From an uncultured Actinomycetes bacterium (GTDB lineage Bacteria; Actinomycetota; Acidimicrobiia; Acidimicrobiales; RAAP-2), in assembly GCA_903825305.1 (NCBI GenBank), contig CAIKAC010000017.1:1-64000 (forward strand): DNA of 64,000 bases, written 5' to 3'. Shown piece after piece: positions 1 through 64,000 of this stretch (its first letter is position 1; each line of letters opens with the position of its first letter). Position numbers and translations under genes: made by a program. The notes under the pieces are model-generated. The model searched no databases. It had not been told where the DNA came from and worked only from the letters and a program-made list of their open reading frames with translations.

Positions 1-20
1 GCTCCTCTCGCAGAATGCGC

Positions 21-36
21 CGCCGCCGGGGCGGCG
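21..36. terminator. GC-rich hairpin after the integrase stop
   Basis: A short inverted repeat (CGCCG facing CGGCG around a GC-rich loop) lies just past the integrase stop on the minus strand. It could end integrase transcription, but no T-tract is visible and the window edge hides the rest of the region. Bases 1-56 hold nothing else I can support. Confidence 0.25.
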
Positions 37-56
37 TCAGCGAGCGGCGTAGTTCG

Positions 57-1385
57 TCACCGCTCCTCGCCGTGCATCGCTCGGAGGAGCATCTCTCCAT
101 AGCGCTTCATCGGGTTCATCTGGCGTCGGTCGGTGAGCCGTGCGTAGTAGTGGGTCATCGCTTCGCTCTTGTGTCCCAAGATTGACTGGACCGTTGCGGT
201 GTCCACCGGAGGGTCCTGCTCTGCAAGCCAGGTCGCTGTGATGTGCCGGTTGAGATGCCCTCGCCAGTGCTCGAAGCCGTTGTTGGCCAGGAAGCGATGC
301 CAGTCGAGATTGTCTCGGTTGAGCGTGTAGAAGCTGCCGTCTCCGCGGAGGAAGACGAGGTCCGCAAATTGCTCCTCGGGCTGCCACTGCTCCGATGTCT
401 TCCACTCGTCTTGTGCTGCCTTGTGCCGGCGAAGCACGGTGACGAAAGGTTCCGATAGGACGATGCGCCGAGGGTTGCTCGTCTTGGTCTCTGGTTTCAG
501 GTACCACCCCTTGCCCCGCTCCGCCCAGCGTGCGAGCTGGTCTGAGATGTAGATGGAGGGACTATCAGAGTCGAGGCCTCGAACGTTGGCCCACCTGAGC
601 CCGAGGCGCTCAGCGCGTCGAAGGCCGAGGAACTGGAAGAGCCAGCGGGCTTGGTCTGGCGGCTCTTGGCTACCGATGACTTCGAGGAGCCGCCAAGCAT
701 CAGCGATGACGACGTCGATGTCATCGAGGGGACGCTGCCGCTTGGGAGCTTCGAGGCCCTCCATGGGCGAGCGGTTCAAGTAGCCCTTCCTCACGGCGTA
801 CTTCATACAGCCGGAGAGAGCCATCCAAATGTTCCGGGTCGCAGCGGTGCTCAGGAGCTGACCCTTGTCCACCTCACGACCGTCCTTGTCCGTGGACAAT
901 CGGCGCTTCGCTGGGAGGGTCTTCTGGAAGAGGATGAGGAGGTCGTCATCGGTGACCTTGTCGATGCGCTTGCTGCCGAGTGCGGGCAAGAGGTGGTTCT
1001 CGAAGTAGCCCCGGTACTTGTAGGCCATCGTCTCGGAGACTCGCCCGAGCTCATTCTGAGCCTGCCACTCCTCGTAGACCTCCTGGAAGCTTCGCCGGGG
1101 AACCCCGAGGTTGCGGCGAAGCTCGGTCTTTGTGGGGGAGTGGAACTCATCCCAACGCTCTTGGAGGCGTTTGCGAGCTTCGGTGGGAGTTCGCCCGTTC
1201 CCCGTGATGCGCTTTCGGTTCATGCCCGGCGAAAGCTTGTCGCGCGGGACTTCCCTCGTGGCCTGAAAGTAGGTGTAGGTGACTTGCTTGCCGGTAGCGG
1301 CGTCGGTCCAAGTGGAGGTCCTCTCATAGAGGCCCCCTTCGCCACGAGTCCGACGCCTCGCCTTTTTCTCGGGCTCTTCGGCCAT
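57..1385 (-). CDS. Tyrosine site-specific integrase (phage/island type)
   Basis: A 442-residue tyrosine recombinase that would cut and rejoin DNA at an attachment site. The basic N-terminus (residues 1-100) looks like an arm-binding region, residues about 100-215 like a SAM-like core-binding domain, and the C-terminal half is the catalytic domain. All catalytic positions are visible: Arg256 in LGLRRAE, the HxxR pair His377 and Arg380, His405 in LGHKSE, and the nucleophile Tyr413 or Tyr414. The gene follows the 3' end of ssrA on the same strand, the classic arrangement for an island integrated into tmRNA. The start is the ATG at 1385. The enzyme looks intact. Its island partners would lie left of the window. 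Confidence 0.93.
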   Translation of the reverse strand: MAEEPEKKARRRTRGEGGLYERTSTWTDAATGKQVTYTYFQATREVPRDKLSPGMNRKRITGNGRTPTEARKRLQERWDEFHSPTKTELRRNLGVPRRSFQEVYEEWQAQNELGRVSETMAYKYRGYFENHLLPALGSKRIDKVTDDDLLILFQKTLPAKRRLSTDKDGREVDKGQLLSTAATRNIWMALSGCMKYAVRKGYLNRSPMEGLEAPKRQRPLDDIDVVIADAWRLLEVIGSQEPPDQARWLFQFLGLRRAERLGLRWANVRGLDSDSPSIYISDQLARWAERGKGWYLKPETKTSNPRRIVLSEPFVTVLRRHKAAQDEWKTSEQWQPEEQFADLVFLRGDGSFYTLNRDNLDWHRFLANNGFEHWRGHLNRHITATWLAEQDPPVDTATVQSILGHKSEAMTHYYARLTDRRQMNPMKRYGEMLLRAMHGEER

Positions 1386-1442
1386 GCGCCGATTGTACTC
1401 TACGCCTTCACTCTACGCCTGTACGTCATCAGAAAACACGAA

Positions 1443-1463
1443 ACCCCCCCATAAATGGGGGGT
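1443..1463 (-). terminator. Probable ssrA terminator
   Basis: A 7-bp stem (ACCCCCC with GGGGGGT) closes a 7-base loop between the ssrA 3' end and the integrase start. Read on the minus strand it is followed by a T-rich stretch (TTTCGTGTTTTC), as expected for an intrinsic terminator. It should separate ssrA transcription from the integrase. Confidence 0.6.
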
Positions 1464-1476
1464 CTTCGCGTTATCG

Positions 1477-1824
1477 TGGAGGTGGCGGGAATCGAACCCG
1501 CGTCCATCAGTACCTCAATAGTTCTTCTCCGAGCGCAGCCAATCGAGAGGTTTCGCTACGAGAAGCCGATTGGCGACTTTTCTCGTAACTATCGCTACTG
1601 AAGTGTCCTTTTATTCAGGCAGCGCGCTGAATAAAAGTAAGTCCCACAAGATGGCGTCCAGATTCCGATCCGTGGGACTGGGACCGGCTGAACGTCGCTG
1701 CTCTAGGCAGCGAGTGCGAGCTGAGGCTCGGCGTTTATTTTTTGTTCAGGCTCTTTAACGTGGATCCTGAGACCACGGCTCGCTTCACCTACCTTGATAG
1801 CCAATGTCGAAACCAATCACCCCC
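1477..1824 (-). ncRNA. ssrA: Transfer-messenger RNA (tmRNA)
   Basis: tmRNA rescues ribosomes stalled on broken messages and tags the nascent protein for proteolysis. The 5' end GGGGGTG (from 1824) pairs with CACCTCC at the 3' end, and the T-arm GGTTCGATTCC is intact, giving the tRNA-like domain. The tag reading frame runs from a GCC resume codon at 1732 to TAG at 1703-1705 and encodes AEPQLALAA, ending in the usual ALAA degron. The tag is short at nine residues. The 3' CCA is not encoded (CGA follows the discriminator), so it must be added by tRNA nucleotidyltransferase. The partner smpB lies two genes upstream on the same strand, and an integrase abuts the 3' end. Confidence 0.96.
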
Positions 1825-1833
1825 GTTTGGGTT

Positions 1834-1852
1834 GTTAACGAATTTCGCTAAC
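1834..1852. promoter_or_regulatory. Imperfect 19-bp palindrome upstream of ssrA
   Basis: GTTAACGAA and TTCGCTAAC flank a single central T, matching at 8 of 9 positions as an inverted repeat. It sits 10 bases upstream of the ssrA 5' end on the minus strand, overlapping where the -10 region (TAACAA on the minus strand) would be. It could be an operator. The one-base centre makes an RNA hairpin unlikely. Confidence 0.35.
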
Positions 1853-1895
1853 ACGTCCATGGTACCTGTGCGATGTTCAACTGCGGCAGGCGACC

Positions 1896-3704
1896 TTATG
1901 AAATTCTCCAAACGTAGACACCTTGGCTCAAACGCCCATGGCGACCAGTCACCTTTTGATACCAAGTCAAGGCACAAGAAAGGCCAGGGGTGGGTGCTCC
2001 ATCGAGTGTGGCAGAGACCACAATGGTGGTGATGTGCCAATCGTGCAGTTGATTGCGAACACCAAGCAGCCAAGATGGTGGAAAGTTCTGTGGATCTGCC
2101 AATTGGCCACATGCTTGTGAGCTCGCACCAATGGCACCAAAGGAAATGGTCTGTGGGCCGGCTTCTCCACCTACGAGTTTGAATCGATAGCCCGCCGCCG
2201 CTTGCCAACCCATGGGTTCACCCAAGCCATCGTGCGAGAGCGGATAGGTGAGAAGTATTGAGTTGGCTGCGACTGAGGTGTTGGCACTGCTTGCAAACCA
2301 AGGTGGCGTGTAGGCAGGCGATGCGTTGTAGGGGAATGCAGGGATGAGGCAGAGCACTGCCACAACGCCGAGGAGGCGAATGACCACGGGCTTGGCTCCG
2401 TACTGCGACCTGTCGGACGTGAAGAGGTGGCGGTCTACGGCGAGGGCAATCGTGAGGCCGATGAAGAGAACGGTAAACAAACTGAACCGCGCCGCAATCA
2501 AATTGTTCACAATAGGCAAGTGGGCAAAAAGCGCAAACGGTAAGGGTAGGTATCCGTTCAAACCGGCAACCCTCAACGATGGACCAAGTGACAGCACCCA
2601 AGAGCAGATAGCCAACAGCGAAATGATCTTTCCTCGACGCTGTGGCCAAACCAGCTTGAGGCTGAGCACAAACAGCGCGATGAGTGGGATGCCAAGGTAG
2701 ATCCCGTTTTCAAACATATTGGCCCCATAGGTATTGGCCGCAGGATTCACTGCCACCAAACGATCAGCCCAGGAGCCAAGACCGAGCGACAGCCATTGAT
2801 TGTGCGATGGGATTACGGTACTCGCCAGCGATCCCGAAAGATCTCGCAAGGTGGCGGGGTCGTGATATGCCGATACCGCGCCTCCGTGGAAGTAGCACGC
2901 CAGATACACCAACGCAGCCGGCACGCCCACAAGCGACCACCGAGCCACCCGAAGCGCATAGTCATGGGCGCTAGCCATCGCATGGCGATCGACGAACCAC
3001 AAGATCACCAAGCCAATGCCAGCCAGAATGACAAAGTTGGTAAGCATTTCGGCCGACGTGAAGAGTTCAACGTCGACCAAGACAGCAATGGCGATCCCCA
3101 CCACGGTGCTCGACATTCTTTGACGGCGAAAGATCTCATCTGCCAGTAGGAACAACAGAGGGAACGCGGCGCCGAAGGTCAAGAAGAGGTGAACAGAGCC
3201 TTGGGCCACCATGAAGGGCCCAAATCCATAGAGCGCCCCAGCGAAGAAGCACGCCGAGACCGAAGAAACCCACCGTCTCGTCAAAAGGAACATGGCAGAT
3301 GCCGACAGGAACAAATTGAGAGATATCAGCAGGTTGTAGGTAAAGACCGAGCCACCCAGCGCCGTGAACGGCCAGGCGAGTATCGACAACGCGGGTGCGG
3401 AGGTGAGCCGCACGAGGTTGACACCAATTGGTGCATTAATCCACGTCGTGAGGAGGGGATTGTGAAGGTGCGAAATTGCATACGGGAACCATCCCAAGAA
3501 CCAGACCGACTGAGAGATGTCGGGTTGAAAAGATGCTGGAAGGTATGTGGACGGGCCGTGAATCCAAGCTGCAAGGTTGGCGAAAATACTCAGGATCGCG
3601 AAGCCAAAAAATGAAAGAGCACTACCATGGCGCAATAATCCACGTGACCTTGATAGACGAGCAAGGCGAAGATCTTTGCGAGTGAATTCCGAATGCAAGG
3701 TCAT
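1896..3704 (-). CDS. Polytopic membrane protein, GT-C/PTPS-related type
   Basis: A 602-residue integral membrane protein with about 11 predicted hydrophobic spans and a C-terminal extracytoplasmic segment of roughly 130 residues. The N-terminal part (QPDISQSVWFLGW around residues 78-90, then NAPIGVNL) resembles actinobacterial GT-C-fold membrane proteins that transfer sugars from lipid carriers, or the related PTPS_related membrane family. No acceptor or donor can be named from sequence. It lies between smpB and ssrA on the same strand, 39 bases after smpB, so it may be co-transcribed with smpB. No strong ribosome binding site precedes the ATG at 3704. Membrane topology is solid; the transferase role is an inference. 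Confidence 0.6.
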   Translation of the reverse strand: MTLHSEFTRKDLRLARLSRSRGLLRHGSALSFFGFAILSIFANLAAWIHGPSTYLPASFQPDISQSVWFLGWFPYAISHLHNPLLTTWINAPIGVNLVRLTSAPALSILAWPFTALGGSVFTYNLLISLNLFLSASAMFLLTRRWVSSVSACFFAGALYGFGPFMVAQGSVHLFLTFGAAFPLLFLLADEIFRRQRMSSTVVGIAIAVLVDVELFTSAEMLTNFVILAGIGLVILWFVDRHAMASAHDYALRVARWSLVGVPAALVYLACYFHGGAVSAYHDPATLRDLSGSLASTVIPSHNQWLSLGLGSWADRLVAVNPAANTYGANMFENGIYLGIPLIALFVLSLKLVWPQRRGKIISLLAICSWVLSLGPSLRVAGLNGYLPLPFALFAHLPIVNNLIAARFSLFTVLFIGLTIALAVDRHLFTSDRSQYGAKPVVIRLLGVVAVLCLIPAFPYNASPAYTPPWFASSANTSVAANSILLTYPLSHDGLGEPMGWQAAAGYRFKLVGGEAGPQTISFGAIGASSQACGQLADPQNFPPSWLLGVRNQLHDWHITTIVVSATLDGAPTPGLSCALTWYQKVTGRHGRLSQGVYVWRIS

Positions 3705-3743
3705 GAGGTAATGGGGCTCTGGCTGTGGCGATCGGAAATTCGC

Positions 3744-4262
3744 CTAGGACGTCCGCCGTACGTCTTTCATGTAGCGATCGGTTTCACGTTTGCTTTCACG
3801 TTCTTTGATGGCCGCACGCTTGTCGTGGAGTTTTCGCCCACGCGCCACCCCGAGTTCCACCTTGGCTCTTCCTTCATGGAAGTAAATCTTGAGGGGAACT
3901 AAGGTAAGTGGCTGGGTCTGGGTTTGCTTGATGAAGTCGGTAATTTCTTTTCGATGCACAAGTAATTTGCGTTTGCGGTCAGGATCATGACTGCCAAAGC
4001 CCGTAGCAAACTTCCATGGCGGAATATGAAGGCCAAAGAGCCACAATTCTCCTGAATCAATTCGCGCATAGGAATCAGTGATTTGGGCTTTTCCTTCGCG
4101 GAGCGACTTCACTTCACTTCCCTGTAAGACGATGCCACATTCAAGGGATTCCAAGATGTCGTAGTCATGGCGAGCGCGACGATTGGTGGCGACCGTTCGG
4201 TCGCCGGCGGGCTGATCGCGCTTGGCATCGCGCTTCGCCTTCGTCTTCTTTGCTTGAGCCAT
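3744..4262 (-). CDS. smpB: SsrA-binding protein SmpB
   Basis: A 172-residue SmpB, which binds the tRNA-like domain of tmRNA and places it in the ribosomal A site. Family hallmarks are clear: NRRARHDYDILE near residues 27-38, GIVLQGSEVKSLREGKAQ near 43-60, the GLHIPPW segment, and the basic C-terminal tail (KRETDRYMKDVRR) that mimics an mRNA path element. Length is slightly above the usual 150-160 because of a Lys/Ala-rich N-terminus of about 20 residues. The start is the ATG at 4262. It shares strand and neighbourhood with ssrA, consistent with trans-translation. Confidence 0.97.
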   Translation of the reverse strand: MAQAKKTKAKRDAKRDQPAGDRTVATNRRARHDYDILESLECGIVLQGSEVKSLREGKAQITDSYARIDSGELWLFGLHIPPWKFATGFGSHDPDRKRKLLVHRKEITDFIKQTQTQPLTLVPLKIYFHEGRAKVELGVARGRKLHDKRAAIKERESKRETDRYMKDVRRTS

Positions 4263-4331
4263 GGCCCATCAGGCTAGTGGGCAGGCACCTCGTGGCCCCT
4301 TATCAGCCATGGCGAGGCCCCAGATGGCTAG

Positions 4332-4357
4332 CCTTGGGCCGTACACGACCCAAGGAG
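4332..4357 (+). promoter_or_regulatory. Hairpin overlapping the DoxX ribosome binding site
   Basis: A perfect 7-bp inverted repeat (CCTTGGG at 4332-4338, CCCAAGG at 4349-4355) has its right arm running into the Shine-Dalgarno sequence AAGGAG (4352-4357) of the downstream DoxX gene. In RNA the hairpin would mask most of that site. Regulation is inferred; only the repeat and the overlap are seen. Confidence 0.4.
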
Positions 4358-4364
4358 AACGTCA

Positions 4365-4907
4365 GTGAACATCAATACTTTCGTGTTTGTTGCCCACCCC
4401 GTAACCTTCAGCGTCTGCCTCCTGATCTTCCGCATAGCTCTTGGCTCCATGATCGCGTCACATGGATTCAACAAGATTTTCGGCGGTGGCAAGATTGCGG
4501 GGACCGCCGGATGGTTCGAATCCATCGGGGTGCGTCCTGGTAAGGCCAATGCGTGGGCCGCAGCGCTCACGGAAATAGGATCAGGCGTCCTTCTTATTCT
4601 TGGTTTCTTGACCCCACTTGCATGCGCTGGCGTTATTTCGTTGATGGTTGTTGCCATCGTGACCGTGCACGCAAAGAATGGCTACTTCATCTTCAACGCC
4701 AACGGTGGGGGAATTGAGTACTGCCTCTTCATCGCGCTGGTTGCCCTGGGCCTCGGCGGACTCGGAGCAGGTCGGATTTCCATTGACCACAGTGCGGTAT
4801 TGGGGACCTGGAACCCATGGGCCGGTCTCGCAATTGCTGGCATTGTTGGCGTGGGTGGGGCACTGTTGCAACTTGCCGCTTGTTACCGTCCATCAAAAGC
4901 GTCTTAG
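4365..4907 (+). CDS. DoxX family membrane protein
   Basis: A 180-residue membrane protein of the DoxX/DoxD superfamily. It shows four hydrophobic spans, the first preceded by an LIFRIALGSMIASHGFNKIF segment and followed by GTAGWFESIGVRPGK, as is usual for DoxX. Members have been tied to redox or thiosulfate-linked membrane functions, but none can be assigned here. The GTG start at 4365 follows AAGGAG at 4352-4357 with good spacing. It is divergent from smpB, with about 100 bases between them, and upstream of rph. Confidence 0.8.
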   Translation: MNINTFVFVAHPVTFSVCLLIFRIALGSMIASHGFNKIFGGGKIAGTAGWFESIGVRPGKANAWAAALTEIGSGVLLILGFLTPLACAGVISLMVVAIVTVHAKNGYFIFNANGGGIEYCLFIALVALGLGGLGAGRISIDHSAVLGTWNPWAGLAIAGIVGVGGALLQLAACYRPSKAS

Positions 4908-4946
4908 GCCACATATTTCTCAACCAACAGATAAGGAATCGTTTCT

Positions 4947-5705
4947 ATGAATGTCGATGATCGAGTGCGCCGCGTGGACGGTCGCAACCTTGACGAACTT
5001 CGTCCCGTGACCTTTGAACGTGATTTCACCGTGATGGCCTTGGGGAGTGTTCTTGTTTCATTTGGGCAAACCAGGGTGCTGTGCACGGCTTCGGTTGAAG
5101 ATCGCATTCCGCCGTGGCTCCGTGGATCAGGAAAAGGCTGGGTCACGGCTGAATACTCCATGCTGCCCGGATCGACACCAGAACGCGCAAGTAGAGAAGC
5201 GGCCAAGGGAAAACAATCGGGCCGAACCCAAGAAATCCAGCGCCTCATCGCTCGATCACTTCGGGCGGTCACCGATCTTGTGGCAGTGGGTGAGCGTCAG
5301 ATCACGGTGGACTGCGACGTGTTGCAAGCGGACGGCGGTACGCGGACTGCCTCGATCTGCGGGGCCTATGTCGCCCTTCACGATGCCTGCAGCCGATTGG
5401 TCGCTCGTGGCGACATCTCGGTCCACCCCTTGACTGACTCGGTGGCCGCAGTCAGTGTAGGCATCATTGATGGCGTACCCATGCTTGATCTTCCCTATGT
5501 AGAAGATTCACGAGCAGACGTCGACATGAACGTAGTCATGACGGGCGCTGGACGTTTTGTTGAAGTGCAAGGAACCGCTGAAAACGAAGCGTTCAGCCGA
5601 TCCGAGCTCGACTCGCTGCTTGGCTTGGCAGAACTGGGCATCGCTCAGCTTCGCGATGCGCAACATGTGGTCCTCGAACAAGCACCTGCACCTCGTCGCC
5701 ACTAG
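4947..5705 (+). CDS. rph: Ribonuclease PH
   Basis: A 252-residue RNase PH, a phosphate-dependent 3'-5' exoribonuclease that trims tRNA 3' ends in the cytoplasm. Visible motifs include the N-terminal [25 protein letters not shown] near residues 68-82, [16 protein letters not shown], the [15 protein letters not shown] phosphate-site region, and the C-terminal FVEVQGTAE. Length matches the family. It is followed after three bases by rdgB, so the two are almost certainly one transcript, a common pairing. Confidence 0.97.
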
Positions 5706-5708
5706 GCC

Positions 5709-6296
5709 ATGCGTTGCATCGTCGCCACCGCCAATCCTGACAAGGCGGCCGAAATCGTGACCATCATGAAGAGCGCCATTGACCTCGAGTTGATTGAGCG
5801 ACCACGTGACATTCCTGACGTTGAAGAGACCGGCGAGACCTTGCTGGAGAACGCGCTGCTCAAAGCACAAGCCATCTATGAAGCAACGGGTGAACTCACC
5901 ATTGCTGACGACACCGGATTATTTGTCGATGCCCTCAACGGTGCGCCTGGCGTACGATCAGCTCGTTTTGCTGGCGAACACGCGCGCTACGAAGACAATG
6001 TTGCAAAGTTGCTTGCTGAGATGCATGATGCAGAGAATCGCTCAGCAAGGTTCGAAACGGTTGCCGTAGCCATCCTCCCCGGGGGAGAGCACCTCGTTGC
6101 AACTGGCACGGTGGAGGGGATTATTACCGGTGAGCCCGCAGGATCGAATGGCTTTGGCTATGACCCGGTGTTCGCCCCTCTTGAGGCCGATGGGAAAACG
6201 TTCGCGCAACTGTCTTCAAGCGAAAAGGCGGCGATAAGTCACCGCGGCCGGGCATTCCAAGCATTGGCGACTCAGGTGCACCAAGCGCTGGCTTAG
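5709..6296 (+). CDS. rdgB: XTP/dITP diphosphatase (RdgB/HAM1)
   Basis: A 195-residue non-canonical purine NTP pyrophosphatase that clears XTP, dITP and ITP from the nucleotide pool. The start MRCIVATANPDKAAEI carries the substrate-binding (A/S)TxNxxK pattern. ETGETLLENALLKA, ADDTGLFVDALNGAPGVRSARFAGEH and GSNGFGYDPVF are canonical RdgB motifs, and SHRGRA near the C-terminus recognises the base. The gene begins three bases after the rph stop and is probably translated from the same message. Confidence 0.96.
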   Translation: MRCIVATANPDKAAEIVTIMKSAIDLELIERPRDIPDVEETGETLLENALLKAQAIYEATGELTIADDTGLFVDALNGAPGVRSARFAGEHARYEDNVAKLLAEMHDAENRSARFETVAVAILPGGEHLVATGTVEGIITGEPAGSNGFGYDPVFAPLEADGKTFAQLSSSEKAAISHRGRAFQALATQVHQALA

Positions 6297-6344
6297 AAAT
6301 CTGCGACAGGGTTAGCGAGGTGAGCCTTTAGGGTGATCCCTGCC

Positions 6345-6962
6345 ATGAGTTCACCAAAGCGCCTCCCGATGTTTCCGCTCTCGACGGTCATTTTTCCTGG
6401 TGCCGAATTGCCGCTGCATGTGTTCGAACCTCGTTATCAAGCACTCGTCAATGATGTCTTGAGTACTGATAATACGTTCGGGACGGTGCTGATCTCTGCC
6501 GGCTCTGAGGTGGGCGGAGGGGAGCGTCGGGTTGACCTTGGGACCAAGTTGGTGGTCACCGGTGCTGTTCCGTTTCCGGACGGAAGATGGCTCTTGAAGG
6601 TCAAATCGACCGAGCGCATTGAAGTAACCGAGTGGCTCGCTGACGCACCGTACCCACAGGCCATGGTGCTTTCCTCGCCATCTTCGATGACGTGCGATCT
6701 GGAGCCATTGCTTTTCAATGCGAAGTCCTGCGTTCGTCGACTTCGCATGCTCATGGCGGAACTCGACGATGGCCCCGGTTGTTCCATAGATATCGAGCTC
6801 AGTGATGACATCGAAGAGGCCTGTTGGACTATTTGTGCGATGGCGCCGCTGAGTTTGGTTGATGCGCAACATCTTCTTGAGGAATCTGATCCGTGCCTGC
6901 GGCTTACACGATTGACAGAGTTCTGCATGGAGAAAATCGAGGAGATTCAAGCCATCTTGTAG
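6345..6962 (+). CDS. Lon N-terminal (substrate-binding) domain protein
   Basis: A 205-residue stand-alone LON substrate-binding domain protein without ATPase or protease domains. The N-terminus PMFPLSTVIFPGAELPLHVFEPRY is the family signature. Such proteins are widespread in actinobacteria and their role is unknown; a substrate-adaptor function is only a guess. I prefer the ATG at 6345, preceded by AGGGTGAT at a workable distance, over the in-frame GTG at 6333. It follows rdgB by about 50 bases and could be in the same transcript. Confidence 0.85.
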   Translation: MSSPKRLPMFPLSTVIFPGAELPLHVFEPRYQALVNDVLSTDNTFGTVLISAGSEVGGGERRVDLGTKLVVTGAVPFPDGRWLLKVKSTERIEVTEWLADAPYPQAMVLSSPSSMTCDLEPLLFNAKSCVRRLRMLMAELDDGPGCSIDIELSDDIEEACWTICAMAPLSLVDAQHLLEESDPCLRLTRLTEFCMEKIEEIQAIL

Positions 6963-6971
6963 GGAATTGTT

Positions 6972-7055
6972 ATGAAGGTTGCACATGCTGACCAGGGTGA
7001 CTCAATTCGTACCGAGGCGATGGTGATTTCCACTCAGGCCTTGAGGGGCAACTAG
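6972..7055 (+). CDS. Possible 27-codon small ORF
   Basis: An ATG at 6972, preceded by AGGGAA at 6961-6966, opens a 27-codon frame ending in TAG at 7053-7055. It fills most of the gap between the Lon-N protein and the sulfotransferase-like gene. The peptide (MKVAHADQGDSIRTEAM, then ten more residues) has no recognisable motif. It may be a chance frame. Confidence 0.2.
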   Translation: MKVAHADQGDSIRTEAMVISTQALRGN

Positions 7056-7067
7056 TTTGAGGGAATC

Positions 7068-7991
7068 GTGAAAAAACTTCTCATCCATGTCGGCCCCCAT
7101 AAAACGGGCACGACCTCCATTCAGACCTTTCTCCATCGAGAGGACGAGCAGCTGTTAAAGCACGGCATTCTCTATGCCCGGTCAGGAAGAACTATTCGTG
7201 AGTCTGGGATTGAGCAGCCGGTAGTGGCTGAAGAAGCTCATCACAATTTGGCGATGTACATCCTTGACGACGTCCGGGCGGACCCAACATTTGGAACCGT
7301 GTCCGACTTGCTTGCTGAGATCGCCGCTTGCCCCTACGACAACGTGGTCATTTCAACTGAAGAGTTGGCGCGCGGCATGTTTCACGTTGAAAATCTGAAG
7401 GATTTTCGGGAGACGCTTCTGCAAAACCACATCGAGCCAATCATTTTGTTGGTCGATCGCGAGCGCAGCGAATATGTCAGATCGTTGAAGTTTGAGACCG
7501 TGAAAAATGGCTTTGAAGGCGATCTGCGAGATTTCGAAGAAAAACGCGTTCTGGAAACGCCGCTGGCCCGCCTTTCTCTAGACATTGCAGACATCCGTGA
7601 GTCGTTTGTCAGCATTTTTGGCCAGGAAGCGTTCAAAGAAATCGACTACAGCAAAACAGACGTGGTAGTTCCCTTTGTGGATGCAATGTGTTCCGCCTTC
7701 GGCGTCTCCAATGATTTCAGGATTGAAACGGTGAGAGTGAACTCGGCAGAGGACACACTGGCTCATGTGCAAGCCAAGTTGGTGAAGGGGCTTGAAGACG
7801 AAAAAGCCGTCATGCAACTTCGGCAAGACTTGAGTGATTTACGACTCGCCAAAATGAATTCCGAGCGCAAACTTCAACAGAGGATTGACGATCTGGAATT
7901 GCGAGAGCAGCAATTGTTGGCATCAACGAGCTGGAAGGTCACCAAGCCACTTCGCTGGCTGAACCATGTAGTCTCGCGCCGCCGACGCTAG
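7068..7991 (+). CDS. Sulfotransferase-like P-loop protein with coiled-coil tail
   Basis: A 307-residue protein opening with LLIHVGPHKTGTTSIQ, the 5' phosphosulfate-binding loop pattern of PAPS-dependent sulfotransferases and related capsule proteins. A second conserved patch, VVISTEELARGMF (about 97-109), fits the family. Residues about 235-290 form a charged coiled coil, and the end (ASTSWKVTKPLRWL) matches a short tail often found at the C-terminus of surface-polysaccharide glycosyltransferases. This suggests sulfation or processing of a cell-surface glycan. Start GTG at 7068 with GAGGG upstream. No sulfate-activation genes are nearby. Confidence 0.65.
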   Translation: MKKLLIHVGPHKTGTTSIQTFLHREDEQLLKHGILYARSGRTIRESGIEQPVVAEEAHHNLAMYILDDVRADPTFGTVSDLLAEIAACPYDNVVISTEELARGMFHVENLKDFRETLLQNHIEPIILLVDRERSEYVRSLKFETVKNGFEGDLRDFEEKRVLETPLARLSLDIADIRESFVSIFGQEAFKEIDYSKTDVVVPFVDAMCSAFGVSNDFRIETVRVNSAEDTLAHVQAKLVKGLEDEKAVMQLRQDLSDLRLAKMNSERKLQQRIDDLELREQQLLASTSWKVTKPLRWLNHVVSRRRR

Positions 7992-8010
7992 AACGCTTCC
8001 ACCAAAGTGG

Positions 8011-8388
8011 CTACGAGCGCACCTCATGGAGATCCACCACGAAGATCAGCGTTTCGTTAGGACCAATGACGCCACCCGCGCCCTGTGGGCCATATCCCAA
8101 GTGTGGCGGAATTGTGATTTGGCGTCGTCCGCCAACTTTCATGCCCGCAACCCCTTGGTCCCAACCGGCGATCACCATGCCGGCACCAAGGCCAAAGGTG
8201 AACTTCTGATTGCGGTTCCACGAAGCATCAAACTCTTCGCCCGTTGACCACGAGACGCCGACGTAATCCACCACAACGGTCTTGCCGGCTACTGCTTCTT
8301 CGCCATCTCCAACAACGAGGTCTTCGATGAGAAGTTCGGTCGGAGCGTCGCCCTCGGGAGGGCCGATGAGAGGTCGTTCAAGTGCCAT
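8011..8388 (-). CDS. FKBP-type peptidyl-prolyl isomerase
   Basis: A 125-residue single-domain FKBP that would isomerise Xaa-Pro bonds. The fold is evident from VVDYVGVSWSTGEEFDASW, the GMVIAGWDQGVAGMKVGGRRQITIPPHLGYG core with its active-site aromatic residues, and the C-terminal LIFVVDLHEV. There is no signal peptide, so it is probably cytoplasmic. It converges on the sulfotransferase-like gene. The ATG at 8388 is a clear start. Confidence 0.93.
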   Translation of the reverse strand: MALERPLIGPPEGDAPTELLIEDLVVGDGEEAVAGKTVVVDYVGVSWSTGEEFDASWNRNQKFTFGLGAGMVIAGWDQGVAGMKVGGRRQITIPPHLGYGPQGAGGVIGPNETLIFVVDLHEVRS

Positions 8389-8421
8389 GGCCCAAGGTTA
8401 GGCCATGGCCAAGAGAGATAG

Positions 8422-8503
8422 TGCGAGCGACAGGACTTGAACCTGCACCCCCGAGAGGACTGGGACCTAAACCCAGCGCGTCTGCCAATTCCGCCACGCT
8501 CGC
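8422..8503 (-). tRNA. tRNA-Leu (UAG)
   Basis: An 82-base class II tRNA. The acceptor arms GCGAGCG (5' at 8503) and CGCTCGC pair. The D-arm GGCGGAATTGGCAGACGC, an anticodon stem closed by TGGG/CCCA with TAG in the loop, a variable arm, and the GGTTCAAGTCC T-arm are all present. The anticodon TAG reads leucine CUN codons. The 3' CCA is not encoded. Confidence 0.97.
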
Positions 8504-8592
8504 ATAGGTCGCCGCAAAGGCGGAAACCGTTTCTCCATCCTAGAGAATCCTCATGAGCCCGCTTCCAAGGCGTGGCGGGTAGCCTGTATTCG

Positions 8593-9207
8593 ATGAATAC
8601 TCCCAATCTTTCGACCATGATGGCTGGCTCCAGTGGCTCAGTCGACATCACCCTTGACCTCACACAGCGCCTGCTGAAAGACCGGATTGTGTTTCTCGGC
8701 TCCGTCGTTGACCAAGCAGCCGCCAACACCCTGTGCGCCCAGTTGCTCTTGCTTGAAGCTGAGGACCCTGAGGCGGACATTTCGCTGTACATCAACTCGC
8801 CCGGTGGTTCGGTCACAGACGGTCTCGCGGTCTACGACACCATGCAGTACGTATCGTGTGATGTCCGGACGATTTGTGTCGGGATGGCGGCTTCTATGGG
8901 GCAGTTCTTGTTGTGTGCGGGTGCGCCGGGAAAGCGATATGCCTTGCCGCACTCGCGGATTTTGATGCACCAGCCCAGCACCGGTGGCAACTTCCAAGGT
9001 CAAGCTTCTGACATTGCCATTCAGGCCGAGCAGATTGTCTTCATGAAGCGCATGCTCGCTGAGCAAATTGCGCACCACACGGGCCAGCCTGTCGAGCGCA
9101 TTGAAGCTGACTCCGACCGTGACCGGTGGTTCACTGCGCAAGAGGCAAAGGACTACGGCTTTATTGATGCAGTGATCGAACGGTCTAACTCGCGCATCGG
9201 TAGCTGA
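8593..9207 (+). CDS. clpP: ATP-dependent Clp protease proteolytic subunit
   Basis: A 204-residue ClpP, the serine peptidase ring that degrades proteins handed over by ClpX or ClpC, including tmRNA-tagged ones. The catalytic triad is visible: Ser101 in GMAASMGQ, His126 in LMHQPSTGG, and Asp177 in DRDRW. The oligomer handle and the INSPGGSV motif (about 68-75) are intact. I chose the ATG at 8593 over an upstream GTG because the protein then starts like other actinobacterial ClpPs. It stands alone, without clpX, and no second clpP copy lies beside it, although actinobacteria often carry two. Confidence 0.96.
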
Positions 9208-9211
9208 GCAC

Positions 9212-10165
9212 GTGAGCCTTGAAGCAGAGAAGACAGGGGGAGCCCCTGTCTCCGCTGGATTGCCTGAACGAAAAAAGGTTTCTCGAGTTGTCTCGGCGAA
9301 GACATCGGTTCCCCAACGGGTGGTTGAGATTTGGCGTAGTCGGGAGCTGTTGGGCCACCTGATCTCATCGAGCATCAAGGTGAAATACAAGAACTCCGCC
9401 TTGGGGCTGGTGTGGTCCATGGTCAACCCGGCCATGACGCTGCTGATCTATTGGTTCGTGTTCGGCGTCGTGCTTCACAACGCCATTCCGAATTTTGTGA
9501 TCTACCTGTTCTCTGGCTTGTTGTTCTTCAACTTTTTCCAAACAGGCGTGCAAATGGCGACGGGCACGATCGTCGATAACGCCGGCCTCGTAAAGAAGGT
9601 TGCGTTTCCCCGCGAAATCCTGTGCTTGGCTGCGGTGGGAACCTCAGCTGTATTTCTGTTCTTTCAAGCCATCGTGATGGTCCTGTTCTTGGCGGTATTG
9701 CAATATGCACCAGATTGGGGATTGCTCTGGATGCTGATTCCGGTGTTCCTGGGGACGGCCCTCTTTTCTTCGGCGCTGGGCATTGCGCTGGGCGCAATCA
9801 ACGTCTACTTGCGAGACATGAAGCACCTCATTGATGTGGTGCTGACTGCATGGTTCTGGGGTACGCCCATCGTGTACTCATTTGCATCCACGATTTATCC
9901 TCACCTCGTGAGGCATGGATTGACCTGGGTGTACATGTTGAACCCCATGAACCCCATCGTGCTGACGACGCAGCGCGTCATTTACGCCCACCCCATTGTT
10001 CATCTCACCTCGGCCGGTGCACCGATCATGCAGCTCCTGCCCAACTGGGGTTGGAGCACATATTTGTGGATGGATCTCGGCGTGATTGGCGCAAGTGTGG
10101 TGTTGGTGTGGATTGCGTTGGCAATATTTGGACGCCTTGAAGGCAATTTTGCGGAGACGTTGTAA
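9212..10165 (+). CDS. ABC-2 polysaccharide export permease (Wzm/TagG type)
   Basis: A 317-residue integral membrane protein with six predicted spans in an ABC-2 layout. After an N-terminal cytoplasmic segment, RELLGHLISSSIKVKYKNSALGLVWSMVNP matches the conserved entry of Wzm/TagG/RfbA permeases that export O-antigen, teichoic acid or galactan. The start is the GTG at 9212, four bases after clpP ends, so it may be co-transcribed with clpP despite the unrelated role. Its ATPase partner begins directly after its stop codon. Confidence 0.92.
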   Translation: MSLEAEKTGGAPVSAGLPERKKVSRVVSAKTSVPQRVVEIWRSRELLGHLISSSIKVKYKNSALGLVWSMVNPAMTLLIYWFVFGVVLHNAIPNFVIYLFSGLLFFNFFQTGVQMATGTIVDNAGLVKKVAFPREILCLAAVGTSAVFLFFQAIVMVLFLAVLQYAPDWGLLWMLIPVFLGTALFSSALGIALGAINVYLRDMKHLIDVVLTAWFWGTPIVYSFASTIYPHLVRHGLTWVYMLNPMNPIVLTTQRVIYAHPIVHLTSAGAPIMQLLPNWGWSTYLWMDLGVIGASVVLVWIALAIFGRLEGNFAETL

Positions 10166-11404
10166 ATGAATAGTGGGGTAGCGGTTTCCGTCGAAGACGT
10201 TTCTAAGCGATTTCGTCTCTACCATGACCGCGGGACGTCGCTGAAAGAACGTCTCGTAAAACGAGGTAAGACGCGCTACGAAGATCTGTGGGCACTCCAA
10301 AACGTTTCATTTGAAGTTGGAGAAGGCGAAACCGTAGGGATCATTGGCCACAACGGGTCGGGCAAATCAACCTTGCTCAAATCCATTTGCGGCGTGTTGC
10401 AACCATCCGATGGCCAAATTGTGGTGAATGGAACCATCGCCGGACTCCTGGAGCTCGGAGCTGGCTTCCAGCATGAGCTGTCGGGGCGAGACAACATTTA
10501 CTTGAACGGTTCCATGCTGGGACTTACCAAGAAGGAAATTGACGACATTTTCGACGAAATCGTCGCCTTCGCCGAATTGGAAAAATTCATTGACAACCAG
10601 GTGAAGTTCTATTCATCGGGCATGTATGTCCGGCTCGGCTTCGCGGTAGCGGTGAACGTTAATCCCGACGTCTTAGTGATAGACGAAGTCTTGGCAGTTG
10701 GAGACGAGCGCTTTCAGCGCAAGTGCCTGAATCGCATTCGCGAGTTCCAAGACCAAGGTAAGACCATCATTTTTGTCTCCCACGCCGCTGCACAAGTTCG
10801 GGCGATTTGTAATCGTGCCGTTGTGCTCGACCAAGGCAAGGTCATTACCATCTCCAATCCCGGCGAAGCGATCCGTGTCTTTCGAGACTCGCTGCTCGCC
10901 GTAGAGGATCGAGTCAAGCCCAAGCCTGCAGAAGGAAATGCTGCGGCCGAACACACTGCTGACCAAGGTTCACAGCGTTCGGTCCGCATCGAGCAAGTTC
11001 GTTTGAATGGCTCAATTCCCGGCGTGCAACCAAACGTCAAGACGGGCGATGCGATGAAGATTGAAGTGGACTATCACGCCACCGATGCTGTCGAGGGCGT
11101 GGCATTCACTTTCGAATTATTCCTCGGTGACGGTAGTGACGAGCCGGTACTCATGATGCGGTCTTCTTCGGACGCACAAGGAATGGTGTTTGATCTGGAT
11201 CAGGGTCACAACACCGCGAACATTACACTTCCCACATGGCCAATCACTGACGGATCTTTTTTCTTGAATGTAGGCATCGCTGCTCGAAACGAGGGCATGA
11301 TGTTCGACTGGAAGGAAAAAGCAGTCAGCTTCGAAACCGTCTATGAAGGGCGGAGCGAGGGTCTGCTGAGCCTTCCCTACGACATTTCGCTAAGAGAGCA
11401 ATAG
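10166..11404 (+). CDS. ABC exporter ATPase with Wzt-like C-terminal domain
   Basis: A 412-residue ATPase of the Wzt/TagH group that powers polysaccharide export with the preceding permease. Walker A GHNGSGKST (about 59-67), the GLLELGAGFQHELSGRDN insertion typical of polysaccharide exporters, and Walker B DVLVIDEVLAVGDE are present. Residues about 260-412 form an extra beta-rich domain (VKTGDAMKIEVDY and DGSFFLNVGI) like the Wzt carbohydrate-binding domain that recognises the terminal cap of the finished chain. That suggests a length-capped glycan is exported here. Confidence 0.92.
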   Translation: MNSGVAVSVEDVSKRFRLYHDRGTSLKERLVKRGKTRYEDLWALQNVSFEVGEGETVGIIGHNGSGKSTLLKSICGVLQPSDGQIVVNGTIAGLLELGAGFQHELSGRDNIYLNGSMLGLTKKEIDDIFDEIVAFAELEKFIDNQVKFYSSGMYVRLGFAVAVNVNPDVLVIDEVLAVGDERFQRKCLNRIREFQDQGKTIIFVSHAAAQVRAICNRAVVLDQGKVITISNPGEAIRVFRDSLLAVEDRVKPKPAEGNAAAEHTADQGSQRSVRIEQVRLNGSIPGVQPNVKTGDAMKIEVDYHATDAVEGVAFTFELFLGDGSDEPVLMMRSSSDAQGMVFDLDQGHNTANITLPTWPITDGSFFLNVGIAARNEGMMFDWKEKAVSFETVYEGRSEGLLSLPYDISLREQ

Positions 11405-11408
11405 GTCT

Positions 11409-12353
11409 ATGAGCGCCGACGATCTCGACCTTGATCTCATCCGTCAAGAGATAGCGGCCGAAGTTGCGACTCGACGTGCATCTGGCTCGCTCGATGCACT
11501 CGAAGAGCGTCGTCTTCAGCGCCTCTTCGAGCAATACTCACCCCACGCGGGCGGCGTTGGCGCGCTTTCTGATGCCCTACGGTCGGTCGATGCCACGATT
11601 TACATCGACCCTGAGGTGCCCGTGGCGTCGAGCCAGCCAGCTGGTGCTGCCATCAAGAAGACCCTGCGTAAGGCTAATTACTGGTACATGCGCTGGATTA
11701 CGACACAAACCACCAAGGCCTTGTCAAATATTGCGGGCGTGTTGCACCAAGTCGGCACGGAGATCGATCGCATGAATCGACGCCTCGACCTTGTGGCGAG
11801 CGACAATCCGCCCATTATTGAACTCGCAGGTTCCACGCCGTGGTGGCATGAATCGGCAGTTGGCCAACTTGATGCTGTGTCGGGTCGCATTGTGGTGGCC
11901 GCATGCGGTGAAGGCTCCTTGGTGCGCGAACTCACAAGTCGAGGACTCGATGCCTATGGGACGGATCCTCGACGAGAGCTGACGTCCGAGGGCGCATCGG
12001 GCCTTGATCTTCGCACAGAAGGGGTCATTGATCACCTCGAAGCGGTGGCTGATGGCATGCTCGGTGGCATCGTGCTTACCGGTGTTACTGAGGCCATGCT
12101 CCCGGCCCAACGCACCTGGCTCCTTCGGGCTCTTGAGCGCACCGCCCGGGCAGATGCTGTGTTCATTGTTCACGTCATCAAACCCGAAGCGCTCCAGGGA
12201 GACAAGTTGCCCGTTGCCCTTGAACTCGCTGGCGTGACGCCGCTACGCCCTTCAACCTGGGTGGCGTTGCTTCGTGAGCGGGGTCTGAATGTGTCCATCG
12301 TGGAAGCAGACCATGATGCGCTGATCGTGGCAACACACGCGCAGCGCGCGTAG
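11409..12353 (+). CDS. Methyltransferase-like protein of the export cluster
   Basis: A 314-residue cytoplasmic protein. Residues about 5-45 are charged and helical (ALEERRLQRLFEQY). Residues about 150-300 resemble a class I SAM methyltransferase: AACGEGSLVRELTSRG (motif I) and YGTDPR (acidic residue after strand 2) are recognisable, followed by VVLTGVTE-like and IVHVIKP strands. Methyltransferases next to Wzt-type ATPases often cap the growing glycan to stop elongation, and that is the most likely role here. The catalytic site cannot be verified by eye. It starts four bases after the ATPase gene. Confidence 0.55.
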   Translation: MSADDLDLDLIRQEIAAEVATRRASGSLDALEERRLQRLFEQYSPHAGGVGALSDALRSVDATIYIDPEVPVASSQPAGAAIKKTLRKANYWYMRWITTQTTKALSNIAGVLHQVGTEIDRMNRRLDLVASDNPPIIELAGSTPWWHESAVGQLDAVSGRIVVAACGEGSLVRELTSRGLDAYGTDPRRELTSEGASGLDLRTEGVIDHLEAVADGMLGGIVLTGVTEAMLPAQRTWLLRALERTARADAVFIVHVIKPEALQGDKLPVALELAGVTPLRPSTWVALLRERGLNVSIVEADHDALIVATHAQRA

Positions 12354-12361
12354 GGCATGAC

Positions 12362-13555
12362 ATGAAACTTGCATTTGTTACGCCACGCTATGGCGAACAA
12401 GTCATGGGGGGAGCAGAAGGGGCTGCTCGTTCGCTTGCCGAACACCTTGTTGCCGACTGCGGACACGACGTGGAGGTGTACACGACCTGTGCGCTTGATC
12501 ACCTGTCTTGGGCAGATGTCCTTGAGCCGGGCACGTCGACTCTCAATGGGGTGACGGTGCATCGTTTCCGATCAACCAAGGGTCGCGACGAAAAGTTTTC
12601 TGATCTCGATGCTCGTATTCGCGTCGCCCCTAATTCGCGGAGTATGGAAGATTCCCTGGCATGGGTTGCGGCGAATGGACCCGTTTCCGAGTCTTTGGTG
12701 GACGCTCTAGCCACCTGCGATGCCGATGTGGTGGCGTTCTATCCCTACTTGTTCTACATGACGGTGCACGGCATCGATCGCGTGAGGCAACCAGCGGTGC
12801 TACACCCAGCTGCCCATGACGAACCGTCGCTCTACTTGCCCATCTTCCAAGGCGTGTTTGCCGCGGCGGACGGGATTTGTTTCCACACTGAAGCAGAGCG
12901 TTCACTGGTCGAACCGGTACTCCACACGGCAGCCACCGATCAAATCATCTTGGGTCTCGGTACAGGTCGCGCTTGTGGGACGGGACGCGACGGTGCGACA
13001 CTCCTAGGGATCACCGGGCGTCCCTATGTCGTGAGCGTGGGTCGCGTGGACGAACAAAAGGGCTCCACCATGCTCTATGAGTACTTTGTGGAATACAAGA
13101 AGCGTCACCCCGGTCCCCTTGCCCTCGCCCTCGTAGGCCCCGTGTCTCGACCTCTACCAGCTCATCCCGACGTTGTGGTGCCGGGCATTGTGAGCGAAGA
13201 AGATAAGTGGGACATCGTTTCGGGAGCCGAGGTTGCGATATCGCCTTCGGCCATGGAGTCGTTCTCACTCGTTGTTCTCGAGGCCTGGGTGGCTCAACGA
13301 GCCGTCATGGTGAATGCGGTGTGTGGCCCCACGGTGGAACACGTTGAGGCTTCTGGGGGAGGATTGGCCTTTGAGGGTTACCTCTCCTTTGAAGTAGCCC
13401 TTGAGAGACTCTTGGGAGACGAGCAGCTTCGTAGCAAGATGGGTGCATCGGGGGCCGCCTATGTTGCTCGCCGCTATGACTGGCCAGTGCTGATTCGCCG
13501 CTATGAGCAGTTCTTGATGTCCATCATCGCCAAAGGCCGTCGAGCACGACGCTAG
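12362..13555 (+). CDS. Glycosyltransferase family 4
   Basis: A 397-residue GT-B fold retaining glycosyltransferase. The N-terminal domain begins KLAFVTPRYGEQVMGGAEGAARSL, typical of GT4 acceptor-binding domains. The donor domain contains VVSVGRVDEQKGS and the EX7E motif in ESFSLVVLE. It would add a nucleotide-activated sugar to a surface glycan in the cytoplasm. It follows the methyltransferase-like gene by eight bases, in one operon with the exporter. Its TAG stop overlaps the stop of the opposing GT4 by four bases (CTAG at 13552-13555). Confidence 0.88.
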   Translation: MKLAFVTPRYGEQVMGGAEGAARSLAEHLVADCGHDVEVYTTCALDHLSWADVLEPGTSTLNGVTVHRFRSTKGRDEKFSDLDARIRVAPNSRSMEDSLAWVAANGPVSESLVDALATCDADVVAFYPYLFYMTVHGIDRVRQPAVLHPAAHDEPSLYLPIFQGVFAAADGICFHTEAERSLVEPVLHTAATDQIILGLGTGRACGTGRDGATLLGITGRPYVVSVGRVDEQKGSTMLYEYFVEYKKRHPGPLALALVGPVSRPLPAHPDVVVPGIVSEEDKWDIVSGAEVAISPSAMESFSLVVLEAWVAQRAVMVNAVCGPTVEHVEASGGGLAFEGYLSFEVALERLLGDEQLRSKMGASGAAYVARRYDWPVLIRRYEQFLMSIIAKGRRARR

Positions 13556-14637
13556 GCCGGGGTAGCGGCCGCTACCTGGCGCATCAAGCGCTCCATAAAG
13601 GTAGCCGTTGCCGATTCGAGATCGAGTGAAGCCACACGGTCAAGGCCGCGGCGCGTGAGGCCAGAGGCGAGGGTGTCATCGTTCACGACGCGGTGCACCG
13701 CTGCGGCAAAGGCCACCGGCGCTTTATCGCCAATCACGAGACCAGCATCGGCGATCGTTTCTGGAATAGCGGCCGCGCCGTAGGCGACGATGGGGAGTTC
13801 ATGGCCCATCGCTTCGACGAGTGGAACGCAGAATCCTTCGTGATCAGACGCACACACGAAGACATCTGCTGCGCGCCAATACGCCTCAAGCGCAGATCCG
13901 GGAAGCGATCCCGTAATCGTGACGGCATCGGTCAGATCCAAATCTGCAATGTATGACGCAAGAGCATCTCGGTAACGCTCCGAGATAGGTGTCCCGACCA
14001 GGGTGAGGGTGGCGTGCGGGTGATAGAGCGAGCGATAGGCGGCGAGCATGGCGACGAGGTCATGGGGGGCCTTGTGGGGGGCTACTTTGCCCACGAAGAG
14101 AAATCGGGGACCGCTGCTCTCGTCGTTTGTCAATGCAGTGAGGAGTGCTTCATCGCAGCTGGCGTCTGCGCGACGCATGTCGATGAGCAGCGGCGCAGTC
14201 TCGCTGTTTCGATAACCAAGATCAACGAGCTCGCGACGATTGAATTCTGAATCAGCAAGGGCAAAGGATGTTCGCGCTGCTAAGTCGCTGAGCTGCTCAC
14301 GCCCGAGCGCCACCTCGTATCCCAAGCCGGGAGCCCAGCGCTCGACAAGCCGAGCCGGTGTGATGTTGTGGTAATCGATGGCAAGCACACCTGAAGCACT
14401 GGCAACGATGTCGGCCACAGGACTGCCGATGGAGGCGTGGTACAAGATGATGTGGTTGGGATTTTGGAGATCGAGCCGAGAGATAGGTAATCCCTGTGCT
14501 GCGACATCAGGGGTGGCTGTTTGGTAGTAGATCGATGTCTCGATACCTGCTGCGCGCAGCGCCGCATCGAGGTTGAGCGTGTGGACGCCAATGGCATCAC
14601 GACTGGCGAGACTTGGCAGTACTTGAATAATGTTCAT
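13552..14637 (-). CDS. Glycosyltransferase family 4
   Basis: A 361-residue GT4 enzyme. RFLFVGKVAPHKAPHDLV marks the start of the donor domain, and EGFCVPLVEAMGHELPIV carries the EX7E motif. The true start is the ATG at 14637 (MNIIQVLPSL), because an upstream extension to 14838 is shadow sequence of the HAD gene. That ATG overlaps the HAD stop as ATGA, so the two are translationally coupled. With the opposite-strand GT4 it frames a surface-glycan locus; the donor sugar is unknown. Confidence 0.88.
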   Translation of the reverse strand: MNIIQVLPSLASRDAIGVHTLNLDAALRAAGIETSIYYQTATPDVAAQGLPISRLDLQNPNHIILYHASIGSPVADIVASASGVLAIDYHNITPARLVERWAPGLGYEVALGREQLSDLAARTSFALADSEFNRRELVDLGYRNSETAPLLIDMRRADASCDEALLTALTNDESSGPRFLFVGKVAPHKAPHDLVAMLAAYRSLYHPHATLTLVGTPISERYRDALASYIADLDLTDAVTITGSLPGSALEAYWRAADVFVCASDHEGFCVPLVEAMGHELPIVAYGAAAIPETIADAGLVIGDKAPVAFAAAVHRVVNDDTLASGLTRRGLDRVASLDLESATATFMERLMRQVAAATPA

Positions 14638-15356
14638 GAGCCCGGCTGCACCACGGGTGCGGCCACCACCTCGGCGAGGCTGGGATAACCCCGAAGTCGA
14701 CTGAATCGCCCAAGTCGCGCACAGCTCACGCCATGATCGGCTGCCTCTAAGAGCCGTCGATCGCCACGGGAATTTCCATAGGCCCAGAGCACGGGTGCTT
14801 GTTCTGATGAACCCAACAGCCCTTGGCCGCGCATCCATACCGTGACGCGTGAGAATTTCTCGGTACCTCTACAGTTTTTGCCTTCGTAGCGACCGGTGAG
14901 CTTGCCCTGGGCATCAACCGCCAATTTCGTGGCTACGGCACCTTCAACGCCGAGAATTCGCGCAACTTCGGTGACGTAGAGCTCAGGTGAGGCCGACACG
15001 ATGACCGTATGGTGGCCTGAGGCGAGGTGATAATCGAGGCGAGCCTTGGTGTCTGTTCGAAGCGTGGCGGCCACGTGTTTGGCGGCGTATTGCTCGGAAA
15101 TGGCGCGAACCTCGTCGAGATCTCGACCCCTGAGCAATTCGCTGAAGAGGTCTTCTTTGGTCATATCGGCGGCTTTGCCGCCTTTGATTGCGGCCATGGC
15201 GAGTGCCGGACCCAGTCGAAGGGCTGCTTGGTAGGTTCGCTTGGTGCCACAAATGGCTCGAAGCCAATCGAATACCGAGCCGCCATTGGTTAAGGTTCCA
15301 TCAAGGTCAAAGGCCGCCACCACAACTTGGGAGCGTGCCGGTACTGCGTCAGCCAT
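14634..15356 (-). CDS. HAD-superfamily phosphatase (HAD-IB, PSP-like)
   Basis: A 240-residue HAD-IB hydrolase. Motif I is DLDGTLTNGG, motif II is VIVSASPELY, a conserved Lys/Arg region sits in GKNCRGTEK, and motif III/IV is YGNSRGDRRLL. Similar proteins include phosphoserine phosphatase-like enzymes and HAD domains linked to lipid or glycan metabolism, so the substrate is open. The start at ATG 15356 (MADAVPARS) is preferred; a longer frame to 15410 adds a sequence with no family match. It is upstream of, and coupled to, the GT4 gene. Confidence 0.85.
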   Translation of the reverse strand: MADAVPARSQVVVAAFDLDGTLTNGGSVFDWLRAICGTKRTYQAALRLGPALAMAAIKGGKAADMTKEDLFSELLRGRDLDEVRAISEQYAAKHVAATLRTDTKARLDYHLASGHHTVIVSASPELYVTEVARILGVEGAVATKLAVDAQGKLTGRYEGKNCRGTEKFSRVTVWMRGQGLLGSSEQAPVLWAYGNSRGDRRLLEAADHGVSCARLGRFSRLRGYPSLAEVVAAPVVQPGS

Positions 15357-15404
15357 GGCTCGAAGTCTCCCATGTGGCGCGTGGCGGTGAGGGCACCCGG
15401 CTAT

Positions 15405-15433
15405 TTGCATTAATACGATTAATTTAGTAGGGT
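15405..15433 (+). promoter_or_regulatory. Promoter with ATTAAT repeats before the peroxiredoxin gene
   Basis: TTGCAT (15405-15410) and TAGGGT (15428-15433) are separated by 17 bases and make a plausible -35/-10 pair. The spacer holds two ATTAAT hexamers (15409-15414 and 15418-15423) separated by ACG, a symmetric AT-rich element well placed for a repressor or activator. The transcribed leader then has a hairpin at 15444-15466 (GCGGA/TCCGC with CCCA/TGGG). All of this is by eye. Confidence 0.45.
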
Positions 15434-15484
15434 ATTGATCAGCGCGGACCCACCGTGGGCTTCCGCAGTATCAAGGAGTACCCC

Positions 15485-16120
15485 ATGGCTATCCGACTTG
15501 GAGACGTTGCACCCGACTTCACCGCTGCTTCCACCGATGGCGAGATCGAGTTCCACAACTGGCTGGGTGACCAGTGGGGCATCTTGTTTTCACACCCCAA
15601 GGACTTCACTCCAGTGTGCACGACCGAACTCGGCGCCTTCGCCTCGCGCAAGGCTGAGTTCGACGCACGAAATACCAAGATCATTGGTCTGTCGGTGGAC
15701 TCGCTCGAAAGCCACGATGGCTGGAAGGGTGACATCGCCGAAACACAAGGTACGGCCCTGAACTTCCCCCTGATCGCAGACGAAGATCGCAATGTCGCAA
15801 CGCTTTATGACATGATTCACCCCAACGAGCTCGAGACCTTGACCGTGCGGAGCGTCTTCATCATCGGACCTGACAAGAAGGTCAAACTGACCTTGACCTA
15901 TCCAGCTTCGACTGGTCGAAACATCGACGAGGTGCTTCGCGTGCTCGACTCCTTGCAGTTGACCGCTGGATATTCGGTGGCCACCCCCGTCAACTGGACG
16001 GACGGCAAGGATGTCATCGTGGCTCCTGCTCTGTCTGACGAGGAAGCGACGGCGAAGTTCCCCAAGGGTTTCAAGACTCTGAAGCCGTACCTGCGCGTCA
16101 CGCCTCAGCCAAACAAGTAG
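15485..16120 (+). CDS. 1-Cys peroxiredoxin (Prx6 type)
   Basis: A 211-residue peroxiredoxin that reduces hydrogen peroxide and organic hydroperoxides. The peroxidatic residue is Cys45 in FTPVCTTELG; no other cysteine is present, so it is a 1-Cys enzyme needing an external reductant. The extended C-terminus (VNWTDGKDVIVAPALSDEEA, then FKTLKPYLR) is the Prx6 dimer arm. The start is the ATG at 15485 with AAGGAG six bases upstream; an in-frame upstream start would add ten unneeded residues. An oxidoreductase gene follows after a strong hairpin. Confidence 0.95.
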   Translation: MAIRLGDVAPDFTAASTDGEIEFHNWLGDQWGILFSHPKDFTPVCTTELGAFASRKAEFDARNTKIIGLSVDSLESHDGWKGDIAETQGTALNFPLIADEDRNVATLYDMIHPNELETLTVRSVFIIGPDKKVKLTLTYPASTGRNIDEVLRVLDSLQLTAGYSVATPVNWTDGKDVIVAPALSDEEATAKFPKGFKTLKPYLRVTPQPNK

Positions 16121-16132
16121 TCCTGTCTTGAG

Positions 16133-16166
16133 GTGGTGCTCGTCCCTCTAAGGTGGCGAGCACCAC
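16133..16166 (+). terminator. Hairpin between peroxiredoxin and aldo/keto reductase genes
   Basis: A perfect 10-bp inverted repeat (GTGGTGCTCG at 16133-16142, CGAGCACCAC at 16157-16166) with a 14-base loop. There is no T-tract, and the next gene's Shine-Dalgarno (AAGGAGG, 16171-16177) follows four bases later. It may be a partial terminator, an mRNA-stabilising end or an attenuator. Confidence 0.45.
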
Positions 16167-16182
16167 TCACCAAGGAGGAATC

Positions 16183-17037
16183 ATGGCCAACGCTGTTGCA
16201 GCAGGTGGAACGTTTTCAATTGAAGGCCGCGAGGTCTACCGCCTGGGCTTTGGCGCCATGCGCATCGTCGGCCCTGGCGTGTGGGGTCCTCCCGCTGACC
16301 ACGACACGGCCATTGCGGTGCTGCGCAGATCCGTTGAGCTTGGCGTCAATTTCATTGATACGGCCAATAGCTACGGGCCTCATATCTCCGAAGAACTGAT
16401 TGCTGAAGCGCTCGCACCCTATGGCGACGTGCTCATCGCCACCAAGGCGGGACTGGTTCGCACGGGCCCAGACGCGTGGTTCCCTGTGGGTCGCCCTGAA
16501 TATCTTCGCTCTGAGTGCGAAATGAGCCTGCGTCGACTTGGTGTTGAGACGATTGACTTGTTTCAACTCCATCGCGTAGATCCCCAAGTTCCAGCCGAAG
16601 AGCAATTTGGGGTGTTGGCTGAACTCAAAGCTGAAGGCAAGGTTCGAAGCGTGGGGCTCTCCGAAGTGGACGTCGCCACCATCGAACAAGCTCGAGGCAT
16701 CGTTGAGATTGCAACGGTTCAGAATCTCTACAACTTGGGACACCGTGACTCTGAAGCCGTCCTTGAATACTGCGAGGCGAACCACATTGGATTCATTCCT
16801 TGGTTCCCCATTGCCGGTGGCGAACTCGTAAAGCCCGGAGGGGCACTCGACACCATTGCGAACGAGTGTGATGCCAGCTTGGCCCAAGTGGCCCTTGCAT
16901 GGTTGCTCCAACGCTCTCCCGTGATGTTGCCTATTCCTGGCACCGGGTCGGTAGCGCACCTGGAAGAGAACTGCGCAGCAGCGTCACTGCACTTGAGCGA
17001 TGACCAGATGGCAACGCTCGGCGGACTCGCGTCCTAG
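16183..17037 (+). CDS. Aldo/keto reductase
   Basis: A 284-residue NAD(P)H-dependent oxidoreductase with a TIM-barrel fold. Catalytic residues are visible: Asp and Tyr in [10 protein letters not shown], Lys in ATKAGLV and His in FQLHRVD. The C-terminal [14 protein letters not shown] is the cofactor-phosphate region. The substrate is unknown. The ATG at 16183 with AAGGAGG at 16171-16177 is the start; an earlier in-frame ATG at 16153 lies inside the intergenic hairpin. Placement after a peroxiredoxin hints at detoxification of aldehydes or peroxide products. Confidence 0.93.
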
Positions 17038-17049
17038 CGCGCCTGATGC

Positions 17050-17244
17050 TCATGCGTCGATCGTGATGTGTGTGATGGGTTGCTCGACCCCAAGGCGTCG
17101 GTCAAGGTAGGCGAGGAGGGCGTTTGCACTCATCGCTGCGCCAGGGCGAAATCGCAGGGTCGCTCTACCTTCGTCATTGATGGTGCACGACAGCACATCG
17201 GGATGGCTTTCCATGGCTGCGGCTAAGCCAATGTCGTAGTCCAC
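17050..17244 (-). CDS. Small conserved-looking hypothetical protein
   Basis: A 64-residue protein from a GTG at 17244, two bases after the orn stop, so probably translated from the same message. The sequence (GLAAAMESHPDVLSCTINDEGRA, then a barrel-like FRPGAAMSANALLAYL) looks globular and fully codon-like but matches nothing I know. It converges on the aldo/keto reductase gene. Confidence 0.55.
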   Translation of the reverse strand: MDYDIGLAAAMESHPDVLSCTINDEGRATLRFRPGAAMSANALLAYLDRRLGVEQPITHITIDA

Positions 17245-17246
17245 CG

Positions 17247-17786
17247 TTAGCCCTTGGGTATGAAGAGGTGCTCGCGGTAGAAGCGAAGCTCTTCGAGCGA
17301 TTCTCGAATGTCTCCAAGGGCTCGATGGCTCCCGTGCTTAGAAGGAGCCTTGGCTGCAAGCTCGGGGTACCAGCGCCGGGCAAGCTCTTTGATTGTTGAC
17401 ACATCGACGCACCGGTAGTGCAAAAAGTCTTCGATCTCGCGCATGTGTTCGGCAAGGAAGCGTCGGTCCGTGCCTATGGAGTTGCCTGCGAGCGGGACCC
17501 GTTGGTCTTCGCTGATGTGTTCGCGTAAAAAAGCCAAAGTCTGAGCCTGAGCTTGCTCAAGACTGAGGGTGGATGACGTAATTTCGTCGAGCAGGCCTGA
17601 TTTCGTGTGCATGGCCGTGACAAAGTCATCCATTTCGTTGAGCTGCTCTGGCGTTGCGCCAATAACGAGATCGGGACCCTCGGCGATGATTGTTAAATCA
17701 TCGTCGGTGATGAGCGATGCAATTTCCACGATGACATGACGCTGGGGGTCGAGGCCGGTCATTTCAAGGTCTATCCAAACGAGCAT
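17247..17786 (-). CDS. orn: Oligoribonuclease
   Basis: A 179-residue DEDDh 3'-5' exoribonuclease that degrades RNA dinucleotides, including pGpG. Motifs are WIDLEMTGLDP (first Asp and Glu), the central NSIGTDRRFL, and HRALGDIRES (His and last Asp). Length is typical. Start ATG at 17786, divergent from dut with only 60 bases between. Confidence 0.97.
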   Translation of the reverse strand: MLVWIDLEMTGLDPQRHVIVEIASLITDDDLTIIAEGPDLVIGATPEQLNEMDDFVTAMHTKSGLLDEITSSTLSLEQAQAQTLAFLREHISEDQRVPLAGNSIGTDRRFLAEHMREIEDFLHYRCVDVSTIKELARRWYPELAAKAPSKHGSHRALGDIRESLEELRFYREHLFIPKG

Positions 17787-17846
17787 GGAGCGAAGGTTAG
17801 ATCACCAGCGTGGAACTGTCTGCCCTTGGCCCGGTACCCTTACATC

Positions 17847-18290
17847 GTGGATATAGCTACTGCTGCCCTTGACCCTCAGGTGGTCGTGCCGAGTTACGCC
17901 ACCGAAGGCGATGCAGGCGCTGACCTGCGAGCAAATGAGTCCGTCACAATTGCGCCCGGTGGTGGGCGTGCCCTCGTCGGTACAGGACTGGTGCTTGCTA
18001 TCCCTGAAGGCTTCGCAGGTTTCGTACAGCCGCGAAGTGGCTTGGCGCTGCGTCATGGGGTGACCTGTCTCAATACGCCGGGCCTCATTGACAGTGGCTA
18101 TCGCGGAGAAATCAAAGTGCTCTTGATTAATACGGATCCAACGCAAGCCTTCGAGATTGCGGTGGGCGATCGAATCGCCCAGCTCGTCATCCAACGAGTC
18201 GAACGAGCCACCTTCGTTCTCACCCCACGTGAGGAGATTCCCGACAGCGACCGGGGGAGTGGTGGATTTGGAAGTACGGGTATTGGGTAA
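17847..18290 (+). CDS. dut: Deoxyuridine 5'-triphosphate nucleotidohydrolase
   Basis: A 147-residue trimeric dUTPase that converts dUTP to dUMP and keeps uracil out of DNA. The five family motifs are visible, including EGDAGADLRA, PRSGLALRHG, GLIDSGYRGEIKV, GDRIAQLV and the C-terminal DRGSGGFGSTG lid. I chose the GTG at 17847; the longer open frame to 17736 overlaps orn and its promoter. The stop TAA overlaps the ATG of the following acyltransferase by one base. Confidence 0.97.
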   Translation: MDIATAALDPQVVVPSYATEGDAGADLRANESVTIAPGGGRALVGTGLVLAIPEGFAGFVQPRSGLALRHGVTCLNTPGLIDSGYRGEIKVLLINTDPTQAFEIAVGDRIAQLVIQRVERATFVLTPREEIPDSDRGSGGFGSTGIG

Positions 18291-19699
18291 TGGAGCCGCT
18301 CGGTTTTCTAGACAGCGTGTTTGTGACCATGGAGTTGCCGAGCGCTCCGACGCACGTGGCGGCCCTCATTGAACTGGAGCCAATAGCCGGATCTGATCCG
18401 GAGGAGCGTTTTTTAGCGATCCGCCAAACTATTCAAGATCGACTTTCCGACATTGGCGTACTGCGCCGTCGGGTGATTCGAGCGCCCTTTGATCTCGCCC
18501 CTCCCGTGTTCGTTGAGGACCCTGAATTCGACATTGATTTTCACGTGATCAGGCGAGCGCTTCCCACGCCAGGTGGCGACGACCAGCTCGATGACCTCAT
18601 CGCTCGACTCATGGCTCGGCCACTCGCACCTGATCGCCCGCTCTGGGAGATCAGCGTGGTGGAGGGACTTGAAAATGGTTCCTCCGCGTTGCTCATCAAG
18701 ATCCACCACGCCATCGCTGACGGCATTTCGGGGGTCACTGTTTTTGCCAACCTGTTCGACTTGTCAGCTGAACCCCGAGTCATAGAGCCAGCCGCCCCTC
18801 GAGCGACGCCGCCAGCCGTGCCGAGTCCTGTGGAATTGCTTGCCCGTTCATCGAGCGAGCTCATCCGTCGACCCGGCGCCTTGCTTGAATCGCTGGGTTA
18901 TGCGCTCGAGCGCATTGGTGGACGACTCGACGAAGCCTTGGGTGTGGTGACTGGCCGAGAAAGCCAAGGTAAGGAACGAGTTGGCATCATGCAAGCGCCC
19001 AAGACGTCGCTTGGTGGCACCATTAGTCATGCCAGAACCTTCCAACGCTTTCATGCCGATCTCGACGCCGTAAAGCGCGTGGCCAAGGCTCATGGAGGAA
19101 CCGTCACCGACTTTGTGATGGCGGCAGTCGGTGGAGCCGTGGAGCACTATCTCATCGAGCAGGGCGAAGAGATCGACACAGACTTGATTGCCTTCGTTCC
19201 CATCAACGTTCGGCCGCCCGGGAGAGAGAGTGAACTCGGCAATCGCATCTCTGCCAAATTGGCTTCATTAGCCACGACCATTGACGATCCTTTTGAACGC
19301 TTGGAGGCGTTGGCCGCTGAATCACGAGAAGTGAAAGCGTCGGAGGAGAAACGAGGTGATGCACTCGGCGAACTCGCCGAAGCAGCTGGGCCCACCTTGG
19401 CCCACGCCGCCGGCCAATTCATCTCAACCTTCGAACTCTTCGACCACCTTCCCCATGGGGCCAATGTGATCGTGTCGTCGGTACCGGGACCTAATTTCTC
19501 GCTGTGGTGCGCTGGTCAGAGAATGTCGCGCGTTACCCCGATTGGTCCCTTGATGTTCAACCAGGGACTCAACGTGACCGTGCTGAGTTACTGCAACCAA
19601 TTGGAATTTGGCATCTTGGGCTGCGCTAAGCGAGTGAAGGGGCCCTCTCGGCTGCGAGAATTGATGGAAACGCAGGTGGCGAGCCTTCTTGCCGGCTAA
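18290..19699 (+). CDS. Wax ester synthase/diacylglycerol acyltransferase
   Basis: A 469-residue WS/DGAT family enzyme that joins acyl-CoA to an alcohol or diacylglycerol to make wax esters or triacylglycerol storage lipid. The catalytic HHxxxDG motif is HHAIADG at residues 138-144. The second conserved region VPINVRPPG and the C-terminal SSVPGPNFSLWCAG with NVTVLSY fit the family. These genes are very common in actinobacteria. It is coupled to dut by a TAATG overlap, although the roles are unrelated. Confidence 0.95.
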   Translation: MEPLGFLDSVFVTMELPSAPTHVAALIELEPIAGSDPEERFLAIRQTIQDRLSDIGVLRRRVIRAPFDLAPPVFVEDPEFDIDFHVIRRALPTPGGDDQLDDLIARLMARPLAPDRPLWEISVVEGLENGSSALLIKIHHAIADGISGVTVFANLFDLSAEPRVIEPAAPRATPPAVPSPVELLARSSSELIRRPGALLESLGYALERIGGRLDEALGVVTGRESQGKERVGIMQAPKTSLGGTISHARTFQRFHADLDAVKRVAKAHGGTVTDFVMAAVGGAVEHYLIEQGEEIDTDLIAFVPINVRPPGRESELGNRISAKLASLATTIDDPFERLEALAAESREVKASEEKRGDALGELAEAAGPTLAHAAGQFISTFELFDHLPHGANVIVSSVPGPNFSLWCAGQRMSRVTPIGPLMFNQGLNVTVLSYCNQLEFGILGCAKRVKGPSRLRELMETQVASLLAG

Positions 19700-19758
19700 G
19701 GCGTAATTTCCAAGCTTGATGACGCTGGGCCATTGAGGCGCTAAAGTAGAAACACCAC

Positions 19759-19834
19759 GCGGACGTAGCTCAGTTGGTAGAGCGCGACCTTGCCAAGGTC
19801 GAGGTCGCCGGTTCGAGCCCGGTCGTCCGCTCCA
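19759..19834 (+). tRNA. tRNA-Gly (GCC)
   Basis: A 73-base tRNA plus an encoded CCA (19832-19834). Acceptor GCGGACG pairs with CGTCCGC. The D-arm AGCTCAGTTGGTAGAGC, an anticodon stem ACCTT/AAGGT carrying GCC, and the GGTTCGAGCCC T-arm are intact. It reads GGC and GGU glycine codons. Confidence 0.98.
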
Positions 19835-19839
19835 GAGTC

Positions 19840-19868
19840 AAAGCGCCTCCCATCTCGGGGGGCGCTTT
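19840..19868 (+). terminator. Terminator after tRNA-Gly
   Basis: AAAGCGCC (19840-19847) and GGCGCTTT (19861-19868) form a perfect 8-bp stem directly after the tRNA, followed by GTTGTTG. It most likely ends tRNA transcription. Confidence 0.7.
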
Positions 19869-19892
19869 GTTGTTGAAAGGCAAGGTTGCCCT

Positions 19893-20453
19893 GTGGGCCC
19901 CGAAGCGCTACTCGTCATGGATGTCCAAAACGCCATCGTTGATCGCTTCGCCTCTTCACGCCCCGAGTATCTCAAGAGCCTCAGCAAGGCCATTGAGGCT
20001 GCACAAAGTGCTGGACGACTCGTGGTGTACGTGCGGGTTGCATTCCGCGAAGGGTATCCAGAGGTCAGCAGTTTGAATAAGACCTTCAGTGCACTCGCTG
20101 CTGGCTCAGACTTTTCGGAAACTTCAGCGTCAACACAGATTCATGACGCCATTGCACCTCTCGAAGGAGACGTCGTTGTCGTGAAGCGTCGTGTGGGGGC
20201 CTTCAGCGGTAGCGATTTGGACGTCCTGCTTCGAGCGCGCGGGATCACGTCGTTGGTGTTGACTGGTATTGCGACCTCGGGCTGCGTGCTCTCCACCCTT
20301 CGTCACGCCGCTGATCTCGACTTCCAAGTGACCGTCCTCGACGATCTATGTCTCGACGCCGACGAAGAGGTCCACCAGGTCTTAATGACCAAGGTATTTC
20401 CTCGCCAAGCCACCGTATGTTCGTCGGAGATCTGGATCTCAATGCTGGGCTGA
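19893..20453 (+). CDS. Cysteine hydrolase (isochorismatase-like)
   Basis: A 186-residue cysteine hydrolase of the isochorismatase/nicotinamidase fold. The catalytic Asp is in LLVMDVQNAIVD, the Lys in VVVKRRVGAFSGSDLD, and the nucleophile Cys in TGIATSGCVLSTLRHA. The substrate cannot be named. The start is the GTG at 19893. It stands alone between the tRNA-Gly terminator and the SDR gene. Confidence 0.9.
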   Translation: MGPEALLVMDVQNAIVDRFASSRPEYLKSLSKAIEAAQSAGRLVVYVRVAFREGYPEVSSLNKTFSALAAGSDFSETSASTQIHDAIAPLEGDVVVVKRRVGAFSGSDLDVLLRARGITSLVLTGIATSGCVLSTLRHAADLDFQVTVLDDLCLDADEEVHQVLMTKVFPRQATVCSSEIWISMLG

Positions 20454-20526
20454 GCACGACTCGGTTCGCGAGCGCTCATCGCCGGTAGCATGCGCCTATG
20501 GATGTCTTCGTGAACGTGACTGAGTT

Positions 20527-21975
20527 ATGAGGGTCCTCGTTACGGGTGCATCTGGCTATGTAGGTGGACGGCTCGTTCCCGCGTTACTGGCAGAAGGCCA
20601 TCAGGTGCGCTGCCTTGCCCGCACACCAGCAAAGCTGAATCGAGCCCCCTGGCGTGATCGCGTCGAAGTAATCCAAGGCTCCATTGAAGACGACCTCTCG
20701 GAGGCGATGGCCGATCAAGATGTGGCTGTCTATCTCGTTCATTCCATTGGTGTCGGGATTGACTGGGAGCAAGTCGAGCGAAATGACGCGATCAATTTCG
20801 CTGAAGCGGCCAGCAAGGCTGGGGTCAAGCGCATTGTGTATTTGGGCGGATTGGGCCGTGATGATGACGCACTGAGTGCGCACCTCGAGAGTCGCCACGA
20901 TGTTGGTCGGCTCCTCGCATCGACCGGTGTCGATGTCGTTGAAATTAGAGCGGGCGTCATTATTGGATCAGGCTCAGCGAGTTTTGAAATGTTGCGATAC
21001 CTCGTTGACGTTCTACCCGTGATGGTGACGCCGCGCTGGGTGGTCACCAAATGCCAACCGATCGGCATCGCTGACTGCATCAAAGTTCTGGTGTTCATGA
21101 TCAACGATCGCTCAGTGCAACCTGGCATCTATGAGCTGGGCGGCAAAGATGTCTTGAATTATGCCGAGATGATGAAAACCTACGCATCGGTTGCTGGCTT
21201 GTCGCACCGTCGCATCATCGTGGTTCCTTTTGTCAGTCCGAACCTTTCATCTCGATGGGTTGGCCTCGTGACACCGGTGCCGGTACCGCTCGCTCGTGAA
21301 TTAGTTCGGTCATTGGTCAATGAAGTAGTGGTGACTGGTCGCAGTGCCACCGAGGTTGCTGGGGTGGAACCCATTTCGCTGCGTGAGGCTTTCGAGCGAG
21401 CTCTTGCCGCTATCGCTGACGACAATGTGCCTACCGAGTTTTTTGACGCTGACAGTAACTATTACCGCGCCATTGAAACGGACCCCGAGTGGTCTGGCGG
21501 CACCATGCTGCGTGACATTCGTACGCAGAAAACAACGGCATCACCAGAGGCGGTCTACGAAGTGGTCAGTGGCATTGGTGGGGCCAAGGGCTGGTACGCC
21601 GGCGAAATCCTATGGAAGATCCGTGGTGTGCTTGATCAACTCTGGGGTGGGCCAGGCATGCGCCGCGGCCGACGAGCGAAACTCGCCATTGGTGATGCAC
21701 TGGACTTTTGGCGTGTTGAAGATCTGCAGCCCGGGGCCAGAGTGCGGCTCCACGCCGAGATGCGGCTTCCGGGCGACGCGTGGCTGACCTGGGAAATCAG
21801 CGAAGATCGCTCTGGCACCCATGTGGTGCAACGCGCCGAATTCCGCCCTCGCGGACTCTTGGGGCGTCTCTATTGGTATGGCGTCGCCCCATTTCATCGA
21901 TGGGTCTTTCCTGGCATGTTGAGCGGCATCGTCAACGACGCCGAGCAACGCTCGAGTATTCGCGAGCAATCCTGA
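20527..21975 (+). CDS. SDR-type NAD-binding protein fused to DUF2867
   Basis: A 482-residue two-domain protein. Residues 1-300 are an atypical (NmrA/UDP-epimerase-like) SDR domain with the NAD(P) loop TGASGYVGGRL and YLVHSIGVG. Residues about 315-482 match DUF2867 (GWYAGEILWKIRG, LRLHAEMRLPG-like and WYGVAPFH patterns), a START-like fold. This fusion is a known family of unclear function, possibly polyketide- or lipid-related. Two bases separate it from the following MFS gene, so the two likely form an operon. Confidence 0.88.
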   Translation: MRVLVTGASGYVGGRLVPALLAEGHQVRCLARTPAKLNRAPWRDRVEVIQGSIEDDLSEAMADQDVAVYLVHSIGVGIDWEQVERNDAINFAEAASKAGVKRIVYLGGLGRDDDALSAHLESRHDVGRLLASTGVDVVEIRAGVIIGSGSASFEMLRYLVDVLPVMVTPRWVVTKCQPIGIADCIKVLVFMINDRSVQPGIYELGGKDVLNYAEMMKTYASVAGLSHRRIIVVPFVSPNLSSRWVGLVTPVPVPLARELVRSLVNEVVVTGRSATEVAGVEPISLREAFERALAAIADDNVPTEFFDADSNYYRAIETDPEWSGGTMLRDIRTQKTTASPEAVYEVVSGIGGAKGWYAGEILWKIRGVLDQLWGGPGMRRGRRAKLAIGDALDFWRVEDLQPGARVRLHAEMRLPGDAWLTWEISEDRSGTHVVQRAEFRPRGLLGRLYWYGVAPFHRWVFPGMLSGIVNDAEQRSSIREQS

Positions 21976-21976
21976 G

Positions 21977-23227
21977 GTGGCCTGGCGGTCGCTGAGACCT
22001 TTTGGGTCTCGAAATTTCGTCTTGATCTGGACGTCTGCACTTATTTCCAACATCGGAACATGGATGCAGACGGTGGCGCTTGGAACCTTGGTTGTGCTCC
22101 ACACTCACAACGTATTTGTTACGGCACTTACCATGGCTGCAGCATTCGTTCCCTTAGGAATCTTTGCTCCCTTAGGCGGAGTCTTGGCTGACCGCATGGA
22201 TCGCCGGCGCTTGCTGATTACTACGACGATTGGCGAAGCGTTATCTGCACTTGGCTTAACACTGATGGTCGGACTCCACCATGACCCGGTGTGGGCCCTG
22301 ATGGTGGTGGTGTTTTGCGGTTCCAGTATTGGGGCGCTGGGCTTTCCCGCCTATCAGTCGATCATTCCCGAAATTGTGGCTAAGGAAGATCTTTTGGCCG
22401 CAGTTTCTCTGTCTTCGGCACAGTGGAACATGGGTCGCGTTGTCGGGCCAGCGATCGCGGGCATTGTCTTGGTGACCTGGTCCGCTGCTGGGGCCTTTGC
22501 TGTCAACGCAATCTCCTTTATTGCCGTGGTGGTGGCATTGCTCTTTGTCAAGATTCCCGTCCGAGCGGCAACCCAAGACGCCAAGAGCGTTCGCGAACGT
22601 TTTGCAGAAGGAATAGCTTCCGCAAGAAAACATCGCGCTTGTCGCAACGCAATCATCTTGATCAGCGTGGTGGCACTGATTGGTTCTCCGTTTATTGGAT
22701 TGGTGGCCGCCGAAGCCGTAGAAGGCTTGCATCGAAAGGCGGGAGGCCCGGCGGTGCTCACTACCGCTCAGGGCATCGGAGCGGTCATTGGTGCGCTCAT
22801 TTTGGCTCCCCTGGCCCATCGAATTGGACACAAGCGACTATTGCCCCTTGCCTTGGGTGCATTTTGTGTCGCCTTGGCCGCCTATGGAGCGGCACCCACG
22901 CTCTCGCTGGCAGCGATCGCCATCATGGCGGTGGGAGTTACCTACATCGGCATTCTTTCGGGCCTCAATACGGTGGTGCAGATCCATGCACCCCAAGCTG
23001 AGCGAGGTCGAATCTTGAGCATCTACATGACCTGCCTTGGCGTGATTTATCCCATAGGTCTCGTTATCGAAGGTGCGATTGGTCAAGTCATTGGTGTCCG
23101 CCTCGTCATGGTGCTCGCTGCGGCCCTTCTTGCTCTTGTGCTCATTGGTATGCGGGTGCTGAGCCCACGGCTCTTTCATGACTTGGCTGGACAAGAGGGA
23201 AATTCTAAGGACCAAACGGCGGCTTGA
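21977..23227 (+). CDS. MFS transporter (EntS/MFS_3 type)
   Basis: A 416-residue major facilitator with 12 predicted spans. The start FGSRNFVLIWTSALISNIGTWMQ and the loop ADRMDRRRLLI are typical of the MFS_3 group, which includes the enterobactin exporter and macrolide efflux proteins. The substrate is unknown. The start is a GTG at 21977, two bases after the SDR-DUF2867 stop, which argues for translational coupling and for export of something that protein makes or modifies. Confidence 0.9.
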   Translation: MAWRSLRPFGSRNFVLIWTSALISNIGTWMQTVALGTLVVLHTHNVFVTALTMAAAFVPLGIFAPLGGVLADRMDRRRLLITTTIGEALSALGLTLMVGLHHDPVWALMVVVFCGSSIGALGFPAYQSIIPEIVAKEDLLAAVSLSSAQWNMGRVVGPAIAGIVLVTWSAAGAFAVNAISFIAVVVALLFVKIPVRAATQDAKSVRERFAEGIASARKHRACRNAIILISVVALIGSPFIGLVAAEAVEGLHRKAGGPAVLTTAQGIGAVIGALILAPLAHRIGHKRLLPLALGAFCVALAAYGAAPTLSLAAIAIMAVGVTYIGILSGLNTVVQIHAPQAERGRILSIYMTCLGVIYPIGLVIEGAIGQVIGVRLVMVLAAALLALVLIGMRVLSPRLFHDLAGQEGNSKDQTAA

Positions 23228-23308
23228 ATTTGCTTGCTTGGCGCTAACGTTGAAGCCCGGACGGCGCGATGCTGTGCCGTTATCGTTCTTACCGAGGAGT
23301 TCCCCCTG

Positions 23309-25492
23309 ATGAAACGTCTGGCCATGTGGTGCGTCAATCACCGTTGGACCGTGGTGATTGTGTGGATTGCTGTTCTGATCGGCTCTCTTGCCGTTTCCAA
23401 TGCGGTGGGTTCAAATTTCTCAGACTCATTCACCCTTCCCAACACACCCTCGGCCAGTGCCTACAACTTGATCAAGTCGGCAGCACCAAAGTTGTCAGGG
23501 GATACCGAGCGAGTCGTCTATGCAGTTCCCGCGGGACAGACGTTGGAGTCTGCGCAAAACGTCGCAGCCATCAACGAGTCGATTTCGAAAATTGAATCGT
23601 TCCCAGGTGTCAGCTCTGTGGTCTCACCGCTGACACCAGCCGGTGCTCAGCAAATGGCAAAAAGCGGTCGTGTCGCTTATGCCACGGTACAGTTCTCAAA
23701 GCCTGCATTCAACGTCTCCACTGCGCAGTCCAAGAAGTTTGTCGATGAAGCAACTTCGGTGGCGAATAAGAACTTGACGGTTGCGGTCTCGGGACAAATC
23801 GCCGAGCAATCCATTCAAGTCAAATTCGACGGCACCTTGATTGGTGTGCTGCTCGCTGGCATCGTGCTCTTTATCGTCTTCGGTTCTATCTTCGCCATGG
23901 CACTGCCTTTGCTTTCGGCAATTTTGTCGTTGGGCACGGCGATTGGCATCATTGGACTGCTCTCGAATGTGCTTCAGATGCCATCGTTCGCCGACCAGCT
24001 GGTCTTGTTAATTGGACTTGGCGTGGGTGTTGACTACGCCTTGTTCATTGTGACGAGACACCGTCAGGGCTTGCGCGCAGGCATGTCAGTTCCTGATTCG
24101 ATTGCCAAGGCCGTCGATACCTCAGGTCGTGCTGTCTTGTTTGCTGGAATCATTGTCTGTGTTGCCCTCTTGGGCATGTTTGCCCTCGGGGTGAGTTTCC
24201 TTTACGGCCTGGCCATCTCGTCATCTATTGGCGTGCTCTTCACCATGATTTCGGCCCTGACTTTGTTGCCGGCAATGTTGTCGTTCATTGGTCCCAAGGC
24301 CATGAGTCGCCGCCAGCGCAAAGCACTTGCTGAGACGGGACCCAAGGCCGCAACCGAGTCCTCGACTGGGTTCTGGCCTCGCTGGGCTGACTTTATGCGT
24401 CGACGCCCGCTCGTTCCAGCTGTCGTGGCCTTAGTCATTATCGCGATTCTGATCGCCCCCTTCTTGTCGATGCGTCTGGGCAGTTCTGACCAGGGCAATG
24501 ACCCGCAAGGCACGACAACGAGAGTCGCTTATGACTTGTTGGCCGAAGGCTTCGGCCCGGGCTTCAATGGCCCGTTGCAACTCGTGGCTTCAGTGCATGG
24601 CGCCACCGAGCACGCGGCCATGGCGCACTTGGCCCAAGATGTCAGAACCGTGCCGGGTGTGGCAGCCGTTACCCCTCCGGTGCCGCTCGGTACGTCCTCG
24701 GTGGAGGTCATTCAGGTGTTCCCGACGACGTCACCGCAAGCTGCACAGACCACGACCCTGATCAGTACCTTGCGCAACTCGGTCATTCCTCAAGCAGTGC
24801 AGGGCACTGGCTTGACGGTTTATGTCGGTGGCGTGACAGCAATCTTCGTTGACTTCGCCAACGTGTTGGGTGCCAAGTTGCCGCTCTTTGTCGGTCTCGT
24901 GGTGCTGGTGAGCTTCTTGTTGCTGGGCTGGGTCTTTAGATCCATCGTGATTCCCATCACTGCGGCCGTGATGAACTTGATCTCAATCGCAGCGGCCTAT
25001 GGCATTTTGACTGCGGTGTTCCAGCACGGCGTACTTGGCAGCCTCTTTGGTGTCTCGAGAACCGGGCCGGTGGAATCCTTCATTCCCGTCATGATGTTTG
25101 CGATCTTGTTTGGACTTTCGATGGACTACGAGATTTTCTTGCTCACGCGTATCCATGAAGAATGGCTGCACACCGGCGACAACAAGTTGGCGGTGCGCAA
25201 TGGACTCGCTGCCACCGGTAAGACCATTACCGCAGCAGCGTTCATCATGCTGTTGGTATTCGCGTCGTTCATTCTCGGTGGTCAACTCATCATCAAGGAG
25301 TTCGGTTTGGGGCTCGCGGCAGGTGTGGCGGTCGACGCCATCATTATTCGCATGGCCGTGGTGCCATCGGTGATGTTCTTGCTTGGCAAAGCCAACTGGT
25401 GGTTCCCTCGTTGGCTCGACCGCGTGTTGCCGAATCTGTCGGTGGAATCACCCGAGGAGCTTGATGAGGTCCCCGAGCTCGTCGAGGCTTAG
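23309..25492 (+). CDS. MMPL/RND family transporter
   Basis: A 727-residue RND-type membrane transporter with two repeats, each one span plus a large extracytoplasmic loop followed by a bundle of spans. Signature membrane motifs are VGVDYALFIVTRHRQGL (near 245) and GLSMDYEIFLLTRIHEEWL (near 610), with the transport Asp in each. In actinobacteria such proteins export lipids or small molecules. Start ATG at 23309 (MKRLAMWCVNHRW) with GAGGAG upstream. Its TAG stop overlaps the opposing MFS stop by four bases. Confidence 0.93.
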   Translation: MKRLAMWCVNHRWTVVIVWIAVLIGSLAVSNAVGSNFSDSFTLPNTPSASAYNLIKSAAPKLSGDTERVVYAVPAGQTLESAQNVAAINESISKIESFPGVSSVVSPLTPAGAQQMAKSGRVAYATVQFSKPAFNVSTAQSKKFVDEATSVANKNLTVAVSGQIAEQSIQVKFDGTLIGVLLAGIVLFIVFGSIFAMALPLLSAILSLGTAIGIIGLLSNVLQMPSFADQLVLLIGLGVGVDYALFIVTRHRQGLRAGMSVPDSIAKAVDTSGRAVLFAGIIVCVALLGMFALGVSFLYGLAISSSIGVLFTMISALTLLPAMLSFIGPKAMSRRQRKALAETGPKAATESSTGFWPRWADFMRRRPLVPAVVALVIIAILIAPFLSMRLGSSDQGNDPQGTTTRVAYDLLAEGFGPGFNGPLQLVASVHGATEHAAMAHLAQDVRTVPGVAAVTPPVPLGTSSVEVIQVFPTTSPQAAQTTTLISTLRNSVIPQAVQGTGLTVYVGGVTAIFVDFANVLGAKLPLFVGLVVLVSFLLLGWVFRSIVIPITAAVMNLISIAAAYGILTAVFQHGVLGSLFGVSRTGPVESFIPVMMFAILFGLSMDYEIFLLTRIHEEWLHTGDNKLAVRNGLAATGKTITAAAFIMLLVFASFILGGQLIIKEFGLGLAAGVAVDAIIIRMAVVPSVMFLLGKANWWFPRWLDRVLPNLSVESPEELDEVPELVEA

Positions 25493-27054
25493 TCTTCCTT
25501 TTCGTAGGCGGAGATCTGTTCGATCTCTTGTCCATGCTTGGGGAAGAACAAGGCCACCACGCCAGCACCAAGCACAATGGCAATGAGGCCTGCCCCGTAA
25601 GCCCAATGTGATCCATCCATAAACGAGGTCTTGGCCGCTTCAATGATTTGGTTGGCATGGTTTGGGTACTGCTTGGCAATTACTTCGGCGCCGGCGAAGC
25701 TTCGCTGAATTTCAGCCACGACGCTGGTGGGAATGTTCTGATGCGATGCCTTGGCTTGCGCAGCGATGCTGACTGCGTAGCCGGCCGTCAATATGGTTCC
25801 CAGCAGCGACTGCATGATCGATCCGCCGAGGTCACGTTGCAAGTCGGCGGTGCCCGATGCCATGCCGGCGCGGTGCACGGGAACCGATCCAGTGAGCGAG
25901 TGCGATGCTGGCGTGCCGGCAAAACCGACCCCAATGCCCATCAAGACAATGGAGAGTTCTACGTCCCAGATGCTTGCGGTGTCATTCCACGTCAAGAGAC
26001 TCACCAAGAGGGCAAAGAACAAGAAGCAGTAGCCAATGAGCAAGGTTGCCCGTGAGCCAATTTTGGCGATGAGTTTTGCCGAGAGTGGGGCAGCGACAAT
26101 CATTCCCACGGCTGCGGGGAGAATGGTGGCCCCCGCTTTGAGCGGTGAATAGCCCAAGACGTTCTGCATGAACTGTTGGCTGACGTAGGTGACACCCATC
26201 AGGCTGCCAAACACGATCATGCCAGCGGCCGCTGCCACCCAAAAGGTACGGCGCTTGGCGTAATTCAAATCAAAAAGAGGGTTTCGCGCTTTGCTTTGGG
26301 CAACGAAGAAGCCAATCAGGGAGAATACGGCGATGGCGCCAGCGATCACGCTGGCGCGTCGCTCGGCGGGATCAGCAACGAAGTCAATCGCCAAGGTCAA
26401 GGTCAAAATGCCCACGAGTGACAAGATGCCTCCAAGGTGATCGACTGATTCCTTGGTTTCATTGACGTGAGCGGGCACCACAAGCCAAGCCAAGACCAAG
26501 AACACCAGGGCCAGGGGGGCGGTGATGGCAAAGACGGAACCCCACCACGCGACGCCGAGCAGCCAGCCCGAAAGAAGGGAAGCGACCGCAATCATGGAGC
26601 CGCCAACTGCTGACCAGAGGGCAATGGATCGGGTTCGGCCATGGCCACTCCACAACGCAGTGATAAGCGAAAGCGTCGTGGGAAAGGCCATACCGGCGGC
26701 CACGCCACCGAGTACGCGGGCCACGATAAGCACTTCTACCGATGGGGCCCACGCCGCCAAAAGCGAGGTGGGGATAGTGAGCGCCATGCCCAGTAGCAGC
26801 ATGGTTTTGCGGCCATAGCGGTCACCGACGGCACCGAGGTACAACACCGTTGATGCCAGTCCGACCGAAAAGCCAATGGAGACAATGGTGAGTTGGAGCT
26901 GCGAGGCGCGGAAGGCTTCACCAATGGACGGCAACGCAACGTTGGCAACCGCCAAGTTCAAGTTGGCTACTGAGGCCACGGCAATGAGGGCGATGAGAAC
27001 CCAATGCTGGTGCTTGGGGGCTTGATCGGTGGAAGTAATCGCTACGGGGTCCAT
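25489..27054 (-). CDS. MFS transporter, DHA2 (14-span) family
   Basis: A 521-residue drug:proton antiporter-type MFS protein with about 14 spans. VANVALPSIGEAF and LGAVGDRYGRKTMLLLG are the span 1 and loop 2-3 motifs of DHA2, and a long hydrophilic C-terminal loop is present. The start is the ATG at 27054 (MDPVAITST); an upstream open frame to 27126 would run through the divergent promoter. It is divergent from the esterase and convergent with the MMPL gene. Confidence 0.92.
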   Translation of the reverse strand: MDPVAITSTDQAPKHQHWVLIALIAVASVANLNLAVANVALPSIGEAFRASQLQLTIVSIGFSVGLASTVLYLGAVGDRYGRKTMLLLGMALTIPTSLLAAWAPSVEVLIVARVLGGVAAGMAFPTTLSLITALWSGHGRTRSIALWSAVGGSMIAVASLLSGWLLGVAWWGSVFAITAPLALVFLVLAWLVVPAHVNETKESVDHLGGILSLVGILTLTLAIDFVADPAERRASVIAGAIAVFSLIGFFVAQSKARNPLFDLNYAKRRTFWVAAAAGMIVFGSLMGVTYVSQQFMQNVLGYSPLKAGATILPAAVGMIVAAPLSAKLIAKIGSRATLLIGYCFLFFALLVSLLTWNDTASIWDVELSIVLMGIGVGFAGTPASHSLTGSVPVHRAGMASGTADLQRDLGGSIMQSLLGTILTAGYAVSIAAQAKASHQNIPTSVVAEIQRSFAGAEVIAKQYPNHANQIIEAAKTSFMDGSHWAYGAGLIAIVLGAGVVALFFPKHGQEIEQISAYEKED

Positions 27055-27130
27055 GGGCACAAACCCTAGGCCACCGTGATGCTGGCAGTGTGTCCTCTCC
27101 CGGCAGTGTTGGCGACCTAGGCTCACTCAC

Positions 27131-28072
27131 ATGGCACTTGATCCAGAGTTAGAAGCAACCTTGGGTGTCGGTGCAGGAAAGCATGCGCCCTCGATTCGGG
27201 ATTTCTCTATCGAGCAATTGCGCCGCTTTTCAGATGAACAAGCGCTCCTGACTGATCCGCAGCCTCCTCAGGTGGAGCGAATTCGACTACTCTGCATTCC
27301 GCTTTCGTCGGGTTCCTATGACGCTCGCCTCTATGAATTGGATGCACGGCACGAGCCTTCGGGTTTGTTGGTGTGGGTCCATGGCGGGGGTTTTGTGGTG
27401 GGGAGCCTCGATGGATATGACGCGGCCTATCGGCGTCTTTGCGCAGGAACCGGCATGGCGGTCTTGGGAATTACTTACTCATTGGCGCCGGAGCACCCCT
27501 TCCCTGCGGGCTTTGACGATGTGGTCGAAAGCATCGCGTGGGTGCAAGAACATGCTGATCAGTTTGGGGTCAGCACCAATGACATCATTATTGGAGGCGA
27601 TTCTGCCGGTGCGCTGTTGGCGCTCGAGGCAGCGCTCATGCGAGCCAAGGCGCAGCGGCCGCTGCGAGGATTGGTGTTGGCCTATCCGACTGCTGGACCA
27701 GAAATTAAGACGGCATCCATGCACGACATGGCCGATGGCTATCTTCTCTCGGCTGATGCCATGAACTTTTGCTACGAGCTCTACCTTGCCGGAGTGGACA
27801 ATCACGCCGATCCTCGGATCTCGCCACTGCTGTCTCTTGATTTGCCTCAAGCACCGCCGACGATTCTGAGCGTTGCAGGTTTCGATCCTCTCCATGATGA
27901 GGGACTCGCCCTGTGTGGCCTCCTCGAAGGAGCAGGTGTAGCCGTCACCTTCCTCTCTGAACCAGAGATGATCCATGGATATTTGACGCTTGGGGGGATA
28001 TCTCAGGGCGCGCGATTAGCCATTGACCGGCTTTGCCAAGGCATTACAGCGCTCCTTGCTGCCGAGATCTGA
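27131..28072 (+). CDS. Alpha/beta hydrolase, HSL-type esterase
   Basis: A 313-residue esterase of the hormone-sensitive lipase family (family IV). The oxyanion HGGG motif is at 84-87, the nucleophile Ser158 is in GGDSAGA, and Asp252 (FDPLHDEG) with His282 (MIHGY) complete the triad. It would hydrolyse short-to-medium acyl esters. It is divergent from the DHA2 transporter by 76 bases, which may share regulatory sequence. Confidence 0.93.
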   Translation: MALDPELEATLGVGAGKHAPSIRDFSIEQLRRFSDEQALLTDPQPPQVERIRLLCIPLSSGSYDARLYELDARHEPSGLLVWVHGGGFVVGSLDGYDAAYRRLCAGTGMAVLGITYSLAPEHPFPAGFDDVVESIAWVQEHADQFGVSTNDIIIGGDSAGALLALEAALMRAKAQRPLRGLVLAYPTAGPEIKTASMHDMADGYLLSADAMNFCYELYLAGVDNHADPRISPLLSLDLPQAPPTILSVAGFDPLHDEGLALCGLLEGAGVAVTFLSEPEMIHGYLTLGGISQGARLAIDRLCQGITALLAAEI

Positions 28073-28112
28073 TGAACAAAAAGTGACGCGGGGCTCGTCG
28101 CGTGGCAAGATG

Positions 28113-28135
28113 CTCTCAAGAAATCTTGAGAGGGG
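28113..28135 (+). promoter_or_regulatory. Palindrome overlapping the ribosome binding site of the amino-acid ABC gene
   Basis: CTCTCAAGA (28113-28121) and TCTTGAGAG (28124-28132) form a perfect 9-bp inverted repeat with an AA centre. The right arm is part of the Shine-Dalgarno GAGAGGGG, upstream of the GTG at 28142. As RNA it would fold and hide that site; as DNA it could be a repressor operator. Either would control the importer. Confidence 0.55.
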
Positions 28136-28141
28136 ATACCT

Positions 28142-29074
28142 GTGTCACGTTTAACCACTATCGGCCGGGGCTCGGTCGTCGCAGCCTTAGTCGGCGTTGG
28201 CGTTCTCGCCGCCGCCTGTTCATCAGGAGGATCGTCTTCTACGACGACCGCTCCCACGACCACGATCCCCTCGAAGGTGATCCCGACCCAAGCCAAGGAT
28301 GCGGCAATTGCTGCGCTGGTGCCGTCATCGGTGGCCGCTACTGGCCAGTTGACTCAGGCGATGGATGCAACCTACCCACCAGACGAGTTCATCGCTCCTG
28401 GCACGACCACCATCGTCGGCATGGACGCTGATTTGGGTAAGGCCATTGCTCAGGTGCTGGGCTTGAAGCCCGTACTTCAGAACGTCACCTTTGGGTCGAT
28501 CATCGCTGGACTCCAAGCTGGTAAGTACAACATTGGAAACTCGTCATTCACCGACACCTTGGCTCGTCAGCAAAGCGTGAACTTTGTTGACTACTTCACT
28601 GCCGGAGAGGCGTTCTACGTCAAGTCGGGTTCCAGCATGAGTTTTAACGGTTTGACCTCGCTGTGTGGCCACACCGTGGCCGTAGAAACGGGCACCGTTG
28701 AGCAAACAGACTCACAAACGGCATCCAAGGCCTGCACCAAGGCTGGCAAGTCTGCGGTGACAACCCTGAGTTTCGCCGACCAGAACTCGGTGAACTTGGC
28801 CGTTGCCTCGGGTCGCGCTGATGTCGGATTCGCCGACAGCCAAGTAGCGGGCTACGTCGTGGCTCAGTCAAGCGGAGAATTCAAGCTCACGGGTTCAGCT
28901 TTCAATGTTGCCCCGTACGGCATTGCCGTGCCAAAGAACTCCACCTTGGATGTAGCCATTCAACAGGCTTTGAAGAAGCTCGTGAGTAACGGTGTCTACG
29001 CCGAGATCCTTGCGAAGTGGGGAACCCAATCAGGCGCCGTATCGGCCATCACCATTAACGGCGCCACCAGCTAA
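28142..29074 (+). CDS. Amino-acid ABC transporter substrate-binding lipoprotein
   Basis: A 310-residue family 3 solute-binding protein. The N-terminus has a signal peptide with a lipobox (VLAAAC) and lipidated Cys26, followed by a Ser/Thr-rich linker, so it is anchored outside the membrane. The binding domain contains MDADLGKAIAQVLG and GKYNIGNSSFTDTLARQQ, and VAVETGTVEQ matches the second-lobe entry of polar amino acid binders. The ligand is not predictable. The start is a GTG at 28142, just after a palindrome overlapping its ribosome binding site. First gene of a three-gene importer. Confidence 0.92.
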   Translation: MSRLTTIGRGSVVAALVGVGVLAAACSSGGSSSTTTAPTTTIPSKVIPTQAKDAAIAALVPSSVAATGQLTQAMDATYPPDEFIAPGTTTIVGMDADLGKAIAQVLGLKPVLQNVTFGSIIAGLQAGKYNIGNSSFTDTLARQQSVNFVDYFTAGEAFYVKSGSSMSFNGLTSLCGHTVAVETGTVEQTDSQTASKACTKAGKSAVTTLSFADQNSVNLAVASGRADVGFADSQVAGYVVAQSSGEFKLTGSAFNVAPYGIAVPKNSTLDVAIQQALKKLVSNGVYAEILAKWGTQSGAVSAITINGATS

Positions 29075-29096
29075 GGCGCGGTTCGGGGGACCAGGG

Positions 29097-30086
29097 GTGA
29101 GTATCCCAAACGAGGGCGGTATATCCACGGATTCGCCGCAGCCTGAGAAGCCAGAGATCATCAAAGCGGTACCCGTCCGTCACCCAGGTCGTTGGGTGGC
29201 GGGCGTGGTGCTGTTGGTGCTCGTGGCCATGGCGATTCACACGCTGGTCTTTTCGCAATCCCAAGTTCCCGGTCAAGGCGGTAGTCGCTTTGGCTGGAGT
29301 GTTGTTCGCCAATACCTCTTCTCGCCTTTGATTGTCAGGGGAGCGCTCATCACCCTTGAGCTCACGGTTGTATCGATGATCGCAGGGGTCTTGCTAGGCG
29401 TGTTGATTGCCGTGATGCGGCTCTCCAAGAGTCGCTTGATATCTGGCGTGGCGTGGTTCTATGCCTGGATCTTCCGTGGCACACCGGTTTTGGTGCAGAT
29501 CTATTTTTGGTTTTTCATTGCGGCGCTCTACCCGCACATCACGCTCGGTATTCCTTTCGGACCAGGCTTTGTCACTATCAATTTGAACTCAGTGCTGGGA
29601 GCCTTCTGGGCGGCATCATTGGCTCTGAGTCTCAATGAAGGCGCCTACATGTCTGAAATCGTGCGCGCAGGCATCATCTCCGTTGATGAAGGCCAAGTAG
29701 AAGCTGCCCACTCGTTGGGAATGCGCAGAGGTATGGCATTGCGCCGTATCGTGCTTCCCCAAGCCATGCGGCTCATTATTCCGCCCACAGGCAATGAGAC
29801 CATTTCGATGTTGAAAACCTCATCGCTTGCGAGTGTTATCGCGGTGAATGAACTCACCCACGTGGCCAACAACATCTCGGCCCAGAACTACAAGACCATC
29901 CAATTACTCATCGTCGCCAGTATTTGGTATCTCGCAATGACGACGGTGCTCTCTGTTGGGCAGTACTACCTGGAGCGACACTTCGCACGAGGTGCTACTC
30001 GAGCGTTGCCTCCGACGCCGTTCCAAAGGTTGAAGCGTAATTTGCGCTACCTTCGTCCCCACCTTCACCAAGGGGCGCCAGCATGA
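29097..30086 (+). CDS. Amino-acid ABC transporter permease
   Basis: A 329-residue HisM/GlnP-type permease. After a long, mostly polar N-terminus (about 45 residues) and one early span, the standard permease core follows with [29 protein letters not shown] and the EAA loop [22 protein letters not shown] that contacts the ATPase. I chose the GTG at 29097, because an upstream open frame from 28992 overlaps the binding-protein gene. It overlaps the ATPase gene by four bases. Confidence 0.92.
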
Positions 30087-30847
30087 CGACACCTATGGTG
30101 AAGGCTGAAGAGGTCTACAAGAGTTTTGGCGCGCTCGACGTCCTCCAGGGGATCAATCTAGAAGTGGCTCCGGGCGAAGTGATGTGCATGATTGGCCCTT
30201 CGGGCTCTGGCAAGAGCACCTTTTTGAGACTGATCAACCACTTAGAGAAACTCGACGCTGGACGACTTTGGGTGGACGGCGAACTCGTTGGCTATCGCGA
30301 GAAAAACAATCGCCTCTATGAGCTCAAAGATCGAGAAGTCTGTGCCAAGCGTGCTGAGATCGCGATGGTTTTTCAACGATTCAACTTGTTCCCTCACCTG
30401 TCAGTCCTCGAGAATGTCACGATTGGGCCAACGAAGGTCAAACATCAGCCAGCTTCGGAGGCAAAGGAGCGAGCCGCTGACCTCTTGGCTCGCGTGGGTT
30501 TGGGCGACAAAGTCAAGGCATATCCCAATCAGTTGTCTGGTGGTCAGCAGCAGCGCGTGGCCATTGCCCGGGCGCTGGCAATGGATCCAAAGTTGATGCT
30601 GTTTGACGAGCCCACGTCGGCCTTGGACCCCGAACTCGTCGGTGAAGTGCTTGATGTCATGCGTAATTTGGCCGAGTCGGGCATGACGATGGTGGTGGTT
30701 ACGCACGAAATGGGATTTGCCCGAGAGGTCGGCGACACGGTGGTCTTTATGGATGGCGGCCGAATTGTTGAGGCGGGCAATCCTCGTGAAGTGCTCGTGA
30801 ACCCCCAAAACGAACGCCTTCGTAATTTCTTGTCCAAGGTTCTGTGA
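30083..30847 (+). CDS. Amino-acid ABC transporter ATP-binding protein
   Basis: A 254-residue GlnQ/HisP-type ATPase. Walker [10 protein letters not shown], signature [15 protein letters not shown], Walker [15 protein letters not shown] and the switch His in VTHEM are all present. A short insertion (about 70-85, [13 protein letters not shown]) is common in this group. It completes the importer and starts within the permease stop (ATGA). Confidence 0.95.
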
Positions 30848-30878
30848 TCAGCGCATCGATCACTGGGGCATAGGCTCA

Positions 30879-32084
30879 ATGGCCGTGAGTCATGATCCTC
30901 GAAGTTGCTGGCCGGTTGATGAAACGAGCGTAGGAACAGGGCTTCCGCTCGAAGGGGTCCGAGTCTTGGATCTCACCCGAGTCGTGGCTGGCCCGTTGGC
31001 AGCCCAGATCGCCAGTGATCTTGGTGCCGATGTCATCAAAGTAGAGCAGCCCGGAGGCGACATGAGCCGCGGATTTGGCCCACCAAATGTTCATGGGATT
31101 GCGACGTACTTCCTCTCCATTAACCGCAACCGTCGAAGTGTCGTGATCGATCAACGTACCGACGATGGTCGACAGCTCGTGGCTGATCTGGCGGGGGCCG
31201 CAGACGCTGTCATCGAAAACTATTTGCCCTCTCAAGCCCAGCGACTTGGACTCACCGCGCTTCGCCAATCGCTGCCTCACGTCGTGTGGGTCACGGTGGC
31301 ATCTGCCTCTGCAGGCGGTCCGCTCGCTGATGAGCCCAACTTTGATCTCATTGCTCAAGCTCGTTCAGGCATTATGAGCGTCACGGGCACCGCCGAGTCA
31401 GGCCCAACCAAGATCGGCGCCCCTATGGCTGATGTGACCACCGGTCTCTACGCCGCCATTGGCATGCTCGCCGGCCTCTTTGATCGAAGCCAGCATCCTG
31501 AGCGCAAAGCACGCCACATCGAAGCCCCCTTGCTGGAGTCATCGATTTCAGCACTAACCAATCAGACCTCCAATTATCTCGGGGCCGGGGTGGTGCCGAA
31601 GCTCATCGGCAATGATCACCCCAATATCGTTCCCTACGCTCCTTTCGCCACCAAGGATCTGCCGCTTCTCGTTGCAGTGGCCTCTCAAAAGCAATGGGAA
31701 GGCCTGTGTCGAGCCTTGGGGCAAGAGGCGTGGATTCATGATGAGCGCTATGTGACCAACGAGCAGCGCGTGTTGCATCGCGACGAGTTGCGCCAAGACC
31801 TCGAAGCAATTCTCACGACGAAAGGTGCCGAAGAGTGGATGCCTGCCATGGTGGCTCATGAAGTGCCCTGTTCGCCGATCAATGATCTCCCGGCTGTCTT
31901 TGCCCAGGAGCAAATCGCTGGCGGCGACCTCGTCCAAACCATGGAACTAGACGGTGGTCCTGTCAAAGTGGTTGGTTCGCCCCTCACCATCGATGGCGTT
32001 CGGCCTGCTTTGCGTCGACCGGCGCCAACCTTGGGGCAACATTCTGAAGCCATCATTGACTACGTGAGGCAGCACCGGTCATGA
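30879..32084 (+). CDS. Family III CoA-transferase (CaiB/BaiF)
   Basis: A 401-residue CoA-transferase. The N-terminal CoA-binding stretch VLDLTRVVAGPLAAQIASDLGADVIKVE is canonical, and the catalytic Asp is Asp156 in NFDLIAQARSG. It would move CoA between an acyl-CoA donor and a carboxylate; the substrates are unknown. It lies 31 bases after the amino-acid importer, so an operon linking uptake and activation is possible. Its stop overlaps the ATG of the next gene (ATGA). Confidence 0.93.
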   Translation: MAVSHDPRSCWPVDETSVGTGLPLEGVRVLDLTRVVAGPLAAQIASDLGADVIKVEQPGGDMSRGFGPPNVHGIATYFLSINRNRRSVVIDQRTDDGRQLVADLAGAADAVIENYLPSQAQRLGLTALRQSLPHVVWVTVASASAGGPLADEPNFDLIAQARSGIMSVTGTAESGPTKIGAPMADVTTGLYAAIGMLAGLFDRSQHPERKARHIEAPLLESSISALTNQTSNYLGAGVVPKLIGNDHPNIVPYAPFATKDLPLLVAVASQKQWEGLCRALGQEAWIHDERYVTNEQRVLHRDELRQDLEAILTTKGAEEWMPAMVAHEVPCSPINDLPAVFAQEQIAGGDLVQTMELDGGPVKVVGSPLTIDGVRPALRRPAPTLGQHSEAIIDYVRQHRS

Positions 32085-32542
32085 GTTCGGCTCATCGATC
32101 CACCTTCGAACTTCGAGAGGACGATCTCTCAGAAATGGTGGCCGCTATGCAAGCTGCACGCGCAAGCAAAGGCTGGCTGAATTGCACGCCAGGAGTGCCT
32201 GATGATTACCCCCAGTTTCGACCATCGCTCTTTGCGTGGCTCGTAGGACCCACGCCTCCAGGGGCGCCCATTGTTACCTGGATGCCTGGCCATAATGGTC
32301 AGCCGGACACCCTTGGCATTTTGCACGCCAAGGGCAAGATTGGCCTTCACCAAGGGGCGAACATAGCCAGCATCCCTTCTTCATGGCGCTGCCGTCAAGA
32401 TCACAATCGCCGTGGTTTGCTCTTTGAAGTTCCTGCTGTCACCGACGCGGAATTGGCGACAGTTCTCGTCTCGAGTTGCGATGAACTCGCAACAGTTCCG
32501 ACAACGGGGAACTACCTTGTGGAGTTATTCACCCGGAGTTGA
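32081..32542 (+). CDS. Uncharacterised protein coupled to the CoA-transferase
   Basis: A 153-residue soluble protein I do not recognise. It has no signal peptide or membrane span. Notable stretches are GWLNCTPGVPDDYPQFRPS (about 31-49), VTWMPGHNGQPDTLGILHAKG and the C-terminal NYLVELFTRS. It begins inside the CoA-transferase stop (ATGA), so the two are translationally coupled and probably act together. Its stop codon directly abuts the stop of the opposing ABC-2 permease. Confidence 0.7.
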   Translation: MSSAHRSTFELREDDLSEMVAAMQAARASKGWLNCTPGVPDDYPQFRPSLFAWLVGPTPPGAPIVTWMPGHNGQPDTLGILHAKGKIGLHQGANIASIPSSWRCRQDHNRRGLLFEVPAVTDAELATVLVSSCDELATVPTTGNYLVELFTRS

Positions 32543-33424
32543 CTAGGCGTCTCGGCGATTCAGCATGAACCAGCCGATCAGTAACACGACCGCCGCGTAC
32601 ACCACCATCAAGAGCGTCGCTGCCCAAGGATTGAGAAGCGTACCGGCGTAGTCCGTGGTCCGAGCATGCGTCGAGCCCATGGCCGTCCCGAGCGATGACG
32701 GCATGTGCTCAATAATCGGCCGACTAATGCTTTGGGGCAGCGCTCCGAGAATGGCCGGGACGATCAAGATGAGGGCCACGAAAATGGCGATGGTTCCTGC
32801 AGTATTTCGAATGATGAAACCTATGCCCAAGACGATGAGAATGAGCAGCGTCAAGTAGAGACCAGAACGGAATACTGCGACGGCTACCCCTGGAGTTGCC
32901 AAGGTGGCAACCGGGATATGAGTGGACGTCAGTTGCTGAACCAAACTTTCGTTTCCGCTGATGGTGCGACCTCCTGAAGCGAGCAACACCGAGCTGCCAA
33001 CCAGAAAGGAGGTAAAGGTAATGAGTTCGGCAACGACGAGGGTCAATATCCCTAAGACGGTGGCTTTGGCTCCAAGCAGAATTCCTCGCCGTGGTACGGC
33101 GGCGAGGGTGGTGCGTATCGCTCCACTTGAATATTCGCTGGTAATCACGAGCGCACCAAATACGCCAATAACCAATTGTGCAAGCCCAACGCCAACGAGA
33201 GGAAGGCTGGTCGGGTCATAGTTGGCCTTGTCGGCCAAGCTTCGAGTCGACCAATGGTGGGCAACGAGCGATGGCACCAAAATGGACAGCCCGACGGCAA
33301 ACAGTACGGCGAGGCCAAGGCAAATCCACGTGGATCGGATCGTGCGGATCTTGGTCCACTCAGAACGAACCGCGTGAGTGAACTTTGACGCCAGTGGCGC
33401 AGCCGGGATAATAGAAGTGGTCAT
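32543..33424 (-). CDS. ABC-2 type transporter permease
   Basis: A 293-residue membrane protein with six predicted spans, opening with AVRSEWTKIRTIRSTW, the usual entry of ABC-2 permeases paired with BcrA-type ATPases. FGALVITSEYSSGAIRTTLAAVPRR is the conserved cytoplasmic helix region. It pairs with the ATPase upstream, whose stop overlaps its ATG. The exported substrate is unknown. Confidence 0.92.
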   Translation of the reverse strand: MTTSIIPAAPLASKFTHAVRSEWTKIRTIRSTWICLGLAVLFAVGLSILVPSLVAHHWSTRSLADKANYDPTSLPLVGVGLAQLVIGVFGALVITSEYSSGAIRTTLAAVPRRGILLGAKATVLGILTLVVAELITFTSFLVGSSVLLASGGRTISGNESLVQQLTSTHIPVATLATPGVAVAVFRSGLYLTLLILIVLGIGFIIRNTAGTIAIFVALILIVPAILGALPQSISRPIIEHMPSSLGTAMGSTHARTTDYAGTLLNPWAATLLMVVYAAVVLLIGWFMLNRRDA

Positions 33425-34329
33425 TGAACGGCCCCTGACTCGTATTCGCCTTCACCGGCGGTGAGCTGCATGAACACCTCTTCCAGACTGGCAGATTGTT
33501 GCGTCAATTCGGTGAGGGCAATGGCTTGATCTAAGGCAATTTCGCCAATCGCTTCTTGGGCCATCTCCGTCACGAGCAAATGATCGCTTTCGCGGGTAGT
33601 GCTCGCACCTTTTCTGCGAAGTGCTGCGTCGAGTGCATCGAGGTTTCGTGCGGAAACTCTGACCGTGGGAGTAGTGCGCGACGCAATGAAATTTTCGACC
33701 GTGGTTTCAGCAAGCAATTTGCCGCGTCCGATCACGACCAAGTTCGATGCGGTGAGCGCCATTTCGCTCATCAGGTGACTCGAAACGAAGACTGTTTTAC
33801 CTTGCTTGGCGAGATCTTGAAGCAGTGTGCGAACCCAGAGAATGCCTTCGGGGTCGAGACCGTTGACCGGTTCATCAAAGAGAAGGATTTGCGGGTCACC
33901 AAGGAGGGCAGCTGCGATGCCCAAACGCTGCCCCATGCCGAGCGAGAATTTTCCGACTTTTCGCTTGGCCACGCTGTCGAGTCCGACGAGTTCGAGCACT
34001 TCACCAACGCGCTTGGTGTCGATCGCGTTGGACTCGGCCAGACTCTTCAGGTGTGACCGTGCCGACCGACCAGGGTGGAGCGCCTTGGCATCGAGGAGCG
34101 CGCCTACTTCTCGAAGTGGCCATGCCAACTCCCGATACGCCTTACCGTCAACCGTGATGGAGCCGTCATCGGGACGATCAAGGCCAAGAATCATCCTCAT
34201 GGTGGTCGATTTGCCGCTGCCATTGGGTCCGAGGAAGCCGGTGACGACCCCTGGCTGGACGGTGAAACTCAGATCATCGACCGCAACGGTCTCGCCGTAA
34301 GTCTTGGTGAGGCCAGTGACGCTAATCAC
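33421..34329 (-). CDS. ABC-2 type transporter ATPase (BcrA/DrrA type)
   Basis: A 302-residue ATPase with Walker A GPNGSGKST, signature FSLGMGQRLGIAAALLG, Walker B ILLFDEPVNGLDPEG, and the switch segment VSSHLMSE. The C-terminal 80 residues are the accessory domain of the DrrA/BcrA group. Partner of the following permease; drug or lipid export is likely but unproven. It is divergent from the cytochrome b-like operon across 144 bases. Confidence 0.94.
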   Translation of the reverse strand: MISVTGLTKTYGETVAVDDLSFTVQPGVVTGFLGPNGSGKSTTMRMILGLDRPDDGSITVDGKAYRELAWPLREVGALLDAKALHPGRSARSHLKSLAESNAIDTKRVGEVLELVGLDSVAKRKVGKFSLGMGQRLGIAAALLGDPQILLFDEPVNGLDPEGILWVRTLLQDLAKQGKTVFVSSHLMSEMALTASNLVVIGRGKLLAETTVENFIASRTTPTVRVSARNLDALDAALRRKGASTTRESDHLLVTEMAQEAIGEIALDQAIALTELTQQSASLEEVFMQLTAGEGEYESGAVQ

Positions 34330-34473
34330 AGGGAACTCACAGGAACGAAAAGGAACGTAGTCACGCTGTGAATCTACCCATCAATGACCAACTTGTGACG
34401 GAGGGGCCAAGAAGGGACCTTGTGCCCTATCGGAACGTGACAGCATCGCCGATAGTGGCGACAGGAGGTTTCC

Positions 34474-34647
34474 ATGCTTGCTGTTGTCACTGCACTGGCT
34501 TCGGTGTTCAATCTCGATACGCAGGGTCACTATCTGCACCTTGGGTTCATTGAGATTTCCATTGCCAATCTCATCGTCATCGTGTTGATGGTGGTGGTGT
34601 TCATTCTGGCCATCACGCTTCCGTTTCACCGCAGGAGGAATCGCTAA
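34474..34647 (+). CDS. 57-residue single-span membrane protein, first gene of the cytochrome b-like module
   Basis: A short gene that length filters would miss. From ATG 34474, with AGGAGG at 34463-34468, it encodes 57 residues: an amphipathic N-terminus containing GHYLHLGFIEIS, one strong hydrophobic span at about 31-49, and a basic end (FHRRRNR) that fits a cytoplasmic C-terminus. Its TAA shares its last A with the ATG of the cytochrome b-like gene (TAATG at 34645-34649), so translation is coupled. I infer a small accessory subunit, by analogy with the small subunits of b6f complexes. No homology can be claimed. Confidence 0.75.
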   Translation: MLAVVTALASVFNLDTQGHYLHLGFIEISIANLIVIVLMVVVFILAITLPFHRRRNR

Positions 34648-35297
34648 TGAGCACCCTTGATGCCAGTGAAACCCAAGCTGAAATAGATCAGCAGTGGACC
34701 ACGCGATCACGCCGTGCTCTTGCCAAGACCTTCCCCTATGAAAAACTGTTGCCCGACACGCAGCCGAGTTACTTGGCATCGTGGATCTACGTCTTTGGCG
34801 CCCTGACCATTGGGGCGCTGACCATGATCATCTTGTCCGGTGCGATTCTGAGCATTGAGGGCCCAACGTGGTGGCACACATCTTCCGTCGGGCTCTTCGT
34901 GAATTCCATCCACTTATGGTCGGTTGAGTTGTTCTTTTTCTTCATGGTGATTCACCTCTGGGGTAAATACTTCATGGGTGCATGGAGGGGTAAGCGAGCG
35001 ATGACCTGGATGTCGGGGGCCATCACCTTTGCTATCTCGATAGCGGCAGGCTTCACCGGTTACGTATCGCAGACCAACTTTGATTCCCAGTGGATTGCGA
35101 CTCAAGCCAAAGATGGCATCAACTCAACAGGGGCCGGAGCTTTCTTCAACGTCTTGAACTTCGGTCAGATGTTGATGTGGCACATCGTGCTCCTTCCTGC
35201 GGCGGTGATCGTCTTGGTCGGGATTCATATCCTCATGGTTCGCCGTCGGGGCATTGTGCCTCCCTACGCAGATGACTCCAAGGAGGTGGCGTCATGA
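34647..35297 (+). CDS. Cytochrome b6-like protein (cytochrome b N-terminal domain)
   Basis: A 216-residue four-helix membrane protein. Helices fall at about 45-70, 85-112, 118-141 and 175-198. Two histidine pairs are placed as heme b ligands: His89/His103 (13 residues between) and His179/His194 (14 between), the spacing of cytochrome b6. After helix C the canonical GYxLPW motif is replaced by GYVSQTNFDSQW, so the quinol-site cd region is altered. No Rieske protein or cytochrome c gene is nearby. It is translationally coupled on both sides. Two b hemes are likely; quinol oxidation as in bc complexes is doubtful. Confidence 0.88.
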   Translation: MSTLDASETQAEIDQQWTTRSRRALAKTFPYEKLLPDTQPSYLASWIYVFGALTIGALTMIILSGAILSIEGPTWWHTSSVGLFVNSIHLWSVELFFFFMVIHLWGKYFMGAWRGKRAMTWMSGAITFAISIAAGFTGYVSQTNFDSQWIATQAKDGINSTGAGAFFNVLNFGQMLMWHIVLLPAAVIVLVGIHILMVRRRGIVPPYADDSKEVAS

Positions 35298-36247
35298 ACA
35301 CCACCCGTCGCTTCAATCCAGATCGAGACGTTGAGGAATGGACAGGCGCAACGAGGCCCTATGACTTACTCAAAGAGGTCACCGTGTGCTTCCTTGTTGT
35401 CGCACTCTTGGCAATTGGTCTTGCCATTCTCTTTAGTTCGCCCAATGATCAAGCCATCTCGTTGCGCACGTGGGCTAACGCCAATCCCGTAGATTTTGCC
35501 CAGACTGCCATTACCGAACTAGATGGAACAAGTGCTTCGGCAACCTACGGGCCTCCTTATAACAACACCCCTGGGGTGAGCCAAAAGCTTGGCCCCATAT
35601 CCTTGGCCGAGCTGATGGGGATTAACGAGTACGTGAACCCACCAACAGATTTCGTCCTCCGCCCCTTGGAGACGGTGCGAGGAGACGCACAATTGACTGC
35701 GGCATTGACGCAGTTCAACGCTGCCGGCACTGCTCAACAAGCCTCATGGGAGCATGCCTACGAACAAGCGGTGTCCCATGCCACGTACATACAGGGCTCG
35801 GTCTCTGTGCCTTCAGGCCCCTATGGGCCGGTGGGTTCCATGGTGGCCTCATTGACGCAGATGGCGCAAAGTGGGGCGCTCGATACGTCAATGCTCAATG
35901 AAGCAAGTTTCTTTGGCACTGACTACACCCGCTCGTTGTTGTTTTTGTCAGATGGCGGGTATCTCAGTGCCAAGGCAGATGCCCAGCACCTGAGTGGCGA
36001 CCAGTGGGGCATGATGAATGAAGTCGGCAACTATCCGGGTCAGGCTTGGTTGTGGCTGTACACCATGTGGTATCAGGTCAAGCCGTTTTCTACCTCACCG
36101 AATGCCGATGTGCAGGTGTGGGCGCTCATGATGGTGTTGACCGTGGCCTTGATTTTGGTGCCATTCATACCGGGGCTGCGATCCATCCCTCGCTGGTCAA
36201 AGGTTTATCGAATTATCTGGCGTGAGCACTATCGGTCGCAGTCGTAA
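35294..36247 (+). CDS. Subunit IV-like partner of the cytochrome b protein, with large E-F loop
   Basis: A 317-residue protein overlapping the previous gene by ATGA. The first span (about 28-48) ends in LFSSPN, like helix E of the cytochrome b C-terminal domain. About 195 mostly polar residues follow (50-245). Then come PGQAWLWLYTMWYQVKPF (248-265), occupying the place of the PEWY motif, and a last span (272-293) ending VPFIPGLRSIP. I read it as a divergent subunit IV with an extracytoplasmic insertion; PEWY itself is absent. No cofactor motif (CxxCH, or Rieske Cys/His boxes) is seen in the insertion. The assignment rests on order, topology and short motif resemblance. Confidence 0.6.
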   Translation: MNTTRRFNPDRDVEEWTGATRPYDLLKEVTVCFLVVALLAIGLAILFSSPNDQAISLRTWANANPVDFAQTAITELDGTSASATYGPPYNNTPGVSQKLGPISLAELMGINEYVNPPTDFVLRPLETVRGDAQLTAALTQFNAAGTAQQASWEHAYEQAVSHATYIQGSVSVPSGPYGPVGSMVASLTQMAQSGALDTSMLNEASFFGTDYTRSLLFLSDGGYLSAKADAQHLSGDQWGMMNEVGNYPGQAWLWLYTMWYQVKPFSTSPNADVQVWALMMVLTVALILVPFIPGLRSIPRWSKVYRIIWREHYRSQS

Positions 36248-36277
36248 GTTCAGCGAGATGTGAGTCAGAATGGCTAG

Positions 36278-37729
36278 GTGGGACCGGACGAAGAAGGCTT
36301 GAGGGCGGCGAGTTCTTTCGCCCCATTTAACGAGCCTCGGCGTCTGAAAGCTATTCGTGAGTGGGGTGGTGCTCCGTGGCTCGCCGTCATGGCGGTGTGC
36401 TTTGGCGCCATCATGTCGCAAGTTGACGCTTCCATTGTTTCGCTGGCCTATCCCTCCATGCAGCGATCATTTGGGGTCACCATTGGTGCCGTCACTTGGG
36501 TGGGGCTGTCGTATCTCTTGACCGTGGTGGCCACGCTGGTGCTCATCGGACGTATTTCAGACATGGTGGGTCGCAAGCTCATCTACCTGTATGGCTTCAT
36601 CGTCTTCACGGGAGCTTCGGTGCTGTGTGCGGTTGCGCCCAACCTTGCGCTGTTGGTTGGCGGCCGCGTGCTGCAAGGCATCGGCGCCGCCATGATCCAG
36701 GCCAACAGCGTGGCAATTGTCTATTTGTCGGTGCGCACCGAAGCTCGAGCTCGCGCGCTCGGTATCCAAGCAGCATCTCAGGCCGTTGGCTTAGCCATTG
36801 GCCCGACCCTTGGCGGATTATTGCTCCAAGTGGTGACGTGGCGATTCTTGTTCATGGTGAATGTGCCGATTGGCGTCGTGGCGTTCTGCGCGTCGTTTGC
36901 TTTTATTCCTCGAAGTCGAAATTTGGCTCCTCGTGACCGGGTGGATTGGTTTGGTTCCGCCTATTTGTTGTCTGGTCTCGGGCTCATCCTCGTTGGGCTC
37001 TCTTCGGGAGAACACGTGGGGTGGTCATCGCCAGGCATCATTGGCAGCCTCGTTGTTGGTGCCGGGATCCTGGTCGCCTTTGTTGCTCATGAACAACATG
37101 CCCCCCAACCGTTGGTCAGCATTGCGCTTCTGCGAACTCGGAGCGTTTCTCTGGGGGTCAGTGCGGGGGCATTGAGTTATTTCGTGCTCTATGCAACGTT
37201 ATTTCTCGTGCCCTTTGAGGTTGAGCGAGCGCTTGGAAGATCCTCGGCGGTGGCTGGCTTGCTGCTGTTGGGCCTTCCGGGCGCATTAGCACTCTTTGCC
37301 CCCATCGCGGGGCGCCTTGGCGCACGATTTGGAAGTTCCCGCATGGTGCTGCTTGCTGGAACCGTTATGGGCGTAGGGGCCCTTGTCCTTGGCATTGCCT
37401 CAAGCCACCTTGTGGTAGCGGTGGTCGGCTTGGTGTTGTTGGGTTCGGGAATAGGCGTGCTCAATACGCTTAATAATCACGGCGTCATGATGTCCTTCCC
37501 CCCCGCAAGTGCCGGCGTTGGCTCCGGCACCATCAACACGGTTCGTGGACTGGGAACGTCATTGGGTCTCGCCGTCGGAGGCGCAGTCTTCGCTGCGAAT
37601 GGTGGAGCGAGTGCCATGGCTCACGAAGTCCAGTCAGCCTTTGAGGCCTCGATGTACATGGTGGCAGTACTCGGCGTTCTTGCTGGACTGTGCGGTGCGA
37701 GTGCTTTGCGTTCAGTCGGTGATCGTTAA
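36278..37729 (+). CDS. MFS transporter, DHA2 family
   Basis: A 483-residue multidrug-type MFS protein with about 14 spans. The loop GRISDMVGRKLIYLYG and the span 5 region (QAASQAVGLAIGPTLGGLL) are DHA2 features. The GTG start at 36278 has no strong ribosome binding site; a later start is possible but would trim only the cytoplasmic N-terminus. It begins 30 bases after the cytochrome module, so read-through is possible. It overlaps the end of the opposing fur gene by 18 bases. Confidence 0.9.
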   Translation: MGPDEEGLRAASSFAPFNEPRRLKAIREWGGAPWLAVMAVCFGAIMSQVDASIVSLAYPSMQRSFGVTIGAVTWVGLSYLLTVVATLVLIGRISDMVGRKLIYLYGFIVFTGASVLCAVAPNLALLVGGRVLQGIGAAMIQANSVAIVYLSVRTEARARALGIQAASQAVGLAIGPTLGGLLLQVVTWRFLFMVNVPIGVVAFCASFAFIPRSRNLAPRDRVDWFGSAYLLSGLGLILVGLSSGEHVGWSSPGIIGSLVVGAGILVAFVAHEQHAPQPLVSIALLRTRSVSLGVSAGALSYFVLYATLFLVPFEVERALGRSSAVAGLLLLGLPGALALFAPIAGRLGARFGSSRMVLLAGTVMGVGALVLGIASSHLVVAVVGLVLLGSGIGVLNTLNNHGVMMSFPPASAGVGSGTINTVRGLGTSLGLAVGGAVFAANGGASAMAHEVQSAFEASMYMVAVLGVLAGLCGASALRSVGDR

Positions 37730-38152
37730 CGCACACTCGGCGCAGGTGCCAAGCACCGCAAAGTGGTGGGCATCGACAATGAAGCCGTGGCGTTGCTCGC
37801 TCAAGGTGGTGAGCGTTTGAAACAATTCAGGCTCGGCTTCGATAATTGCCCCACAACTTTGACAAACGAGATGTCCGTGGTCGTGGCCCGCTAGGTGATA
37901 GGTCACGGGACCTCGGCCAGCGTGGGAATGCTCAATTACTTGGAGCCGAACGAGTTCTTCCAAGATGCGATACACGGTAGAAGGAGCAACCGAAGGTGCT
38001 TGCTCGTGGAGGATGTGAGTGACCGCTTCGGCGCTGAGGTGCTGATCGGTGGACGCCAAGATTTCGATCACCGAGCGCTTGGTCTCGGTAACTCGTCCGC
38101 CACTCGCGCGAATGGCGCTGAGTGCCTCATTCGTGGTTGACCCCGTGCTCAC
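37712..38152 (-). CDS. Fur family metalloregulator
   Basis: A 146-residue Fur-family repressor. The winged helix includes the SAEAVTHILH helix and APSTVYRILEELVRLQVIEH (recognition helix). The metal-binding part has HDHGHLVCQSCG and CAEC, giving a structural CxxC...CxxC zinc site plus the regulatory histidines. Whether it senses iron, zinc or peroxide cannot be told. The GTG start overlaps the stop of the upstream glycosyltransferase (GTGA), an unusual operon partner. Confidence 0.92.
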   Translation of the reverse strand: MSTGSTTNEALSAIRASGGRVTETKRSVIEILASTDQHLSAEAVTHILHEQAPSVAPSTVYRILEELVRLQVIEHSHAGRGPVTYHLAGHDHGHLVCQSCGAIIEAEPELFQTLTTLSEQRHGFIVDAHHFAVLGTCAECALTITD

Positions 38153-39486
38153 GAAAGGGGTTCCATGGCCAATACTGAATCGCCCAACACCATGGCAACG
38201 CTTTCGTCCATACCACGTGGGACATAGGCGAGATCAATGACCCGCTGCTCGGCACTGATGCGCTCGAGTTCAAAGACAGCACTGGCGGCTAGTCCTTGAG
38301 GTTGTAAGCGAGGTGAAATCCTGTGGCGCCAGACGCCATCTTCCACATCAACAGTGCTGTGACCGTGGGAGGGTTCGATGATGCGGACGATATGGCCCTG
38401 TGACAGCAGATTTAACGCCAGAGCATGTTCTGGGTCTTGGGACGTCACCGCGTGGTCGCTCATAATCGCGACATGAGAGATCGAATCGCTTGATCGATGG
38501 AGTACGGACGAGGAATCGAATTGAGCAGCAATCCCAGAATCCAAGGTCGAGGGCCTCATGGCAGGGGGATCGCTGATCCAAGCTCCGAGCATGAATCGCG
38601 CATCATTGGCATCTTGGCGGACCTTGGCTACATGATGTTCGGTGGCAATGCCGGCACGAGCGGCTGCTTCGAGTTCATGTACGGCTCGCTTGGCGAATCG
38701 CTCAAAGGCCGCAATGGTGATATCTGATCCTTCGTCGGGCAATTGATGCCGTGCGGCGAAATACGCACGGTTGATCAAAATGCTTCGACGATCAAGAGCC
38801 ACTCGTGCACTGGAGCGGATTGCGGAGGGCAGGAACTTGTGAAAGATCTGCCCAGCATCAAGAACGCGTACAATGTAACCAGCATTCAGAATTCGTCGAC
38901 ACAGATCGGCTTCTTCGAGGTAGTAGTCAAATTGCTCGTCGAAGCCACCGAGGTCGAGCAAACCTTGGGTGCGAGCAATGAAGTTGCCGCCCGTTGCATA
39001 GGTGAAGGTCTGCGCTGAAGGGCATTCACTCAGTCCAATAAGCGGCGAAGCGTTGACTGGTGTCGCATCTCCTGCATTATTGCAACGCCCGTAACGCATT
39101 TGGTAGGTGTAACCGGTGTAGTCGTAGACCGTCCCGCCAACTGCGAGCACTTCGTCATCTTCGAATTCTCCGAGCAGATCCTCGAGCCACCATTCGGTGG
39201 GATAGGCGTCGTCATCAATAAACGCCACAAATTCGCCACGGGCCACGCTTAAGGCCATGTTTCGAGACTTAGAAAGGTTCCGATCGGGGTTTCGGATTAG
39301 AGCAGCAATATCTGAACGCTGCGCGAGACGCTCAGCGACGGCGTCGCCGCCAGGCCCGATAACCACGATGGCTTCAATGGCCACATCAAGGAGTGCTTGG
39401 AGGCGATCAAGACATAATTCGACCGCCTCAAGCCGGTCGATCGTTGCGACAACGATACTGACCGTGGGGGTGAGCGTCGAAGCCAC
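38149..39486 (-). CDS. Glycosyltransferase family 2 with C-terminal extension
   Basis: A 445-residue protein. Residues 1-270 are a GT-A family 2 domain: VSIVVATIDRLEAVELCLDRL, the DXD-type motif FIDDDAYPTEWW, and GGFDEQFDYYLEEADLCRRI with the catalytic-base region. Residues about 300-445 form an extra domain of unknown fold with two alternating alpha/beta stretches (HVAIMSDHAVTSQDPEHALALNLL), perhaps the start of a GT4-like Rossmann domain. The sugar is unknown. It begins two bases after the coiled-coil gene and overlaps fur. Confidence 0.85.
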   Translation of the reverse strand: MASTLTPTVSIVVATIDRLEAVELCLDRLQALLDVAIEAIVVIGPGGDAVAERLAQRSDIAALIRNPDRNLSKSRNMALSVARGEFVAFIDDDAYPTEWWLEDLLGEFEDDEVLAVGGTVYDYTGYTYQMRYGRCNNAGDATPVNASPLIGLSECPSAQTFTYATGGNFIARTQGLLDLGGFDEQFDYYLEEADLCRRILNAGYIVRVLDAGQIFHKFLPSAIRSSARVALDRRSILINRAYFAARHQLPDEGSDITIAAFERFAKRAVHELEAAARAGIATEHHVAKVRQDANDARFMLGAWISDPPAMRPSTLDSGIAAQFDSSSVLHRSSDSISHVAIMSDHAVTSQDPEHALALNLLSQGHIVRIIEPSHGHSTVDVEDGVWRHRISPRLQPQGLAASAVFELERISAEQRVIDLAYVPRGMDESVAMVLGDSVLAMEPLS

Positions 39487-39488
39487 CG

Positions 39489-39818
39489 TTACAGCTTGGC
39501 GTCGTTCATCTGTTCGAGCGCGGTGATACGACGCTCGAGATCGGCGAACATCCGAGCGTCCCTGCGCTCGGCCGCCCGAGGCTGACTCGCGAGTTCAATG
39601 GCTTCATTGATTCGCACCTCGAGGCGGTCGCAGAGTTCTTGCAAGGTTTCAATACGACCCTTGGGGCCATTGGGTACGGTTTCAAATTCAGCTCGAAGAG
39701 CGGCAATCTCCGCTCGCAGGGCATTGATGTCATCGCGTCCTGAGACTCGCTTGATCGTGTCAACGACGCGGGTTTGCAAAGAACGCACCGAGTCCTGATC
39801 GCTGGTATCGCTTGGCAT
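39489..39818 (-). CDS. Small coiled-coil protein
   Basis: A 109-residue soluble protein dominated by heptad-like helices (INALRAEIAALRAEFE about 31-46, LQELCDRLEVRINEAIELA and FADLERRITALEQMN). It has no signal peptide or catalytic motif. It directly precedes the GT2 gene and may act as a scaffold for it, which is an inference from position only. Confidence 0.65.
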   Translation of the reverse strand: MPSDTSDQDSVRSLQTRVVDTIKRVSGRDDINALRAEIAALRAEFETVPNGPKGRIETLQELCDRLEVRINEAIELASQPRAAERRDARMFADLERRITALEQMNDAKL

Positions 39819-39979
39819 TGAGTCTCCTTCGTTGTCTTGATGCTAGAAGACCACGCACGCATCGTGAATTGCCCGAGCAAAGCGCGCGCGAACGACGTCT
39901 TTTTTGCACCCACAAAACGCGGAACCAATTTTTTCTCGAAATCAATAAACCCAGTAAATGCTATCCAATACAGTGCCAT

Positions 39980-39996
39980 CTGGAGTAGTTCTCCAG
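39980..39996 (+). promoter_or_regulatory. Small hairpin directly before the secreted-protein ribosome binding site
   Basis: CTGGAG (39980-39985) and CTCCAG (39991-39996) make a perfect 6-bp stem with a TAGTT loop, immediately followed by the Shine-Dalgarno AGAGGGGG (39997-40004). It could protect the 5' end of the mRNA or tune initiation. The rest of the 190-base divergent region shows only AT-rich promoter-like sequence. Confidence 0.35.
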
Positions 39997-40008
39997 AGAG
40001 GGGGCGTC

Positions 40009-43000
40009 ATGAAAGACACCTGGATTACAGGCACGCAGGCAGCGATTCGCCAAGGTCGCAAAAAAAGGGGAGCGAGTTTTGCTTCGCGCGCGGAACACCG
40101 CGGCCGTACCTTGCTGGCGGCAGCTATAGCCATTGGCGCGCTCATTGCTGTGGCGCCACTTGTCTCGAGTGCTTCTGCTGCTGTCTCGTCTACGTCGATT
40201 CTAAATGCGGATGGATCGGTGGCCACCACCACGGCGAGCGGTTCTCAAGCCACCTATGTGACCAATGCCCCCATCACCTTGTCAGGGACAACGAATCAAA
40301 CGCTGCAGCAAACCTTTGACCCAGCGAACTCTCCGGTCACGGGAATCGTCAAAGTCGTCAATGGCACACCAACAACGGTGCCCGATGTCATTGCCCCCGA
40401 TGGCTACAGCGTTCAGTACTACGACACCTCCACCTCGACGTGGTCCTCGACGATTCCTACTTATAACGCGGCCACAAATTCTTTCCCGACTTTGGGCGGC
40501 GTTCGTGCTGTTGGAGCCATCACGGTAACGGGTGGCAATGCTGCCACCTCGCAAGAAACGGTGGTGAACACTACGAGCAATGCACCAGCTGCCATTTCTG
40601 GATTTAATGGCCAAGGGAACGGTGACGGCTGGAATGTGTTCTTTGGATACGGATCTGCTTTCGGTCGCGTGTTCAACATCTACCACCACAGTGGAGGCAC
40701 CTTCACGGTGGACTGTCACATGCGGGTTGATTCCTCGTCATGCTGGGGGCACGACTACACCTTGCCTGGGACCTATGACACCAGCGCTCACTCGGCGGGG
40801 TACTACTGGGCCCCAACAGATTCTGTCTATGCATTGGTCGGAAGTCCACAAGGTCTCGGTATTGCCTGCGTCGCCGGCGTGTCGACGGCGGTGCCGCACC
40901 CATGCTCAATTGGCTTCACCGTGCTTGACGCCAGCCTTGGCACCACTGATGTGTTTTCCGGTAACGGGCCAGGCGACCTCGTGCAAGTCGGCACCAAGCT
41001 CTATGCACGCCCGCTAACGTCAAGCAAGTACCTCTATTGCTTTGACATGTCGACGCAGTCGACGTGCAGCGGATCACCCTATGCCTTGAGCGCCAATCCC
41101 GTACCATCAGATAACGCCTTTGCCGATAACTACGAACTTGCCGTCGGCAGCAAGGTGATCTTTGAAACCGGATATGACGTTGGATGTTTCGATACGACGA
41201 CGAACGCGCTGTGTTCAACGTTCAATTCGGGAGCCCTTGTGTCCTCGATTACTCTTGGTTCACTCTTTGAGACCACGAATGCGCAGGGAGCGCCGTCGGG
41301 CTTTTGTTCCTACAACTCACAGACCTGTTTCACCATGGCGGGGGCGGGGGCTTCATGGCCAGCCAACATGCCCGCCTACAACTCGTCGCTTGTTGGCGGA
41401 TGGGGCGAAGGAACGACGGTTGGGACCAAGTACTACTACTTCAATAGCGACCTTGCCGTTTGCTACGACTTTGCCATCATGAATCCCTGCGCAGGCTTCA
41501 CGCCTTCTCAGATGGGGGGTTACGCCTACACCATTGTGCAAGATCCGAACATTGCGGGCTGTATGTGGTCTAACTCCGACAGCCACCAAATCGTCACCTT
41601 TGATCCAGTGACCGGCCTCTCTCCATGCAACCAAAAAGCCACGGTCTTGTTCCCTTACCAACTTGCATTGCCTCGGCTGGCCTGTGACGACTCTCAGCGC
41701 TTATCAACCTGGCAAAACCTGACCTTGACGCCTGCCACGGGACTCAGTCTGAGTAATGCGCGCATCACCATCTTGGATTCGTACAACCAGCCAATTCCAG
41801 GTTGGCAAGGGGTGAGCGTTGATCCCACTACCGGATTCTTGGACTTATCAACCTTGAGCGCGAGCGCGACGGGAGTTCACCCCACCGTTGAGGTGACGTA
41901 CCTCGGTGCAACCGATGCCACCGGAACCTCGATCGCCTTCACCTTCACCGCTGCTGCACCGCAGTTGTGCGTGGTGGTCAAGTCGAATGCATCATGTCCA
42001 ACAGGAGTCGGACCAGGCGCGAGCAGTTTCCCCGTCAACTTGGGCAGCCTTGGTGTCACAAGCACCGTGACTGAAGACAATGGGGGCCCCGCAAGTGAGA
42101 TAACGACGGGTTCGGCCACGCACACCTTGGCGGGTAGCGATTGTCTCTTGACGCCAATTTCTGGTCACGTCTATCTCTTGACCGATCATGGGGCGCCAGC
42201 TAATGGCGTCACGCTATATCTCTACGGACCCGATGGGTCAACCGTGGTGGCAACCACAACGGCGGATGCCAATGGGTACTACCACTTCGACAACATCTTC
42301 CCCAATACCTATAAGGTCGGTTTCACGGCAGCTAACCCCAACGGCAGCACGGCAACGGGATTGACGTCGTTGAGTTGTAAAGCTACGGATTACTGTACGA
42401 ACTCACTTCCCGATCTCGTCGTGCCCTATGTGACCTTGACTTATACGGGTCCCCTCGCTGGCAACTATCGCGCGGGGGTGATCGGACCACTACGAGTGAC
42501 CGAGAGTCCAACTGAGAACTGCACCATTGGACTCAGTGGTTATGACTCTTCAACGGGGGCATCCTTTGGCCCCCTCTACGCGTCGAGTAGCGGCGGAGTA
42601 GCCATCTTTAACCACGGCTTCATCGACGCTGGGGTGTATCGCATCAGTCTGTGGACGCCAAGTGGTCAAGACTGTGTGGGCATTCCCGATGACACCGGAG
42701 TGTTGGTGTCGCGGCCCGATGTCGTTGGCCGCGTCCTCTCCCTTGGCGCGGGCATGCTCAATACGCCAGGGCCCAACTTCGGGTTGCAATTCGACACGCT
42801 TCCCAACTATTCGTGTCGCTACAGCGTGTGTTTCAAGGACCATGTGCTGTGGTCGCAACGTGGGTCGTGGTTCTTTGACGGCACCGTGAATCAATATGTC
42901 GATGGTTCACGTCCCAGTTTCAATGCGTCAGGAACGCTCTATTACTGGCAACCCGGTGGTCTCTCGGGAACGTGGGTGGCTGAAACGACCGGTAGCGCGG

Positions 43001-43146
43001 TGTTCCACATTTCCACCAAGGGTGGTTTTGGTGTGAGTCGATGGGTCACGGGCGGTGGCCAGGTGAGCATTTCCGGATCGTTCACCGGAGTGCGAGCCTC
43101 AGGAGCGCCACCGCTCCCGAGCTTCGGCTGGACTCAATTGCAATAA
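40009..43146 (+). CDS. Large secreted protein with cysteine-pair repeats and a Cna-B/SdrD-like domain
   Basis: A 1045-residue exported protein. A Sec signal peptide (hydrophobic core LLAAAIAIGALIAVAPL, cut after ASA near residue 58) follows a basic N-terminus. Between about residues 235 and 540 lie seven units, each with a close cysteine pair such as YCFDMSTQSTC, GCFDTTTNALC and VCYDFAIMNPC, spaced about 33-57 residues apart, suggesting a seven-bladed beta-propeller with one disulfide per blade. Around 725-790, ISGHVYLLTDHGAPANGV and ADANGYYHFDNI match a carboxypeptidase-regulatory/Cna-B-like fold. No LPXTG or C-terminal span is seen, so it is probably released. Start ATG 40009 with AGAGGGGG upstream. 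Confidence 0.8.
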   Translation: MKDTWITGTQAAIRQGRKKRGASFASRAEHRGRTLLAAAIAIGALIAVAPLVSSASAAVSSTSILNADGSVATTTASGSQATYVTNAPITLSGTTNQTLQQTFDPANSPVTGIVKVVNGTPTTVPDVIAPDGYSVQYYDTSTSTWSSTIPTYNAATNSFPTLGGVRAVGAITVTGGNAATSQETVVNTTSNAPAAISGFNGQGNGDGWNVFFGYGSAFGRVFNIYHHSGGTFTVDCHMRVDSSSCWGHDYTLPGTYDTSAHSAGYYWAPTDSVYALVGSPQGLGIACVAGVSTAVPHPCSIGFTVLDASLGTTDVFSGNGPGDLVQVGTKLYARPLTSSKYLYCFDMSTQSTCSGSPYALSANPVPSDNAFADNYELAVGSKVIFETGYDVGCFDTTTNALCSTFNSGALVSSITLGSLFETTNAQGAPSGFCSYNSQTCFTMAGAGASWPANMPAYNSSLVGGWGEGTTVGTKYYYFNSDLAVCYDFAIMNPCAGFTPSQMGGYAYTIVQDPNIAGCMWSNSDSHQIVTFDPVTGLSPCNQKATVLFPYQLALPRLACDDSQRLSTWQNLTLTPATGLSLSNARITILDSYNQPIPGWQGVSVDPTTGFLDLSTLSASATGVHPTVEVTYLGATDATGTSIAFTFTAAAPQLCVVVKSNASCPTGVGPGASSFPVNLGSLGVTSTVTEDNGGPASEITTGSATHTLAGSDCLLTPISGHVYLLTDHGAPANGVTLYLYGPDGSTVVATTTADANGYYHFDNIFPNTYKVGFTAANPNGSTATGLTSLSCKATDYCTNSLPDLVVPYVTLTYTGPLAGNYRAGVIGPLRVTESPTENCTIGLSGYDSSTGASFGPLYASSSGGVAIFNHGFIDAGVYRISLWTPSGQDCVGIPDDTGVLVSRPDVVGRVLSLGAGMLNTPGPNFGLQFDTLPNYSCRYSVCFKDHVLWSQRGSWFFDGTVNQYVDGSRPSFNASGTLYYWQPGGLSGTWVAETTGSAVFHISTKGGFGVSRWVTGGGQVSISGSFTGVRASGAPPLPSFGWTQLQ

Positions 43147-43160
43147 GCAGCCCTCAAGAC

Positions 43161-43194
43161 AAGAGCGTCACCGATAGCGATCGGTGACGCTCTT
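43161..43194 (+). terminator. Strong terminator after the secreted protein
   Basis: A perfect 15-bp stem (AAGAGCGTCACCGAT against its complement) with an AGCG loop, 14 bases after the stop. The stem ends in CTCTT followed by GTTGG. It is the strongest hairpin in the window and should end this transcript. Confidence 0.8.
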
Positions 43195-43286
43195 GTTGGA
43201 AGGCATCCCATGCTCCCTGTGTGGCATCAGCGCACCCACCACTAGCGTGACTCTATAACGCTGGGTTTAAAAAGCGAGGTGGAGTT

Positions 43287-43934
43287 ATGGGTTGGAGCAA
43301 GCCAGAAATGGTGAAACAAGAGGCATCACTTCGAGGGCGCGATGAACCCATGAACGTCAGCGGCGTGCATGCATCGCTCGGTACGCCACTCGTGGGGCCG
43401 TTCCCCGAAGGCTTGGAGACGGCGTATTTCGCACTTGGTTGTTTTTGGGGAGCGGAGCGTGCCTTCTTTGAACACGATGGCGTGTACGCAACGGCGGTTG
43501 GCTATCAAGGTGGCTTTACGCCCAATCCCACCTACGAAGAGGTGTGCACCGGTCGCACCGGCCACACTGAAGCCGTCATGGTGGTCTTTGACCCGAACAA
43601 GGTGACCTACGCCGAGTTGGTATCGCTCTTCTTCGAGCGCCACGACCCTACCCAGGGGTATCGCCAAGGAAATGATGTGGGAACGCAATATCGCTCCGCG
43701 ATCTATACGACGAGTGATGAGCAACTGCAGATCGCCCTGGCCGGAGCTCGCGCGTTCCAGTCACAGCTCGACGCCGCAGGACTCGGAACCATCACCACTG
43801 AAATTCGTCCTGCGGGCCCCTTTTTTTACGCCGAGGATGACCACCAGCAGTACTTGATCAAAGTGCCCCATGGCTACTGCGGTCTTGGGGGAACCGGGGT
43901 GAGTTGCCCCGTTGGCTTGTTCGCCACCGCCTAG
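43287..43934 (+). CDS. msrA: Peptide methionine sulfoxide reductase A
   Basis: A 215-residue MsrA that repairs methionine-S-sulfoxide. The catalytic Cys52 is in [13 protein letters not shown], and [26 protein letters not shown] is the substrate region. The C-terminal [14 protein letters not shown] provides recycling cysteines. The N-terminal extension ([17 protein letters not shown]) is usual in actinobacteria. Start ATG 43287 with GAGGTGGAG before it. Its TAG shares CTAG with the opposing nhaA stop. Confidence 0.96.
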
Positions 43935-45103
43935 CGGCGCCGGCCAGCCCAGATGAGCCAGACGCCGAGCACGAGCGCCAGCAGTGAGGCTGCAACCAAA
44001 CTGATCTGACTTGCCGCGTAGCCGCCTGAGCCAAGGCCAAAAATGCTTTCGGCGAAGATCAAGGGAACGGTAAAGCCAATGGCGCAGAGCATGGCAGCAC
44101 CCACGAGTTGCAGTTTGGGGAAATCACCCAATGCGGGAGCCTCGCCTAAGCGAGATGAGAGCGTCGCACCGCTGATAACACCCACTGGTTTCCCGATGAG
44201 GCGAGCGGCCAAAATAGCAACGAGGAGCACGGGCGCTCCTCGCCAGATGGAAGACGTGACGTTGACGCCAAGGGCGGCAAGGCTGAAGAGCGGAAGCACG
44301 ATCCATGTTGAAACGGGCACGATGGCTCGCTCGAAGTTTTCTGCCGCAGTCGTGCTTGCTCGATGCAGTGCCAACGCGGCGCCCGTGACAATGCCAGCAA
44401 GCGGTGGTTCAATCCCGAGGTGGGCAAATGACCACCACAAGATGAGCGTCGCCGCCATGATGAGCACGCGAGATCGAAAGCGCAGAGATGCACCGATCAC
44501 TACAACGCTGACGCCCAGTCCAATAACACCGGCGAGGAGCTGAGCGCTACTTGATGTGTGATGAGACACCAGCGCTAAAACGATCACCGTGGCGATGTCA
44601 TCGCAGATTGCGAGCGTGAGCAAGAAGGTGCGAAGGCCCGGCGCGCTGTGGCGCCTCACCAAGGTCAGAGCGCCCAGAGTGAAGGCAACATCCGTGGCCA
44701 TGGGAATACCCCATCCCTGGCGACTCTGCGCGTTGCCCCATGCGAGGCAGATGATTTCATAGACCAGCGCAGCCCCAGCCATACCGCCAAGGGCGCCAAC
44801 GAGCGGCGCCAAGGCTTGGGTGAGCTTCTGGAGCGTGCCGTGACGACGTTCACGGCCAATCTCAAGTCCAATAGTGAGAAAAAAGATCACCATCAGTCCG
44901 TTGGTGATGAGATCTCGAAGATTGGCAATTATCGGCAATGGAATACTTGGAATAGAGACGGACGCATTGCCGATTCGCGAGTAGCTCTGGGGAGCGAGTG
45001 ATGCCCATACGATGGCGCTCACGGCGGCGAGCCCCAGCATCCAGGTGCCGGCCATTTCGTGCTCGATGAGTGCCGCCAAACTTCTGCGTTGCGTGGAGCT
45101 CAT
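43931..45103 (-). CDS. nhaA: Na+/H+ antiporter NhaA
   Basis: A 390-residue, roughly 12-span antiporter that expels sodium in exchange for protons. Hallmarks are [16 protein letters not shown] near residue 75, [17 protein letters not shown], and the paired aspartates in [15 protein letters not shown] that bind the ion. Length is typical. It is divergent from the LapA-like gene, whose open region overlaps its 5' end slightly in non-coding frames. Confidence 0.95.
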
Positions 45104-45166
45104 GGTCAGCGTCCACCCAGCCGGGCGCGAAATCTGCCAGCATTTTGGAGACGAAGGAGGCCACCC

Positions 45167-45397
45167 ATGCCCGAAGAGAAGACCAAGTTGGAAAAGCGCG
45201 ACCTTTCAATGGTGTTCGCAGGTGCAGCGGTAGCGCTCTTGATTTGGTTCATCGCGGCCAACTCGGGAAAGGTCGGCGTCACGCTGTGGGTTGTGACGGT
45301 GCACATTTCGTTGTCGCTCGTCATCATCTTGTCCGCCTTGCTTGGTGCGGTGGTTGGCCTTTGGCTCCGGGGGCGTAAGAAGCGTAACCGGGGGTAA
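45167..45397 (+). CDS. LapA-domain (DUF1049) small membrane protein
   Basis: A 76-residue protein with two hydrophobic spans (about 15-32 and 42-63) joined by a short loop, ending RGRKKRNRG. This is the LapA/DUF1049 layout (LLIWFIAANSGKVGVTLWV then SLVIILSALLGAVVGLWLRG). Function in actinobacteria is unclear. Start ATG 45167 with AAGGAGG six bases upstream. Confidence 0.85.
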   Translation: MPEEKTKLEKRDLSMVFAGAAVALLIWFIAANSGKVGVTLWVVTVHISLSLVIILSALLGAVVGLWLRGRKKRNRG

Positions 45398-45400
45398 GCC

Positions 45401-46705
45401 CTAGGCGTCTTGGTGCTCGCGCTCGGTGGGTGTTTCGGCGAGTTCAGTTTGCTGGGACTTGCCCTTGAATGCGATCGCGACGAGAACTAATTCGTACACC
45501 GCGATCAGCACGATGATGAGCACGATGCTTCCCGTGCTTTGGGCGATCAAGAGTCCAAGGGCTGCCACAATGGCGCCGGTCCAGGCGAGGACCTTGAGGT
45601 GGGTGGCCATCCACGCGATGACGCGGTGAAGTTTGGCGACGGCCTTTTGCCCGGTTTCACTTTGCAGGGCCTCACCGGTTGCCTCAACAACTTTGGTCTT
45701 GGAAGAAACGGCCACTCTCCGGGTGGCTTGGGCCCATGTTGATGGTCCAACCAGCCAGAGCACGACACTCAGTACGGCAAAGATAATGATGAGCCAGTTG
45801 GTCGTGGTTCGCATATAGCGAAAGAGCGTGTCGAAGACGTGAGCTGCGGCCAAGGGGCCTTGCGCGCCGGGTGCACTGCTCGTGAAGAGCGTTTTCAGTA
45901 CCTTGAGCAATACCGCCGAGAATATGGATCCGATGAGTCCAGCAATGGCTAAGCGAAGCGCTGTGACTCGTCGGCGCCACGCAATCAGAATTGCGGCAAT
46001 GGCCACAATCGGAGTCAGGAAAAACAAGGTGGTGCGCCCGAGAATGGCCAGCGAGAAGATGGTGCGAGCAGTGGCGAGTTGTTTCGGCGAAATGAGCTGA
46101 AGGGCCAGCGCTCGGTTGGTTTCCAATTCATTGCGAATGGGGTTAAACACCGTGATTCCCTTGGCATTGAGTTGATCAATGGCCGTGACAATCATGGGCG
46201 TGATGTTGATGACAGCCGCCCGTGTTTTGGAAATCGGAGGAGGGTTCTTGCCTTCCAAGATGGCCACCAGATTGGCCTGCATGAAGCGGTTTTCTTTATC
46301 CCAGAAACTTTGGAACACGCTCGTTTGCAAAAAGGCACGAACCGCTTTATCGGTGTAGGTCTGGAGTTGTTGCGTTAGTGGAGCGGCCAAAAAACGCACC
46401 GGAGCGGGCAGTTGTTGGCGAACCTTGTCTTCAACCTTGAACTGGGTAAAAAGCTTCTGGGTGCTTTCATCGGCAATGTAGTTAGTAATGACCGGGTCTT
46501 TGGCCAGTGGCTGCATCGTGCTCACGTAGCGATTGGTGTTCGTCACGGTCTCGACAGCCCAACCAGACACGATGGTGATGGGGGTCAAGATCCCAAAGAG
46601 AACAACCAAAATCCACGTGATGACCGTTCGCGTCCGGCGAGCTTTAACGGGGGATGGAGCCGTTGAGGTGGGGATGAGGGATTCGGATACGGCTTGTTCG
46701 GTCAT
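45401..46705 (-). CDS. Actinobacterial integral membrane protein of unknown function
   Basis: A 434-residue protein. One span at about 28-50 is followed by a large extracytoplasmic region (50-215; WAVETVTNTNRYVSTMQPLAKDPVI and the repeated FLQTSVFQSFWDKENRF), then spans at about 220, 245, 285, 305 and two near 380-410. I recognise this as a recurring actinobacterial family without known function. It converges on the LapA-like gene, three bases apart. Its upstream region (46706-46846) is shared with the DUF3040 gene. Confidence 0.7.
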   Translation of the reverse strand: MTEQAVSESLIPTSTAPSPVKARRTRTVITWILVVLFGILTPITIVSGWAVETVTNTNRYVSTMQPLAKDPVITNYIADESTQKLFTQFKVEDKVRQQLPAPVRFLAAPLTQQLQTYTDKAVRAFLQTSVFQSFWDKENRFMQANLVAILEGKNPPPISKTRAAVINITPMIVTAIDQLNAKGITVFNPIRNELETNRALALQLISPKQLATARTIFSLAILGRTTLFFLTPIVAIAAILIAWRRRVTALRLAIAGLIGSIFSAVLLKVLKTLFTSSAPGAQGPLAAAHVFDTLFRYMRTTTNWLIIIFAVLSVVLWLVGPSTWAQATRRVAVSSKTKVVEATGEALQSETGQKAVAKLHRVIAWMATHLKVLAWTGAIVAALGLLIAQSTGSIVLIIVLIAVYELVLVAIAFKGKSQQTELAETPTEREHQDA

Positions 46706-46846
46706 TGTTGAATCGTACTCAAGAAGGGTTGCGGGGGCAGATTCGGCTCAAGGTTGGCTGAGAATATCCCCTCCTGCTGATTCATGAGCGTCCGAAGGGG
46801 CGTAGTATCAAGTCGTGAGCCAGCTCGTAGGCGGAGGTAAGTAACG

Positions 46847-47248
46847 GTGCCGCTCTCAGACCACGAACAACAGATCTTGGCCCAGCTTGAGGAATCGCTG
46901 AGCCAGCAGGACCCCTCCTTCGCGCAGCGTGTCAGGAATGACACGCTCTATCGCCACGCTGGGCGATCAGCGAAGTGGGCGGCTCTTGGCTTTGTCCTCG
47001 GCCTCGTTGCCACCGTGTTCTTGTTTTCGATTTCGGTAGCGTTGGGTTTCCTCGGCGTCGCGATCATGTTTGTTTCGGCTGTCTTCTTTGAGCGCAACCT
47101 TCGTCGCATGGGTAAAGCCGGATGGCACGACATCACGCGATCGCTGCATGAAGATGAGCCTTCGGGAACCGACGGTCGTATTGAGCACACGGTTCACAAA
47201 GCCCGACGTTGGCTGCGTGACCGCATGCCCCACGCCGACGAACAGTAA
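46847..47248 (+). CDS. DUF3040 membrane protein
   Basis: A 133-residue protein with the DUF3040 start MPLSDHEQQILAQLEESL, two spans (about 43-80) and a basic cytoplasmic tail. The family is nearly confined to actinobacteria and often sits near mraZ and the dcw cluster, as it does here about 3 kb upstream. Function unknown. GTG start at 46847 after GGAGG; TAGTAT at 46803-46808 is a possible -10 box. Confidence 0.88.
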   Translation: MPLSDHEQQILAQLEESLSQQDPSFAQRVRNDTLYRHAGRSAKWAALGFVLGLVATVFLFSISVALGFLGVAIMFVSAVFFERNLRRMGKAGWHDITRSLHEDEPSGTDGRIEHTVHKARRWLRDRMPHADEQ

Positions 47249-47265
47249 CGACGGCGGACTCGAAC

Positions 47266-48135
47266 GTGGCAGGTCTCGCCATTGATATTGGCGCGACCAA
47301 AATGGCTGCAGGCATTGTCGATGAATCGGGAACGCTCTTTGACCACGCTCAAACGCCAACGATCCATGGCCAAGGCGCTGAGGCACTTTACGAAGGACTC
47401 TTGGCTATGGTGCGCGAATTACTCGAAAGTTCGGGGGCCGCAGTGTCGTGGTGTGGCGTTGGCTGTGCGGGGCCCATGGAGCGAAACGGAGAACGGATAT
47501 CTCCGATCAACATTCCCACCTGGCAATCATTCGCATTGCGACAACGACTTCGAGACGATCTCGGCATTGAGGTTGCGATCGATATCGACACCAAGGCCCT
47601 CGCGCTCGGCGAAGGTTGGTGTGGCGCGGCACGAGGCGTCGATAATTTCATGGCCATGGTGGTGTCGTCTGGCATCGGCGGCGGCATCGTGGTTGATGGC
47701 CACATTCTCGATGGTCGATCTGGCAATGCGGGGCATATTGGCCACATCGTTGCCGTGCCTGGTGGCCGACGTTGCGTGTGTGGCGTCCGTGGCTGTCTTG
47801 AAGCCGAAGTCTCAGGTATCGCAATTTTGGCTAAAACCGGTCGGCCCGCCGAAGAAGCAGACACGGGTTTTCGTCAAGAAGTGGGACGGCTGGTAGGGGC
47901 GAGTGTTGCGCAGGCAGTCACCTTGCTGGATCTTGACCTCGTCTTAATCGCAGGGTCGGTAGCGCTCGGATATGGCGACGATTTCTTTGGCCCGGCCCAA
48001 GAGGCGCTCGAAGAAAACCTTGGCATGACCTACACCAAGGGGGCCAAAATTCGACCAGCGGGCCTCGGGGCAACGGGACCACTCATTGGAGCTGCGGGCA
48101 TTGCTCGCGCTCGGGGATTATTCGGGCCACAATGA
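47266..48135 (+). CDS. ROK family sugar kinase (glucokinase-like)
   Basis: A 289-residue ROK protein. The phosphate-binding start GLAIDIGATKMAAGIVD, the sugar site near NIPTWQ, the catalytic Asp in IDIDTKALALGE, and the ROK zinc/signature GNAGHIGHIVAVPGG with CVCGVRGCLE are all visible. There is no N-terminal DNA-binding domain, so it is a kinase rather than a repressor. Glucose is the most likely substrate. GTG start at 47266; its stop overlaps the next ATG (ATGA). Confidence 0.92.
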   Translation: MAGLAIDIGATKMAAGIVDESGTLFDHAQTPTIHGQGAEALYEGLLAMVRELLESSGAAVSWCGVGCAGPMERNGERISPINIPTWQSFALRQRLRDDLGIEVAIDIDTKALALGEGWCGAARGVDNFMAMVVSSGIGGGIVVDGHILDGRSGNAGHIGHIVAVPGGRRCVCGVRGCLEAEVSGIAILAKTGRPAEEADTGFRQEVGRLVGASVAQAVTLLDLDLVLIAGSVALGYGDDFFGPAQEALEENLGMTYTKGAKIRPAGLGATGPLIGAAGIARARGLFGPQ

Positions 48136-48401
48136 GTGCAATGCGATCGAAATTGCCAAAGGGAGCCGTCAGGGTAGTGGCCTCGCATCCACAGTTGTGG
48201 CGGGCGACATGGAACCAGACTCGAGCGCTCAGCCCATCGCGGTGGTGGGCGCGTCGGCCCTATCTTCCGATGCCAGACGCTCGCTACTGGCGGTTTCGTT
48301 TAGAAACTGCCTATGGCGGCACGGGCGGACAGGCGCCAAGCAGCCAGGATCTTCACGAAGTGTTGGCCTGGGCACAAGCCATGAGACGGTTCGAGCACTA
48401 A
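48132..48401 (+). CDS. 89-residue Trp/Arg-rich protein of unknown function
   Basis: A small, basic, soluble protein (89 residues) with a striking set of Trp, Arg and Pro residues: ASHPQLWRATWNQTRAL, WARRPYLPMPDARYWRFRLETAYGG, and a helical end. It starts inside the ROK kinase stop (ATGA) and lies nine bases before the HNH gene. The pattern looks constrained and protein-like. I have seen similar sequences among actinobacteria but know no function. Confidence 0.7.
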   Translation: MSAMRSKLPKGAVRVVASHPQLWRATWNQTRALSPSRWWARRPYLPMPDARYWRFRLETAYGGTGGQAPSSQDLHEVLAWAQAMRRFEH

Positions 48402-48410
48402 GCGAGGCTG

Positions 48411-48923
48411 ATGGTGGATCGGGTCCTACTGCTCAATGTGACCTTCGAACCACTTCGTGTGCTTTCTGTGCGAAGGGCGGTCCTCCTGCTGATAGAAGAG
48501 CGTGCCGAGCCTGTGTACGTGGATGATGAACCCGTTGTGGTCCACTCTCCATCGGTCTCTATTGAGGTGCCCAGTGTGGTGCGGCTCAATCGCTATGTGA
48601 ACGTACCTCGCCAAGCGTTCTCGCCACCGGTAAGTCGCAGAGGTGTTCTCGCTCGCGATGGCTACCGCTGTGCATATTGCGGTGGCCATGCCGACACCAT
48701 TGATCATGTGATTCCTCGCAGCCGTGGTGGCACTCACGAGTGGACCAATGTGGTCGCAGCCTGCAAGAAACACAACCACGACAAGGGGAACCGCTTACTC
48801 GAAGAGCTGGGGTGGACCATGCGAGTGACGCCAAAGGCTCCTCACGGATTACTCTGGCGAGTCCACAGTGATAGCGACCTTCGACCGGGTTGGACTCCTT
48901 TCTTGCAACCACATGCCGCGTGA
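48411..48923 (+). CDS. HNH endonuclease-domain protein
   Basis: A 170-residue protein with an HNH domain in its second half. RDGYRCAYCGGHADTIDHVIPRSRGGTHEWTNVV carries the CxxC zinc ligands, the catalytic His and the following Asn region; the second zinc pair is CKKH rather than CxxC. The first 75 residues (VLLLNVTFEPLRVLSVRRAV) are typical of stand-alone actinobacterial and cyanobacterial HNH proteins. It may act in DNA processing or defence; the target is unknown. Overlaps the next gene by GTGA. Confidence 0.9.
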   Translation: MVDRVLLLNVTFEPLRVLSVRRAVLLLIEERAEPVYVDDEPVVVHSPSVSIEVPSVVRLNRYVNVPRQAFSPPVSRRGVLARDGYRCAYCGGHADTIDHVIPRSRGGTHEWTNVVAACKKHNHDKGNRLLEELGWTMRVTPKAPHGLLWRVHSDSDLRPGWTPFLQPHAA

Positions 48924-49576
48924 GTATTGAACGACTTTCAGTAGAAGCATTTCGATCGCAACGCCATGCACTGTTGGTAGTTCGATCCGTCTCAGACCCC
49001 CTGATCGTGCTCGGAAGCACCCAAGACGAGAATCTCGTTGCGGCACATGCTGAGGTGCGGGCACTGCGTCGCCGAGGCGGGGGAGGAGCGGTCTACGTGG
49101 ATCATGCTTCCACCATGTGGATCGACCTGTGGATCCCTGCATCTGACCCCAACCACCGCGATGACGTGAAGCAGGCAATGGTGGTAATCGGCAATATTGT
49201 CCAGGCTGCGCTCCACGCACGAGGCACTGCCGGAACCCACGTGCTCGGTTCTGACCATCGTGCGCTGCCAACGGCACTGTGCTTCGCGGGCACGGGGCCA
49301 GGTGAAGTGATGGCAGGTGGGAACAAGGTGGTTGGGTTGACTGCTTGGCGAGGTCGTGAAGGCTCGCTCTTTCAGTCCGCCATGTATCGAACCATGCCTC
49401 CGGGACTTCGCTCCATGCTTGTGATCTCCGAGGAAGAGCCAGATGAACGTATCGCCACAGCCCAGGCACTTGGCCTCGATGGCCTTGATGCCGACGATAT
49501 GGCGAACGAACTTCAACACGCCATGCTCGGCACAGGCTGCACCCAGGTGGACATCACTCACGCTCACGTGAGCTAA
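48920..49576 (+). CDS. Lipoate-protein ligase A-like protein
   Basis: A 218-residue BPL/LplA/LipB-fold protein. The lipoate/adenylate pocket motif RRRGGGGAVYVD (about 52-63) is clear, and AGGNKVVGLTAWR takes the place of the Lys-containing GxKIxGS motif, keeping the Lys. It is short and has no C-terminal accessory domain, so it may be a lipoyl- or octanoyltransferase rather than a full ligase. The GTG at 48920 is inside the HNH stop. Confidence 0.8.
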   Translation: MSIERLSVEAFRSQRHALLVVRSVSDPLIVLGSTQDENLVAAHAEVRALRRRGGGGAVYVDHASTMWIDLWIPASDPNHRDDVKQAMVVIGNIVQAALHARGTAGTHVLGSDHRALPTALCFAGTGPGEVMAGGNKVVGLTAWRGREGSLFQSAMYRTMPPGLRSMLVISEEEPDERIATAQALGLDGLDADDMANELQHAMLGTGCTQVDITHAHVS

Positions 49577-49590
49577 TCCAGCGTCTCGAT

Positions 49591-49624
49591 CCTGCCCACC
49601 GAGCCAGATGGCTTCGGTGGCAGG
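49591..49624 (+). terminator. Hairpin after the lipoate-ligase-like gene
   Basis: A long stem (CCTGCC, ACCGA and GCCA pairing with TGGC, TCGGT and GGCAGG) with two single-base bulges and a three-base loop, 15 bases past the stop. There is no clear T-tract. It probably insulates the dcw promoter from upstream transcription. The 264 bases between this gene and mraZ otherwise hold an AT-rich stretch and the mraZ promoter. Confidence 0.6.
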
Positions 49625-49752
49625 ACGCACTTCTTGAGGCCTCTCTCTCATGGCCCGACTCCAGGCCTGCGCTCTTCAAAGCTAAAAATCTCCGATTTCT
49701 CCTTCCGCAACTGCATTTTTCCCGAAAAGGGAGCAAAAACGCTTCAACATTG

Positions 49753-49781
49753 TTGCTAAGTGGTGCAAAAGGGCGTAGAGT
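49753..49781 (+). promoter_or_regulatory. Promoter of the dcw cluster (Pmra)
   Basis: TTGCTA (49753-49758) and TAGAGT (49776-49781) are spaced by 17 bases, fitting -35 and -10 boxes of a housekeeping promoter, about 60 bases upstream of the mraZ start. MraZ-type boxes begin inside the spacer and cover the -10 region. Confidence 0.55.
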
Positions 49782-49810
49782 GGCGCAGAAGGGTTCCGAG
49801 TGGTGGAGTG
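49761..49810 (+). promoter_or_regulatory. MraZ operator: five 10-bp-phased GG boxes
   Basis: Five consecutive decamers begin TGG, GGG, TGG, GGG and TGG at 49761, 49771, 49781, 49791 and 49801, exactly 10 bases apart, with A/G-rich flanks. MraZ is known to bind tandem TGGG-type repeats with 10-bp spacing in its own promoter. The array overlaps the -10 box and the predicted transcription start, so it fits autoregulation of the cluster. Confidence 0.75.
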
Positions 49811-49840
49811 TCACTCGGATGGGTAGGAGGAATGTTCCGC

Positions 49841-50257
49841 GTGGCGGGCTTCGTAGGCAGTTTTGAACACAGCCTTGACGTAAAGGGCCGGGTGATTCTT
49901 CCCGTGCGCTTTAGAGAGCCGTTCCTTCGCGGTGGTTTCTTGACGCCGATCCAGGGCGGATGCCTTGCCCTGTGGACTCCCAGCGAATTTGAGCGCCAAA
50001 CCGAGCAAATGCTGACCATGTCAAAGGAATCCTCGACTGGTCGCGACAGGGCCCGGATGTGGGCAGCTACCGCTGCAGACGTCGAAATCGACAAGCAGGG
50101 GCGCATGCCGATTCCGGCTCGACTCCGAGAGATGGCCCACCTTGATGGGGAGGTACTGATTCAAGGCGCCATCGATCGCATTGAGATTTGGGCGCCACCC
50201 CTGTGGGCAGAACGAATTCAACCATCCGAGCAGTGGTTTCTCGGAGATGACGCCTGA
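49841..50257 (+). CDS. mraZ: Transcriptional regulator MraZ
   Basis: A 138-residue AbrB-like regulator that oligomerises into a ring and binds its own promoter. Two repeats are seen: FVGSFEHSLDVKGRVILPVRFRE at the start and VEIDKQGRMPIPARLREMA in the middle, each with the DxKGR or DxQGR DNA-binding turn. I prefer the GTG at 49841, ten bases after AGGAGG; an in-frame ATG at 49832 is only one base from that site. First gene of the dcw cluster. Confidence 0.95.
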   Translation: MAGFVGSFEHSLDVKGRVILPVRFREPFLRGGFLTPIQGGCLALWTPSEFERQTEQMLTMSKESSTGRDRARMWAATAADVEIDKQGRMPIPARLREMAHLDGEVLIQGAIDRIEIWAPPLWAERIQPSEQWFLGDDA

Positions 50258-50383
50258 TGTTGGCACTTAAGGAGGAAGACCACCAAACGATTACTGAACC
50301 CAGGACCATGCGCAGCCTCTCGACAGACCGCGAAGAAAGAAACTCCTCCGCCCTCTTTCTCGTGTCGCCAGGGAGCCTCCACT

Positions 50384-50407
50384 CCCCGGCGGGTCCGTCC
50401 GTCGGGG
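50384..50407 (+). promoter_or_regulatory. Hairpin just upstream of the rsmH start
   Basis: CCCCGGCGG (50384-50392) and CCGTCGGGG (50399-50407) pair over nine positions with one G-U, around a six-base loop. The right arm includes the G-run nearest the preferred rsmH ATG at 50416. The 158 bases between mraZ and that ATG otherwise form an open frame that resembles no rsmH N-terminus. Confidence 0.35.
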
Positions 50408-50415
50408 GGCTGCGA

Positions 50416-51357
50416 ATGGCCCAGGAATTTACCCACCAATCGGTGCTCCTCGAAGAGGTAGTTACCGAATTTGACCCCGTGCCTTCGGGGCTGATCGTTG
50501 ACGCCACGGTGGGGGCTGGGGGCCATGCTTGGGCAATTTTGAACCGGCGCCCTGACATCATGGTGATTGGTATTGATCGTGATGCTGCTGCCCGCAAGGC
50601 CGCCACTGAAAGGCTTGCCCCCTTTGCTGGCCGTTTCTCCCTCGTGGCATCCCGCTTTAGCGACATCGCTGCGGCCGTGCAACGAGGCCGTGAGCAGTTG
50701 GCGAGTTCTGCGCCTGTCGTAGGCATTCTGGCTGATCTCGGGGTGAGTTCCCCCCAGCTAGACCATGGACATCGGGGATTCTCGTTCAATGCTGACGCCC
50801 CGTTGGACATGCGCATGGACCCAGATCATGACGCAACGGCAGCCCAACTGCTCGAAACCATCAGCCTGGACGAGCTCACGCAACTCCTTCGCGATAATGG
50901 CGAGGCCAAGTACGCGCGACGATTGGCCACCGTCATGCTTGCCGGAAAGCCTCAGACGACGTCTGACCTGGTTGATCTCGTCGATGGGGCCATCCCCAAA
51001 GGCGATCGCCGTCGTGGCCACGTGGCATCCCGGGTTTTTCAAGCACTTCGCATTGCCGTGAATCAGGAGCTCGATGAACTCGCGGCCCTGCTTGAAGTAT
51101 CGCTGTCGATTCTGACTCCTGGTGGCCGGCTTGAGGTGATTTCGTATCACTCCGGCGAAGACGCCATGGTGAAGCACACGATGCGCGAGTGGGAACTCGG
51201 TGGCTGCACCTGTCCGGCCACGTTGCCGTGCGTCTGTGGGGCTACGTCAAAGGGCCGCTGCGTAACGCGTCGCGCCGTGGTGGCTTCGGCGTCAGAGATC
51301 GAACGCAATCCTCGCTCTCGCAGTGCACGCCTTCGGACCTTTGAGGTGGCCTCATGA
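50416..51357 (+). CDS. rsmH: 16S rRNA (cytosine-1402-N4)-methyltransferase
   Basis: A 313-residue SAM-dependent methyltransferase (MraW) acting on C1402 in the ribosomal decoding centre. FTHQSVLLEEVV is the usual N-terminus; VDATVGAGGHAWAIL binds SAM; GILADLGVSSPQLDHGHRGFSF, DMRMDPD and SYHSGEDAMVK are family motifs. An in-frame ATG at 50257 would add 53 low-complexity residues and overlap the mraZ stop; the normal family length favours 50416. Its stop overlaps ftsL by ATGA. Confidence 0.95.
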   Translation: MAQEFTHQSVLLEEVVTEFDPVPSGLIVDATVGAGGHAWAILNRRPDIMVIGIDRDAAARKAATERLAPFAGRFSLVASRFSDIAAAVQRGREQLASSAPVVGILADLGVSSPQLDHGHRGFSFNADAPLDMRMDPDHDATAAQLLETISLDELTQLLRDNGEAKYARRLATVMLAGKPQTTSDLVDLVDGAIPKGDRRRGHVASRVFQALRIAVNQELDELAALLEVSLSILTPGGRLEVISYHSGEDAMVKHTMREWELGGCTCPATLPCVCGATSKGRCVTRRAVVASASEIERNPRSRSARLRTFEVAS

Positions 51358-51758
51358 GTGTCGCTGCCCCGGCCCGGCGTAGCGCGCCAGCGCGCCACGC
51401 GGCTCCTCCGCGCCACAAAAAGCCAGCGGTTAAGGCGGTTGCTCCGCGGAAGCGTCGGACCATTCGACCTGGTGTGATTGCCGCCGGCATTGTGACGCTG
51501 AGTTTGTTTACCGCCGTCCTCGGCCACGCCTTATTGGCTCAGGGCCAATTGCGCCTGAGCCATTTGCAGGCTGAATCAACGGCTATTCAAGCGGTGAATC
51601 GTGCGACGGTACTCAAAGTCTCCAATCTCGAGACTCCTGAGCGCATTGCCCAGGCAGCGGGAACGCTGCACCTCGTTCAGCCCAGTGACGTCATCCAACT
51701 TCCTGCTGTTTCACTGAATGTCCCGCTGCCGCCGATCAAGATCGTTGGGATGCCGTGA
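51354..51758 (+). CDS. ftsL: Cell division protein FtsL-like
   Basis: A 134-residue bitopic protein in the ftsL position. The cytoplasmic N-terminus (about 1-38) is rich in Ala, Arg, Pro and Lys; a single span covers about 40-60; then a short coiled-coil region (LRLSHLQAESTAIQAVNRATVLKVSNLE) and the extracytoplasmic ETPERIAQAAGTLHLVQPSDV, typical of FtsL/DivIC. It would scaffold FtsQ and FtsI at the septum. Overlaps both neighbours by NTGA. Sequence similarity in this family is weak, so the name rests on topology and position. Confidence 0.88.
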   Translation: MSVAAPARRSAPARHAAPPRHKKPAVKAVAPRKRRTIRPGVIAAGIVTLSLFTAVLGHALLAQGQLRLSHLQAESTAIQAVNRATVLKVSNLETPERIAQAAGTLHLVQPSDVIQLPAVSLNVPLPPIKIVGMP

Positions 51759-53740
51759 CGCCGCCGTCAGATTTTCGACCGCCGAGTCGCCCAAAGAGTG
51801 CCGCGCCAACGCGCCGCGCACCCGCCACTCGCGCACCACGTTCTCGGCCGCAAGGACCCATAGGGCCGCGTCGCACGCGAGACCAAGTCGGCGGCGATCC
51901 TCGTCGCCAGGTATCGCGAACGCGTCGACTTCGTCCTCAAAGCTTTGATGAACTTCGCCCACGGCTTACTCGTCGGGTGCGCTTCATCGCCATTGGCATC
52001 ATGGCCATGTTGCTCGTCATTGGACTCAGGGCATTTCAAGTGCAGGTTCTCGACGCATCGCGCATGCAGCACCTCGCGAGCGCTCAACTGCGCCAAACCA
52101 TCACGGTGCCGGCTTTGCGTGGCGGGATGTACGACCGAAATGGCGCAGTCTTGGCCCTGTCTGTTCCCACCAAGATGGTGATTGCCGACGACTTCCAGGT
52201 AACGGATTCGGCGACAGAAGCCGCAGCCCTCTCTCCGCTCATTGGCATTCCGGTGGCAACCCTTGAGCCGATGTTGCACCGCCACAGTGGCTACGTGGTA
52301 CTCCGGACCCATTTGCCCACCGGGCCGGCGGCCACGATTGCGCGTGACAATTTTCCCGGGATCACCATGGTCGACACGTCTCAGCGCGTTGTACCCAATG
52401 GTTCGCTCGCCAATTCAGTGATTGGTCTCGTTAACGCCCAAGGCGTCGGCGCAGCGGGTCTTGAATATCAATACCAAAAGGAACTGGCTGGATCGTCTGG
52501 CATCGAAACCTTGCTGGAGACGCCCTTTGGTGTTCAACTTCCCCAGGGCGGTGTGGTTCACCAGCGCCCTGCGGTACCTGGAACGGGCCTAGAGCTCACC
52601 TTGGATGAGCCCTTGCAGTATGTAACCGAACAAGCCCTCGGGGCTCAAATGTTGGCCAAGAATGCCGTGTCGGGTGAGGCCATCGTGATGGATACTCGAA
52701 CCGGGCAAATTTTGGCTATGGCCAACTTGGTGAACACCAAAGCGGCCAAGTCTGCTGGTGCCGTTCCAGTGCCATTGATTGGTAACGCCGATCCCTCGCT
52801 CACGGGGATCTCTCAAGCCCAGAACAACCTCGCGGTCACCCAGACCTACCTCCCTGGTTCCGTGTTCAAGCTCGTCACCTTCTCAGCGGCTCTGCAAGCT
52901 GGACTGCTGAGCCCTACCCAAGTGTTCTCCATTCCTGACTACGTCTCGCTCGATGGCCACACCTTCCACGACTCCGAGCAGCACCCGCTGTTGCACTTGA
53001 GCGCGACGCAAATCCTCGCCCAGTCATCGAACATTGGCACCTACGAGATTGCGAACTCTATCGGCGAAACACGGCTGTTGGCTCAGGTTCAGCAGTTGGG
53101 CTTTGGCCAAGCTACGGCTCTGAATTTCCCGGGAGAATCCAGTGGCTTGTTAATGAACGCTGCTGGGTGGTCGCCCACCGACATCGTCGACTTGCCCATT
53201 GGCCAAGTTGACGCCACCACGGTGATGCAGGTGCTTGATGCTTACAACGCCGTGGCCAACAACGGCTTGTTCGTTGAGCCGAGTTTGGTTCGCGCTCGCG
53301 TCGACGCTCAAGGCTCCATCATTAAAGTCGCCAGTGGGGCCTCTCATCGTGTACTCACCACAGGCGTGGCCCAAACGGTGACCAACATGCTCGAACAAGT
53401 AGTTGCGTCAGGAACAGGTCAAGAAGCTGCTATCCCTGGCTATCTCATTGCAGGAAAGACGGGAACCTCACAGATCCCAACGCCCGGGAAAGCCTCGTAT
53501 ATCGCTGGCGCCTACAACGCATCCTTTGTTGGATTCGCCCCGGCGAACCACCCGGTCCTCTCGGCAATTGTTGTCTTGCAGCGTCCCACTCCTGACATCT
53601 TTGGCGCAACGAACGCTGCGCCTGTCTTCAGCAAAATCATGAAGTACGCCCTGCACCGCTATGGCATCCCCACTTCTCCCGGTGGCAGCGGTTCACAGAC
53701 CAAAGCGGCCCTCACCAACGCAGCACAGGACTTGACGTGA
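51755..53740 (+). CDS. ftsI: Septal class B penicillin-binding protein FtsI
   Basis: A 661-residue transpeptidase that crosslinks septal peptidoglycan. About 70 basic, Pro/Arg-rich cytoplasmic residues precede the single span (about 75-95). The PBP dimerisation domain follows (RGGMYDRNGAVLALS), then the transpeptidase domain with SVFK at 369-372, SSN at 424-426 and KTGT at 568-571, all intact. No PASTA domains. Start GTG inside the ftsL stop; stop overlaps murE by GTGA. Confidence 0.96.
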   Translation: MTPPSDFRPPSRPKSAAPTRRAPATRAPRSRPQGPIGPRRTRDQVGGDPRRQVSRTRRLRPQSFDELRPRLTRRVRFIAIGIMAMLLVIGLRAFQVQVLDASRMQHLASAQLRQTITVPALRGGMYDRNGAVLALSVPTKMVIADDFQVTDSATEAAALSPLIGIPVATLEPMLHRHSGYVVLRTHLPTGPAATIARDNFPGITMVDTSQRVVPNGSLANSVIGLVNAQGVGAAGLEYQYQKELAGSSGIETLLETPFGVQLPQGGVVHQRPAVPGTGLELTLDEPLQYVTEQALGAQMLAKNAVSGEAIVMDTRTGQILAMANLVNTKAAKSAGAVPVPLIGNADPSLTGISQAQNNLAVTQTYLPGSVFKLVTFSAALQAGLLSPTQVFSIPDYVSLDGHTFHDSEQHPLLHLSATQILAQSSNIGTYEIANSIGETRLLAQVQQLGFGQATALNFPGESSGLLMNAAGWSPTDIVDLPIGQVDATTVMQVLDAYNAVANNGLFVEPSLVRARVDAQGSIIKVASGASHRVLTTGVAQTVTNMLEQVVASGTGQEAAIPGYLIAGKTGTSQIPTPGKASYIAGAYNASFVGFAPANHPVLSAIVVLQRPTPDIFGATNAAPVFSKIMKYALHRYGIPTSPGGSGSQTKAALTNAAQDLT

Positions 53741-55236
53741 GTGGTCATGAACTTCTCATTGACGCACCCAACCCAAGCCTCCTCGGGGCGACTGCCATGC
53801 TGAGTGTGGAGCAGATCTTGGCACTACTGCCCGATGCCACCCTCATCGCTGGTTCTGCCCTCGACGACGTGTCAGATGTGGTGATTGATAGCCGACTCGT
53901 CGAAACAGGCAGCTTGTTTTGCTGTGTGTCAGGTACGCAACTCGATGGCCATGACTTTGCAGCCACAGCACTGTCCATGGGAGCCCGAGGCTTACTCACC
54001 GAGCATGACACCGGCACCAAAGCTGACGTAGAGATCCGAGTTCCCCGTGGGCACGCTCGCCGTGCAGCTGGATTGCTGTGTGCCGCGCTACGTGGCTTCC
54101 CATCGCAAGATCTCACCATGGTGGGAATTACGGGGACGAACGGTAAGACCACGGTCGCTCATCTAGTGAACCAGATCGCCGGCCAGCTTGGCTATGACAG
54201 CACCATGATCGGCACGCTCACGGGAGCTCGCACAACCCCTGCTGCTCCAGAACTTCAGCGTCAACTCGCGAGCATCCGCGACCATGCTCGAGATGCGGGG
54301 GAACCGGGACTCGTCGCCATGGAGGTGTCGAGCCATGCGCTCGATCAAGAGCGCGTAGCGGGCATTGTCTTTGATGTTGCAGTGTTTACGAATTTGACGC
54401 AAGACCACCTCGATTACCACGGCACCATGGAGGCCTATTTCGAGGCCAAGGCCAAGCTCTTTCAACGCGAGGTCAGCCGCAGGGCCGTGGTCTGGAATGA
54501 AACCCAAGCAGGCCAAGACATCATCGCGTCACGAGGTGGCGAGACGATTGCCGTCAATTGGCAGACTGCGAAGAACCTTGCCTTCGATGCGGCGGGCACG
54601 AGTTTCACCTGGCGTGAGATGAGCGTTGCGACGCAGCTCGTGGGACGCACCACGCTGATTGATCTCCTCCTTGCTATCGAAACATGCGTATGTCTCGACA
54701 TGAGTCCTGAACGCATTGCGCGAGTCATTCCCTCGCTGACCCCCGCCCCGGGCCGCATGCAGGTGCTGCGCGGACCCATTGGGACACCCACCGTTATCGT
54801 TGATTACGCCCACACACCCGACGCGCTGGAACAATTACTGGGTGACCTCCGCGGCACGCTTTCGAACGAGGGTCGCTTGCATCTCGTGTTCGGCTGCGGG
54901 GGAGATAGGGATTCGACGAAGCGGCCCATCATGGGAGCAATTGCATCACGACTGGCCGATGACGTGATCGTTACCTCTGACAACCCTCGATCCGAAGATC
55001 CAGCAAGCATCATTGCCGACGTTGTTGCGGGAACCGAAACTGCGGTTGCCACGATGGAGGATCGCGCGAGCGCGATTCGAAGTGCCATCGCCCAAGCAGG
55101 CCGACACGACCTCGTGGTCATTGCGGGTAAAGGTCACGAGACCACCCAAGAGATTGCAGGAGCAACGCTGCCCTTCGATGATGCCATCGTGGCGCGCGCG
55201 GCGTTGACAGGAGCAATTGGGGAGTCGGCGTGCTGA
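53737..55236 (+). CDS. murE: UDP-MurNAc-tripeptide ligase MurE
   Basis: A 499-residue ATP-dependent Mur ligase that adds the third residue of the stem peptide. The P-loop is GITGTNGKTTVAHLV (about 130-144). The DNPRSEDP motif near residue 412 is the one associated with meso-diaminopimelate selection, so a DAP-type wall is expected. VAMEVSSHALDQERV and FGCGGDRDSTKRP fit the family. It overlaps mraY by seven bases; no murF follows, unlike the usual order. Confidence 0.96.
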   Translation: MSGHELLIDAPNPSLLGATAMLSVEQILALLPDATLIAGSALDDVSDVVIDSRLVETGSLFCCVSGTQLDGHDFAATALSMGARGLLTEHDTGTKADVEIRVPRGHARRAAGLLCAALRGFPSQDLTMVGITGTNGKTTVAHLVNQIAGQLGYDSTMIGTLTGARTTPAAPELQRQLASIRDHARDAGEPGLVAMEVSSHALDQERVAGIVFDVAVFTNLTQDHLDYHGTMEAYFEAKAKLFQREVSRRAVVWNETQAGQDIIASRGGETIAVNWQTAKNLAFDAAGTSFTWREMSVATQLVGRTTLIDLLLAIETCVCLDMSPERIARVIPSLTPAPGRMQVLRGPIGTPTVIVDYAHTPDALEQLLGDLRGTLSNEGRLHLVFGCGGDRDSTKRPIMGAIASRLADDVIVTSDNPRSEDPASIIADVVAGTETAVATMEDRASAIRSAIAQAGRHDLVVIAGKGHETTQEIAGATLPFDDAIVARAALTGAIGESAC

Positions 55237-56261
55237 GTTTGATGCTTGCCGGTGGTGTCGCGATGTGGCTAGCGGTGTTGGCCACACCCTTGCTCATTCG
55301 TTGGTTCACGGACCGAAAGATTGGCCAACACATTCGCGATGACGGACCCGAATCGCACGCCGCAAAGGCGGGAACCCCCACCATGGGTGGCGTGTTCATC
55401 GTGGTCGCCATGATTGCCGGCTATCTCTGCGGCCACCTCGGCACGTCAGTAGCGTTTACTCGCGACGGTGCGCTCATTTGTTTTTCTGTCGCCGCCTTCG
55501 GCATCATCGGCTTTCTTGACGATGTCATCAAGTTGCGTAATCAACGGAGCTTGGGTCTCAACAAGCGTGCCAAGAGTGGCTTGCAGCTCGGCGTGGCTGT
55601 GGCGTTCGCTGAATTGGCGGTGCATTGGGCCCATCAGCCCACTGTGCTTTCATTCACTCGTTTGTCAGTGCCAGGCTGGCATCTCGGAGAAGTCGGCTGG
55701 GTGGTCTTTGCCGTGCTCGTGATGGTGGGAAGCTCGAACGCAGTAAACCTCACGGATGGCCTCGACGGTCTGGCCGCAGGATCCGCCACCTTCTCCTTCG
55801 CGGTCATTTCCATCATGAGTTACTGGGCGTTTCGCCACTTCAGCATCTATCACGTCAGCTCGGCGCTCGACATTGGTTTGTGCAGTGTGGCCCTAGCTGG
55901 TGCGTGCACGGGGTTTTTGTGGTGGAATGCCGCGCCAGCCAAGATCTACATGGGAGATACCGGTTCGCTGGCGATCGGGGCCGGACTTGCAGCCATTTGT
56001 TTGACACTCAACATTGACTTGTTGCTCGTGATCATCGGCGGACTCTTTGTGATTGAAACATTGTCAGTCATGTTGCAAGTGGTGAGTTTCCGAGTTTTTG
56101 GACAGCGTGCACTCCGCATGGCACCCATCCACCATCATTTTGAAGTGTCGGGATGGCCGGAAACCACGGTGATCGTACGCTTTTGGATTTTTGCTGGCCT
56201 GAGCTCCGTGCTGGGCCTCGGTATTTTCTATGCCGGATTCCTCTCGGCGGCCAAGGTCTGA
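55230..56261 (+). CDS. mraY: Phospho-MurNAc-pentapeptide transferase MraY
   Basis: A 343-residue, ten-span enzyme that moves phospho-MurNAc-pentapeptide to undecaprenyl phosphate to make lipid I. Signatures: AGTPTMGGVFIVVA, FLDDVIKLRNQRSLGL with the catalytic aspartates, NAVNLTDGLDGLAAG, KIYMGDTGSLAIG, and HHHFEVSGWPE. The GTG start at 55230 lies inside murE. murD, usually next, is absent; ftsW starts two bases after the stop. Confidence 0.97.
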   Translation: MLSLMLAGGVAMWLAVLATPLLIRWFTDRKIGQHIRDDGPESHAAKAGTPTMGGVFIVVAMIAGYLCGHLGTSVAFTRDGALICFSVAAFGIIGFLDDVIKLRNQRSLGLNKRAKSGLQLGVAVAFAELAVHWAHQPTVLSFTRLSVPGWHLGEVGWVVFAVLVMVGSSNAVNLTDGLDGLAAGSATFSFAVISIMSYWAFRHFSIYHVSSALDIGLCSVALAGACTGFLWWNAAPAKIYMGDTGSLAIGAGLAAICLTLNIDLLLVIIGGLFVIETLSVMLQVVSFRVFGQRALRMAPIHHHFEVSGWPETTVIVRFWIFAGLSSVLGLGIFYAGFLSAAKV

Positions 56262-56263
56262 TC

Positions 56264-57712
56264 ATGACGCAAACGCAGCACCTCCGCCTCGTTACTCCAC
56301 CGTCGACTCGTCAAGCTCGCATCTCCACGGCTCAGTGGATAACCCTTGCGGTAACGGCACTGTGCGTCTTCGGGCTGGTCATGGTCGGGTCGGCCAGCTC
56401 TGTCATTTCCATGACGCTCTATGGTTCGCCGTGGGCGATTTTCTTGCGGCAATTGATTTGGGTCATCATCGGCATAGCGGGGTTTTACGTTGCTGGCCGT
56501 ATTGACCTGCAACGCTGGCGCCGCTGGATTCCTTACGCCTTGGGCGGCAGTTTCTTGATGTTGCTGTTCGCCGTGACACCTGGCCTTGGGCAAAGCTCAG
56601 GTGGATCGAGCCGTTGGATCGGCTACGGCCTCTTGCGTATTCAACCTTCTGAATTCATGAAGCTCGCTCTGGCGCTATACGTCGCCGACTTTGTGGCCAA
56701 GCGTCAGGAAAAGGGTGTGGAACTGAAGCGCATTCTTGGCCCCATCACGATGGTGACGGGTTGTGCGGTATTGCTGTTGCTTGCTCAACCCGACCTTGGC
56801 ACCGCGATGGTGCTAATGGTTATCTTGCTTTCCATGCTGGTTGCGGCCGACGTGCCCACCATGGTGTTGCTGAAGGGCATGGCTCTCGTGACGGTGTTGG
56901 TCACGGTGATGTCCTTTGCGGCGCCTTATCGCGTGGCTCGACTGACAAGTTTTGTCAACCCTTGGGCCCATGCTTCCACCACGGGATACCAAGTGGTGCA
57001 GTCGCTCATTGGATTGGGCTCGGGCCACCTCGTTGGTCTGGGATTGGGCAATTCGCGCGAGAAGTGGGGGCTGCTTCCTAATGCCCACACGGACTTCATC
57101 GCTTCAGTCATCGGCGAAGAACTTGGGCTCGTTGGCGTCGTGTTCATCTTGTTGTTGGTCGGCTTTCTCATTGCCAAGGGTCTTCGCGCTGCGACCGAAG
57201 CCCCCGATCGCTTCTCGGCCTATTTGGGGGTGGGCCTCATCACGTGGATTGGGGCCGAGGCAATCATCAACATTGGTGCAGCATTTGGCGTCCTCCCCGT
57301 GACGGGCATTCCTTTGCCTTTTGTCTCGTTCGGCGGCTCCTCACTCATGATCACGATGTGCGCGGCTGGACTCTTGGTCAACATTGCTCGCTTGGGAACG
57401 CCAGCCGCCGTTGGTTTGCGTCGGTCGACGAGAAGCACCACGAAGGCGACCACTGTGTCTGCGGCAAAGAAATCATCGCGCAATGCAAGCTCATCAAAGG
57501 ACGCCGCTCCTCGCAAGGCCACGGCATCGGCAACCGCGAAACGCAGGACTGCAGCAAAAGCCACGGCACCAAAACGCTCACCTCGAACGAGTTCTTCACC
57601 GTCGCCTCGGTCTCATGTTGCGAAAGCTGCACCTACGGCGAAGAGGTCGAGTGCGCGTGGCACGAGTCGCTCAAGTGCATCTTCGACCCCGAGGCAGCGA
57701 AAGGTCCGGTGA
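56264..57712 (+). CDS. ftsW: Septal peptidoglycan polymerase FtsW with basic C-terminal tail
   Basis: A 482-residue SEDS glycosyltransferase with ten spans that polymerises septal glycan from lipid II alongside FtsI. Known motifs: GSSRWIGYGLLRIQPSEFMKLAL, FAAPYRVARLTSFVNPW, NAHTDFIASVIGEELG, and PLPFVSFGGSSLM. The last 95 or so residues form a Lys/Ala/Ser/Thr/Arg-rich low-complexity tail in the cytoplasm, resembling a histone H1 tail. ATG 56264 is chosen over a long upstream frame inside mraY. Stop overlaps murG by GTGA. Confidence 0.96.
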   Translation: MTQTQHLRLVTPPSTRQARISTAQWITLAVTALCVFGLVMVGSASSVISMTLYGSPWAIFLRQLIWVIIGIAGFYVAGRIDLQRWRRWIPYALGGSFLMLLFAVTPGLGQSSGGSSRWIGYGLLRIQPSEFMKLALALYVADFVAKRQEKGVELKRILGPITMVTGCAVLLLLAQPDLGTAMVLMVILLSMLVAADVPTMVLLKGMALVTVLVTVMSFAAPYRVARLTSFVNPWAHASTTGYQVVQSLIGLGSGHLVGLGLGNSREKWGLLPNAHTDFIASVIGEELGLVGVVFILLLVGFLIAKGLRAATEAPDRFSAYLGVGLITWIGAEAIINIGAAFGVLPVTGIPLPFVSFGGSSLMITMCAAGLLVNIARLGTPAAVGLRRSTRSTTKATTVSAAKKSSRNASSSKDAAPRKATASATAKRRTAAKATAPKRSPRTSSSPSPRSHVAKAAPTAKRSSARGTSRSSASSTPRQRKVR

Positions 57713-58821
57713 CTCGGCGTATCGTCATCGCCGGCGGCGGGACGGGTGGTCATGTCTTTGTGGCCTCCGCCATCGCAGATGCCCTTCGCCAGCAAGGCAA
57801 GGGAGACGATGAACTGTGCTTCATGGGTTCGCGGCGAGGCATGGAGCGAAGCTTGCTTGCCAACGCGGCCAGTGAACTGATCTTGCTCGGCGGACGCGGT
57901 CTTAAGCGATCGTGGAAGCCCGCAGCTGTGCGTGACAATGTGGGTGCGCTGTTTGGTCTTATCGGCGCGGTGCTCACCGCTTGGTGGTTCTTTGCTCGCG
58001 AGCGACCACGAGCCATGGTTTCAGTTGGTGGCTACGCGGCACTGCCGGCCGGCCTTGCGGCGTGGCTGTGGCGATGCCCCATTGTGGTGATCAATATTGA
58101 CGCCGTGGCTGGGCGAACCAATCGATTGCTCGGCAAACGTGCGGTCGTTTCCTGTGTTGCCTTCGCGGGGAGTGGCTTGGAGCGAGAAGTGGTGACGGGT
58201 GCACCAGTTCGCCCCATCTTTTTCGACCTAGCTCGAGACGAGGCCTCTCGGCGCGCCGCAAAGGTGAGCCTGGGCGTGGCACCTGATATGCCCCTCGTAG
58301 CCGTGGTGACTGGCTCACTGGGAGCCGGCTCGGTGAACCGTGCCGTCGCTGGCCTTACCGAGCGGTGGCGAGATCGCGCGGTGACCATCGTTCATGTGAC
58401 GGGTTCGCGCGAGGCCGAGCACTATGTACCCAGAGCCGGCATCTACGGATCACTTGATTATCGTGTCGTGGCCTTTGAAGACAATGTTGCGGGCCTCTAC
58501 CAAGCAGCGGATGTTGGCATCACTCGAGCCGGCGCTCTCACGGTGGCTGAATTGTGCGCTATGGGTGTGGCATCAGTCTTGGTGCCGTTGCCGGGGGCAC
58601 CGGGAGATCATCAGACGAAGAATGCTCGAGCGTTGGTAGTCGCCGGAGCGGCACTCATGCTCGCTGACGTGGATCTCACTGCAGCACGTCTCGATGCCCT
58701 CCTGAGTGGCCTCCTTGATGATCCGCTTGCTCGACAAAGCATGGAGCGTGCACTTTCTGGCTTGGCGCACCCCCACGCGGCCCGTGACGCTGCCAAAGTG
58801 GTACTTGATCATGCCCGTTGA
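57709..58821 (+). CDS. murG: UDP-GlcNAc:lipid I GlcNAc transferase MurG
   Basis: A 370-residue GT-B enzyme that converts lipid I to lipid II at the inner face of the membrane. RIVIAGGGTGGHVFVASAIADAL is the N-terminal glycine-rich motif; VVTGSLGAGSVNRAV the second glycine loop; TRAGALTVAELCAMG and LVPLPGAPGDHQTKNARAL are the donor-binding signatures. The start is the GTG at 57709, although the frame stays open back to 57244 within ftsW. Overlaps murC by 11 bases. Confidence 0.97.
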   Translation: MTRRIVIAGGGTGGHVFVASAIADALRQQGKGDDELCFMGSRRGMERSLLANAASELILLGGRGLKRSWKPAAVRDNVGALFGLIGAVLTAWWFFARERPRAMVSVGGYAALPAGLAAWLWRCPIVVINIDAVAGRTNRLLGKRAVVSCVAFAGSGLEREVVTGAPVRPIFFDLARDEASRRAAKVSLGVAPDMPLVAVVTGSLGAGSVNRAVAGLTERWRDRAVTIVHVTGSREAEHYVPRAGIYGSLDYRVVAFEDNVAGLYQAADVGITRAGALTVAELCAMGVASVLVPLPGAPGDHQTKNARALVVAGAALMLADVDLTAARLDALLSGLLDDPLARQSMERALSGLAHPHAARDAAKVVLDHAR

Positions 58822-60178
58822 CGCCGCCCTTACCCTGAGCGCACCGAAGCGCATTCACATCATTGGCATAGGCGGCGCCGGCATGAGCGGGCTCGCCCAA
58901 GTACTTCACGCCATGGGTCATCGGGTCACGGGCTCGGATCTGACGGCCAGTGCCGTAACGCGTCGACTCGAAGCGTTGGGCATCACGGTGGCCATCGGCC
59001 ACGATGCTGCCAACCTAGGACTCGTTGATCTCGTCACGGCTTCACCTGCGGTTGGACCTGATAATCCTGAATTAATGGCCGCACGGGATGCCGGTGTGGC
59101 GGTGGCGCATCGATCTGCGGTGTTGGCGGCGATTAGTCGCATGCGACCAACGATTGCCATTGCGGGCACCCACGGCAAAACGACCACCTCATCGATGGTG
59201 GCATTGATCTTGATTGCCGCCGGCATGGATCCGAGTTACCTCATTGGTGCTGACTTGATTGGCGCCTCGAGCAACGCCCATTGGGGCAGCGGTGAGATCC
59301 TGGTCCTCGAAGCCGATGAGAGTTACGGAAGTTTTACGAGCTTGTCCCCTTGGATTACCGGCATCACCAATATTGAAGCTGATCACCTCGATCACTACGG
59401 AACCCTTGAGGCTCTTGAGGCCGCCTTTGGATCCTTGCTCGAGCGATCGTCGGGCTCTAGTGCCGTGATGGCCTGGGATGAGGGTGCTGCACGCGTGGGC
59501 GCTTCCTTTGGGGCGCTGGCAATTGGCGGCGATCAGATTCCCATTGATGAGATCGAACTCCATCGCGCGATGTCGTCGTTCAGGCTGCATCTCGACACGG
59601 GACCGCTGTCACTGAGCGTGGGTGCTCCCGGCCAGCACAACGTGGCCAACGCCAGCGTGGCGGCCTATGTGGCCCATCTCGCTGGGGCGAGCGACGAGGC
59701 CATTGTGGCGGGCTTGGCGTCATTTGCTGGGGTTCCCCGGCGATTCGAATTTAGAGGCCATCGCGACGGGGTCACCTTCGTCGATGATTACGCGCACCTG
59801 CCTACTGAAGTGGCCGCCACGGTCCAAGCCGCGACTGCTGGTGATTACGAGCGCATCATTGCCGTTTTCCAGCCTCACCGCTATACCCGGACCCAAGCGG
59901 TGGGCACCCAATTTGCGAACAGTTTTGTGGGTGCTGATGCGATTGTCATCACGGACATTTACTCAGCGGGTGAAGCACCCATTCCTGGCGTCACCGGCCA
60001 GCTTGTTTATGAGGCGGTGAAGGACGTATCGACGGTGCCCGTTCACTACGTCAGCAATGTTGCTGAAGCTGCAGCATTAGTTGGCCCTTGGCTCCGTGAA
60101 GGCGATCTGTGTCTGAGCTTGGGGGCTGGGGACATCACCAATCTGGCCGATGTAATTCAGGGGGCTCACCGTGCCTGA
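58811..60178 (+). CDS. murC: UDP-N-acetylmuramate-L-alanine ligase MurC
   Basis: A 455-residue Mur ligase adding L-alanine to UDP-MurNAc. The N-terminal Rossmann motif HIIGIGGAGMSGLAQVLH, P-loop GTHGKTTTSSMVAL, EADESYGSF and the ligase-domain FQPHRYTRTQAV are all canonical. The ATG at 58811 lies inside the murG end. Overlaps murB by eight bases. Confidence 0.97.
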   Translation: MPVDAALTLSAPKRIHIIGIGGAGMSGLAQVLHAMGHRVTGSDLTASAVTRRLEALGITVAIGHDAANLGLVDLVTASPAVGPDNPELMAARDAGVAVAHRSAVLAAISRMRPTIAIAGTHGKTTTSSMVALILIAAGMDPSYLIGADLIGASSNAHWGSGEILVLEADESYGSFTSLSPWITGITNIEADHLDHYGTLEALEAAFGSLLERSSGSSAVMAWDEGAARVGASFGALAIGGDQIPIDEIELHRAMSSFRLHLDTGPLSLSVGAPGQHNVANASVAAYVAHLAGASDEAIVAGLASFAGVPRRFEFRGHRDGVTFVDDYAHLPTEVAATVQAATAGDYERIIAVFQPHRYTRTQAVGTQFANSFVGADAIVITDIYSAGEAPIPGVTGQLVYEAVKDVSTVPVHYVSNVAEAAALVGPWLREGDLCLSLGAGDITNLADVIQGAHRA

Positions 60179-61058
60179 GCTTCATGATCGATCCTTCGGT
60201 GCGCGCACCACACTTCGTGTGGGCGGCCAGGCACGCCGCATCTTTGAGGTTGCCGATCGAGATGAACTCGAGCGCATTGCTGATCTCTTGGCCGAAGATG
60301 AACCGGTCTACGTCTTAGGCCGTGGATCAAACACCTTGGTTGCCGATGCTGGCTTTGCGGGCACCGTGCTCCATCTTGGCGAGGGCTTTTCAGCGATCTC
60401 GTTTCACGATGAAGGAGATCGAGCGTTCGTCACGGCCGGGGGCAGTGTTGACTTGCCGGTCCTTGCCCGGCGCTGCGCACACGAAGGCATAGCCGGATTC
60501 ACCTGGGCGGTAGGCGTGCCCGGAAGCGTGGGTGGCGCAGTGCGCATGAATGCCGGCGGCCACGGTTCGGATATGAGTGCCTCGGTGGTTTCGGCCACCA
60601 TTTTTGACCTTGTCGCCAAACGCTTCGTCGTCAAAGATCTTGAGGCTCTGGCCTTTTCCTATCGGCACTCGTCTATTCAGCCCACTGAAGTAGTGGTTGA
60701 CGTGACCTTGCGGTTGGAGCGTGGTGATCGTGACGTTGAGCAAGCAGCGCTTTCGACCATTGTGCAGTGGCGCCGAGCCCATCAGCCTGGCGGCGCCAAC
60801 TGTGGCAGCGTCTTCACGAATCCCTCTGAGATCTCAGCCGGGCAATTGATTGACCAAGCAGGACTCAAAGGGCATCGCTACGGCAGCGCCCAGGTATCGC
60901 CCAAGCACGCCAACTTCATTCAAGCGGACCCTGATGGCAAAGGCGACGACGTAGCCGCGCTGATCGAGCACGTTGCTGATGCAGTGGAGCTTGCGACCGG
61001 TGTTCGACTCTCCACCGAAGTTCGCATGGTGGGATTTGAGGAGCAGGTGCATGGCTGA
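60171..61058 (+). CDS. murB: UDP-N-acetylenolpyruvoylglucosamine reductase MurB
   Basis: A 295-residue FAD-dependent reductase that finishes UDP-MurNAc synthesis. RTTLRVGGQARRI and VLGRGSNTLVADAGF bind FAD; GVPGSVGGAVRMNAGGHG, YRHSS and GGANCGSVFTNP (with the catalytic Ser) follow. The size and the missing third insertion fit the short (type II) form. murB between murC and ftsQ is a known actinobacterial and firmicute variant. Start GTG 60171 inside murC. Confidence 0.96.
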   Translation: MPELHDRSFGARTTLRVGGQARRIFEVADRDELERIADLLAEDEPVYVLGRGSNTLVADAGFAGTVLHLGEGFSAISFHDEGDRAFVTAGGSVDLPVLARRCAHEGIAGFTWAVGVPGSVGGAVRMNAGGHGSDMSASVVSATIFDLVAKRFVVKDLEALAFSYRHSSIQPTEVVVDVTLRLERGDRDVEQAALSTIVQWRRAHQPGGANCGSVFTNPSEISAGQLIDQAGLKGHRYGSAQVSPKHANFIQADPDGKGDDVAALIEHVADAVELATGVRLSTEVRMVGFEEQVHG

Positions 61059-62049
61059 GCCACTCAATGCACCGAGCCGCGCAGGAGCGCACGCTGCCAC
61101 GAAGGGGAGCAAAGCGAAGGCGACACCTCGACGCAAGCAGGCGAAATCGTCAACCGCAAAGCCAAAAGCCGAGAAGCCGAAGAAGCGAGCTGCCAAAGCC
61201 AAGCCCGAGAACAAGCGTCCAGCATCTCCTCGCACTCGCAAGCGAACTTCCCCTACAGCTTCGTCAACAAAAGATACGAAGTCAGCCTCGACGCCGGCCA
61301 CGCATCGAAAGATTGCCTCGAGGCGAAGTGACGTAGCCCAGCATCGCCGGCGCAAACGCCTCCTCGTGGCCGGTGGCGTAGCGGGTGTCATCCTGATGGG
61401 CATTACCGCGTGGGGTGTCTTGCACCTATCGGTATTTCGGCTTCATCACCTCACCATCAGTGGCAACAGCCATGAATCTGAGGCAGTCATTGCGAACACG
61501 GCAGGGCTATCTGGCTCGCCCGCCCTCATTGATGTATCCGCTGGGACCATCGAACATCAGCTGGCCCAATTGCCGTGGGTGAAAACGGTGTCGGTGTCGG
61601 TACAGTGGCCCTCAACCGTCAAGCTCAGGATTACGGAACGAGCCCCAGCAGCCAGCGTCGATACCGCCTCGGGATGGCTCGTCGTGGATGGAACGGGTCG
61701 GGTGTTGGCGCGCTCTCGCACCCAGCCCTCGGGCCTTGCCGTTGTCCAAGCACCGGCGACGGGATCTCCGGCGGTTGGGCAGTGGTTTGCCGGGGGCATT
61801 CGCCACGGTTTCTTGGTCGCGGGAACCCTCCCCAAAGCCTTTAAATCGCAAGTGGCGCTCGTTGTCGTGCACCCGACTGGAGCGGTCACGCTTCACCTGG
61901 TGCGTCCCGTCATCATCGAAATGGGCCAAGCGACCGAATTAACCCAGAAATATGAAGATATTGCCGCGGTTATTGCCGGAGCCACCTTGCATGCTGGCGA
62001 CGTACTCGATGTGAGCGTTCCGCAATCGTCAACCATTAGCGGACCTTGA
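61051..62049 (+). CDS. ftsQ: Cell division protein FtsQ with long basic N-terminus
   Basis: A 332-residue bitopic division protein. The first 103 residues are an extremely Lys/Ala/Arg/Ser/Thr-rich cytoplasmic tail. One span is at about 104-125, then the POTRA domain (FRLHHLTISGNSHESEAVIANTAGL, about 129-200) and the beta domain (SGWLVVDGTGRVLARS). It bridges early and late divisome proteins. Start ATG 61051 overlaps the murB stop by eight bases. A hairpin overlaps its own stop codon. Confidence 0.95.
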   Translation: MAEPLNAPSRAGAHAATKGSKAKATPRRKQAKSSTAKPKAEKPKKRAAKAKPENKRPASPRTRKRTSPTASSTKDTKSASTPATHRKIASRRSDVAQHRRRKRLLVAGGVAGVILMGITAWGVLHLSVFRLHHLTISGNSHESEAVIANTAGLSGSPALIDVSAGTIEHQLAQLPWVKTVSVSVQWPSTVKLRITERAPAASVDTASGWLVVDGTGRVLARSRTQPSGLAVVQAPATGSPAVGQWFAGGIRHGFLVAGTLPKAFKSQVALVVVHPTGAVTLHLVRPVIIEMGQATELTQKYEDIAAVIAGATLHAGDVLDVSVPQSSTISGP

Positions 62050-62074
62050 GGTTTATTTTTCGAATAAGCCTCAA
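62046..62074 (+). terminator. Hairpin over the ftsQ stop codon
   Basis: TTGAGGTTTATT (62046-62057) pairs with AATAAGCCTCAA (62063-62074) over 12 positions with one G-U, around TTTCG. It includes the ftsQ TGA. The following TATCCCCC is not a T-tract, so it may attenuate rather than stop transcription, partly separating ftsZ from the upstream genes. Confidence 0.5.
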
Positions 62075-62119
62075 TATCCCCCTGACCTAGAGGTGCAGAC
62101 TACGCTTAGACCACATACC

Positions 62120-62144
62120 CGGGTTTGCTGGCAAGGAGAACCCG
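62120..62144 (+). promoter_or_regulatory. Hairpin presenting the leader-ORF ribosome binding site in its loop
   Basis: CGGGTT (62120-62125) and AACCCG (62139-62144) form a 6-bp stem; the loop contains the Shine-Dalgarno AAGGAG (62133-62138) of the 15-codon leader ORF. The right arm ends one base before the leader ATG. It is a possible control element for leader translation. Confidence 0.35.
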
Positions 62145-62145
62145 T

Positions 62146-62193
62146 ATGACATTTCGCAAGACTCAATATCCGTTGGAAGGACAAGAACCATGA
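62146..62193 (+). CDS. 15-codon leader ORF overlapping the ftsZ start
   Basis: ATG 62146 follows AAGGAG (62133-62138) by seven bases. The frame encodes [15 protein letters not shown] and stops at TGA 62191-62193, which overlaps the ftsZ ATG (62190-62192) as ATGA. The ftsZ ribosome binding site (GGAAGGA, 62175-62181) lies inside the leader. Ribosomes finishing the leader would land on the ftsZ start, so it could set FtsZ output. Function is inferred from layout only. Confidence 0.55.
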
Positions 62194-63302
62194 CGATCTC
62201 AACCCAGAGCAACTACCTCGCTGTCATCAAGGTCGTCGGCGTAGGTGGCGGCGGCGTGAACGCGGTCAACCGCATGATCGAATCCGGCCTTCGAAACGTT
62301 GAATTCATTGCCGCGAACACCGACGCTCAAGCGCTGCTTATGAGTGATGCTGACCTCAAGCTCGACATCGGTCGCGAACTCACCCGAGGCCTTGGTGCTG
62401 GGTCGGACCCCGAAGTCGGCCGCCTCGCTGCTGAAGAGCACCGGGCTGAGATTGAAGAAGCCCTGCGTGGTGCCGACATGGTCTTCATCACCGCCGGCAA
62501 GGGTGGTGGTACCGGTACCGGTGCCGCTCCCGTCGTCGCTGAGATTGCCAAGGGCCTCGGTGCGCTGACCATTGGTGTAGTGACGCGCCCCTTCGCTTTC
62601 GAAGGACGTCGTCGTGCCAACCAAGCTGAGAAGGGCATTCAGATCCTCAAAGAAAAGGTCGACACCCTCATCGTCATCCCCAATGACCGCTTGCTGACGG
62701 TCTCGAACGACCAAACCTCAATGATGAGCGCATTCAAGATGGCTGACGAAGTCCTCTTGCAAGGTGTGCGTGGCATTACCGACTTGATCACCACCCCTGG
62801 ATTAATCAACACCGACTTTGCTGACGTCAAGATGATTATGAGCAATGCCGGCACCGCCATCATGGGCATTGGCAGTTCTCGCGGAGAAGGACGTGCCGTC
62901 AACGCAGCACGTTCGGCCATCACGAGCCCCTTGCTCGAAGCTTCCATCGAGGGTGCTCGCGGCATTTTGCTCAACATCGCCGCTGGCCCCGATCTCGGGC
63001 TCTTTGAAGCCAATGAAGCGGCAGAGATCATTCACTCGGTTGCCCACCCCGATGCCAACATCATCTTCGGTACCGTGATCGACGAGAACATGGGTGACGA
63101 GGTCCGCGTGACGGTCATCGCTGCAGGCTTTGATCGCTGGGAAGAGCGCTCGACCACGTCGCAGGCTCCAGCCAGTTTGGGCTTGTTGAGTGAGCCTGAG
63201 ACGGTGGACATTTTTGCTGAAGTCACTGACACGCCCAGTTCGCGCTTTAGCAGCACGACTTCAGGTGATGACGACTTCGACGTTCCGTCTTTCCTTCAGT
63301 AA
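62190..63302 (+). CDS. ftsZ: Cell division protein FtsZ
   Basis: A 370-residue tubulin-like GTPase that forms the division ring. [16 protein letters not shown] starts the nucleotide-binding domain; [13 protein letters not shown] (about 103-115) is the tubulin signature; [11 protein letters not shown] is the T7 loop. The C-terminal conserved peptide ([10 protein letters not shown]) is of actinobacterial type and would bind FtsW and SepF. The start is the ATG at 62190, overlapped by the leader-ORF stop. The sepF gene, expected soon after, would lie beyond the window. Confidence 0.98.
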
Positions 63303-63307
63303 CTCTT

Positions 63308-63967
63308 GTGAGTGACGCGCTAGTCGACGAGATCGCAGAGCGCCTCGCTGGCATCAAAGAACGCATCGCTGCGGCCGGGGGAGACCCCGGCCGTGTGCGT
63401 ATCGTCGGGGTGTCGAAAACCTTCGATGCTGATCATGCACGAGCAGCCGTGGGCGCTGGGCTGACCCACCTCGGCGAGAACTACGCCGGCGAGCTCATTG
63501 AAAAAGCTGAGGTGCTCAGCGATCTCCCCATCTCGTGGCACTACCTTGGCGCCATTCAAACCAACAAGGTGGGCAAGCTCGCTCCTGTGGTGTCATGCTT
63601 TGAGTCAACCGCTCGTGAGCGTGAACTCGCCGCCATCGCCACTCGCTCGCCCGGAGCTCACGCGATGGTCCAAGTTGATCTCACGGGTCTACCGCAGCGC
63701 AATGGCGCACACCCCGATGAGGTGGAACATCTCGTTGCTCGAGGCCGCGCTTTGGGTCTCGATGTGGTGGGACTCATGACCGTGGCGCTGCCTGAACCAG
63801 ACGCCGCTCGGGCCGCTTTTCGCCGCCTGCGCTCCATGGCTACGGATCTTGGCCTCGCGGAGTGCTCGATGGGAATGACCGAGGACCTTGAAATTGCCGT
63901 AGAGGAGGGAAGCACCGAAATTCGCATCGGAAGGGCCCTTTTTGGCTTCCGAGCCCCTCGAGGATGA
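63308..63967 (+). CDS. PLP homeostasis protein (YggS/YlmE family)
   Basis: A 219-residue alanine racemase-fold protein that binds pyridoxal phosphate and buffers vitamin B6 and amino-acid pools without known catalysis. The PLP lysine is in VGVSKTFDAD (about 32-41); GENYAGEL and WHYLGAIQTNKV follow, and ECSMGMTEDLEIAVEEGSTEIRIGRALFG is the C-terminal phosphate-binding region. It starts at a GTG five bases after ftsZ, the standard position in actinobacteria. The remaining 33 bases of the window show no gene. Confidence 0.95.
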   Translation: MSDALVDEIAERLAGIKERIAAAGGDPGRVRIVGVSKTFDADHARAAVGAGLTHLGENYAGELIEKAEVLSDLPISWHYLGAIQTNKVGKLAPVVSCFESTARERELAAIATRSPGAHAMVQVDLTGLPQRNGAHPDEVEHLVARGRALGLDVVGLMTVALPEPDAARAAFRRLRSMATDLGLAECSMGMTEDLEIAVEEGSTEIRIGRALFGFRAPRG

Positions 63968-64000
63968 CGGTGGCGACCTCTATCGCCTAGAGTGTCTTGG

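Follow-up and report, generated by a model that had tools for sequence, protein, structure and literature searches.

A three-gene cytochrome b module of Actinomycetota that stands apart from Rieske genes, with a DevR-type box enriched at its promoter

The module and its heme core

The window analysed in this study is a stretch of 64,000 nucleotides (contig CAIKAC010000017.1, positions 1 to 64,000 of the forward strand) from an uncultured Actinomycetes bacterium of the order Acidimicrobiales. At positions 34474-36247 it carries three overlapping, translationally coupled genes, here called g1, g2 and g3, which are all on the plus strand and share TAATG at the g1/g2 overlap and ATGA at the g2/g3 overlap. 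This arrangement had been described in an initial annotation of the DNA and was confirmed by the ORF coordinates, as was the description of g1 as a 57-residue single-span protein by its ORF and hydropathy. The same annotation placed the genes beside an ABC exporter and an MFS transporter, with no Rieske or c-type cytochrome gene close by. This also held: the neighbours are an ABC ATPase and an ABC-2 permease upstream (minus strand) and an MFS gene downstream, and in positions 22001-48000 of the window the Rieske motif was absent in six frames and CXXCH was absent from the called ORFs. The features are as follows.

34414..34427, plus strand: putative DevR/DosR/OsdR-type box GGGACCTTGTGCCC, with one mismatch to GGGMC-N4-GKCCC, 47-60 nt 5' of the g1 start
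34474..34647, plus strand: g1, single-span protein of 57 aa (ORF call), N-terminus predicted outside by the positive-inside rule
34647..35297, plus strand: g2, cytochrome b N-terminal (b6-type) domain of 216 aa with helices A-D (Pfam, NCBIfam and PDB matches)
34911..34913, plus strand: g2 His89 in helix B, predicted heme b(p) ligand (invariant; heme assigned by alignment with b6)
34953..34955, plus strand: g2 His103 in helix B, predicted heme b(n) ligand (invariant)
35181..35183, plus strand: g2 His179 in helix D, predicted heme b(p) ligand (invariant)
35226..35228, plus strand: g2 His194 in helix D, predicted heme b(n) ligand (invariant)
35294..36247, plus strand: g3, 317-aa partner, probably span E, an outer domain of about 200 residues and span F (ORF, hydropathy, model, profile)
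35360..35434, plus strand: g3 residues 23-47, YDxxKE motif and putative helix E, with K27/E28 aligned to the K/D of the cytochrome b Qi site
35435..36103, plus strand: g3 residues 48-270, predicted helical domain replacing the ef loop, no known fold matched
36122..36178, plus strand: g3 residues 277-295, predicted span equivalent to helix F (hydropathy, structure model)

Sequence comparison showed that g2 is a four-helix cytochrome b core with two heme b histidine pairs, as the initial annotation had claimed. In Pfam, g2 matched Cytochrom_B_N_2 (E 1.2e-15) and Cytochrome_B (E 1.5e-7), and in the PDB it matched cytochrome b6 structures by sequence (E 2.9e-10) and by profile (E 1.8e-14). The best NCBIfam models were cytochrome b6 NF002990 (E 1.4e-14; 54.4 bits against a cut-off of 325) and ExtP-type NF040969 (E 4.1e-14; 52.9 bits against 290), while the actinobacterial model bc1_QcrB_actin NF050120 gave 35.3 bits, below its cut-off of 500; the g2 profile aligns with actinobacterial QcrB across helices A-D. 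The histidines at positions 89, 103, 179 and 194 were invariant in 35 of 35 alignment rows and were retained without exception in a larger set of 109 rows (gaps set aside) that includes relatives of about 40% identity. The g2 protein is 61-71% identical to 34 relatives. Their 14/15 spacing is that of cytochrome b6. Cytochrome b6 and ExtP-type proteins therefore share the four-helix domain and the two histidine pairs with g2; however, g2 falls far below their cut-offs, and neither g1 nor g3, which bears an additional outer domain, matches an NCBIfam family. At curated cut-offs no Pfam or NCBIfam family was found for g1 or g3, and the same was true of g3 in 30 members of the family.

The partner protein g3

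By hydropathy g3 has two spans (residues 29-47 and 277-295), and the approximately 230 residues between them would face outside according to the positive-inside rule. The initial annotation called this protein subunit IV-like. The Pfam family PF00032 was absent from all 30 g3 members examined, which says little because the true QcrB of the source genome does not match PF00032 either. A profile of g3 alone gave no significant match to 20 actinobacterial QcrB proteins or to five proteobacterial cytochromes b, and the identification of g3 as a C-terminal cytochrome b part on sequence alone was therefore rejected. The profile of the naturally fused proteins (described below), when compared with a mixed cytochrome b profile and with the five proteobacterial cytochromes b, gave probabilities of 98 and 95, respectively. 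Both alignments pass helix D and reach the first span of g3, where (R/P)YDxxKE falls on the cytochrome b motif PYxxxKD. Across 109 rows, with gaps disregarded, Y23, D24 and E28 never vary, and K27 is kept in at least 97%. We take the cytochrome b aspartate aligned to E28 to be yeast Asp229. A passage in PMC9162462 describes this Qi-site aspartate as hydrogen-bonded to quinone.

An AF2 model was made of the 535-aa g2g3 fusion of Acidithrix ferrooxidans (pLDDT 73, pTM 0.70). VIA-align placed residues ~30-520 of the model on residues 3-~323 of cytochrome b, with Z from 12.1 to 14.3 and rmsd from 4 to 7, where a Z under ~13 may merely reflect a shared arrangement in helical folds; complex III cytochrome b accounted for all 50 rows shown. 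Foldseek aligned the whole model loosely, with a best E of 5.5e-5, a TM of ~0.3 and an rmsd that in most cases exceeded 20. Because of this, and because the profile of g3 alone had no significant match, the assignment of helices E and F draws on VIA-align and the continued alignment. Taken together, the model and the fused-profile alignment indicate that helices E and F, and no further C-terminal helices, most probably come from g3.

Cytochrome b6f subunit IV has three spans. Like this subunit, g3 is encoded by a separate gene after a b6-like gene, and its first span and K/E motif align to helix E; it differs in having a helical insert of about 200 residues, two spans and no PEWY. The subunit IV-like label is therefore apt for the resemblance of helices E and F, seen in the model and the fused profile, but not for the protein as a whole, which has no sequence match, no PEWY and an extra helical domain. 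Similarly, actinobacterial QcrB of the bcc complex shares with the module the profile match over helices A-D and the model overlap over helices A-F, whereas the module is without PDWY/PEWY and without an adjoining Rieske or cytochrome c gene.

In bc complexes, the loop between helices E and F bears PEWY and faces the Rieske protein. The model, with the profile alignment, supports the replacement of this loop in g3, at the expected PEWY site, by a helical lid of about 200 residues over the outer face. The pattern P-[ED]-W-[YFW], which covers the PEWY/PDWY of the Qo site, was found in 0 of 137 g3 copies. When folded alone, the lid gave pLDDT 81 and pTM 0.75, with 10-residue means of 93-97 at residues 71-150 and below 50 at residues 190-202. 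The lid had no match in Pfam or NCBIfam and no clear match in the PDB (Foldseek best E 1.7; a single VIA-align row with Z 3.4; profile best E 0.69), which is an absence of match and not proof of a new fold.

None of the 137 g3 copies contains CXXCH and no cysteine is conserved in the lid, so that a c-type or Rieske domain was rejected for this region. Conserved metal-type ligands in g3 are few, namely H232 (67 of 68) and Met240/241, the latter not retained in one genome (G153). As the lid has no conserved cysteine and one near-invariant histidine (H232), a cofactor additional to heme b(p) is not visible. The conserved stretches of g3 are ELxGTS..YGPPYN and QWGMMNETGxxPGQxWLWLYxxWYQ. By mean top-residue frequency, the best-conserved regions of g2 and g3 are g3 237-265 (0.91), the g2 CD loop (0.89) and helix B (0.88). 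This peak of conservation suggests that reaction or docking may take place at the outer face, beside heme b(p).

Distribution, Rieske genes and the promoter box

The g3 gene was present in 33 of 61 genomes, comprising the source genome and its relatives, and in 10 of 396 genomes sampled across the phylum. A search of a named genome collection with two short peptide patterns gave at least 559 confirmed relatives, of which the best 80 were analysed; several of the alignments were built from subsets of these 80 loci. The initial annotation had proposed checking whether the three genes stay together and apart from Rieske genes. Among the best 80 named loci, g2 accompanied g3 in 80 (clipped by a contig end in one) and g1 in 77, and in two of the three loci missing g1 (L088 and L096) g2 lies at or near a contig end. 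The g3 gene occurs in 33 of the 61 genomes, and nearly all loci examined also have g1 and g2 next to it, so the module is not a stray. By title, 33 of these best 80 are Acidimicrobiales or Acidimicrobiaceae and most of the remainder are MAGs labelled no more finely than actinobacterial; the set further contains Acidithrix ferrooxidans, two Streptomyces, one Kitasatospora, one Frankiaceae MAG, and five MAGs labelled by their submitters as Acidobacteriota, Chloroflexota or Dormiibacterota. The genome without Met240/241 (G153) carries two module copies, with g1-like short ORFs upstream of both.

Natural fusions were found as g1g2g3 in 8 and g1g2 in 4 of the first 30 loci, a set that includes the source locus, and as g2g3 in 9 of the best 80 named loci. 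A quick maximum-likelihood tree was built from 109 g3 proteins, which were retained from 137 module copies after near-identical or flawed rows were dropped, and on it the four fusion states need at least four changes. A branch supported at 99 separates the g1g2g3 group from the rest, the g2g3 group has support of only 75, and g1g2 needs two changes. Natural fusions and constant linkage show, at the level of gene organisation, that g1, g2 and g3 belong together, and the three kinds of fusion therefore argue for a single complex.

The surroundings of the module were compared in 101 loci (the best 80 named loci, 20 relatives and the window), with a median of about 10 kb per side and at least 5 kb on both sides in 57 of the 101. 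The Rieske motif, searched in six frames, was found in 2 of the 101 loci, on the opposite strand and 3.4 and 5.2 kb away, so the homologues are not consistently beside a Rieske gene. Among the called ORFs of the same loci, four contained CXXCH and none was cytochrome-like. The module family was thus shown, from its gene neighbourhoods, to stand apart from Rieske and c-type cytochrome genes. The earlier suggestion of a diheme b protein that spans the membrane and has a non-standard partner is likewise supported.

The source genome carries qcrC-qcrA-qcrB on another contig, encoding a protein with two cytochrome c domains, one with QcrA_N and Rieske domains, and a cytochrome b. All 61 genomes gave a QcrB-family match, with module hits counted, and in 42 it exceeded the cut-off; in some of the 61 nothing other than the module or a b6-like protein matched. 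From the separate qcrCAB and the QcrB-family matches, the module therefore coexists with a normal complex and is not its replacement. Of 11 genomes with the module that were checked, 10 encode a Rieske protein at another place (the source genome and 9 of 10 further ones), the exception being a 91% complete assembly (G003).

On the Streptomyces plasmids pFRL3 and pI (L170 and L174), a cytochrome b N-terminal protein with hypothetical neighbours also lies without an annotated Rieske gene in the stretch examined. These cytochromes b differ from the module in their length of 370-375 aa and in adjoining heavy-metal ATPases, and g3 had no match in the plasmid collection. A search of open papers found no description of such a module.

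Two gene settings recur in the 101 loci. In the first, CtaA (26 loci, upstream on the same strand), CtaB (27), TlpA-like proteins (34) and CtaG (15) are found near the module. In the second, the neighbours are LuxR-type response regulators (18), universal stress proteins (11) and a pyridoxamine-phosphate-oxidase-like protein (11), which resemble the OsdR/DevR dormancy regulon as part of PMC5069765 presents it. Pyruvate phosphate dikinase also lies near the module in Kitasatospora and in one further genome (G146).

The 137 module copies gave 104 distinct upstream regions; another count of the box covered 104 of 108 loci. In the 300 nt preceding the module, GGGMC-N4-GKCCC occurred exactly in 22 of the 104 regions, where random windows from these loci gave 1.35, and with at most one mismatch in 61, against a background of 11.9. 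In both counts, kinship of the promoters was corrected only through the removal of rows. In a stricter set of 76 regions, taken from those of the 109 tree rows that have upstream DNA in two sets of loci, 14 had an exact box and 44 a box with at most one mismatch, numbers that were reached by column-permuted motifs in 1 of 300 and 0 of 300 trials, respectively. Of the 53 plus-strand sites, 43 are found at -120 to -61. The motif was picked after the neighbours were known, and the top de novo 7-mers recover the same box, being its halves (TAGGGCC in 19 regions against 1.0). Enrichment of a DevR-type box at the module promoter is thus shown for the family as a whole by these motif counts. The box in the window is not significant by itself, as 8 one-mismatch sites were found in the window with 12.3 expected, and exact boxes are not in excess in the source genome (4 against 6 in a reversed control).

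In the same loci, no exact box was found upstream of CtaA (0 of 26), CtaB (0 of 27), TlpA-like (0 of 34) or MFS genes (0 of 23), and none even at one mismatch upstream of the neighbouring LuxR-type regulators (0 of 19) and GAF kinases (0 of 5). Exact boxes stood upstream of 1 of 13 universal stress genes and 1 of 12 pyridoxamine-oxidase-like genes, and single ones at an ABC ATPase (1 of 38), SerRS (1 of 32) and two more neighbours. The sequence GGGACCTTCGGCCC, given in PMC5069765 as the core of predicted OsdR sites in S. coelicolor, in front of genes for nitrate reductase and USP, was found upstream of the module in three loci (L050, L080 and L160). The predicted sites of the OsdR/DevR dormancy regulon in that paper include AGGGACCTTCGGCCCC.

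The source genome carries a set of a PNPOx-like protein, a GAF kinase and a LuxR-type regulator. A close relative of this regulator (E 1e-45) was present in 29 of the 33 genomes that carry the module and in 16 of the 28 that do not (Fisher p 0.009, uncorrected for kinship), and within the source family in 28 of 31 carriers and 3 of 6 others (p 0.04). On the strength of the promoter motifs, the module seems to be part of a DevR-type regulon. The initial annotation's term orphan is correct with regard to Rieske genes (2 of 101 loci), but less so for a module that seems to have a place in such a regulon.

Possible roles of the module

Our main reading, to which we give a probability of about 0.5, is that g1-g3 form one membrane complex which acts as a Rieske-independent, menaquinone-linked diheme electron carrier under oxygen limitation; the use of quinone, the direction of transfer and the substrate are the more conjectural parts. 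Hemes b(p) and b(n) would connect an outer-face site with a site for menaquinone at the inner face. The outer site could be formed by the g2 CD loop and the ELxGTS/YGPPYN and QWGMMNE..WLWLYxxWYQ stretches of g3, and the menaquinone site may lie near heme b(n), at K27/E28 of g3. A bifurcated Q cycle would not be expected, because no Rieske protein would take the second electron. When oxygen is scarce, the complex could carry electrons through the membrane, with the menaquinone pool at one end and a partner on the outer face at the other. With regard to direction, we favour by a narrow margin the export of electrons out of a menaquinol pool that has become over-reduced, and the reverse would be nearly as likely. 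Several results speak against this reading, namely the lack of a visible further cofactor in the lid, the lack of a significant match for the g3 profile alone, the Rieske proteins encoded elsewhere in most of the module genomes checked, the mismatch in the window's own box, and the absence of the box upstream of the neighbouring LuxR-type regulators. The outer partner is its least certain part, and QcrA might act there in trans.

A wider claim is that the module represents a widespread new class of Rieske-free cytochrome b in Actinomycetota, in which a domain of new fold replaces the quinol-oxidation loop and a one-branch wire between menaquinone and an outer substrate is controlled by the dormancy regulator when oxygen runs out. 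This is put forward tentatively, as it falls somewhat short of even odds.

Detoxification at the outer face is an unlikely explanation, and the best placed of the alternatives. Superoxide, NO or another small oxidant or reductant would react at the lid and heme b(p) and exchange electrons with menaquinone, making the module a CybB-like enzyme on a b6 scaffold. CybB is a diheme superoxide oxidase without a lid as large as that of g3, and the large conserved lid of the module exceeds anything in CybB. No direct link to superoxide, NO or a similar substrate was found, although the transmembrane two-heme core, the conserved polar and aromatic outer site and the absence of a visible protein partner would all suit such a role. 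Portions of PMC5069765 and PMC6302529 also tie OsdR/DevR systems to both hypoxia and oxidative stress.

It is less probable again that the module is an alternative cytochrome b which uses the Rieske protein and cytochrome c of the housekeeping qcrCAB in trans, for a normal Q cycle at low oxygen. The components would be at hand, given that all 61 genomes have QcrB-family matches, counting those of the module, with 42 above the cut-off, and that a Rieske protein was found in every one of 10 further genomes with the module but the 91% complete G003. The hypoxia-type promoter box also speaks for this alternative. However, the loop that would face the Rieske protein has apparently been swapped for a domain of about 200 residues, P-[ED]-W-Y is missing from 137 of 137 g3 copies, and 99 of the 101 loci have no nearby Rieske motif.

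As the module adjoins ctaA/ctaB in part of the family, it could also be an assembly or sensing factor for a heme-copper oxidase and not a respiratory enzyme, which we regard as improbable. The counts of CtaA (26), CtaB (27), TlpA-like (34) and CtaG (15) in 101 loci speak for this, but the cta setting is missing from most loci, no exact box stands upstream of CtaA or CtaB, and both heme sites are invariant. A link to oxidase assembly via ctaA/ctaB was thus rejected as a general rule and is real in part of the family only. A COX1 match was missing from 4 of 10 module genomes (G153, G146, G003 and G032), which is a weak point against this alternative, since two of these assemblies (G003 and G032) are incomplete and the control gave no match in Corynebacterium glutamicum; because of this control failure, the search is not evidence on anaerobic hosts.

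Finally, a decaying duplicate of qcr, in favour of which there is only the full qcrCAB elsewhere in the genome, can hardly be credited and was rejected, as g2 is 61-71% identical to 34 relatives and keeps its four histidines in all 109 rows, the g3 motifs are conserved, the frames are intact and fusions occur.

The cytochrome b of complex III is usually considered together with the Rieske protein. In the Rieske-independent carrier that we favour, the heme core is kept over hundreds of contigs, the loop facing the Rieske protein appears to be replaced, and a hypoxia-type box is found in many lineages. The module would also offer a natural test of a bc-type core working without electron bifurcation, and natural fusions, such as the 535-aa g2g3 protein of Acidithrix ferrooxidans, are single-chain constructs in which this is directly testable. 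If the proposal is true, the module would be a respiratory or redox-balancing component absent from the known OsdR/DevR low-oxygen programme of Streptomyces and mycobacteria.

Other cytochrome b genes

In the genome of a relative, G153, in which the module is present as two copies, three ORFs stand in a row (L210:8121-10807): one of Rieske type, one for a cytochrome b and one that is lipoprotein-like. The cytochrome b ORF contains a CXXCH motif and the lipoprotein-like ORF contains two. A COX1 search of G153 gave no match, which is a weak negative as the same search was also without a match in the control genome, Corynebacterium glutamicum.

The Streptomyces plasmids pFRL3 (L170:3953-5065) and pI (L174:2896-4023) encode another kind of cytochrome b N-terminal protein, 370-375 aa long. 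Its genes are flanked by hypothetical genes and heavy-metal P-type ATPases, with no annotated Rieske gene adjoining either of them. The 176-aa protein upstream of the pFRL3 gene had no match in a Pfam search at E 1e-5.

A DevR-type box on contig C5

An exact DevR-type box, GGGACCTTCGGCCC, is located on contig C5 of the module's own genome (L224:6766-6779); a 499-aa ORF follows 36 nt downstream of it.

Neighbours of the module

Part of the module family, including L056:6511-9013 and loci like it, has genes for CtaB, CtaA and a TlpA-like thioredoxin protein directly upstream of the module. In Kitasatospora, an AIR-synthase-related protein, which resembles the hydrogenase maturation protein HypE, is encoded approximately 2 kb downstream of the module (L090:12826-13866).

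In the window, the following lie downstream of the module:

43287-45103, MsrA-like and NhaA-like genes (named by resemblance)

Near the module, the MFS gene was present in 17 of the 101 loci, the MsrA-like gene in nine and the NhaA-like gene in six. This is a local gene order conserved within the group of close relatives.
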